Shown here one piece after another: positions 1-39,302 of a DNA stretch of 39,302 nucleotides (positions are counted from its first letter, which is position 1; each line of letters opens with the position of its first letter). Source of the stretch: Aquificota bacterium (lineage in GTDB: Bacteria > Aquificota > Aquificia > Aquificales > Aquificaceae); contig JAUZRJ010000111.1 in the NCBI GenBank assembly GCA_030950545.1, positions 1-39,302 on the forward strand, in the 5' to 3' direction. Below the pieces are notes generated by a model that made no database searches, was not told the DNA's origin, and saw only the letters and a program-made list of their open reading frames with translations. The translations under genes and the position numbers were made by a program.

Positions 1-801
1 GTGAACTGCTCTGCTATACCAGAAAATCTCTTTGAGGCTGAACTTTTCGGTTATGAGAAAGGGGCTTTTACAGGCGCTTCCTCATCCAGAGCAGGCCTTA
101 TCGAAAAAGCGAACCACGGGATACTTTTCCTTGACGAAATAGGAGATATGCCCATAGTAATGCAGCCAAAGATTTTGAGGGTTTTACAGGAGAAGAAAGT
201 CAGAAGGCTTGGTAGCAATCAGGAAATACAGGTTAACTTCAGACTTATATGTGCTACCAACAGAGATCTAAGGAAGCTCATAAGTGAAGGAAAATTCAGA
301 GAAGACTTATACTACAGAATATCTACGATACATATACATCTTCCTCCTCTCAGGGAGAGGAAGGAAGACATTCCCGAGCTTGTAAATTGTATCATCAGAA
401 AAGTCTCGAAGGATTGTGGTAAAACCATAAAAGGTTATACTGAAGGGTTTATAAAAAAAATAATGAACTATCCATGGCCTGGAAATGTACGTGAACTTGA
501 GAATGTTTTGTTAAAAGCGGTGGCACTGAGCAGCAGTGGTATTCTCAGAGAAGAAGACCTCAAGCTAAACTATGAAGAAGAAAACACAACAGGGGACTTT
601 GAAACTTATATACGAAGAGAGGTAAGGAAACTCATTAAGGAAAGTCCAGGTAATGTATACCATAAATTGATTAATATGATTTCAAAAATTATTGTAGAAG
701 AAGGGATAAAAGAAGCTGGTTATAATCAACTGCTTGCATCTAAACTTCTCGGCATAAACAGATTAACTTTAAGAAAAAAACTCAAAGATAGTCTAGGATA
801 A
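1..801 (+). CDS. sigma-54-dependent transcriptional activator (NtrC family), 3' part only
   Basis: This is the C-terminal part of an enhancer-binding protein that uses ATP to open promoters held by sigma-54 RNA polymerase. The first codon, GTG, is the Val of the family's 'VNC' block, not a start; the Walker A motif and any receiver or sensor domain lie upstream of the window. Visible AAA+ features are the sigma-54-contact loop GAFTGA (residues 21-26), Walker B ending in LDE (41-46), sensor I CATNRD, and the block [10 protein letters not shown]. The C-terminus carries a Fis-type helix-turn-helix (about 240-263, [19 protein letters not shown]). It is far more AT-rich than everything after it (hand counts of three lines give 25-40% GC) and favours AAA, ATA and AGA codons, so it may have been acquired. 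Its stop overlaps the convergent EAL gene by 20 bases. The signal it senses cannot be told. Confidence 0.93.
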
Positions 802-3349
802 AATCCTTTAGCTCAGTAAAGTCCAGAGGGGGTGCGAAGTAATATCCCTGACCTTCATCGCAGCTGAGGTCGATAAGTAAGTTTAGATGATCCTCAGTCT
901 CTATACCCTCCGCCAGAGAAACCGCACCTATGGAGTGGGATAAGTCCACAACAGCCTTTACAACTGCTCTCGCTCTATCACTTTCCACCATTGCGGAGAT
1001 GAAAGATCTGTCTATCTTTATCTTGTCCACATCGAACTCTATCAGGTAGTTCATCGAAGAGTATCCGGTCCCGAAGTCGTCTATTGCGACCTTTATGCCT
1101 ATTTCTCTCATAGTCCTCAGTATGGCTTTGGTCCTCTCTGGGTCCTCCATGGCTGTTGTCTCGGTTATCTCGACCACGAAGTTCTCGGGTTTGACCCTGT
1201 AGGCGTCAAGGAGGTCTCGTATTTTTTCGGTCAGGCCTTCCTCGAGGAACTGCTTGGTTGAGAAGTTCACCGCAACGAAAAGGTCCTCAAACCCAAGGGA
1301 GTGGATCCGGGACAGGTCCCTCACAGCCCTTGCGAGAACGCAGTATCCCAGGTCTATTATCTGTCCAGTGTCTTCCGCTATCTGGATAAACCTAGAGGGT
1401 GGGAGGAGTCCGAGGTCCGGGTGGTCCCACCTCACGAGGGCCTCAAAACCGACCAGCTTTTTATCCTTCAGCCTGAAGACAGGCTGATAGAACACCCTTA
1501 TCTGGTCCTTCATAACCGCGTCTTTCAGACCTTCCCTGAGAACAACTATCTCCTTAAGCTCCTTCTCCGCCTCCTTTGAAAACACGACCACGGTGTTAGG
1601 GCCCGTATCCCTCGCCCTGGATAGGGCTATCTCCGCCTTCCTGATCAGGTCCTGGGGATCGCTTCCGTCCCTCGGAAACAGCGCCACACCCATATAGGCG
1701 TCCACCCTGACCCGGGTGCCGTTAACGGAGAAAGGGTCCTGGAAGACAGACCTCACCTTATCCAAGGCCCTGCTCAGACCCCTCATGTCCTTTATGCCGA
1801 GGAGGGCTACCCCGAACTTGTCCGCAAAGAACCTGCTCACCAGGTCTCCCTGTCTGAGACGGGAGGTGAGCCTGTTTCCGAGAACCTTCAGCACCTTGTC
1901 ACCAGCTTCAGGTCCGTAGAGTGTGTTTATCCTGCTGAAGTCCGCGATGTCCACAAGCAGGATACCCGCCATCTCCCCTCTCCTCTGTGAGAAGCTTAGG
2001 ACCTCCCTGAGTTTCTCGACGAACAGGCTCCTGTTGGGAAGGCCTGTTAGCATGTCGTAGTAGGTCGCCTTGAGGATCCTCTCCTCAAACCTCTTCCTGT
2101 CGGTTATGTCCCTTTCGCTCACGACCGCCCCTTCAAGACCTATCTCCTGCCAGTTCTCCGGCAGGAATATGTTTGCTTCCACCCACTTGTAATCACCTGT
2201 TTTTGTCCTCACCCTGAACTCCGCTGTCCTCGGCTTTCCCGGGTAGCTGAAGACCAGGTTCTTCAACCTCTCGACCATGTCCCTGTCCTCCGGGTGGACG
2301 AACTCTGAGAAGTGCCTTCCCACAACCTCCTCGGGTTCCCAGCCGAAGATCTTAAGGGACGAGGGGCTTTTGTACCTTATACCCCCTTCCCTGTCCATTA
2401 TGGCAACCACATCGTGAGAGTGGGTGAGGATAAGCTCGAGCTTGGCTTTCTCCTCCCTCAGCTTCTTTTCCAGCTCCCTCTCCCTGGTCACGTCCACGCC
2501 TACTCCGAGACCCGCATACCCGTCTTCCAGCCTTATGGTGGTTGCGTAAACTTTGAGTAACCTGTAGCTTCCATCTTTGGTCGTCACCGGGACGTCGAGG
2601 TACTCCACGGGTTCCATCCACCCTTTTATCCTCTTCCTGACGTTCTCCCTTATCATCTCCCTGAAATCGGGATGGACCAGGTCCCAGAGGTTCACCTTCC
2701 TGATCTCATCGGGAGAAAACCCGAGAAGCTCTATCGCATAGGGGTTGGCGTAGATAATCTTCTCCCTGTATATGAATATGAGAACGGGTGCGTTCTCCGC
2801 TATCAGCCTGAAGATCCGCCTCTCTCTCTTCAGCTCCTCCGACAGGCGGTCCTTTTCCAGATACTCCGATATCGCAACCGCCACTGCCTTCAGGAACTCA
2901 ACCTCTTCCTCAAAGAACTCCCTGCGGGAGCGTGAGTAAACCGTCAGGACACCCCACAGCCTGCCGAGATGCTGAACGGGAACCGCCATCAGGCTCTTTA
3001 TACCGTAACGGGTCACAACGTCCCTTTCCGAGAACCTGCCCTCAGAACCGAGGTCTTCGGACCTCACAGGTTTTCCCGTCCTTGAGCAGTAGTGGGCGTG
3101 GGTGTTGCCCTTCAGGGTCCTTCTCCCGACCGCCCCTCCCCTCCACCCGAACCCTCCTACCAGGAGGAACCTGTCTCCCTCAGGGTCGTACCGGAAGACA
3201 CCGCACATGTCAACGTCAAGGGCCCTGACGACCTTTTTGCCTATGAAGCGGAGGAAGTTCCTGAAATCCCTGAACCTGAGGAAGCTCCTGAGCAGGTCTA
3301 CAGAAGCGGTCTCCAGCTTCCTCAGCCTGTCCTCCGGGATTCTGGCCAT
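782..3349 (-). CDS. GAF-PAS-PAS-GGDEF-EAL protein, probable c-di-GMP phosphodiesterase
   Basis: An 855-residue cytoplasmic signalling protein with no membrane segment. Order of domains: GAF (about 15-165), PAS (about 180-290), PAS with PAC (about 300-415), GGDEF (about 430-585), EAL (about 605-850). The GGDEF active-site loop is degenerate: the sequence reads RFFADKF near residue 508, lacking the two glycines and the Glu needed for diguanylate cyclase activity. The EAL domain looks intact: EALVRW near 636, VNFS, EITET, DDFGTG near 757, KIDRSF, AEGIE and QGYYF are all present, so c-di-GMP hydrolysis is the expected activity. The GGDEF domain may instead bind GTP and regulate the EAL domain, as in some dual-domain enzymes (inference). 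It lies 34 bases downstream of the PilZ gene on the same strand, pairing a turnover enzyme with a receptor. A TAAAAT hexamer just upstream could give it its own near-leaderless transcript. Confidence 0.93.
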
Positions 3350-3383
3350 ACGGTATTCATTTTAATATTTTCTTAGCCCGGTT

Positions 3384-4463
3384 TTATAAACCCTTCAGCT
3401 CCCTCAGGATCTCGAACTGCCTCTCCATGACGTAGTCGCTCACAACGTCCTCCTGTTTGAGGTCCAGGTCGTACTGGATGCCCACCCTGAACACCCCGTC
3501 CCTCCTGATAACGTAGCGGACCTGTCCCGGGGTGTCCACTTCCCCCTTGGGCAGTCTGAACCTGACCCTAACCGCATCCCCCTCCTTCAGGTCGTCCGGG
3601 TCGTTCACGTACACACCCACGCCCCCGACCGAGACGTCCGCCATGGAGCCTGTAGCCTTCCACCCGTCCTTTTCCAGGAAAACGGGTACAGGGTCCTCAG
3701 GGACAACGCGGACGAACCTCCTCCTCTCCTGAGGCAGATCCGCAAGCCCAAGCACCTTCAGCCTCGCCCTTTCCGACCTGGGGTCTACCTCCTCCACCCT
3801 GACACCCACAGCCCCCGGAAGGTCCCTGACCCTGAGGTAAAGACTCTCTCCCTCCCTGAAGATGTTTAGATCGCACCTCTCAACGGTCAGGTCCCGCTGA
3901 CCCACCTCCACGACCTTTGTCCTGCAGACTACGGGAACCTCCTTGTAGTAGGTGAGGACGTCCACCTCCTCCGCATTCCTGATCAGGTCCATCAGGCCAG
4001 TTACGTCCTCCACAGGCTCTTCCTTTTTCTCCCCCGCCTTCTCCCTTAGCTCCCTCAGGTATCTGCTGTACGCGGTTTCCACCGAACCCATGATCAGGTC
4101 TATGAGATCCAGGAGGTCCTTCACTTTCCTGTGATCGCCTCCCCGTTCCACCGTGTAGTCCACATAGTCGCCGATGAGCCTGAGCAGGCTCTTTGTGAGC
4201 GGACCTCTGATGTCCACCCCGTGGGAGGCTAAGGAGTAAAACAGGTCAGAAACCTCCTCACGGAAATCCGACCTGAAGGAGAATATCACCGAGTAGACCT
4301 TCCTGATCAGAACCCTGAGGGTCTGTGTGTTCATGGGACCGGACCTTTCACTTCCTAGGAAGCTCAGGAAGTTATCCACAAACCTCTCCTTATAGCTGTT
4401 GAAGAACTCCCTCTCCCGGCTGATCCTCCCGAGCAGATCCTCTACTCCGCCCCTCCTGTCCAC
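3384..4463 (-). CDS. PilZ-domain c-di-GMP receptor (YcgR-like layout)
   Basis: A 359-residue soluble protein whose C-terminal third is a PilZ domain that should bind c-di-GMP. Both binding motifs are complete: RxxxR as RRFVR (residues 248-252) and DxSxxG as DVSVGG (276-281). In front of it, about residues 165-245, is a beta-rich segment resembling the YcgR/PilZN-type domain that packs against PilZ. The first 150 residues are helical and charged and I do not recognise them. The target could be flagellar, pilus or envelope machinery; none is encoded nearby. The start is GTG at 4463, supported by a TACAAT hexamer ending six bases upstream and by no Shine-Dalgarno site. The gene is transcribed toward the EAL phosphodiesterase gene and is divergent from the sirtuin gene across only 26 bases. 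Confidence 0.9.
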
Positions 4464-4469
4464 GATCGT

Positions 4470-4475
4470 ATTGTA
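4470..4475 (-). promoter_or_regulatory. -10-like element for the PilZ gene (leaderless)
   Basis: TACAAT on the minus strand, followed by six bases and then the GTG start at 4463. In the usual sigma-70 geometry, transcription would begin on the start codon itself. No -35 match is obvious. Confidence 0.5.
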
Positions 4476-4489
4476 AACTCTATACTGGT

Positions 4490-5173
4490 ATGCTGGTAGC
4501 CCTGACCGGAGCGGGTATATCCGCGGAGAGCGGTGTTCCCACCTTCAGGGGTGAGGAGGGGCTCTGGAAAAGATACGACCCGTCCAGATTAGCCACACCC
4601 GAGGCCTTCCAGAGGGACCCGAAGACCGTCTGGGAGTGGTACGCCTGGAGAAGGGAGGTGATAGCCAAGGCGGAACCCAACGAAGCCCACAGGACACTTG
4701 CGGACCTCGAAAGGGAAAAGGGGCTCTGGGTCATAACCCAGAACGTGGACGGGCTTCACCAGAGAGCTGGCTCGAAAAAGGTTATAGAGCTTCACGGGAA
4801 CATATGGAGGGTCAGGTGTCTCTCCTGCGGTGCGAGGTTTTACGACAGGAGGGTTCCCCTAAAGGAGATACCGCCGAGGTGTGGTAAGTGCGGTGGGCTT
4901 CTTAGACCCGACGTTGTGTGGTTCGGGGAACCGCTCCCGGAGGACGCCCTGAGGAAGGCTTATGACCTCTCCGCAAGGGCGGAGGTCTTCTTAGTCATAG
5001 GGACGTCCGCGACCGTTTATCCCGCAGCGGAGCTTCCCCTGATCGCCAAGAGAAGCGGAGCAAAGGTCATAGAGATAAACCCCGAGGAGACCCCGTTAAC
5101 ACCCTTTGCGGACCTGTCAATCAGGAAAGGTGCGTCCGAGGGGCTCAGGGAGGTGGTCGGGGACCTTATTTAG
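4490..5173 (+). CDS. cobB: NAD-dependent protein deacylase, sirtuin family
   Basis: A 227-residue SIR2-family enzyme that removes acyl groups from lysine using NAD. Visible motifs are the NAD-binding GAGIS (7-11), TQNVDGLH (83-90), the catalytic His of ELHG (H102), and the structural zinc cysteines C110, C113, C131 and C134, followed by GTS near the second NAD-binding region. A Tyr-x-x-Arg pair (Y51, R54) matches the residues that favour succinyl- or malonyl-lysine in the SIRT5/CobB class, so deacylation beyond acetyl groups is likely (inference). The length is typical for short bacterial sirtuins. The gene is divergent from the PilZ gene and is followed after 20 bases by the MCE gene. The ATG at 4490 is immediately before the conserved LTGAG block, so the start is well constrained; the promoter spacing is less clear than for neighbouring genes. 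Confidence 0.95.
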
Positions 5174-5181
5174 CGGAGTTC

Positions 5182-5187
5182 TATACT
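5182..5187 (+). promoter_or_regulatory. -10-like element for the MCE gene (leaderless)
   Basis: TATACT followed by exactly six bases and then the GTG at 5194. No Shine-Dalgarno site lies within range of either GTG 5194 or the adjacent ATG 5197. Confidence 0.55.
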
Positions 5188-5193
5188 ATATAA

Positions 5194-6750
5194 GTGATGA
5201 CCAGAGAGGTTAAGCTCGGCCTTTTCGTTCTGATAACTGCCGTTTCCTTCGCCTTTTTAGTTCTTACCTTCGGTGAGATCCCGATCCTCGGGAAGGACAC
5301 GAAGAGCTACACAGCCAGTTTTGAGGACGTGGGCGGTCTCTCGGTAGGTGCGGAGGTGAGAGTCGCAGGTGTCAGGTCAGGAAGGGTAAAGGACCTTTTC
5401 CTCGAGGACGGCAGGGTTAGGGTGGTGTTTGAGGTGGACAGGGAGGTGAAGATCTACAGGGATGCAAGGGCTTACATAGGAACCCTGGGTCTGATGGGCG
5501 ACAGGTACCTGGGGATTATACCCGGAACACCCGTGGCGGGAGAGCTTGAGGAGGGAGAGGAGGTGAAGGCTACCGAGGCGGTTGCGGACACGGACAGGCT
5601 TGTCAGGGAGCTGACCAGAACCGCGGAGGGCTTCAGGGAGGTGGCGGAGAGCCTGAGGGAAGTCCTGGAGGAAAACAGGAGGAGCTTGAGGGAAGTCCTC
5701 AACAACCTGAGGGACCTGACGGAGGTCCTGAAGGAGGTCACGGAGGAAAACAGGGAAAACCTCAGGAGGCTCATAGACCAGATGGCCCAGCTCACCGAAA
5801 ACCTGAACAGAACCCTTCCCGAGACGCTGGCCTCGGTGGAGAGGCTCGCGGACCGGATCTCAGGGATCGCGGACGAGAACAGGGAGGACATAAGGAGGAT
5901 CGTTGCAAACCTGAGGGACATGTCCGAGGACCTCCCCCGCCTCGTTGAGAACCTGAACACCCTTTCCGAGAACCTGGCGGTTGTTGTTGAAGAGAACAGG
6001 GAGGATATCAGGAGGTCTGTCAGGAACCTGGCAGGGATAACCGAAAGGCTCAGGGAAAGCTCCCGCAGAATAGACAGGATACTCGCCAAGATAGAAAGGG
6101 GAGAGGGTACCATAGGAAAGCTCGTTCACGACGAAGAGCTCTACAGGAGCGTCACCAAGGGGGCAAGGCTCTTCGGGGAGGCGGGTGAGGTTATAACGAA
6201 CACAAGCCTGTACCTTGGCTTCGGAGGGGAAGCCTACAGCGGGGGTGATTCCAAGGGCTACGTCTCCTTAAGGATCCAGCCCGAAAGGAGCACCTACTAC
6301 CTTCTGGAGATAGTAGGTGACTCGAGGGGAAGGGTTTACACGGAGCAGATAGTCGGAGGCCAGGAGATAGTGAAGAAGGAGTTCAAGCCCGAGTTTACCC
6401 TCCAGATAGCCAAGAACTTCTTCCTCTGGGGTGAGAGGTACATCACCCTGAGGGCGGGTCTGAAGGAATCAACGGGAGGCGTGGGCCTTGACTTTGTCCC
6501 GTCACCCAGGATGAGGATCTACACCGACGTGTGGGACGTCGGCAGGAAGGACAGGCCCGGAGAGGAGAACCTGAAACCGCTCCTCCAGATCGGACTCCAG
6601 CTCAGGCTGAGAGGTCCCTTCTACACGCGGTTCGGAGGGGATGATCTCCTCAACGACAGGCTGAGGGGTGTTTTTATAGGTGCGGGGCTCGAGTTTTCCG
6701 AGGACAACCTGAAGTACCTTCTCGGCGGTCTGGGTTTACCCCTTCCCTGA
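5194..6750 (+). CDS. MlaD-family MCE-domain protein with long helical stalk and beta-rich C-terminus
   Basis: A 518-residue envelope protein of the MCE superfamily, which forms rings or tunnels that carry phospholipids or other hydrophobic molecules across the periplasm for an ABC transporter. Residues 1-27 are an N-terminal signal anchor (a hydrophobic run after MMTREVKLG). The MCE domain follows (about 38-115). Residues about 130-310 are a long amphipathic helix or coiled coil containing four ENR repeats (near 158, 181, 225 and 264). From about 345 to the end the sequence becomes beta-rich, with alternating hydrophobic and aromatic residues, as expected of an outer-membrane-like or barrel domain. 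The start is GTG 5194 or ATG 5197. No permease or ATPase gene is adjacent; an MlaF-like ATPase lies at 28891. Whether the two work together is not shown by context. Confidence 0.88.
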   Translation: MMTREVKLGLFVLITAVSFAFLVLTFGEIPILGKDTKSYTASFEDVGGLSVGAEVRVAGVRSGRVKDLFLEDGRVRVVFEVDREVKIYRDARAYIGTLGLMGDRYLGIIPGTPVAGELEEGEEVKATEAVADTDRLVRELTRTAEGFREVAESLREVLEENRRSLREVLNNLRDLTEVLKEVTEENRENLRRLIDQMAQLTENLNRTLPETLASVERLADRISGIADENREDIRRIVANLRDMSEDLPRLVENLNTLSENLAVVVEENREDIRRSVRNLAGITERLRESSRRIDRILAKIERGEGTIGKLVHDEELYRSVTKGARLFGEAGEVITNTSLYLGFGGEAYSGGDSKGYVSLRIQPERSTYYLLEIVGDSRGRVYTEQIVGGQEIVKKEFKPEFTLQIAKNFFLWGERYITLRAGLKESTGGVGLDFVPSPRMRIYTDVWDVGRKDRPGEENLKPLLQIGLQLRLRGPFYTRFGGDDLLNDRLRGVFIGAGLEFSEDNLKYLLGGLGLPLP

Positions 6751-6760
6751 AATTTTATAT

Positions 6761-6766
6761 TAATTT
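6761..6766 (+). promoter_or_regulatory. -10-like element for the M29 aminopeptidase gene
   Basis: TAATTT lies in an AT-rich run between the MCE stop and the ATG at 6774, leaving seven bases before the start. An overlapping TATATT (6756-6761) is an alternative that would give a leader of about five bases. There is no Shine-Dalgarno site. Confidence 0.4.
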
Positions 6767-6773
6767 ATTAGGT

Positions 6774-7856
6774 ATGTTCGGCGACCAGATACGGAACCTT
6801 TACAGGATAAACCTGAACTTAAAACAGGGTGAACCGCTTTTAGTTTTCACCGACGACGAGAAGGACTATCTGGTCGGTCTTATAGACGAGTTCGTAGAGG
6901 TGGGGAGGGAGTTCACAGAGGATGTCAGGAGTCTGGTCTACCCCTCACTGAAGGTTCACGGGACCGAACCTCCTGAGGACCTCTGGAGGATCACCTTCGG
7001 GGACAGGGCGATAGACGAGCTTGTGGAGAGGGGTCTGTTCGAGAGGATCCTCGAGAAGGACAAGTATCCCGTGGATGAGGTCGTGAAGATCCTGAAAGGT
7101 CTCTCCGAGAACGTACCGAAGGTAGTCGTCGCCTTCCCCTACTTCTCGACAACCCACACCTTCTACAGGAAGGTCCTGACGGACCACTTCGGTGTGAGAT
7201 ACGCGTCGATGCCCCTGTTTGACCCCTCCATGTTCCTGACGTCGATGAACGTAGACTGGGACTACGTTGCCAGGCTCAGCACCGACATAGCGGACCTGCT
7301 GACCGAGGGTGAGTGGGTCCACGTCAGATCCGAGCACGGGACCGATATAGAGTTCTCGATAAAGGGCAGGAAGGGCATAGCGGACACGGGCCTGTTCCAC
7401 AGACCCGGAGACTTCGGGAATTTGCCCGCGGGGGAGGCGTTCGTGGCTCCCGTTGAGACCGAAGCCTACGGCAGGCTCGTCATACTCTACGCACCCGACA
7501 GACAACTCGAAAGACCCCTCACCTTCAAGTTCAGGGACGGAGGTGTTGAGGACATAGAAGGTTTTGAAGAGTACAGAAACTTCATAGAGGACATATTCAA
7601 GAAGATGCCCTCCGCAAGATTTATAGCGGAGTTCGGTGTGGGGACCAACCCCAAGGCTTCAAGACCGGACAACCTCCTCGAGGCGGAGAAGATCTTGGGC
7701 ACTGTCCACATAGCCATAGGGGACAACCACACCTTCGGAGGCACCAACAGGGTGGGTTTCCACACCGACTACGTTGTGTTTAAACCGACAGTTCTTGTAG
7801 GAGGAAGAGGATGGGAAAAAGAACTGCTTCTGAAAGGAAAACTCCAGAAGATATAA
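6774..7856 (+). CDS. M29-family (AmpS/AmpT-type) metallo-aminopeptidase
   Basis: A 360-residue cytoplasmic aminopeptidase of the thermophilic M29 family, which removes N-terminal residues from peptides using a two-metal centre. The characteristic metal-ligand blocks are present in order: GEAFVAPVE, AEFGVGTNP, GTVHIAIGDN with FGG, and FHTDYV, supplying the Glu, Glu, His, His and Asp ligands. The family is common in Thermus and other thermophiles, and the length is close to the usual 370-415 residues, with a shortened N-terminal half. The likely role is peptide turnover. It begins a possible operon with the Crp-like regulator, whose gene overlaps its 3' end by 46 bases. No signal peptide is present. 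Confidence 0.9.
   Translation: MFGDQIRNLYRINLNLKQGEPLLVFTDDEKDYLVGLIDEFVEVGREFTEDVRSLVYPSLKVHGTEPPEDLWRITFGDRAIDELVERGLFERILEKDKYPVDEVVKILKGLSENVPKVVVAFPYFSTTHTFYRKVLTDHFGVRYASMPLFDPSMFLTSMNVDWDYVARLSTDIADLLTEGEWVHVRSEHGTDIEFSIKGRKGIADTGLFHRPGDFGNLPAGEAFVAPVETEAYGRLVILYAPDRQLERPLTFKFRDGGVEDIEGFEEYRNFIEDIFKKMPSARFIAEFGVGTNPKASRPDNLLEAEKILGTVHIAIGDNHTFGGTNRVGFHTDYVVFKPTVLVGGRGWEKELLLKGKLQKI
7799..7804 (+). promoter_or_regulatory. Shine-Dalgarno site that sets the start of the Crp-like gene
   Basis: AGGAGG six bases before ATG 7811, inside the end of the aminopeptidase gene. It supports the long overlap over any downstream start. Confidence 0.65.
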
Positions 7857-8533
7857 AGCTGGAGTTCATAAGGAAGGTCCACCTCTTTGAGGACCTGGGG
7901 ACCGAAGAGCTCAAAGAGGCGGTCAGGTACATGACCTTAAAGAACTACACCAAGAACGATTACCTCTTCTTTGAGGAGGACGCGGAGCCGGGTATATTCA
8001 TCCTCGTTGAGGGCCTCGTCAAGCTCCTCAAGGAGACCCAAGACGGGAAGACAATAATAGTGAGGCTCGTCTTCCCCGGAGACGTCTTCGGGTGGATAGA
8101 GTGGGGTAAAAACGCACCCAAAAACACCTACACCGCCATGGCTGTTCTCAACTCCACCGTTCTCTACATATCAAACAGGGACTTCATAAATTTAGCTATA
8201 AAGTATCCCGCAATAGCCATAAAGATGACCTGTGACGCGACCGCCAACCTGCTACAGACCTATGAGATCCTGAAAAGCATAGCCTCCGGAAGAGTGGAGG
8301 AGAGGATAGCGAAGGTCATACTCGAGCTCGCGGACAGGATAGGCGTGAAGAAGGACGGGAGCATAGTGATAAGGTTACCCCTCACGAGGCAGGACATAGC
8401 GGAGATGACAGGGACGACCGTGGAGACCGCCATAAGGGTCATGAGCAGGTGGAAGAAGCAGGGCATAATAAACACGGAGAGGGGTTACATAGAGATCATC
8501 AACAGGAGGGAGCTGGAGAAGTTGCTGGTGTAA
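7811..8533 (+). CDS. Crp/Fnr-family transcriptional regulator
   Basis: A 240-residue regulator with an N-terminal cyclic-nucleotide-binding-type beta barrel (about 20-130), a long dimer helix, and a C-terminal winged helix-turn-helix (about 185-225; LTRQDIAEMTG followed by TVETAIRVMSRW, with the ET..R recognition pattern of the family). There is no N-terminal cysteine cluster, so it is not an FNR-type iron-sulphur oxygen sensor. The phosphate-binding block of cAMP receptors (GE..L...R.A) is also missing after FPGDVFG, so cAMP is not the expected ligand; the true effector is unknown. The start at 7811 has an AGGAGG site and gives a 46-base overlap with the aminopeptidase gene, so the two are probably translated from one mRNA. 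The next gene begins 11 bases after the stop. Confidence 0.92.
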   Translation: MGKRTASERKTPEDIKLEFIRKVHLFEDLGTEELKEAVRYMTLKNYTKNDYLFFEEDAEPGIFILVEGLVKLLKETQDGKTIIVRLVFPGDVFGWIEWGKNAPKNTYTAMAVLNSTVLYISNRDFINLAIKYPAIAIKMTCDATANLLQTYEILKSIASGRVEERIAKVILELADRIGVKKDGSIVIRLPLTRQDIAEMTGTTVETAIRVMSRWKKQGIINTERGYIEIINRRELEKLLV

Positions 8534-8536
8534 AAT
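8531..8536 (+). promoter_or_regulatory. -10-like element overlapping the crp stop codon
   Basis: TAAAAT begins with the TAA stop of the Crp-like gene and ends eight bases before ATG 8545. It may start a separate transcript for the small exported protein, ctpA and tsaD. Confidence 0.35.
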
Positions 8537-8544
8537 AGAGAGGC

Positions 8545-8936
8545 ATGAAGAAACACGGGAGCGTCCTGATCCTGTCCGCTCTCCTCTCCGCGGGCATGTC
8601 CGAACCGGGAAGGGTGCCGGACGAGATGATAGACCTCCCTGTGGTGGTTGTGGACTCGGAGGGTGTGGAGCACAGGCTCAGGGGTCTCGTCTGCGAAGGG
8701 GAGTCAAGCCTCGAACTCAGGAAAGGCACGCTCAGGTACAGGATACCCTTAAGGTCGGTGGATAGGATCGAGGTCCTCGAGGCGGACGATCCCGTAAAGG
8801 TCAAGGTGCGGATGAGGAGCGGAAGGGAGGACATATTTGAAGCGGAAAGGGGAACGAGGTGCTCTTCGGAGTCCGACACAGGATCCGTTACCTTCTATAT
8901 AGATGAGGTGAGAACTATACGGATAGGGGTGAAGAG

Positions 8937-8940
<4 letters not shown>
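8545..8940 (+). CDS. small exported protein of unknown function
   Basis: I do not recognise this 131-residue protein. The N-terminus (MKKHGS then a short hydrophobic stretch to about residue 20) looks like a Sec signal peptide, so the mature protein would be periplasmic. The rest alternates short charged and hydrophobic strands and suggests a small beta protein. There are two cysteines (VCEGE near 52 and RCSSE near 110) that could form a disulphide. The gene ends in an ATGA overlap with ctpA, so it is translationally coupled to a periplasmic protease and may be its adaptor, inhibitor or substrate; this is inference from position only. Confidence 0.75.
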
Positions 8941-11509
<2,569 letters not shown>

Positions 11510-11513
<4 letters not shown>

Positions 11514-13078
11514 CCGGATACCATGTGGATCAGTTCCTCAGCTCCCCTGATGGTCGTCTCGGTGGTTGCCCCCATCAGGCGGGCGACCTCCCTGACCTTC
11601 TCCTCCGGTGTGAGTTTCCTCACCTCTATGTAGGGTATGTCTCCTATGAACTTCTTCTCGGTCAGGAAGTTGACGTCGCCCGCTGCACACACAGGGGCGG
11701 AGTGGGTTATGGCTATCACCTGCATGTTTCTCGACACCTTCCTCAGCATCCTCGCTAACCTCAGGGAGGTCTCACCACTTATACCCGCATCCACCTCATC
11801 GAAGATGTAGGTCTCCGCGGGCGGGAGTATCAGGGAGAGGGCGAGGAAGAGCCTGGTGAGCTCACCCCCGGAGGCGACCTCGTTCAGGGGTTTCGGGTCC
11901 TCTCCGTGGGCGGAGAAGAGGAAGATCACCCTGTCCGAACCTGTCCTTCCTGGACGGGTCCTTTCCAGCTTGACCTTGAGGACCGCCCTATCCAGGTTGA
12001 GATCTTTCAGTATATCCCTTACGGACCTCTCCATCCTGCCCGCTGTCCTCTTCCTCTCCTCAGACAGCAGGTCACACAGGTCGGAGAGCCTCTTCTCTAG
12101 ATCCCTCACCTCCTCCTCCAGGTCCTCAACCCTCAGATCCAGGTCCTGCAGGTCTCTGAGCTCCCTTCTCAGATCCTCGGTCTCCCTGAAGATCTCCCCG
12201 TAGGGTTTCCCGTACTTTCTCTCTATTCTCTGGATCCTGAAGAGGATCTCGTTCACCCTGTCCACCTCCTCGGGCGAGACTTCCTCTATCCTGTCCCTCA
12301 AGATCTCCACAACCTCACCCAAGGTGTCCTTTACACCCGAAAGGGTGTCGATAACTCCGCCCAGGTCTCCCGCAACCTCCTCCGCCCTGAACAGTACCTT
12401 GAGGGCTTCGGAGACCCTGTCGAAGGCGGAACCTTCCGCGTCGTAAAGGTTCCGTACAGCCTCCCTGAGGAGCCTGTTTATCCTCTCCCTGTGCTTTAAA
12501 ACCTCAGCCCTCTCCCTCAGATCCTGAACCTCCTCCGGAGACAGGCCCACCTCCTCGATCTCCCTGATCCTGTACTCGAGGTAGTCCCTCCTCTGGAGTA
12601 CCTCCTCCCTCCTGGACAGGATCTTCTGAAGGGTGTTCTTCCTTGACGTGAGGTCCCTGTAAACCTCCTCCACCTTACGTCTTAGATCCTCGATGCCACC
12701 GAACCTGTCTATCAGGTCCCTCTGGTAGTCCTCCCTGAGGACCTTTATGAACTCGTTCTGACCCTGTAGCGATATCCTCTCCTCCAGGATCTTTCTCACG
12801 GTTTTCGCTGTCGTTCCCCTTCCGTTTATAAAGTACCTGTTCCTTCCGCCTCTGACCTCACGTCTCAGGATGTGCTCCTCGTCTCCCGAAACCAGCTCTA
12901 TCTCAACCGCGGTTCCGTCCGGGTAGTCTCCCTGCCTTCCCATAACAAAGCCTATGGCGGACAGGGTCATCGACTTCCCTGTTCCCGTCTCGCCGGATAT
13001 CACGTTGAGGCCCTCTGAAAACTCTATCTCCGTGTCCCTTATGAGAAGGAAGTTCTCTATCCTGACCGTTCTCAGCAT
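11510..13078 (-). CDS. recN: DNA repair protein RecN
   Basis: A 522-residue SMC-like ATPase for double-strand break repair. The N-terminal half carries Walker A (GETGTGKS, about 31-38); the middle is two antiparallel coiled-coil segments (about 140-350) rich in Glu, Arg and Leu; the C-terminal half carries the ABC signature SGGELTRL and Walker B ending IFDEVDAG. It is slightly shorter than E. coli RecN (553), mostly in the coiled coil. ATG 13078 is preceded by a TATTAA hexamer seven bases away and no Shine-Dalgarno site. It is divergent from the thioredoxin-fold lipoprotein gene over 54 bases and heads a two-gene operon with the nudix gene. Confidence 0.97.
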
Positions 13079-13085
13079 GGATCAA

Positions 13086-13091
13086 TTAATA
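13086..13091 (-). promoter_or_regulatory. -10-like element for recN (leaderless)
   Basis: TATTAA on the minus strand ends seven bases before ATG 13078. There is no Shine-Dalgarno site. Confidence 0.45.
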
Positions 13092-13120
13092 TCGGCGGTT
13101 CGGGTCCGTCCTTCAACGTG

Positions 13121-13126
13121 TAAATT
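13121..13126 (+). promoter_or_regulatory. -10-like element for the thioredoxin-fold lipoprotein gene (leaderless)
   Basis: TAAATT, then exactly six bases, then ATG 13133. There is no Shine-Dalgarno site. It faces the recN promoter within the same 54-base gap. Confidence 0.5.
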
Positions 13127-13132
13127 TTTCCT

Positions 13133-14536
13133 ATGAAGGTCTTCCTTGTCCTCCTTCTGGTGATCTCCTGTGAGGTTAGGAGGGACTACCCCGAGATCTC
13201 CAAGATAAGCTGGGAGAGGGTCTGGGAAAGGGCTCTTGAGAAGGCTTCCGCGGAAGGCAAGCCTGTTTTCATCTACTTTTACGCGGTGTGGTGTAGCTGG
13301 TGCAGGGAGTATGAAGAGGTCCTCGAAAGAAAGAAGGTCAGGGAGCTTCTTGAGGAGAACTTCGTTCCCCTGCTTCTTGACTCGGACAGGGACAGGGCCC
13401 TTTTCCTGAAGTTCGGGGGAAGGGGAACACCCTTTACGGTGATCCTGAACAAAGGCGGTGATCCGGTCGTGGCCTTCCACGGTGCTGTCGGAGAGGAGGA
13501 TCTTCTTGAGATACTCGGTCTTGTCATAAGGGAGAAGACAGGATTCACAGCGGTAAAAGAGGGTGTTCAACTCAGGGATTTGGGCGGGAAGACCTACAGG
13601 AGGCTCCTCGAGGGCTTCCTGCGTGATCTGGAGGTCAGGTTCGACCCTGTCCTGGGTGGCTTCTCCTCACCTTCGGAAGGAGGGGCCCTCTTCAAGTGGC
13701 CGACACCTATAACCTACACCTTCTTACTGAGGAAGGGTCTTCTTGAGGAAGAGGTTCTCTTCTCAATAGACAAGGACATAGAGTTTCTCTTTGATGAGTT
13801 TGACGGCGGTTTTTTTAACTTCTACGACAGGACGAGGGCCTTTGACTTCCACTTCGAAACCTCCAAGTCCCTGAGGGTGAACGGAGAGATGATTCTGGCC
13901 CTGACGGAGGCTTTCAGGAAGACAGGTGAGGAGAGGTATTTAAGGTACGCACTCAGGACCTTCCGCTATCTCGAGAAGTTCCTCCTGCACGGAGGTTCGG
14001 GTTGCTATCTGAACGCCCAGGTCTCGGATCCCGAGTACTACAACCTCCCGCCCGAGGAGAGGAGAAGGAGGAAACCACCGCCTCCAGACACAGCGGTCAT
14101 AGTTGAGGACAACGCCAGGACGGTCGTTGCCCTCCTTAATCTTTACAGGGTAACAGGAGAGAAATCGATCCTCAGGAGGGCGGAGAGGTGTCTTGAGTAC
14201 ATGGTGGACGGTCTTCTCCTGGACAGCAAGATATACAGGTTCTACGACACGAGAACGGGAAAAAGGGGAACCCCGAACTTCGGCAGGGACGTTGCCTTCC
14301 TCTCCCTCGCACTTCTTGAATCGGGAAAGAAGGAAAAGGCCCTTGAGGTGGCGGACTTAGAAGCGGAACACGACTGGGTTTCCCTTTCGGTCCTCGCCTA
14401 CGTTCTCGCGAGATCGGGCGAAAAGAACAGGGCGGTGGAGATCTTAAGGTATGTTAGGGTAGATCCGAACTACCAGAACCCGGACGATATGGTCTTCCTC
14501 CTAATGGCTCTTGAGCTCTTGATTGAAAGGGGCTGA
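13133..14536 (+). CDS. thioredoxin-fold lipoprotein with alpha-helical toroid-like C-terminal domain
   Basis: A 467-residue exported protein. The N-terminus is a short signal with a plausible lipobox (LVIS then Cys near residue 14), so it is probably anchored to a membrane. Residues about 25-140 are a thioredoxin fold with the active-site pair WCSWC. From about 150 on, repeated helical pairs such as NGEMILALTEAF and DNARTVVALLNLY resemble the (alpha/alpha) barrel of the YyaL/DUF255 group, in which a thioredoxin-like domain is fused to a glycosidase-like toroid. This protein is shorter than YyaL (about 650-700). The function is probably redox handling of an exported partner, but the substrate is unknown. 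It stands as the first gene upstream of cimA, separated by 22 bases that hold a second promoter-like element. Confidence 0.82.
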   Translation: MKVFLVLLLVISCEVRRDYPEISKISWERVWERALEKASAEGKPVFIYFYAVWCSWCREYEEVLERKKVRELLEENFVPLLLDSDRDRALFLKFGGRGTPFTVILNKGGDPVVAFHGAVGEEDLLEILGLVIREKTGFTAVKEGVQLRDLGGKTYRRLLEGFLRDLEVRFDPVLGGFSSPSEGGALFKWPTPITYTFLLRKGLLEEEVLFSIDKDIEFLFDEFDGGFFNFYDRTRAFDFHFETSKSLRVNGEMILALTEAFRKTGEERYLRYALRTFRYLEKFLLHGGSGCYLNAQVSDPEYYNLPPEERRRRKPPPPDTAVIVEDNARTVVALLNLYRVTGEKSILRRAERCLEYMVDGLLLDSKIYRFYDTRTGKRGTPNFGRDVAFLSLALLESGKKEKALEVADLEAEHDWVSLSVLAYVLARSGEKNRAVEILRYVRVDPNYQNPDDMVFLLMALELLIERG

Positions 14537-14544
14537 AATTAGCT

Positions 14545-14550
14545 TATTAT
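14545..14550 (+). promoter_or_regulatory. -10-like element for cimA
   Basis: TATTAT ends eight bases before ATG 14559; the overlapping TATAAA (14548-14553) ends five bases before it. There is no Shine-Dalgarno site, so the transcript is leaderless or nearly so. Confidence 0.45.
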
Positions 14551-14558
14551 AAAAACCC

Positions 14559-16148
14559 ATGGAGAAGGTCTTCATCTACGACACAACCCTGAGAGACGGG
14601 TCTCAGGCGGAGGGGGTGAACTTCTCCATAGAGGACAAGGTCAGGATAGCGGAGAAGCTGGACGACTTCGGCATAGACTACATAGAGGGCGGGTGGCCGT
14701 ACGCAAACCCCAAGGACAACCTCTTCTTCCAGAAGATAAAGAGGATCAGGTTCAGGCACGCAAAACCTGTGGCCTTCGGGTCAACCAGGAAGCCCGGGGT
14801 GAAGGTTTCCGAGGACAAGCAGGTGGAATCCCTGATAAGGGCGGAGACCCCTGTTATAACCATATTCGGTAAGAGCTGGGACCTCCATGTGAAGGAGGCC
14901 CTCAGGACGTCCCTCGGTGAGAACCTCAGCATGGTTTACGAGACGGTAGAGTTCCTGAAGAGGTACGCGGACGAGGTGATCTTCGACGCGGAACACTTCT
15001 TCGACGGATACATCTCAAACCCCGATTACGCTATGGCGGTCCTTGAAGCAGCTGTAAAGGGAGGGGCGGACTGGATAGTTCTGTGCGACACCAACGGGGG
15101 CAGGCTTCCCCACGAGGTCAGGGAGATAACGGAAAAGGTCAGAGCCAGATTTCCTGACGCCAGGATAGGCATCCACGCCCACAACGATTCGGAAACCGCG
15201 GTCGCCAACTCGATAATGGCGGTCATAGCGGGTGCGAGGCAGGTACACGGGACGATAAACGGCATAGGGGAGAGGACAGGAAACGCTAACCTCTGCTCCA
15301 TAATACCGAATCTCCAGATAAAGCTTGGTTTTGAAGTCGTTCCCGAAGAGAACCTCAGGAGGCTGACCGAGATCGCCCATTTCGTGGCGGAGCTTTCCAA
15401 CATGCCACTTCCCAGAAACATGCCCTACGTGGGTGAGAGCGCCTTCGCCCATAAAGGGGGTGTCCACGCCTCCGCTGTCATGAAGAGAACGGAAACCTAC
15501 GAACACATAGACCCGGAGATGGTAGGGAACAGAAGGAAGATAACGGTTTCGGACCTTGCGGGCAGGAGCAACCTCCTCTACAAGCTGAGAGAGTTCGGTA
15601 TAGAGGTGGACGAGAGATCCCCGGAGCTCTTGAAACTCGTGGAGAAGATAAAGGAGCTTGAGAAGGAAGGCTACCACTTCGAGGCTGCGGAGGCTTCGCT
15701 TGAGCTCCTCTGCAAGAGGCACTTCGGCCTTGTGAAGGACTACTTTGACTTTGAGGCCTACAGGATCCTCATAGCTAAAAGGAGCATGGACGAGACACCG
15801 ATCTCCGAGGCGACGGTCAGACTATCCGTAGAGGGGGTCAGGGAGCACACCGCCGCTCTTGGGAACGGTCCTGTAAACGCTCTGGACAGAGCTCTCAGGA
15901 AGGCCCTTGAGGAGTTCTACCCTAACCTGAAGGAGATGCAACTCATAGACTACAAGGTCAGGATCATAAACGAGTCCGCAGGGACCTCCGCAAAGGTGAG
16001 GGTCCTGATAGAGTCAACGGACGGGAAGAGGAAGTGGGGAACGGTCGGTGTCTCCGAAAACGTCATAGAGGCGTCCTGGATAGCCCTCACGGACGCGATC
16101 GTCTATAAACTCATGAAGGACGAGGAGGATTCCCTGCTAAGCTCCTGA
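14559..16148 (+). CDS. cimA: (R)-citramalate synthase
   Basis: A 529-residue enzyme of the isopropylmalate/homocitrate synthase superfamily. It condenses pyruvate with acetyl-CoA to citramalate, the first step of the threonine-independent route to isoleucine used by many autotrophic thermophiles. The TIM-barrel domain starts with [16 protein letters not shown]; the metal-binding HAHND and the block NGIGERTGN follow. The long C-terminus (about 400-520) matches the LeuA-type regulatory dimer domain, where isoleucine feedback would act. The length of about 530 and the motif 'SQAEGVNFS' place it with the CimA branch rather than 2-isopropylmalate synthase. The 3' end overlaps plsC by 38 bases. Confidence 0.95.
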
Positions 16149-16755
16149 TCCTCTCCATCACGTCCTCCGCAACAGATCTGTAGGACCTCAGGTTATCCTT
16201 TTCCCTGTAGACCTTAGGCTTTCCTATGAACACTCTTATAAGATGGCCGGGTTTCGGGACCCTAGACCCTTTTGGCAGTACCCTGTCCGTCCCGTCTATG
16301 TAAACGGGGACAACAGGAGACCCTGTCCTGACCGCCAGAAAGCCAACACCCGACTTCGGCCTTAAGAACTCTCCCGGACCAGCCCTCGTCCCTTCGGGAA
16401 ATATACAGACGCTACAGCCCTCTTCGAGCAGTTCCCTTACCCTCTCGAGGGTTTCGAGGTCTCCTGATCCCCTCTTTACGGGTATAGCCCTCATATGCCT
16501 TAAGATGAAGCCCAGGGGCGGTTTGAACAGTTCCTCCTTGGCTACGAAGAAAAGGGGTTCCGGAAAGACCGAGTTCAGAACAGGCGGGTCCAGGTGACTC
16601 CTGTGGTTGGACGCTACTATGTATCCTCCCTTTTCGGGAACGTTCTCAAGACCGTAGACCTTTACACGCAGGAACGCCCTGAAAAGGGGTTTAGCTACGG
16701 GACAGAGGGGCTTGAGGAGGTATCTCTCCGGAAAGGTCGAGGGACATCCCATCAC
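16111..16755 (-). CDS. plsC: 1-acyl-sn-glycerol-3-phosphate acyltransferase
   Basis: A 214-residue acyltransferase that converts lysophosphatidic acid to phosphatidic acid in membrane lipid synthesis. The catalytic HX4D is NHRSHLD (about 51-57), and the glycerol-phosphate-binding block FPEGTRAG follows. A weakly hydrophobic N-terminal segment would place it at the inner membrane surface. It starts at GTG 16755, overlapping the thrS stop as GTGA, with ATG 16752 as an alternative; either way it is coupled to thrS. Another acyltransferase-like gene (DUF374) lies at 23641-24273. The 3' end runs opposite the end of cimA. Confidence 0.95.
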
Positions 16756-18680
16756 TCCCTAGACTCGACCTTCTTCCTGAGCATCGCCACGAACTCGTCA
16801 ACCGTCATCGAACCCAGACTGCCCTCCTTCTTTCCCCTTACCGATATGGTTCCCGACTCCGCCTCCTTATCGCCCACCACAACCACGTAGGGTATCTTCA
16901 TAAGCTCCGCGTCCCTTATCTTGGCTCCGAGCCTTTCCTCCCTGTCGTCTATCTCCACCCTGAAACCCGCCCTCTCGAGCTCCGAGAAGACCTTCTTCGC
17001 GTACTCAAGGTGCCTGTCCGCTATCGGGAGGACCCTGACCTGTGTGGGCGAGAGCCACAGAGGTAGCAGGCCACCGTAGTGTTCGAGGAGTACACCCGTG
17101 AACCTCTCTATGGAGCCGAGGATCGCCCTGTGGATCATGTACGGTCTGTGTTTTCTGTTGTCGGGACCTATGTACGTCATGTCAAACCGCTCGGGGAGGT
17201 TGAAGTCAAACTGTATTGTGGAACACTGCCACAGCCTCCCCAGGGCGTCCTTTATCTTCACGTCTATCTTCGGCCCGTAGAAGGCTCCTCCGCCCTCGTC
17301 CACCTCGTAGCTGTAGCCCAGGTCCTCTATAGCCTTCCTCAGAGCGTTCTGGGACCTCTCCCACTGGTCATCGGTTCCTATGGCGTACTCAGGTCTGGTG
17401 GAGAGATATATCCTGAAGTCATCAAAGCCGAAGTCCTTGAGCATGGAAAGGGCGAGGTCCAGAGTGTCCTTTATGACCTCATCCACCTGGTCGGGTGTAC
17501 ATATTATGTGGGCGTCGTCCTGGGTAAATCCCCTTACCCTCATCAGGCCGTGAAGCACACCCGACATCTCGTACCTGTACACGGTTCCCAGCTCCGCTAT
17601 CTTGAAAGGAAGGTCCCTGTAGCTTCTTACCTTGCTCTTGTAGATCGCTATGTGGAAGGGACAGTTCATCGGCTTTACGAAGTAACCCTCCCCTTCCATC
17701 TCCATCTCGGGGAACATGTTCTCCCTGTAATACTCCAGATGCCCGCTTCTCTCCCAGAGCTTTGACCTGCCTACGTGCGGTGTGTAAACCAGCTGGTAGC
17801 CCCTCTTTATGTGTTCCTCCTTCCAGTAGTCCTCCAGTATCCTCCTGTAGGTAGCTCCCCTGGGAAGCCATATGACGAGACCGGGACCGACGTCGTCGTC
17901 TATGAGGAAGAACTCCAGATCCTTCCCGAGCTTCCTGTGGTCCCTTTTCTTAGCCTCCTCGTAAAATCTCAGCCTCTCCCGAAGCTCCTCCTCCCTCCAG
18001 AAGGCTATACCGTATATCCTCGTGAGCTGGGGCTGATCGGACCTCCCCAGCCAGTAAGCTCCCGATACGGACGTTAGCTTGAAGGCCCCGGCTCTTCCCG
18101 TTGAAGGCAGGTGAGGACCCTTACAGAGGTCCACAAAGTCCCCCTGCTGGTAGACGGATATCACCTCGTCGGGCGGTATCCTGTTTATGATGTCTATCTT
18201 GTAGCGCTCCTTGAGACCCTCGAAGAGCCTGATGGCCTCCTCCCTGCTCAGCTCCTTCCTCAGTATGGGGTAGTCCCTTCTGATTATCTCCCTCATCTTC
18301 TCCTCTATCCTGGGAAGGTCCTCCTCGGTGATCCTCTGACCCTCAACCTCAACGTCGTAGTAAAAACCTTCCTCGGTCGTGGGTCCGACCCCTAAGTGGA
18401 CCTTTTCGGTCCCGTATAACTCCTTGAGTGCCTGGGCCATTATGTGGGCAAGGGAGTGCCTCATTATCTCAAGGCTCTCCGGGTCTCCCTCGAAGACGGG
18501 TTTCAGCTCACCTCCTTCCCTTAAAGGTGTCTGTAAGTCCAGGATCTCACCGCCCATCCTGACTCCTATGGCACCCTCCACACCAGCCCTTTTAAGGACT
18601 TCCCCCACAGGAGTTCCCCTGTCGACCTCCACCGCCTTCCCATCTATGAAAACCCTGATCTTCTCTCCCATGGCCCTCAT
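16752..18680 (-). CDS. thrS: threonine--tRNA ligase
   Basis: A 642-residue class II aminoacyl-tRNA synthetase with the full bacterial layout: TGS domain (about 5-65), N2 editing domain with HSLAHIMAQ and the downstream LCKGPH (removal of serine mischarged on tRNA-Thr), catalytic domain with zinc ligands in MNCPFH and later His residues, motif 2 in YRYEMSG, and a C-terminal anticodon-binding domain. Length equals E. coli ThrRS. ATG 18680 is preceded by an AT-rich -10-like TAAATT with eight bases between and no Shine-Dalgarno site; an in-frame ATG lies three codons later. The gap to the divergent WD40 gene is only 53 bases, too short for a T-box or an E. coli-style operator. Confidence 0.98.
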   Translation of the reverse strand: MRAMGEKIRVFIDGKAVEVDRGTPVGEVLKRAGVEGAIGVRMGGEILDLQTPLREGGELKPVFEGDPESLEIMRHSLAHIMAQALKELYGTEKVHLGVGPTTEEGFYYDVEVEGQRITEEDLPRIEEKMREIIRRDYPILRKELSREEAIRLFEGLKERYKIDIINRIPPDEVISVYQQGDFVDLCKGPHLPSTGRAGAFKLTSVSGAYWLGRSDQPQLTRIYGIAFWREEELRERLRFYEEAKKRDHRKLGKDLEFFLIDDDVGPGLVIWLPRGATYRRILEDYWKEEHIKRGYQLVYTPHVGRSKLWERSGHLEYYRENMFPEMEMEGEGYFVKPMNCPFHIAIYKSKVRSYRDLPFKIAELGTVYRYEMSGVLHGLMRVRGFTQDDAHIICTPDQVDEVIKDTLDLALSMLKDFGFDDFRIYLSTRPEYAIGTDDQWERSQNALRKAIEDLGYSYEVDEGGGAFYGPKIDVKIKDALGRLWQCSTIQFDFNLPERFDMTYIGPDNRKHRPYMIHRAILGSIERFTGVLLEHYGGLLPLWLSPTQVRVLPIADRHLEYAKKVFSELERAGFRVEIDDREERLGAKIRDAELMKIPYVVVVGDKEAESGTISVRGKKEGSLGSMTVDEFVAMLRKKVESRE

Positions 18681-18688
18681 ATTTTACT

Positions 18689-18694
18689 AATTTA
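18689..18694 (-). promoter_or_regulatory. -10-like element for thrS
   Basis: TAAATT on the minus strand, eight bases before ATG 18680. There is no Shine-Dalgarno site. Confidence 0.4.
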
Positions 18695-18704
18695 TCGCCC
18701 GTCC

Positions 18705-18723
18705 GATAATTTATAGTAGGAGG
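18705..18723 (+). promoter_or_regulatory. -10-like element and Shine-Dalgarno site of the WD40 gene
   Basis: GATAAT (18705-18710) is followed by AGGAGG (18718-18723), ten bases before ATG 18734. Unlike most unit-opening genes here, this one should have a short leader with a ribosome binding site. Confidence 0.45.
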
Positions 18724-18733
18724 GGGCCTTAAG

Positions 18734-19645
18734 ATGGTGAAAGTTCTTGTTCTCCTCATACTGATACAGGGCCTTGCCCTTTCCCAGACGGTCATAAGGG
18801 CTCATGAGGGCGCGGTAAGAGCCATAGACATCGAGGGCAGTCTCCTCGTGACCGCAGGAGATGACGGTTTCATAAGGGTCTGGAACATAAAAAACATGAA
18901 GCAGATCCTGAAGATAAAGAGCCACAGGGGAAAGGTCCTCTCCGTCGCTATAAACAGGAGGGGTTTTATAGTCTCCTCGGGGGACGACGGGATAATAAGG
19001 GTTTGGAGGCTTCCCCAGGGGAAGCTGTTCAAGATACTGAGGGGCCATGAGGAGTTCGTCAGAACCCTCACCTTCTCCAAGTACGGGAGACTGATGGCAT
19101 CCGCTGACGACCTCTGGGAGATAATAGTCTGGGACGCGCTGAGCTGGAAGAAGATAAGAAAGCTCACAGGCCACACGGGCTGGATATACGCCCTCGCCTT
19201 CTCACCGAAGGGGAACCTGCTCGCCTCCGCCTCAAAGGACAACACGGTGAGGGTCTGGGATCTGGACAGGGGAACGGTGAAGGTGCTTGAGGGTCATAAG
19301 GATTACGTTTACGCGGTCGCCTTCTCACCCAAAGGTAGCCTGCTCGTCTCCGCAGGGAACGACCAGAGGATAATAGTCTGGAGGGTAAGGGACGGGAAGC
19401 TTCTTTACAGCTTCAGAGCACACGACGGGAGCATTTACGCCCTTGACTACTCGCCCGACGGGACTTTCGTTGCGAGCGGTGGGTACGACAGGAAGGTGAA
19501 GATCTGGAGCACCTCCGACTGGAGGCCCGTCGGGGTTTTCACAGGCCACAGGGGTCTCATAACAGCCCTCAGGTTTTCCGACGACGGGTCCGTTCTGGTC
19601 TCGGGGGATACTGAAGGCTACATAAGGATCTGGAAGCTCAGGTAA
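18734..19645 (+). CDS. exported seven-bladed WD40 beta-propeller protein
   Basis: A 303-residue protein with a Sec signal peptide (residues 1 to about 18, hydrophobic core then ALSQ as likely cleavage site) and seven consecutive WD40 repeats of about 40 residues, each ending in a VW or IW dipeptide (RVWNI, RVWRL, IVWDA, RVWDL, IVWRV, KIWST, RIWKL). Seven repeats are enough to close one propeller, so the protein appears complete. Propellers are binding platforms, so a periplasmic scaffold is the likeliest role; no partner is evident. It opens a plus-strand run that continues with dtd. The repeats are quite similar to each other, particularly blades four and five, suggesting recent internal duplication. 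Confidence 0.9.
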   Translation: MVKVLVLLILIQGLALSQTVIRAHEGAVRAIDIEGSLLVTAGDDGFIRVWNIKNMKQILKIKSHRGKVLSVAINRRGFIVSSGDDGIIRVWRLPQGKLFKILRGHEEFVRTLTFSKYGRLMASADDLWEIIVWDALSWKKIRKLTGHTGWIYALAFSPKGNLLASASKDNTVRVWDLDRGTVKVLEGHKDYVYAVAFSPKGSLLVSAGNDQRIIVWRVRDGKLLYSFRAHDGSIYALDYSPDGTFVASGGYDRKVKIWSTSDWRPVGVFTGHRGLITALRFSDDGSVLVSGDTEGYIRIWKLR

Positions 19646-19648
19646 AAT
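19643..19648 (+). promoter_or_regulatory. -10-like element for dtd (leaderless GTG)
   Basis: TAAAAT overlaps the WD40 gene stop and is followed by eight bases (a run of C, no Shine-Dalgarno) before GTG 19657. Confidence 0.45.
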
Positions 19649-19656
19649 AGTCCCCC

Positions 19657-20103
19657 GTGAGGGCTGTTGTCCAGAGGGTCAAAAGGTCCTGGGTGAAGGT
19701 GGACGGGAAGACCGTGGGTGAGATAGGAAGGGGTCTAAATATACTCCTCGGGGTCGGGAAGGGAGACACCGAAGAGGACGCCAGAAAGCTGGCGAAGAAG
19801 ATAGCCAACCTGAGGATCTTCGAAGACGAGGGGGGTAAGTTTCAGCACTCCCTCCTCGACATAAAGGGAGAAGCCCTCATCGTCTCCCAGTTTACCCTTT
19901 ACGCCAACGTCAGGAAGGGAAGGAGACCGAGCTTCGAGGAGGCGGAGGAACCCGGGAGGGCGGAACACCTTTACAACAGGTTTGTTGAGGAGATGAAAGC
20001 CCTGGGTGTGGGTGTCCGGACGGGCGTCTTCGGTGCTATGATGGAGGTGTACATAGAGAACTGGGGTCCGGTTACCATAGTTCTGGACTCCTCGGAGCTG
20101 TGA
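19657..20103 (+). CDS. dtd: D-aminoacyl-tRNA deacylase
   Basis: A 148-residue DTD-family enzyme that hydrolyses D-amino acids (and glycine from mischarged tRNA-Ala) off tRNA. The two active-site blocks are present: SQFTL near residue 77-81 and the NxGPVT block (NWGPVT) near the C-terminus, which forms the chirality-checking cross-subunit motif. Length is standard for the dimeric enzyme. The start is GTG, fixed by the conserved N-terminus MRAVVQRV, with no ribosome binding site. The following small gene starts 18 bases later. Confidence 0.96.
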   Translation: MRAVVQRVKRSWVKVDGKTVGEIGRGLNILLGVGKGDTEEDARKLAKKIANLRIFEDEGGKFQHSLLDIKGEALIVSQFTLYANVRKGRRPSFEEAEEPGRAEHLYNRFVEEMKALGVGVRTGVFGAMMEVYIENWGPVTIVLDSSEL

Positions 20104-20121
20104 TGTAGATTTTAAGGTGGT

Positions 20122-20535
20122 ATGGAAGAGAAGAACAGAACCATTATGGAGTGTGTGGGTCCGTGTCTTCAGAAGATAAAGGAACACTCGGAGCTTAAGG
20201 AGATCTTCAGAAAGCTCTCGGAGGGAAAGGAGGAGTTCATAGAGGAGATCCTGAAGGAGAAGGTCGAGGACTACCAGAGTAAGATGGTTTCCTATCTTTC
20301 CGAACTGGTTGAGGAGATAAAGACGAAAAGGGAGATGGCGGAGAGCCTGAAAGGTCCCCAGAGGGAGGAGGTTCTCAAAGACCTGGACGACCTTGAGAAG
20401 GAGCTGTTCTGCTGTCTTGCGGAGGTCTTTGAGACGTATCACTTCTTCAGGACCCTTGAGGACCTCTCAGACCAGCATGTGGAACAGGCTCTGAACATAC
20501 CTGTGAGGCTCATCTACAGGCTGATACTGGCTTAG
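20122..20535 (+). CDS. uncharacterised helical protein with paired cysteines
   Basis: I do not recognise this 137-residue protein. It is predicted to be almost wholly helical and rich in Glu and Lys, with no signal peptide. Four cysteines stand out: C11 and C15 as CVGPC near the N-terminus and an adjacent CC pair near residue 93 in a second helix. In a helical hairpin these could come together as a metal site or a disulphide switch (inference). Translation is supported by AAGGTGG just before ATG 20122. It sits between dtd and guaB on the same strand, but a separate promoter precedes guaB, so the three need not be one operon. Confidence 0.75.
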   Translation: MEEKNRTIMECVGPCLQKIKEHSELKEIFRKLSEGKEEFIEEILKEKVEDYQSKMVSYLSELVEEIKTKREMAESLKGPQREEVLKDLDDLEKELFCCLAEVFETYHFFRTLEDLSDQHVEQALNIPVRLIYRLILA

Positions 20536-22026
<1,491 letters not shown>

Positions 22027-22027
22027 G

Positions 22028-22519
22028 ATGGCATTCAGGGAGACGGACCTTCCGGGAGTCGGGAAGAGGTACACCCTCGAGCTGGAGGAGGGGGGTGAGC
22101 TGACACTTATAATCCACAACACGGGCAGGAGGGAGATCTACATAATAGAAGAAGAGGAGGAAGAGCCCACCTGCGTGATATCGCTCACGGAAGACGAGGC
22201 AAAGGAGCTCGGCTTCCTGCTTGCGGGAACAACCTACCAGCCCGTGGCTCCCGAGAAGATGGAGGTGATCCTGAAGGAGATGGTCATGGAGTGGGTGAAG
22301 GTTCAGGAGGGGGCGAACATATCGGGGAAGACCATAGCGGAATCCCAGATAAGGAAGAGGACGGGTGCCTCCATAGTCGCAATAATAAGGGGTGAGGACA
22401 TGATAGTGAGCCCTGACCCTTATAAAACCACCGTTCAGCCCGGGGATGTACTCGTTGTGGTGGGTACGAGACAGCACATAAAGAACTTTCTGGATTACTG
22501 CGGTAGGTGTTCCACCTGA
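22028..22519 (+). CDS. KhtT-like regulatory subunit of a cation:proton antiporter
   Basis: A 163-residue soluble protein with an N-terminal KhtT-type domain (about 1-70) and a C-terminal TrkA-C (RCK-C) domain (about 85-155; VQEGANISGKTI and VQPGDVLVVVG blocks). In Bacillus KhtT this domain binds cyclic di-AMP and gates the KhtU antiporter; the same role is expected here, though whether this organism makes c-di-AMP is not shown. The protein ends in a CGRC motif (C158, C161), an unusual tail that could add redox or metal control. It follows guaB by one base and precedes the antiporter gene by four bases. Confidence 0.88.
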   Translation: MAFRETDLPGVGKRYTLELEEGGELTLIIHNTGRREIYIIEEEEEEPTCVISLTEDEAKELGFLLAGTTYQPVAPEKMEVILKEMVMEWVKVQEGANISGKTIAESQIRKRTGASIVAIIRGEDMIVSPDPYKTTVQPGDVLVVVGTRQHIKNFLDYCGRCST

Positions 22520-22523
22520 AGGT

Positions 22524-23729
22524 ATGGAGAGCTCCCACCTGATCGTTCAGATAACCCTCCTGTTCATACTCATGTTTGCCATCTCAAGGTTCCTGAAAAG
22601 GTTCGGCGTTCCCTCGATAATCTCCTTCCTGCTCGTAGGCTTCCTGGCCAAGGGATGGATCACCCACGAGAGCGGTGGCCTTCTGGAGATATTCAAGGAG
22701 GCGGGGATAATACTTCTGTTCTTCTTCCTCGGTCTTGAGTACTCCTTCGAAAGGCTGAAGGGTATGGTAAACATATGGAAGCCCGGTGTGATAGACCTGG
22801 CCTTTAACCTTATCCCCGTGTTCCTGATAGCCCTCGCCTTCGGCTTTGATCCCGTAACCGCCCTTATAATAGCTGGTGTTTTCTACCCTTCGAGCACCTC
22901 AATAGTGGCAAAGCTACTGATGGACTTCAGGAGACTCGCATCACCAGAGGCGGAACTGCTCATAGGTATCCTGATCTTTGAGGACCTCGTCTCGATAATC
23001 CTTATATCCGTCCTCACACCGATGGTGGAGGCGGGAGGTCTTGACATCATTCAGCTCCCCCTGAGCGCCCTTAAGATGGCTGTCGTCCTGTTTGCCTTCT
23101 ACATGCTTCACAGATTCGGGATACCGAGGATCCGGAGCTGGCTCGACAGGTCCTCGGAGGACGAGACCTTCGTGTTCTTCATGCTCGGGCTCCTTCTCCT
23201 CGTAGGGATCTCCTTTAAAGAGCTGGGTCTTTCAGAAGCTCTCGGTGCTTTCCTGCTCGGAGTCCTGGTGCCCGAGACGAGGGTCATGGAGAACATAGAA
23301 AGACACCTCTCCGCCTTCAAGGAGCTGTCAATAGGTGTTTTCTTCTTCTTCTTTGCCTACGAAAGCGATCTGAGCGTTCCCAGGGATCTGGGTCTCCTCA
23401 TGCTCCTCGCCCTCTTGGGCGTTGTCCTGAAGGTGGTGTCCACCTACCTAGGTGCCTGGGCCTTCGGACTCAGAAAAAAGGCAAGGCTCAGGGCTTCCCT
23501 TTCCTTCGTAGCGAGGGGTGAGTTCTCGGTGGTTATAGCGTCCCTTGAACCTTCGGTGAAGATCCTCTCTATACCCTTCATCTTCTTCACCGCGGTGGTC
23601 GGGAGCCTCCTGTTCGCTGTGGCTCCAAAGGTGGCGGACCTCATCTACCCTCCAAAGAGGAAAGGAAGATCAAGGTTCTCTCAAGCTCAGATCGTCTTTC
23701 CTCAGGGTCGTCCTCGGGGGAGACCCTGA
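22524..23729 (+). CDS. CPA2-family cation:proton antiporter (KhtU/KefB-like)
   Basis: A 401-residue integral membrane protein with about 11-12 hydrophobic segments from residue 8 to about 375. It contains the GLEYSFERLK block typical of the KefB/KhtU group and a PSSTSIVAKLL segment in the core. It lacks the cytoplasmic RCK-N/NAD domain of Kef proteins, fitting a KhtU-type channel controlled by the separate KhtT-like protein encoded just upstream. The expected activity is exchange of K+ or Na+ for H+. The last 25 or so residues (after IYPPKR) are basic and polar and are encoded opposite the end of the DUF374 gene, an 89-base overlap that is the longest in the window. Confidence 0.92.
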   Translation: MESSHLIVQITLLFILMFAISRFLKRFGVPSIISFLLVGFLAKGWITHESGGLLEIFKEAGIILLFFFLGLEYSFERLKGMVNIWKPGVIDLAFNLIPVFLIALAFGFDPVTALIIAGVFYPSSTSIVAKLLMDFRRLASPEAELLIGILIFEDLVSIILISVLTPMVEAGGLDIIQLPLSALKMAVVLFAFYMLHRFGIPRIRSWLDRSSEDETFVFFMLGLLLLVGISFKELGLSEALGAFLLGVLVPETRVMENIERHLSAFKELSIGVFFFFFAYESDLSVPRDLGLLMLLALLGVVLKVVSTYLGAWAFGLRKKARLRASLSFVARGEFSVVIASLEPSVKILSIPFIFFTAVVGSLLFAVAPKVADLIYPPKRKGRSRFSQAQIVFPQGRPRGRP

Positions 23730-24273
23730 TCTCATCACCCACTATGACCTCACCCTCGGTAAAGGGGTAGGGTATCAGGAACCTGTCCCAAGATCTCAGC
23801 TCCAGGAAACTTCTGAACCTCACAACCGCGGGAACTATCGGTGCTCCCGTTTTCTGGGCCAGGAATATCACACCTTTCTTAACTTTAAAGGGAGGTCCCT
23901 TCGGACCGTCCACCGTTATGGCTACGTTCTTCCCCTTCCTCAGAACGTCCATAAGCTTCAGTATCCCGGTCCTCCCCCCCTTTTCAGCCCTCCCTTCCTC
24001 CGTTGAACCCCTCACAACCTCAAAGCCGAGCCCTTTCAGTATCCTCGTCGCTATCTCACCGTCCGCAAATCTGCTTGCCATGGTGTATATGCCCCTGTCC
24101 ATGCCGAAGAGGGCGAGTCCGAGGGCGTGTCCGTGCCAGAGGGCGTAGATCTTACCCCTGTCTCTGGTGAAGTCGTAGCGTTTTCTCCACCTTATGGACC
24201 TCCCCAGGATCCTGACCAGAGGCACAAGGGCGGGCGTGAGGGTGAGAACGAGGCGGAACTTCAAACCTGTCAT
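23641..24273 (-). CDS. DUF374 lysophospholipid acyltransferase family protein
   Basis: A 210-residue protein of the DUF374 family, distant relatives of LpxL-type and PlsC acyltransferases. Visible landmarks are WHGHALGL (about 46-53), the ASRFADGEIAT block, GFEVVRGST, and TVDGPKGPPFKVKKG (about 118-132). The N-terminus has a hydrophobic, membrane-associating segment. Family members are thought to acylate lipid A precursors or other lysolipids, but the substrate is not established. It is a single-gene unit, divergent from the small gene at 24312 and overlapping the antiporter gene tail-to-tail by 89 bases. The ATG at 24273 follows an AT-rich -10-like stretch with no Shine-Dalgarno site. Confidence 0.88.
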   Translation of the reverse strand: MTGLKFRLVLTLTPALVPLVRILGRSIRWRKRYDFTRDRGKIYALWHGHALGLALFGMDRGIYTMASRFADGEIATRILKGLGFEVVRGSTEEGRAEKGGRTGILKLMDVLRKGKNVAITVDGPKGPPFKVKKGVIFLAQKTGAPIVPAVVRFRSFLELRSWDRFLIPYPFTEGEVIVGDEIRVSPEDDPEERRSELERTLIFLSSLEGR

Positions 24274-24311
24274 CTATAGTATTATTTAACTAAACCTTTG
24301 TGAGGTGGGTT

Positions 24312-24560
24312 ATGGAGGAGCAGAGGTATGTAGCGGTTCCCTTTGCGCTGGTTGGTTTCTTTGTCACCGATAGGGACGTTGAAGAGAGCATAAGGACCGA
24401 CGACACCCCAGAGGAGCTGGAGAAGCTCCAGGACCTTCTGGCCAGATTCCTCTTCAGGGAAGGGGTCCGGGTAGCCCTTTACCCTTCGGTTGTTCCTCCC
24501 GAACAGGCCCAGGAGGCAGCGGAGGAGCTTGAAAAGATCGTATTCGGAGAGGAGGAATGA
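24312..24560 (+). CDS. small acidic protein of unknown function
   Basis: An 82-residue acidic protein that I do not recognise. It begins EEQRYVAVPFALVGFFV and continues with predicted helices (TPEELEKLQDLLARFLFR and PEQAQEAAEELEK) around a short strand, suggesting a small alpha/beta fold. There is no signal peptide or cysteine. I chose ATG 24312 because GAGGTG lies four bases upstream; an in-frame GTG at 24300 is possible and would be nearly leaderless. The gene ends in ATGA, which is also the start of dapB, so it is translationally coupled to dapB and mutS2. Confidence 0.75.
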   Translation: MEEQRYVAVPFALVGFFVTDRDVEESIRTDDTPEELEKLQDLLARFLFREGVRVALYPSVVPPEQAQEAAEELEKIVFGEEE

Positions 24561-25351
24561 CGAGGATAGTGGTCTGCGGTGCCCTGGGAAGGATGGGAAG
24601 GAGGATCGTGGAGATAGCCTCCGAAGACCCCGAGGTGGAAGTCGCTGGAGGCGTTGAGCACCCTGACCGCATACTATCAAGGGATCTGGGGGAAGCCCTC
24701 GGGAGGGAAGACCTGAGAGGTGTCCCCTTGACCTCGAGCCTTGAGGAGGTTATAGGATCCTGCGATGTTATGGTGGAGTTCTCGGGAAACACGACCGCGG
24801 CGGTCTCCCACACCAGGATAGCTTCCCTGGAAGGGAAGGCGTCTGTGGTGGGAACCACGGGCTTCACCGAAGCGGAGCTCAGGGACATAGAGGAGTGCTC
24901 CCGAAAAGCTCCGGTCCTCGTGTCACCCAACATGAGCCTCGGTGTTAACCTCATGTTCAGGCTCGTGGAGATGGCGGGAAAGGTCCTGAAAGGCAGGGGG
25001 TTTGACGTTGAGATCGTTGAGGTCCACCACAGGTTCAAAAAGGACGCTCCGAGCGGAACCGCTGTCAGGATAGCGGATATAGTCAGGAAGGTCATGGGGA
25101 TCGAAAAGGTGGTCCACGGCAGGGAGGGCGTATCCACGAGGGGAACGGACGAGATAGGTGTTATGGCTGTGAGGGGAGGTGACGTTGTGGGGGACCACAC
25201 CGTTTACTTTCTGGGAACGGGTGAGAGGCTGGAGATAACTCACAGGGCTGGGTCCAGGGACACCTTCGCGAGGGGCGCGGTGGAGGCGGCCAAGTGGGTG
25301 AAGGATAAGGGCCCCGGACTTTACTCCATGTTCGACGTTCTGGGTCTATGA
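24557..25351 (+). CDS. dapB: 4-hydroxy-tetrahydrodipicolinate reductase
   Basis: A 264-residue enzyme of the diaminopimelate/lysine pathway that reduces 4-hydroxy-tetrahydrodipicolinate with NAD(P)H. The nucleotide-binding motif GALGRMG (9-15) starts a Rossmann fold, and the catalytic block EVHHRFKKDAPSGTA (about 156-170) with the paired His and Lys is intact. GTTGF supports the substrate-binding loop. The start overlaps the preceding small gene and the stop overlaps mutS2, both as ATGA, so the three are translated from one mRNA. Confidence 0.97.
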   Translation: MTRIVVCGALGRMGRRIVEIASEDPEVEVAGGVEHPDRILSRDLGEALGREDLRGVPLTSSLEEVIGSCDVMVEFSGNTTAAVSHTRIASLEGKASVVGTTGFTEAELRDIEECSRKAPVLVSPNMSLGVNLMFRLVEMAGKVLKGRGFDVEIVEVHHRFKKDAPSGTAVRIADIVRKVMGIEKVVHGREGVSTRGTDEIGVMAVRGGDVVGDHTVYFLGTGERLEITHRAGSRDTFARGAVEAAKWVKDKGPGLYSMFDVLGL

Positions 25352-27612
25352 GGGAAAGGGACTTAGAGAAGCTGGAGTTTAACAGGGTAAAGGAGAAGCT
25401 CAAGGAGTTCGTACACTCCCCCGCCACAGAGGAGGTCGTGGACAGACTGAGACCCATGACCGACCCCGAAGAGGTGAAGAGGTCCATAGAGGTTTTCGAG
25501 AGCTTCAGGAAGGTCGGTGACCTCCCCTTTCATGAGTTCGGAGACATAAGGCCTTCCCTGGAAAAGTCCAAAATAGAAAACGCGGTCCTGAGCGTTGATG
25601 AGATCTTAGAGATCCTGAAAGTCCTCAAGCTGATCAGGGAGGTCAGGAAACATATCGGTAAAGTTTCCGAGGAGGACCCACCCCTGAGGGTTCTTTCCAG
25701 GAAGCTCCACCTGTTCTCCTCCCTTGAGAACCTGATAGAGGGGTGCATAGACAGAAGGGGGTTTGTGAAGGACGAGGCGAGCGAGGATCTTTTCCGCATA
25801 AGAAGGTCCATAAAGGACCTGGAGAGGGAGATAACGGAGAGGCTTGAGAGTCTTCTGAGGAGGCCCGACGCGGATAAGGTCTTTACCGACAGGATAATAA
25901 CCCTGAGGAATAACAGGTACGTGGTTCCCGTGAAAACCTCCCAGATGAAAAAGGTGTTCGGTATAGTCCACGGGACCTCTTCATCCGGCTACACCACCTA
26001 TGTTGAGCCCCACTTCGTTATCCAGCTAAACAACAAGCTAACAGAGCTGAAGGAAAAGGAAGAGGAGGAAGTCAGAAAGGTCCTCGCCAGGATAACAGCT
26101 TACGTGGGCGACTTCGCGGATAAGATCCTGGAGAGCTTCACCGCCTTACTTGAGGCGGACCTGCTGAACGCCAAGAGAAAGCTATCAGAGTCCTACGGGG
26201 GGGTATTTCCCGAGATAGGAGACTTCGTTGACCTCAGGGGTGTCAGACACCCCCTCCTTACCCTGATGAACCCGGACACCGTCCCCGTTGACATAAGGCT
26301 GAGGGAGACCAGAGGAGTGATCCTGACAGGACCCAATACGGGCGGTAAAACCGTAGCCCTGAAAACGCTCGGTCTCGTCACCCTCATGGTCCAGAGCGGG
26401 ATACCCGTTCCCTTAAAGGAGGGAAGCGTTATCAGGGTGTTCAGAAAGGTCTTTGTGGACATAGGGGACGAACAGAGCATAGACCAGAACCTGTCCACCT
26501 TCTCCTCCCACATGACCAACATGGCGGAGTTCTTCAGAGAGGTGGGCCCGGACACGCTCGTTCTCCTGGACGAGCTCGGGGCTGGCACGGACCCCTCTGA
26601 GGGGTCTGCCCTCGGCATCGGCATACTTGAGTTCTTAAAGGGTAAAGGCGCCTGGGTCTTCGCCAACACCCACCACACACCCGTGAAGATCTACGCGGTG
26701 AGGTCCGACTACTACACACCCGCAACCGTTCTCTTTGACCCGGACACTCTCAAGCCCCTTTACAGGATAGTCTACGGGTCCGTGGGTGAGAGCATGGCCC
26801 TCACCGTCGCGAGGAGGTGCGGTGTGCCGGAGGAGATCGTGAAGAACGCGGAGGAGAGAGTCGGGGGCGGGGAGGAGGAGTACAGGGAGGCTGTAAAGAG
26901 GCTTTCGGATCTCGCCAGGGACTACCAGAGGAAGCTTGAAGAGGTAGAGAAGCTTAAGGAAGACCTGAAAAGGGAGAGGGAGAGATACGAAAAGCTCTAC
27001 GAGGAGTACATGGAGTTCAAGAGAAGGGCCTGGAAGGAGGTGTACAGGGAGGCAAGGGGCTTCCTGAGGCGGATCTCGGAAGAGGCAAGGGAGGTTCTCA
27101 AGAGAGCCAAGAGCCTAAAAGAGGTGGAGGAGTTCGTAAGGAGACAGGAGAACCTGCTTAACCTCTTCAGAGGCGGTGAAGCTGACATTAAGGTGGGGGA
27201 CAGAGTTGAGGTCATGGGAAGGGAGGGCAAGGTGGTTGAGATAAAAGGGAACAAAGCGAGGGTTGTTTCCGGGAGCATGAAGATATGGGTGAGCCTGGAC
27301 CTGATCTCGAAGGCGGGGAACGTGAGACGGGAGGTCAAGGAGATCGCTAAGATAACACCCGTCAAAGGGGAGATAAACCTGATCGGTATGGACCCAGAGA
27401 CCGCTATCCTTGAGCTTGAGAGGTTCTTAGAAGAAGCCTACTCCGCAGGTCTCGGTAGCGTTAAGGTCATACACGGTATAGGAAAGGGAGTCCTGAAAAG
27501 GGCGGTCAGGGAGTTTCTCTCGAAGAACGAAAAGGTAAAGTTCTTCAGGGACGCCTATCCGAAGGAGGGCGGATCCGGTGTGACCGTCGTATTCCTCAAG
27601 GCCCCCGAGTGA
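25348..27612 (+). CDS. mutS2: endonuclease MutS2
   Basis: A 754-residue MutS-family ATPase with a C-terminal Smr nuclease domain. The ATPase core holds Walker A GPNTGGKT (about 331-338) and Walker B LLDELGAGTDP (about 407-417), followed by a long coiled coil (about 505-600). The C-terminal Smr domain (about 680-752) contains the HGIGKGVLKRAV block. The N-terminal mismatch-recognition domain of MutS is absent, as expected. MutS2 proteins have been linked to suppression of recombination and, in Bacillus, to rescue of collided ribosomes. The usual DLRG of the Smr domain reads LIGM here, so nuclease activity may be altered. The 3' end overlaps the degenerate EAL gene by 17 bases. Confidence 0.96.
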   Translation: MRERDLEKLEFNRVKEKLKEFVHSPATEEVVDRLRPMTDPEEVKRSIEVFESFRKVGDLPFHEFGDIRPSLEKSKIENAVLSVDEILEILKVLKLIREVRKHIGKVSEEDPPLRVLSRKLHLFSSLENLIEGCIDRRGFVKDEASEDLFRIRRSIKDLEREITERLESLLRRPDADKVFTDRIITLRNNRYVVPVKTSQMKKVFGIVHGTSSSGYTTYVEPHFVIQLNNKLTELKEKEEEEVRKVLARITAYVGDFADKILESFTALLEADLLNAKRKLSESYGGVFPEIGDFVDLRGVRHPLLTLMNPDTVPVDIRLRETRGVILTGPNTGGKTVALKTLGLVTLMVQSGIPVPLKEGSVIRVFRKVFVDIGDEQSIDQNLSTFSSHMTNMAEFFREVGPDTLVLLDELGAGTDPSEGSALGIGILEFLKGKGAWVFANTHHTPVKIYAVRSDYYTPATVLFDPDTLKPLYRIVYGSVGESMALTVARRCGVPEEIVKNAEERVGGGEEEYREAVKRLSDLARDYQRKLEEVEKLKEDLKRERERYEKLYEEYMEFKRRAWKEVYREARGFLRRISEEAREVLKRAKSLKEVEEFVRRQENLLNLFRGGEADIKVGDRVEVMGREGKVVEIKGNKARVVSGSMKIWVSLDLISKAGNVRREVKEIAKITPVKGEINLIGMDPETAILELERFLEEAYSAGLGSVKVIHGIGKGVLKRAVREFLSKNEKVKFFRDAYPKEGGSGVTVVFLKAPE

Positions 27613-28219
27613 GGACCAGCTTTCTCTCCAGCTTACCCTGCCACAGGTTTATACCGAAGGAGATCATCTTCTCGAGGTCCTCCTCCGTCTCCACGTTCTT
27701 CAGTATGACCTGGGATCTTGGAGAGACCTTCTTTATCTCCTCAAAGGCCCAGAGGACAAAGTCAAACCTGTCCTCGGATGCGGACAGGTCTATCTTGACG
27801 TACGCGGGCTGGAGGACCTCTATCCTCTCTATCCTCGACCCTTCCTTTCCGTAATCGTCTACCGATAGGAGAACGTCCCTATCTTGGGCAAACTTCTTTA
27901 TCCTCCTGAGTATGTCAGGGCTCACCACATCCTTCTGTATCTCAAGAACCAGGTTCTTCCTGACAAACTGGACCACGTCGGTGGTGTACTTCACGAGTGT
28001 TGTGGGTTTTATGTTCACAAACACGAGACCCCTCTCAAGGTCCCCCTCCACTATCGCGCTCGCCCCGAGGAACTTGAAGAGGACCAGGTCAGTCTTCTCG
28101 TCAACACCCTTTTGGAGTATGTAGCTGTGGATGCCCAGATCTGGAAAGTACTCGTAGCCTATCCTCCTTCTCTCACCCGTGCCCGTCTCCAGGTATATAC
28201 CTTCCTTTCTTACTTCCAC
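27596..28219 (-). CDS. stand-alone degenerate EAL-domain protein
   Basis: A 207-residue protein that aligns along its length with an EAL domain but lacks the EAL signature. Remaining landmarks are VNIKPT (Asn position kept), LEIQ (Glu kept), VDDYGKEGS in place of [12 protein letters not shown] (Lys kept), LKNVETEEDLE in place of AEGIET (Glu lost) and LWQGK in place of QGYYF. With the first and a later metal-binding Glu missing, it is unlikely to hydrolyse c-di-GMP; it could bind it or act by protein contacts, as YdiV-type proteins do (inference). I take GTG 28219 as start: CATAAT ends seven bases upstream, and further upstream the frame runs through the promoter of the divergent gene. It is alone in its transcription unit. 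Confidence 0.8.
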   Translation of the reverse strand: MEVRKEGIYLETGTGERRRIGYEYFPDLGIHSYILQKGVDEKTDLVLFKFLGASAIVEGDLERGLVFVNIKPTTLVKYTTDVVQFVRKNLVLEIQKDVVSPDILRRIKKFAQDRDVLLSVDDYGKEGSRIERIEVLQPAYVKIDLSASEDRFDFVLWAFEEIKKVSPRSQVILKNVETEEDLEKMISFGINLWQGKLERKLVLTRGP

Positions 28220-28226
28220 CCATAAA

Positions 28227-28232
28227 ATTATG
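28227..28232 (-). promoter_or_regulatory. -10-like element for the degenerate EAL gene (leaderless GTG)
   Basis: CATAAT on the minus strand, seven bases before GTG 28219. There is no Shine-Dalgarno site. Confidence 0.4.
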
Positions 28233-28243
28233 CAGGAAAAAGG

Positions 28244-28249
28244 TATATT
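28244..28249 (+). promoter_or_regulatory. -10-like element for the metallo-hydrolase gene (leaderless)
   Basis: TATATT, then exactly six bases, then ATG 28256. There is no Shine-Dalgarno site. It lies within the 36-base divergent gap. Confidence 0.5.
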
Positions 28250-28255
28250 AACTTT

Positions 28256-28894
28256 ATGAAAATGCTCCTCAAGGTTATACCCGTAGGTCCTCTGGATGTG
28301 AACTGCTCCATAGTAGCTGACCCGTCCACAGGAGAGGCAATAATCGTGGACCCGGGTGCGGAAGGGGAGAGGATAATAGAGGTCGCGAGGGAGTTCAGGG
28401 TAAAGGCTGTGGTCAACACCCACGGACACATAGACCATGTGGGTCAGGTCAGGAAGATAAAAGAGTTTTTCGACGTTCCCTTCTACCTTCACCCCGGGGA
28501 CATACCCCTGATAAGGGACGAGATCTGGCCCGGCTTTGCGACCTACATAAAGGCACAGGAGTGTCCCGAACCAGACGTCCTCCTCGAGGAAGGTATGGAG
28601 ATAAAGGTAGGCGGGATAACTCTGAGAGTCCTGCACACACCGGGACACACACCGGGTCTCTGCTGTCTTTACTCGGAGGAGGAAAAGGTTCTGATAGCGG
28701 GTGACCTCCTCTTTAAGGGGAGCGTCGGGAGGTGGGACCTTCCGGGCGGAGACAGAGAGAAGCTGAAGAAGTCCCTCGAGAGGATCTTCTCCGAGCTTCC
28801 CGACGATACGATCGTCGTTTGCGGACACTACGAGGAGACCACGATAGGCCACGAGAGGAGGTTCAACCCCTATCTCCACGGAGGTCTTCTGTGA
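28256..28894 (+). CDS. metallo-beta-lactamase-fold hydrolase (glyoxalase II-like)
   Basis: A 212-residue soluble hydrolase of the metallo-beta-lactamase superfamily. The metal-binding motif HxHxDH reads HGHIDH (about 57-62), with further ligands in HTPGHTPG, AGDLLF and CGHYEET. Small single-domain proteins like this are commonly annotated as hydroxyacylglutathione hydrolase-like; the true thioester substrate is unknown. In Aquificae-like autotrophs glutathione chemistry is uncertain, so a general thioesterase is as likely (inference). The stop overlaps the start of the ABC ATPase gene as GTGA, so the two are co-translated. Confidence 0.9.
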   Translation: MKMLLKVIPVGPLDVNCSIVADPSTGEAIIVDPGAEGERIIEVAREFRVKAVVNTHGHIDHVGQVRKIKEFFDVPFYLHPGDIPLIRDEIWPGFATYIKAQECPEPDVLLEEGMEIKVGGITLRVLHTPGHTPGLCCLYSEEEKVLIAGDLLFKGSVGRWDLPGGDREKLKKSLERIFSELPDDTIVVCGHYEETTIGHERRFNPYLHGGLL

Positions 28895-29658
28895 ACGCGG
28901 TCGTAAGGGTCCAGAACCTCTGGAAGGAGATAGGAGGGAGGTGGATACTCAGAGACGTCTCCTTCGAGGTAATGGAGGGGGAGATATTCTCAATAATAGG
29001 GGCGAGCGGAAGCGGCAAGACGTCTATAACGAAGCACATAGTCGGTCTCTGGAAGCCCACAAAGGGAAAGGTTTACGTGTTCGGAAAGGACATGGAGAGC
29101 CTTTCCTCCGCAGAGATCGATGACCTGAGGAAGGACATAGGTTACGTATTCCAGGAGGGAGCCCTCTTCGACAGCCTGAGGGTGTGGGAGAACGTCGGGT
29201 TCTACTTCCTGGAGCACACGAACATGGACGAAAGAAGTGTCAGGGAGATAGCAAAGGAAAAGCTCAGGCTCGTGAACCTCGGGGAGGAGGTTCTCAACCT
29301 CATGCCTTCGGAACTCTCAGGTGGTATGAAGAAGAGGGTCTCAATAGCGAGGGCCATAGCTACCGACCCGAAGCTCATAATCTACGACGAGCCGACCTCG
29401 GGCCTAGATCCGATAACCAGCAGGGTGATAGACAGGCTCATCGTTGACCTGAGGGAGAGGACGAAGACGACCGCCATAGTGGTCACCCATGACATGATGA
29501 GCGCCTTCTCGATCTCAGACAGGATCCTCGTCCTCAGGAGGGGGGAGGTGGTGGACATCGGGACGCCCGAGGAGATCCTGAGGTCAAGGGACCCCTTCGT
29601 GAGGGAGTTCGTGAGCGAGGTCAGGGAGATCCTAGCTGGTCAGAACAAAGCCCTTTAG
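28891..29658 (+). CDS. MlaF-like ABC transporter ATP-binding protein (lipid transport)
   Basis: A 255-residue ABC ATPase resembling the MlaF/Ttg2A subfamily that powers MCE-type lipid transport. Motifs: Walker A GASGSGKTS (about 35-43), Q-loop VFQEGALFDSLRVWENV, where the GALFDSL stretch is typical of MlaF, signature LSGGMKKR, Walker B LIIYDEPTSGLDP and the switch His in VTHDM. I use GTG 28891 because it overlaps the upstream stop as GTGA and begins just before the conserved VQNLWKEI; upstream extension would run through the hydrolase gene. No permease (MlaE) gene is next to it, and the MCE protein is encoded over 20 kb away. The 3' end overlaps cfa by 27 bases. Confidence 0.93.
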   Translation: MNAVVRVQNLWKEIGGRWILRDVSFEVMEGEIFSIIGASGSGKTSITKHIVGLWKPTKGKVYVFGKDMESLSSAEIDDLRKDIGYVFQEGALFDSLRVWENVGFYFLEHTNMDERSVREIAKEKLRLVNLGEEVLNLMPSELSGGMKKRVSIARAIATDPKLIIYDEPTSGLDPITSRVIDRLIVDLRERTKTTAIVVTHDMMSAFSISDRILVLRRGEVVDIGTPEEILRSRDPFVREFVSEVREILAGQNKAL

Positions 29659-30843
29659 GAACTCCCTTCTCATAACCGGGTAGTCGTTCTTTACACCCTT
29701 TGAGAGGAGAAACTGGAAGAGGTGGTTGCTCCCCGTGTAGAAGGAAACAGCGGACGCGGTAAGGTAGAGGTCCCACATCCTGACGAACTCCTCCCCGTAC
29801 ATGCTCCTCACGGTGTTTACCTTTTCCCAGAACCTCCTCCTCCACGCCTTCAGGGTCCTGTAGTAGTGGAGTCTCCAGTCGTCTATGTCTATGAGACAGA
29901 AGTCAAGACCTTCAAAGGCTGTTATTATCTCGGGAATGCTGGGAAGATAACCTCCCGGGAATATGTACTTTCTTATCCACCTGCTCTGCTTCTGGGGGTG
30001 AACCTTCCCTATGGTGTGGAGGAGGAAGAGCCCGCAGTCCTCAAGGACCGCGTCCACAGTTCTGAAGAAGGTCCTCATGTTATCTCTACCTACGTGCTCG
30101 AACATGCCTACCGAAACGACCTTGGTGAACTTTCTGCCAAGCCTGGGAAGGTCGACGTAGTGCATGAGGTAAACTTCCACCCTGTCCTCAAGACCCCTTC
30201 TCTTTATCTCCTCCCTCACATACCTGTACTGGTTCTCGGAAAGGGTTATCCCGACACTCCTCAGACCGAAGATCTCCGCACTCTCGAGTATTATGGAGCC
30301 CCAACCACAGCCTATGTCCAGAAGGGTGTCCTCCTCCGAGAGCTGGAGCTTCTCGTAAATAATCCTCCTCTTCTCCCTCTGGGCTTCGTCTATGTCCATG
30401 TCCGGTGATGAGAAGAACGCACAGGAGTATGTCATGGATGAGTCGAGCCACAGCCTGTAGAACTCATCCCCCAGGTCGTAGTGGTGCTGTACGTTTCTCT
30501 TCTCCTTGAAGACGTTCACCCTGCTGATCAGATTCGCAGCCTTGAACAGGAACAGGGAAAAACTACCCTTGCCTTCCACACTGTTCAGATACCTGCTCCC
30601 CGCTATCAGGACCTTTTCCAGATCACCTTCAACCTCTATCTCCCCCCTCATGTAACCCTCCCCGAACCCCATCTCAAGGTCCTTCAGGGTGTTCCTGAAC
30701 GCCTCCCGGGTTTTGAAGACCACCCTGTGGTCCACACCTCCTTCGGGTATGTCCCTCCCGTCGGGAAGCCTTATCCCTATGGTCTCCTCGGAGCAGGAGT
30801 TTATCTCCTCCAGGATCCTCGGGATAAGCTTTTCCTTTATCAC
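29632..30843 (-). CDS. cfa: cyclopropane-fatty-acyl-phospholipid synthase family methyltransferase
   Basis: A 403-residue SAM-dependent enzyme that adds a methylene bridge (or related methyl group) to unsaturated acyl chains of membrane phospholipids. The SAM-binding loop is DIGCGWGS (about 177-184), preceded by the family block [16 protein letters not shown] and followed by SVGMFEHVG, with the N-terminal lipid-binding domain before it. Length is close to E. coli Cfa (382). The start is GTG 30843 with GGAGG seven bases upstream. The 5' flank is a tRNA-Gly gene on the same strand only 17 bases away, so the cfa mRNA is probably released by tRNA 3' processing. The stop lies inside the MlaF-like gene on the other strand. 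Confidence 0.94.
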
Positions 30844-30850
30844 GCTGTTC

Positions 30851-30856
30851 CCTCCC
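30851..30856 (-). promoter_or_regulatory. Shine-Dalgarno site of cfa in the tRNA-cfa spacer
   Basis: GGGAGG on the minus strand, seven bases before GTG 30843 and four bases after the encoded CCA end of tRNA-Gly. Confidence 0.55.
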
Positions 30857-30860
30857 TTTT

Positions 30861-30935
30861 TGGAGCGGGCGACGGGACTCGAACCCGCGACCTCCTGCTT
30901 GGGAAGCAGGCGTTCTACCTCTGAACTACGCCCGC
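30861..30935 (-). tRNA. tRNA-Gly, anticodon CCC
   Basis: A complete cloverleaf on the minus strand. The acceptor stem GCGGGCG pairs with CGCCCGC, the D arm is GTTCAGAGGTAGAAC, the anticodon stem CCTGC/GCAGG encloses the loop TTCCCAA with anticodon CCC, and the T arm GCGGG-TTCGAGT-CCCGT is followed by discriminator T and an encoded CCA. Length is 75 bases including CCA. It reads the GGG glycine codon. It has a good sigma-70 promoter immediately upstream and is followed after 17 bases by cfa on the same strand. Confidence 0.96.
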
Positions 30936-30944
30936 TAAAGATTT

Positions 30945-30972
30945 ACTATACACGAAAAGGAACTCAAGTCAA
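30945..30972 (-). promoter_or_regulatory. sigma-70-type promoter of tRNA-Gly (and probably cfa)
   Basis: On the minus strand TTGACT (30967-30972), a 16-base spacer, then TATAGT (30945-30950); the tRNA 5' end is nine bases downstream. It is the only promoter in the window with a clear -35 box. Confidence 0.65.
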
Positions 30973-30976
30973 GGTG

Positions 30977-30985
30977 TGGTATAAT
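30977..30985 (+). promoter_or_regulatory. extended -10 promoter of rplS
   Basis: TGGTATAAT is an extended -10 element (TGn plus consensus TATAAT at 30980-30985). It would give a leader of about 27 bases containing AGGAGG (31005-31010). It lies five bases from the -35 box of the divergent tRNA-Gly promoter. Confidence 0.6.
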
Positions 30986-31018
30986 TTTCGGTCCAAGACT
31001 CCCGAGGAGGAAACAGCC

Positions 31019-31480
31019 ATGAACAGCATAATGGAGAAGATAAGGAAGGTATACACACCTAAGAAGGACTACCCGAACTTCAAGGTGGGAGACACCATCA
31101 GGGTACACTACAGGATAAAGGAAGGAGACAGGGAGAGGATCCAGCCCTTCGAGGGTGTGGTTATCAGGATAAGGGGAGGCGGTCTGGACAAGACCTTCAC
31201 CGTGAGGCGTGAGTCTTACGGTGTCGGCATAGAGAGGACGTTTCCCTACTACAGCCCGAACATAGAGAAGATAGAAGTGGTCAAGATAGGTAAGGTAAGG
31301 AGGGCAAAGCTCTACTTCCTGAGGGAGCTGAGGGGCAAAGAGGCACAGAGAAAGATCAAGGAGATAAAGATATGGGACTACGAGGCTATGCAGAGGAGAA
31401 AGGAAGAGGAGAGGAGGAAAAGAGAGGAGGAGATGAAGGAGGTGGCGGAAGAAACAGGAGCCCAAGAAGAGGGTTCATGA
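31019..31480 (+). CDS. rplS: 50S ribosomal protein L19
   Basis: A 153-residue ribosomal protein. The conserved core ([44 protein letters not shown], and [16 protein letters not shown]) matches L19, which sits at the 30S-50S interface. It is about 35-40 residues longer than E. coli L19 (115), with a highly charged C-terminal tail of Lys, Arg and Glu after [12 protein letters not shown] 31019 has AGGAGG eight bases upstream and an extended -10 promoter further up; longer upstream reading would run into the tRNA promoter region. The gene starts an rplS-rnhB-rsmH-ftsL operon with 4-base overlaps. Confidence 0.97.
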
Positions 31481-32055
31481 CAGGTTTTGAGGAGAGGTTC
31501 TGGAGAGAGGGACTGCTTGTTGCGGGTGTGGACGAAGCTGGGAGGGGACCCCTGGCGGGGCCTGTTGTCGCCGCAGCTGTCATACTCCCGCCCGGAACCG
31601 AACCCTTTCTTAAGGGAGACTCCAAGGCCATGACCCCCGAAGAGAGAGAGGATGCCCTTGAGGAAATAAAGAAAAGGGCTTTAGCCATAGGGACCGGTGT
31701 CGTTGACAGCTCGGTGATAGACAGGGCGAACATACTCAGAGCGACCAAGATAGCTATGAAGAGGGCCCTTGAGGACCTCCGTGTGGAGTTCGATGTCGTC
31801 ATAACCGACCACGTTCTCCTTGAAGGCTACAACTGCCTCGCCCTCACGAGAGGCGACGAAAAAAGCATAAGCTGTGCCTGTGCGAGCGTTGTAGCGAAAG
31901 TTTTGAGGGACAGGATAATGGAGGTGTTTGGAAAGGTTTACCCGGGATACCTGTTTGAGAAGCACAAGGGCTACCCGACCCCCGAACACAGGAAGATCCT
32001 TAAGATCCTCGGACCCTCTGACATACACAGGAAGAGCTTTAAGCTTCTACTATGA
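31477..32055 (+). CDS. rnhB: ribonuclease HII
   Basis: A 192-residue type 2 RNase H that nicks DNA at embedded ribonucleotides and degrades RNA-DNA hybrids. The catalytic block [13 protein letters not shown] (D19, E20) is at the N-terminus, with the later conserved Asp in ITDHVL and the DKVxRD-like block AKVLRDRIM followed by HKGYPTPEH near the C-terminus. I take ATG 31477, overlapping the rplS stop as ATGA; rplS-rnhB adjacency is common in bacteria. The end overlaps rsmH by four bases. Confidence 0.97.
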
Positions 32056-32927
32056 ACGTCCACGTTCCCGTTCTCCTGGAGGAGGCGACGGACCTCCTTA
32101 CGGGAAACAGGGGGAAGGTTTATCTTGACTGCACCCTGGGTGGAGGTGGTCACGCGAGGAGGATACTGGAGAAGGTCCCGGATTCGTACCTCATAGGCAT
32201 AGACCTGGACGAAGACGTCATAGAGGTCGCTGTGGGGAACCTGAAGGAGTTTGAGGGCAGGTTCTCCGTATACAAGGCGAACTTCAGAGACCTGGACCTG
32301 GTTCTCAGGGAGGAAGGTATAGAGAAGGTGGACGGGATCCTCTTTGACCTGGGTGTCTCCATGTTCCAGATAAAGAGCGAAAGGGGTTTCTCCTTCCAGA
32401 GGGACTCACCGCTGGACATGAGAATGGACAAGGACCAAAAGCTCACAGCCTACGATGTGGTGAACAGGTATCCCGAAGGGGAGCTGGAGAGGATACTCAG
32501 GGAATACGGGGAGGAGAGGCTGAGCGGTAGGATAGCAAGGGCCATAGTAAGGCGCAGGGAGAAGAAGCCCATAGAGACAACCGGGGAGCTTGTGGATGTG
32601 GTTCTCTCCGTTTATCCTGAAAGGCTCAAACACGGCAGGATACATCCCGCAACCAGAGTCTTCCAGGCGATCAGGATAGAGGTGAACAGAGAGCTTGAGA
32701 ACCTCAAGACCGCCCTCGAGAAGACGCCCGAACTCCTAAACCCGGGCGGGAGGATCGTTGTGATCAGCTTTCACTCACTCGAGGACAGGATAGTTAAGAG
32801 GTTTCTCAAAGAAAGGGCGGACGTTTTTAAGATACTCACCAAAAAACCCATAACGCCCTCCGACGAGGAGATAAGGGTGAACCCAGCCTCCAGAAGCGCT
32901 AAATTAAGAGCGGGGGAGAGGATATGA
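32052..32927 (+). CDS. rsmH: 16S rRNA (cytosine(1402)-N4)-methyltransferase
   Basis: A 291-residue SAM-dependent methyltransferase (formerly MraW) that modifies C1402 in the decoding centre of 16S rRNA. The N-terminus [10 protein letters not shown], the SAM-binding block [16 protein letters not shown], and FDLGVSMFQ, and the C-terminal blocks [15 protein letters not shown] and [16 protein letters not shown] are all typical. Length is close to the family norm (about 300). It starts and ends in ATGA overlaps, with rnhB upstream and an ftsL-like gene downstream, which is its usual neighbour in cell-division clusters. Confidence 0.98.
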
Positions 32928-33217
32928 ACCCGTTCCTGATGGTCGCTGTCGGTGTACTCCTGTTTCTGGGAAATCTGCTTTACTCAGCCTACTCCCTGAA
33001 GGTGGTCAGGGAACACTCCCTTAAGCTGAACAGATACAAAACGCTCAAAGAGGAAAACCTGAAGCTGAAGGCGGACATAGAGAGACTCCTTAACATAAAA
33101 GACCTGGAGAGGTACGCGGTCAGAAGGGGATTCAGACCCTTCAGCTGGGAGGAGTTCGTGATCTACGTCCTCACAGAACCCTCAGGGAAAGGTCGGTCCA
33201 GGGAGAGGCGTAGATGA
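32924..33217 (+). CDS. FtsL-like cell division protein
   Basis: A 97-residue bitopic membrane protein with one N-terminal transmembrane helix (about 4-23) and a following leucine-zipper-like coiled coil (about 28-65). FtsL proteins share this layout and little sequence, so the call rests on structure and on its position directly after rsmH, where ftsL normally lies. The expected role is assembly of the FtsQLB divisome complex. The later dcw genes (ftsI, murE) do not follow; the next gene, nadC, is on the opposite strand. The last 15 codons lie opposite nadC. Confidence 0.72.
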
Positions 33218-33995
33218 TCGAACCCGAGGATATGTAGTCCACACCCTCAACCGCGTAGTCCCTGACATTCTCAAGGGTTATACCGCCCGAGACCTCCACC
33301 TCCGCCCTCCCCCTGACTATCCTTACCGCCTCCCTGACCTCCTCGGGGGAAAAGTTGTCGAGCATAACTATGTCAACACCCACCTCCAGGGCTTCCTCCA
33401 GCTCCAGAAGGTTCTCAACCTCCACCTCTACCCTGTAGGCGGGCCCAACCTTTTCCCTCACCCTCCTGACCGCTTCCGGGATGCCACCCGCCACCCTCTT
33501 GTGGTTATCCTTTATAAGAACCATATCGTAGAGAGCGAACCTGTGATTATAACCCCCGCCGACCCTGACCGCGTACTTCTCGAAGTACCTGTATCCCGGA
33601 GTCGTCTTTCTGGTGTCGAGTATCCTTATACCAGTTCCCTCGAGAGCTTTTACGAACCTTCTCGTGTTTGTCGCTATACCCGAGAGGCTCTGGAGTATGT
33701 TGAGGGTGAGCCTCTCCGCGGACAGTATCTCCTTAGCCCTCCCTTCAAGTTCCAAGACAACGTCTCCTTCCCTGAACTCCCCTCCTTCCTGAACCTTCGG
33801 ACGCACGTAGACACCTCCGACCATCAGAAACAGCTCCTGGACAAAGGGCAGACCCGCAAGGACTCCCCCCTCCTTCGCCACAACGACCGCCCTGATCGTT
33901 TCGTCGGAGCACACCGCCTCGGTGGTTATGTCTCCGGTCCCTACATCTTCCTCCAGGAACCTCTGGAGCTGTGCCCTAACGAAGAGCCTGTTCAT
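33171..33995 (-). CDS. nadC: nicotinate-nucleotide pyrophosphorylase (quinolinate phosphoribosyltransferase)
   Basis: A 274-residue enzyme that converts quinolinate and PRPP to nicotinate mononucleotide in de novo NAD synthesis. Landmarks are EDVGTGDITT near the N-terminus, DTRKTTPGYR, the VRVGGGYNHR block, IKDNH, the MLDNFSPEEV block and a final VSGGITLENV. I choose ATG 33995 because AAGGGG lies about five bases upstream; a start 24 bases further up at 34019 is possible but less typical. The start overlaps the inositol-phosphate enzyme gene by 20 bases, so it closes a UDG, DIP-synthesis, nadC operon. The 3' end overlaps ftsL by 47 bases. Confidence 0.97.
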   Translation of the reverse strand: MNRLFVRAQLQRFLEEDVGTGDITTEAVCSDETIRAVVVAKEGGVLAGLPFVQELFLMVGGVYVRPKVQEGGEFREGDVVLELEGRAKEILSAERLTLNILQSLSGIATNTRRFVKALEGTGIRILDTRKTTPGYRYFEKYAVRVGGGYNHRFALYDMVLIKDNHKRVAGGIPEAVRRVREKVGPAYRVEVEVENLLELEEALEVGVDIVMLDNFSPEEVREAVRIVRGRAEVEVSGGITLENVRDYAVEGVDYISSGSIIYASPWTDLSLRVL

Positions 33996-35268
33996 ACTTC
34001 CCCTTATGGCTCCAGACAAGATACACGGTAAGTATAACCCTCAGGTTCGTGATGAGGGCGAGGACTATGAAGAGGGCCTCTATCCAGCCGAGCAGGCAGA
34101 AGACCATCACGAGGAACACCCTCTCATCTCTCTTACCCACCAGATATCTCAAAGGCCTCACAGCCTCGTAGGCGTCCTCGCAGTATGAACCCCTGAACCT
34201 CTCGGTTGTGTAGCTCACCATTAGGGTTCCGAAGAGGGCGAGAAAAATCCAGGGCAGGAATCCCGCTCCGGGTCCAAGCCAGAGGGCCAGGGCGGAAAGG
34301 AAGGCAAAGTCCACGACCCTGTCCAGTATGGAGTCTATCCAACCGCCGAACCTGGTCGTCCTCAGGGAAGCCCTCGCTATCTCGCCGTCGACACCGTCCA
34401 GCATGGAGCTCACCTGGTAGATAAGCCCTCCCATCTGGGGTGAGAACAGAGCGATCAGGGCGGATACCAGACCTGTGATGAAAGTGGCCCAGGTTGCCTG
34501 CATGGGTGTTATCCTGTCCACAACCCTCTCCGAGATCCAGAGGGAGACCTTCCGGTTTATGAGTCTGGAGACCACGCCGTCTCCCACACCCTTCACCGAA
34601 GCCCTCACAAGCTCCTTCCTCGCCCTCTCCAGGTCCTCCCGTGTGTCCACATCGGTCCAGAACTCACCGGACACGAACGTACACCTTATCCTGCCCGCCT
34701 TCACTATGTCGCTCACGGTTACCTTCTCCCTTTCGGAAACGAGCTTCTCCGCCACCTTGAATACGCTCCTGGTCAGGATAAAAAACCCCGTATCGTAGCC
34801 GTTGAACTTCTCTATACCCTTTCCTATGTCCTTCACCCTCCCTTTCCCGCACAGAACGCGGGTCGCCTCGGTCCTGTCCACGTACAGGGCGAGGTCGTCC
34901 ACTATGAGGCCCTTCCCTTTAAGGGCTCTGGCTATGAAATCCTCGGAGTACACGTGGTCTCCCATGGTGAGTACGAACTCCCTGTCTGTGACGTGTTCCC
35001 TGGCGAGGTAGAGGGAGTATCCGTTCTCCCTCTCGGGTCTCTCGTTTACCACCAGCGTGTAGTCCGCTCCCTCCCTCCTCAAGAGGTCTTCTATCCTGTC
35101 CTTATTCTCAGGGTTCACGACGATCACAAACCTCTCGATGCGGTGTCTTCTCAACAGCTCAATGGTCCTAGACAGGATCTCCCTGCCCGCCACCCTGACA
35201 AGAGGTTTCGGTATGCTCGCGTTCATCCTGCTTCCCCTTCCCGCACACAGGATAACCGCGGTTCTCAT
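33976..35268 (-). CDS. bifunctional inositol-1-phosphate cytidylyltransferase / CDP-inositol:inositol-1-phosphate transferase
   Basis: A 430-residue fusion. Residues 1 to about 220 form a nucleotidyltransferase domain (CAGRGSRM, KPLVRVAG, MGDHVYSEDF). Residues about 225-430 form a membrane CDP-alcohol phosphatidyltransferase domain with the complete motif D-G-x2-A-R-x8-G-x3-D-x3-D (starting DGEIAR) and several transmembrane segments. This architecture is that of the IPCT-DIPPS enzyme of Archaeoglobus and Aquifex, which makes the phosphorylated precursor of di-myo-inositol phosphate, a solute accumulated at high temperature. The inositol-1-phosphate synthase and the final phosphatase are not in the window. 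I take ATG 35268, which overlaps the UDG stop as ATGA. A different alcohol acceptor cannot be excluded. Confidence 0.85.
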   Translation of the reverse strand: MRTAVILCAGRGSRMNASIPKPLVRVAGREILSRTIELLRRHRIERFVIVVNPENKDRIEDLLRREGADYTLVVNERPERENGYSLYLAREHVTDREFVLTMGDHVYSEDFIARALKGKGLIVDDLALYVDRTEATRVLCGKGRVKDIGKGIEKFNGYDTGFFILTRSVFKVAEKLVSEREKVTVSDIVKAGRIRCTFVSGEFWTDVDTREDLERARKELVRASVKGVGDGVVSRLINRKVSLWISERVVDRITPMQATWATFITGLVSALIALFSPQMGGLIYQVSSMLDGVDGEIARASLRTTRFGGWIDSILDRVVDFAFLSALALWLGPGAGFLPWIFLALFGTLMVSYTTERFRGSYCEDAYEAVRPLRYLVGKRDERVFLVMVFCLLGWIEALFIVLALITNLRVILTVYLVWSHKGKYEQALR

Positions 35269-35948
35269 CCCAGAACCTCCCTTACTCTTCTGAAAACACC
35301 CAGCCACTCATCCCACCTCAACCTGCCGGTCTGGGTGTTCTGCCTGCTCGGGTGGTAAGAGGTTATGAGCGTGTAGGGGAGTCCTCTGGGTGTGTAAAGT
35401 CTGCTGTGGCCGAACTTTATACCCTTAAGATCCGCATCGGGATAAAGCCTTCTGAGAGCCTTGAGGGTTCCGCTGAGGGCTACTGACCCGAGGCAGAGGA
35501 TAACCCTGAGGTTTTTCAGCGCTGTAAGCTCCTCTATGAGGTAAGGGTTGCAGTTTTCGATCTCCTCCGGTGTGGGCCTGTTCTCCGGTGGTACACACCT
35601 GACCACAGCGGTTATGTAAGCTCCCCTCAGTCTGAACCCGTCCTCCCTGTGGGTGGATGTGGGCTTGTTTGCGAAGCCCGTCTCGTAAAGGGCCCTCGCC
35701 AGCCACTCCCCGGACCCGTCGCCCGTGAACATCCTCCCGGTCCTGTTTCCCCCGTGAGCTGCGGGGGCAAGACCCACTATGAGTAGCTTTGCTTCGGGAT
35801 CGCCGAAGCCCGGAAGGGGTTTTGACCAGTAATCCCAGTTTCTGTATCTCCTGGGTTTTCTCTCCGCAACCTTTTTTCTGAACTCCACAAGACGCGGACA
35901 TCTTGAACAGCTTACTATCCTTTCTCCGAGGTCCCTTAGCACCTCCAC
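35265..35948 (-). CDS. uracil-DNA glycosylase family 5 (UDGb)
   Basis: A 227-residue iron-sulphur DNA glycosylase that removes uracil and other deaminated bases, a frequent lesion at high temperature. The family 5 motif GLAPAAHGGNRTGRMFTGD (about 59-77) lacks the catalytic Asp or Asn of other families, as expected, and motif 2 is HPSRQNTQTG near residue 200. Four cysteines suited to a 4Fe-4S cluster are present (CSRC at about 14 and 17, RC before VPPENR, and the later NCNPY). The start is GTG 35948, with an AT-rich stretch just upstream and no Shine-Dalgarno site. It is divergent from rimM over only 23 bases and leads the three-gene operon ending in nadC. Confidence 0.93.
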   Translation of the reverse strand: MEVLRDLGERIVSCSRCPRLVEFRKKVAERKPRRYRNWDYWSKPLPGFGDPEAKLLIVGLAPAAHGGNRTGRMFTGDGSGEWLARALYETGFANKPTSTHREDGFRLRGAYITAVVRCVPPENRPTPEEIENCNPYLIEELTALKNLRVILCLGSVALSGTLKALRRLYPDADLKGIKFGHSRLYTPRGLPYTLITSYHPSRQNTQTGRLRWDEWLGVFRRVREVLG

Positions 35949-35954
35949 AGCGGT

Positions 35955-35967
35955 AGATAATTATAAG
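35955..35967. promoter_or_regulatory. overlapping divergent -10-like elements of UDG and rimM genes
   Basis: The 23-base gap holds an AT-rich core. On the minus strand TTATCT (35955-35960) ends six bases before GTG 35948; on the plus strand GATAAT (35956-35961) or TTATAA (35961-35966) lies five to ten bases before ATG 35972. The two promoters must physically overlap. Confidence 0.4.
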
Positions 35968-35971
35968 GGTT

Positions 35972-36466
35972 ATGGGATACGTGGTGATAGGAAGGGTTCT
36001 GGACACCTTCGGCACCAAGGGAGAGCTCAAGGTCTTCCCTTACGCCCCTGAGGAAGTTTACGAGAACCTGAAAAGGGTGTATCTAAAGAGAAAGGGAGGA
36101 GACTACTTTTCCTTCGAGGTTGAGTGGGTGAGGAAGCACAGGGAGTTCTACCTCGTGAAGCTGAAGGGATACGACGACATAGGGTCCGCGGAGCAGTTCA
36201 GGAAGGCGACCCTCTTCCTTCCCGAGGAGGAGCTTCCCGAAAGGGGAGAGGACGAGTTCTACGCCTACGAGATCGTCGGTATGGAGGTGATCACCGACAG
36301 GGGCAGGGTCCTTGGCAGGGTCAAGAGGGTTGAGGACTACGGTGTTTACGACATGCTGATCCTGGAGGATGAGAAAACCTACATACCCTTTGTCGGAGAG
36401 ATAGTCCTGAAGGTGGACAGGGAAAAAAACAGAATAGAGGTTAAGGAGGACCTGATCGTGATTTAG
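35972..36466 (+). CDS. rimM: ribosome maturation factor RimM
   Basis: A 164-residue 30S assembly factor that binds S19 and helps mature the 3' domain of 16S rRNA. The N-terminal RimM domain starts [18 protein letters not shown], and the C-terminal PRC-barrel domain contains [11 protein letters not shown], the GVYDMLILE strand and [12 protein letters not shown] near the end. Length is standard. In many bacteria rimM is next to trmD and rplS; here it stands alone about 5 kb from rplS. It ends in a 4-base tail-to-tail overlap with metE. Confidence 0.97.
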
Positions 36467-38742
36467 GCCCTCACACCCACCTCTTCTCTAAGCTCCCTCG
36501 CGGCATCCACCATGTTCTTCAGGGAGGGCCTCACCTCCTCCCACCTTCTCGTTTTGAGTCCGCAGTCGGGGTTTACCCAGAGGAGATCAACGGGCAGTAC
36601 CCTCATGGCTCTTCTGACCACCTCCTTTATCTCCTCCTTCGCGGGCACAGCGGGGGAGTGTATGTCGTAGACACCTATCCCGATCTGCCTGTCCCAGCTT
36701 TTGAACCTCTCGAAGGCGGATATTATCTCCCCTTTGCTCCTGGACGCCTCTATGGATATGACGTCAAAGTCCATCTGGTAGATGTACTCTATTATGTCGT
36801 TGAACTCGGAGTAGCACATGTGGGTGTGGATCTGGGTCTCGGGCTTAGCCCTTGAGCAGAGCCTGAAGGCCTTCACAGCCCAGTCGAAGTACTCTGGCCA
36901 GTCCCTCCTCTTTAAGGGAACCCCTTCCCTGAAGGCGGGCTCGTCTATCTGGATCACTTTTATACCCGCCCTCTCCAGGTCCTTTACCTCGTCGAGCAGG
37001 GCAAGAGCTATCTGGTAGGCTATCTCCCTCTTGGGGACATCTTCCCTGTAGTAGCTCCAGTTCAGGATCGTGACGGGTCCCGTTAGCATACCCTTCACCG
37101 GTTTATCGGTAAGGGACTGGGCGTAGGTTATCTCCTCCAGGGTCATAGGTCCTTTTCTCGAGACGTCACCGTATATGATCGGTGGTCTGTAGACCCTCGA
37201 GCCGTAAGACAGGACCCAGCCGTGCTTCGTGGTAGCTATTCCGTCCATCTTGAAGGCGAAGAACTCGACCATGTCGGTCCTTTCGAACTCACCGTGAACA
37301 AGGACGTCAAGGCCTATCTCCTCCTGAAAGGCTATGACTTCCTCTATCCGCTTCTTTATGAAGTCCCTGTACTCCTTCTCCGATATCTTCCCGGTCCTGT
37401 AGGCGGTTCTCATCTTCCTCACTTCCTCGGTCTGCGGAAAAGAACCTATGGTGGTCGTGGGGAGTATTGGAAGCCTCATGATCTCCTTCTGGATCCTCGC
37501 CCTTTCCTTATAGGGAAGTTCCCTTCTGAAGTCCTCCTCTTTCAGGGAGGTTATCCTCCTCCTCACCTCCGGGTTCTCGCCGAAAGGCACCTTAAGTACA
37601 CTCTCCAGCTTCTTTACCTCTTTTAGGGCCTCCTCGTTCCCGAGAAAGGCCTCCTTCAGGACCTTCAGTTCCTTAAGCTTCTCCTTTGCGAAGGAGAGCC
37701 TCTCTTTGAGCCCGTGGGGGAGGTCGTCTTCGGGTTCCACGGTGACGGGAAGGTGGTAAAGGGGACACGAGTTGGAGACCGATACGTTTTTTACCGCCTT
37801 TGAGAGGTCCTCAAGGACCTTAAGCTTTTCCTTCAGGTCAGCCCTCCAGGGCTGGCGCCCGTTTATGAGACCCGCTATGAGTTCCTTGTCCTCGGGGAAA
37901 CCGTACTTTCTTATGTTCTCCAGGTTCTCCCTGTTCGAGACGAGGTCAAGGTGGAGCCCGCTGACCGGAAGGGAGACGAACCTCCTGTAGTCGGAGACGC
38001 TGTCGTAGTAGGTGAAGACCGCTATGTAGAGCCCGGACCCTGAAAGCTCACGGTAGACTTCCTCGAGGAGGTCCCAGTGCCAGGGCTCCGTGTCCATCAC
38101 GAGGGCGGGCTCTTCAAGATGTACCCTCTCACAGCCCGCATCTTTGAGGGTCTTCAGGACCTCAAGGTATACGGGGGTGATCTTCGCCACAAGCCTCTCG
38201 AAGGTGTCCTTTTCCTCTATCCTCCCGATCTCGTAAAGGGGGAGGTCTCCCTCCTTTCTCCTGAGTGCCTTTGAAAGCCTCAGGAAGGTGAAAGGACCTA
38301 TGATGTGGGGAACGGTCAGGAAGCCCTTCTCCTTGAAAAAGCTGAAGTCTTCAAGTGGTTTGTTCACAAGGAGCCTAAAGTCCTCTCCCTCTATCTCGGG
38401 AACGAGGTAGTGGTAGTTGGTGTTGAACCACTTGGTCATCTCGAGGGCGTTTTTTCCCCTCGCCATCTCGAAGTAGGTCTCCATGCCCTTATATTCGCCG
38501 AACCTTGACGGCACACATCCCACCATGAGGGCTGTGTCGAGCATGAAGTCGTAGTAGGAAAGCTCGTTGGATGGTATGAGATCGACGAACTCGGAGTAAA
38601 GCCTCGCCCTCTGGAGGTTCAGGTCCCTCATTCCTGCGTGGAGCTCCTCCTCGGTGATCTTACCCTTCCAGAAGTCTTCAAGCAGTCTCTTGAACTCTCT
38701 CTTCTCCCCGAGCTTCGGGTATCCGAAAGCTATCGCCTTCAA
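36463..38742 (-). CDS. metE: cobalamin-independent methionine synthase MetE
   Basis: A 759-residue enzyme that transfers a methyl group from methyltetrahydrofolate triglutamate to homocysteine. It has the duplicated-barrel layout of MetE, and the zinc ligands are visible in the C-terminal barrel: H and C in THMCYSEF, E in [10 protein letters not shown] and C in NPDCGLKT. The start is TTG 38742: AGGAGG lies seven bases upstream, the sequence then reads [11 protein letters not shown] as in other MetE N-termini, and the TTG overlaps the stop of the upstream gene as TTGA. An ATG-type start nine codons further up would lie deep in that gene. It is co-transcribed with the citryl-CoA synthetase-like gene. 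No B12 or SAM riboswitch is possible in this coupled arrangement. Confidence 0.97.
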
Positions 38743-39302
38743 TCTTTTTCCTCCTTTTTCCTTTCGCACCTGTCAAGGAGGTACTTCAGCCTTATGGGAG
38801 CTTCGGTGAGGGGTAGGGTTGAGTCGTATATCTCTCCCTTCACACCGCACTCCTTAAAGGCTTCGTACAGCATCCTGAGGCCCTTTTCCGCCTCTGGTCC
38901 GTTCCTCCTCACAACCCACACCCAGTTGGGGTCAAGCTTACCCTCCTTCTTCAGGTCCCTTATAGCGTTGGCGACACCCTCACCGAGTGTCACGTCTATC
39001 CTCGTGTTGTTTGCGGTTCCCCCGCACACGAGCACACCCCTTATGCCCGGCTTTGAGAGTATTATCCTGGTTATCTTGTACATCTTCTCCGCGGGCGGGT
39101 TCCCGCCTATGTCGGTGAAGTTGGCGGGCCTCAGACCTACCGCGTAGGTGGTCTCTATAGTGACAGTTGAACCTCCTCCCCCGAAGGTCATCATAGCTAT
39201 GTCTCCGTCCATCTCCACGTAAGACCCTGCCTTGCCCCTGTGGTCGTCCCTGTCTATCTCCGCCGCCGCCACTTCCCTTTCTGTGGGCGGTCTCTTGAGG
39301 GC
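38739..39302 (-). CDS. ATP-citrate lyase A-like / citryl-CoA synthetase large subunit, C-terminal part
   Basis: The reading frame stays open to the window edge, so only the last 187 residues are seen. They cover the CoA-ligase domain of the succinyl-CoA synthetase beta superfamily: a glycine-rich phosphate-binding loop [26 protein letters not shown] and [12 protein letters not shown]. The last two blocks match ATP-citrate lyase subunit A more than SucC, pointing to citryl-CoA synthetase large subunit (CcsA) of Aquificaceae, which activates citrate in the reverse TCA cycle. SucC proper remains possible. The gene's stop TGA overlaps the TTG start of metE, and the metE ribosome binding site is inside its last codons. 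Confidence 0.78.
38750..38755 (-). promoter_or_regulatory. Shine-Dalgarno site that sets the TTG start of metE
   Basis: AGGAGG on the minus strand, seven bases before TTG 38742, within the 3' end of the citryl-CoA synthetase-like gene. Confidence 0.7.

Follow-up and report, generated by a model that had tools for sequence, protein, structure and literature searches.

How can a small, stand-alone EAL protein with Lys in place of its catalytic Glu be maintained in the chromosome of heat-loving Aquificaceae, and what might it still do there? The question is raised by a gene at positions 27596–28219 (minus strand) of the window, the stretch of 39,302 nucleotides analyzed here, which is contig C15 of a 1.53-Mb Aquificaceae genome (G000). 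The gene starts with GTG and, as the first-pass annotation had proposed, encodes 207 amino acids. It is supported by a Pfam match, by orthologues in one locus, and by its dN/dS. The open frame extends upstream of the GTG at 28219 (427 amino acids in the ORF list). A start in this upstream part was rejected because it is antisense to the MBL-hydrolase gene and the orthologues show protein homology only from the GTG onward. The gene is also correctly described as alone in its unit. It converges on mutS2 (25348–27612, plus strand; TIGR01069, 779 bits) with a tail-to-tail overlap of 17 bp (27596–27612) and diverges from the gene of a GloB-like MBL-fold hydrolase (28256–28894, plus strand). The start codons of the divergent pair are separated by a common intergenic region of 36 bp (28220–28255), which is only about 10 bp in G019 and G022. 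Promoter and terminator scans of the mini-EAL gene gave nothing clear.

The protein belongs to the EAL family by both profile and predicted structure. Pfam EAL (PF00563) matches it with 36 bits against a cut-off of 31.3 (E 6e-9), and with 33.2 bits in a genome-wide search. The AlphaFold2 model has a pLDDT of 78.7 and a pTM of 0.79, and it was built from an alignment of the orthologues and 22 further EAL domains, some from the window and others from viral-contig loci of IMG/VR. From the orthologues alone, the pLDDT is 34. Since canonical EALs are present in the alignment, the fold model depends in part on the family assignment. All 50 matches listed in a Foldseek search against the PDB are EAL proteins, with a best E of 9e-10 and TM-scores (query length) of up to 0.75. 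Among these 50, the best E-value is that of YkuI. Confidence falls below 50 at model residues 28–38, in the shortened N-terminal lobe. Structure prediction had been suggested as a check on the assignment, and the modeled fold is indeed related to that of solved EAL domains.

The landmarks VNIKPT, LEIQ, VDDYG, VKID, and WQGK are all present in the protein. Absence of the EAL motif had also been reported, and this holds in part. The Ala and Leu are changed, but the metal-ligand Glu is kept as Glu23 of IGYEYF (codon 28151–28153, minus strand, as are all codons below). E-A-L thus reads E-Y-F in the window protein and E-Y-H, E-Y-L, or E-Y-R in the orthologues. Glu23 is found at the catalytic Glu position of this motif in all 13 sequences of alignment A1, which comprises the window protein, five close orthologues, and seven distant mini-EALs, and also in alignment A6. 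Profile alignments to VcEAL (6ifq) and YkuI support this register. It is fixed by two relatives with canonical QPI-to-EAL spacing, LEPVVSLRTGKVVAYEVL in G048 and VEPIFDLRDKRLLGYEVL in G053, which serve as intermediates that align IGYEYF to the EAL strand. An early alignment that placed GYEYF on the YYQP strand was rejected, because these family members anchor it on EAL and trimmed sequences agree.

Other active-site positions are kept to different degrees. Asp121-Asp122 of VDDYG (27854–27859), the equivalent of DDFG, Lys142 of VKID (27794–27796), and Gln194 of WQGK (27638–27640), the equivalent of QGY, are invariant in the six orthologues, as is Glu23. Asn69 of VNIKP (28013–28015) and Glu93 of LEI (27941–27943) are at M1 metal-ligand positions. 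The pair is either Asn and Glu or, in G019 and G022, Asp at both. The loss of the AEG-motif Glu is borne out. The stretch reads V-I-L-K174-N-V-E, and Lys174 (27698–27700), at the catalytic-Glu position of AEGVE, is Lys in six of six orthologues. It is encoded by AAG as well as AAA among them, at near-saturated dS. Glu occupies this position in each of the seven distant mini-EALs in A1, as it does in the canonical EAL domains in A6. Furthermore, G014 has Lys in place of Asp144, and Lys, Arg, or Ser takes the place of the loop-6 Glu (E-I-T-E).

In a solved EAL domain, M1 is bound by the EAL Glu, an Asn, an acidic residue, and the first Asp; M2 is coordinated by the second Asp together with another Asp, while the AEG-loop Glu touches M2 or a phosphate depending on the state (PMC5301497; the match of motifs to its numbering is our own). 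When the residue pattern is matched to these published sites, the M1 ligand set is kept and the AEG Glu is lost in all six proteins. EAL domains without the conserved EGVE base are classed as inactive phosphodiesterases (PMC12900916). The window protein has the EAL Glu, the first-metal-site residues, and both Asp residues of DDFG, and lacks the catalytic-base Glu of EGVE. The sequence therefore gives a strong inference that catalysis has been lost. The region between EAL and the Asn is about a dozen residues shorter than the canonical one. In canonical EAL domains, the Arg after EAL (EALxR) helps to hold c-di-GMP. Its position is Asp27 in the window protein and, together with the shortened, low-confidence EAL-to-Asn region, this suggests that the nucleotide site may be altered.

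Several inactive EAL proteins are known, and they differ in how much of the pocket is left. The first-pass annotation compared the window protein to YdiV. YdiV, STM1344, and STM1697 of enterobacteria are catalytically inactive and, like the window protein, consist of a stand-alone EAL fold. However, YdiV has lost eight of ten conserved residues and binds no c-di-GMP (PMC3510510), while the window protein retains nearly all pocket residues, including the M1 ligands, DD, Lys, and Gln. It has not lost most of its catalytic and binding residues as YdiV-type proteins have, and the proposed resemblance is not supported. Instead, sequence and model place YkuI of Bacillus subtilis (PDB 2bas, 2w27) nearer to the window protein. 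YkuI, for which a role as c-di-GMP receptor and an altered metal site are described (PMC11357230), gives the best Foldseek E-value and is also the best single-sequence PDB match. The two have in common an unusual stretch, VD(D/N).GKE.S(N/R)(L/I)(D/E)RI..L.P...KIDL, where the usual form ends in ...P.D..KID, a GYE-V/Y EAL strand, and an altered metal site. The alterations are different. YkuI, with its greater length of about 400 residues, carries Asn at the second DD position and retains the Glu at the AEG position (YEDIE), whereas the window protein has an intact DD and Lys for the Glu. The EAL domains of LapD and FimX are catalysis-dead, as is proposed for the window protein, and LapD binds c-di-GMP and signals via protein contacts. 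These domains, however, are located in multidomain GGDEF-EAL proteins and have lost other residues. YkuI and LapD offer a precedent for an EAL protein that binds c-di-GMP but does not hydrolyze it, and YdiV for the contrary case of a ruined pocket.

The nearest homologues outside the window clade are Aquificaceae EAL proteins of about 200 residues (E 1e-26 to 1e-16), whereas other EAL domains of the host match with E 7e-9 or weaker. These distant mini-EALs retain A-E-K-V-E and the other catalytic residues (A1). The window clade groups with them with UFBoot values of 92 (11 taxa) or 85 (13 taxa), read from node labels corrected for re-rooting, and a FastTree value of 0.95 (13 taxa). Support for this grouping is moderate, and the window clade is placed on a long branch. 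In five genomes (G007, G008, G015, G036, and G048), mini-EALs are found in or near F-type conjugation genes. These proteins have about 28–40% identity to the window protein and carry the signature DD.GK..SN.(D)R and a shortened N-terminal lobe, as the window protein does, but they keep the catalytic Glu, while the window gene encodes Lys and occupies a fixed chromosomal site. The window protein thus has the length, the lobe, and the tree position of an Aquificaceae mini-EAL, and its gene lies outside conjugation genes. Its descent from conjugative-element mini-EALs is moderately supported by these sequence comparisons.

The clearest arrangement is on contig C74 of G007 (L049/L189, 3–1752), where traN, a mini-EAL gene, and trbC follow one another with overlapping start and stop codons. 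In G008, the mini-EAL gene is on one contig with TraE, TraK, TrbI, TraC, and TraU genes and close to a gene for a TraG/TraD-C plus HD protein. A neighboring gene of the same TraG/TraD-C type is found in G036. In G048, TraU and TraN genes are on the mini-EAL contig, and in G015 one mini-EAL is near a TraC gene. G015 carries two different mini-EAL fragments at contig ends (L191 2–364 and L188 2–517), one near TraC and the other beside an apparent RND efflux operon. No tra genes were seen on the short contigs of the relatives from G004 and G016. A possible cyclase partner is encoded divergently from the mini-EAL gene of G004; it is a GGDEF protein that also matches CZB weakly (L048 15–1118). The large proteins encoded at L044 6314–8623 and L050 5226–7493 combine an HD domain with a TraG/TraD C-terminal domain. 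Such proteins are common to elements of two genera (G008 and G048) and represent an unusual coupling-protein architecture. IMG/VR scans for the mini-EAL family itself found nothing, and tblastn against plasmids found only distant, generic EAL domains. Enzymes of c-di-GMP metabolism are already known on conjugative elements, such as SXT/R391. A limited literature search found no description of a dedicated EAL gene inside Aquificaceae F-type transfer operons.

The window gene has five orthologues with 62–86% identity, all in the same locus. Pairwise dN/dS is about 0.05–0.15 where computable, with dS near or beyond saturation, and 95 of the 207 columns are invariant across the six species. The mini-EAL gene is under strong purifying selection. 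A C-terminal stretch, GIxLWQGKLERxL, is strongly conserved among the orthologues. The gene lies between convergent mutS2 and the divergent MBL hydrolase gene in G000, G017, G012, G014, G019, and G022. Beyond the MBL gene are genes for an MlaF-like ABC ATPase and a cyclopropane fatty-acid synthase (some contig ends are incomplete). Most members of the genus do not have the mini-EAL gene. In its absence (e.g., in G009, G010, G020, and G023), the MBL gene directly follows mutS2 on the same strand, 18–48 bp apart. The two lie far from each other in genomes of other genera that are complete or nearly so. In a tree of mutS2 plus MBL, non-carriers separate the carriers into two groups. This distribution can be explained either by an old insertion that was lost several times or by transfer of the segment. 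A check for conserved neighbors, as suggested at first, found no linked partner gene at the loci of the six orthologues. A partnership with mutS2 or the MBL gene was rejected, because they are on the opposite strand and both are present in relatives without the mini-EAL gene. No tra genes were seen at the locus of any orthologue.

The host cell has c-di-GMP signaling, as indicated by about 18 GGDEF, 13 EAL, and 8 PilZ matches in the genome. The best PilZ match of the genome is a protein encoded in the window (3384–4463, minus strand), directly upstream of the gene for a GAF-PAS-GGDEF-EAL protein (782–3349, minus strand). The two are likely to be an enzyme-receptor pair for c-di-GMP. Another EAL match, at 1959–2657 of contig C34 of the same genome, has one internal TAG stop and is perhaps a broken or misassembled GGDEF-EAL gene.

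We lean, with modest confidence, toward the view that the window protein is a catalysis-dead EAL of conjugative-element mini-EAL descent that acts as a non-catalytic receptor or adaptor. The ancestor would be a small EAL with complete catalytic residues from an Aquificaceae F-type conjugation cluster, a copy of which became fixed in the chromosome between mutS2 and the MBL-hydrolase gene. Replacement of the catalytic Glu by Lys174 would have abolished catalysis, while the pocket and the first metal site would be kept. A ligand, which would probably be c-di-GMP or a similar nucleotide, may be held in the pocket with one metal and with Lys174 in the role of the second cation, and once bound to it the protein may contact a partner protein. 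A pseudo-enzyme that still uses its pocket is suggested because the fold and pocket are kept and the base is lost under strong selection. Ligand binding itself is moderately supported by the residue pattern. A simple receptor role is argued against by Asp in place of the EALxR Arg and by the lost loop-6 Glu.

A purely protein-binding role, in which the pocket is empty and the surface binds a regulator as in YdiV, is consistent with a stand-alone protein that has lost the catalytic Glu and the EALxR Arg and has a shortened N-terminal lobe, and with the conserved C-terminal stretch. However, YdiV has lost far more of its conserved residues, and most of the pocket of the window protein is held at near-saturated dS, which would be needless for a surface binder. 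We consider this reading possible but rather doubtful. Because most pocket residues are kept and YkuI is nearer than YdiV, a binding role for the pocket appears at least as likely. The kept M1 ligands, DD, Lys142, and Gln194 could also belong to a phosphodiesterase that is still active, maybe at a low rate or toward a different substrate, in which Lys174 takes over from the second metal or from the base, and metal sites are known to vary among EAL domains (PMC5301497). This is improbable, since published work treats the base Glu as necessary (PMC12900916), G014 has lost D144 as well, and no orthologue retains the loop-6 Glu.

The long branch, the absence of the gene from most of the genus, and the lack of an operon partner might instead indicate a decaying, functionless remnant of a conjugative element. 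This has hardly any probability left. It is already contradicted by the low dN/dS at near-saturated dS, by the number of invariant columns, and by the same site in six species. The Pfam match and model, Lys174, and the selection result together support what was proposed at first, namely a conserved, functional, stand-alone protein with an EAL fold that is very probably non-catalytic, and the preferred reading remains that of a receptor or adaptor.

Catalysis-dead EALs are already known, but the studied examples come largely from Proteobacteria and Bacillus, and in most of them the pocket is ruined or the domain is part of a larger protein. With a minimal dead EAL that has a single fixed catalytic change, and whose nearest relatives look catalytically complete and are carried by conjugative elements, the transition from enzyme to receptor would become directly testable by reciprocal substitution, and this in proteins of harmless thermophiles. 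The traN-EAL-trbC arrangement suggests that c-di-GMP turnover is part of Aquificaceae conjugation. More speculatively, and at rather long odds as a whole, the F-type transfer operons of Aquificaceae conjugative elements may carry a dedicated mini-EAL phosphodiesterase that presumably tunes host c-di-GMP during mating, and one copy, once taken up into the chromosome, may have become a single-metal c-di-GMP sensor of the host when its Glu gave way to a Lys that imitates the second metal.
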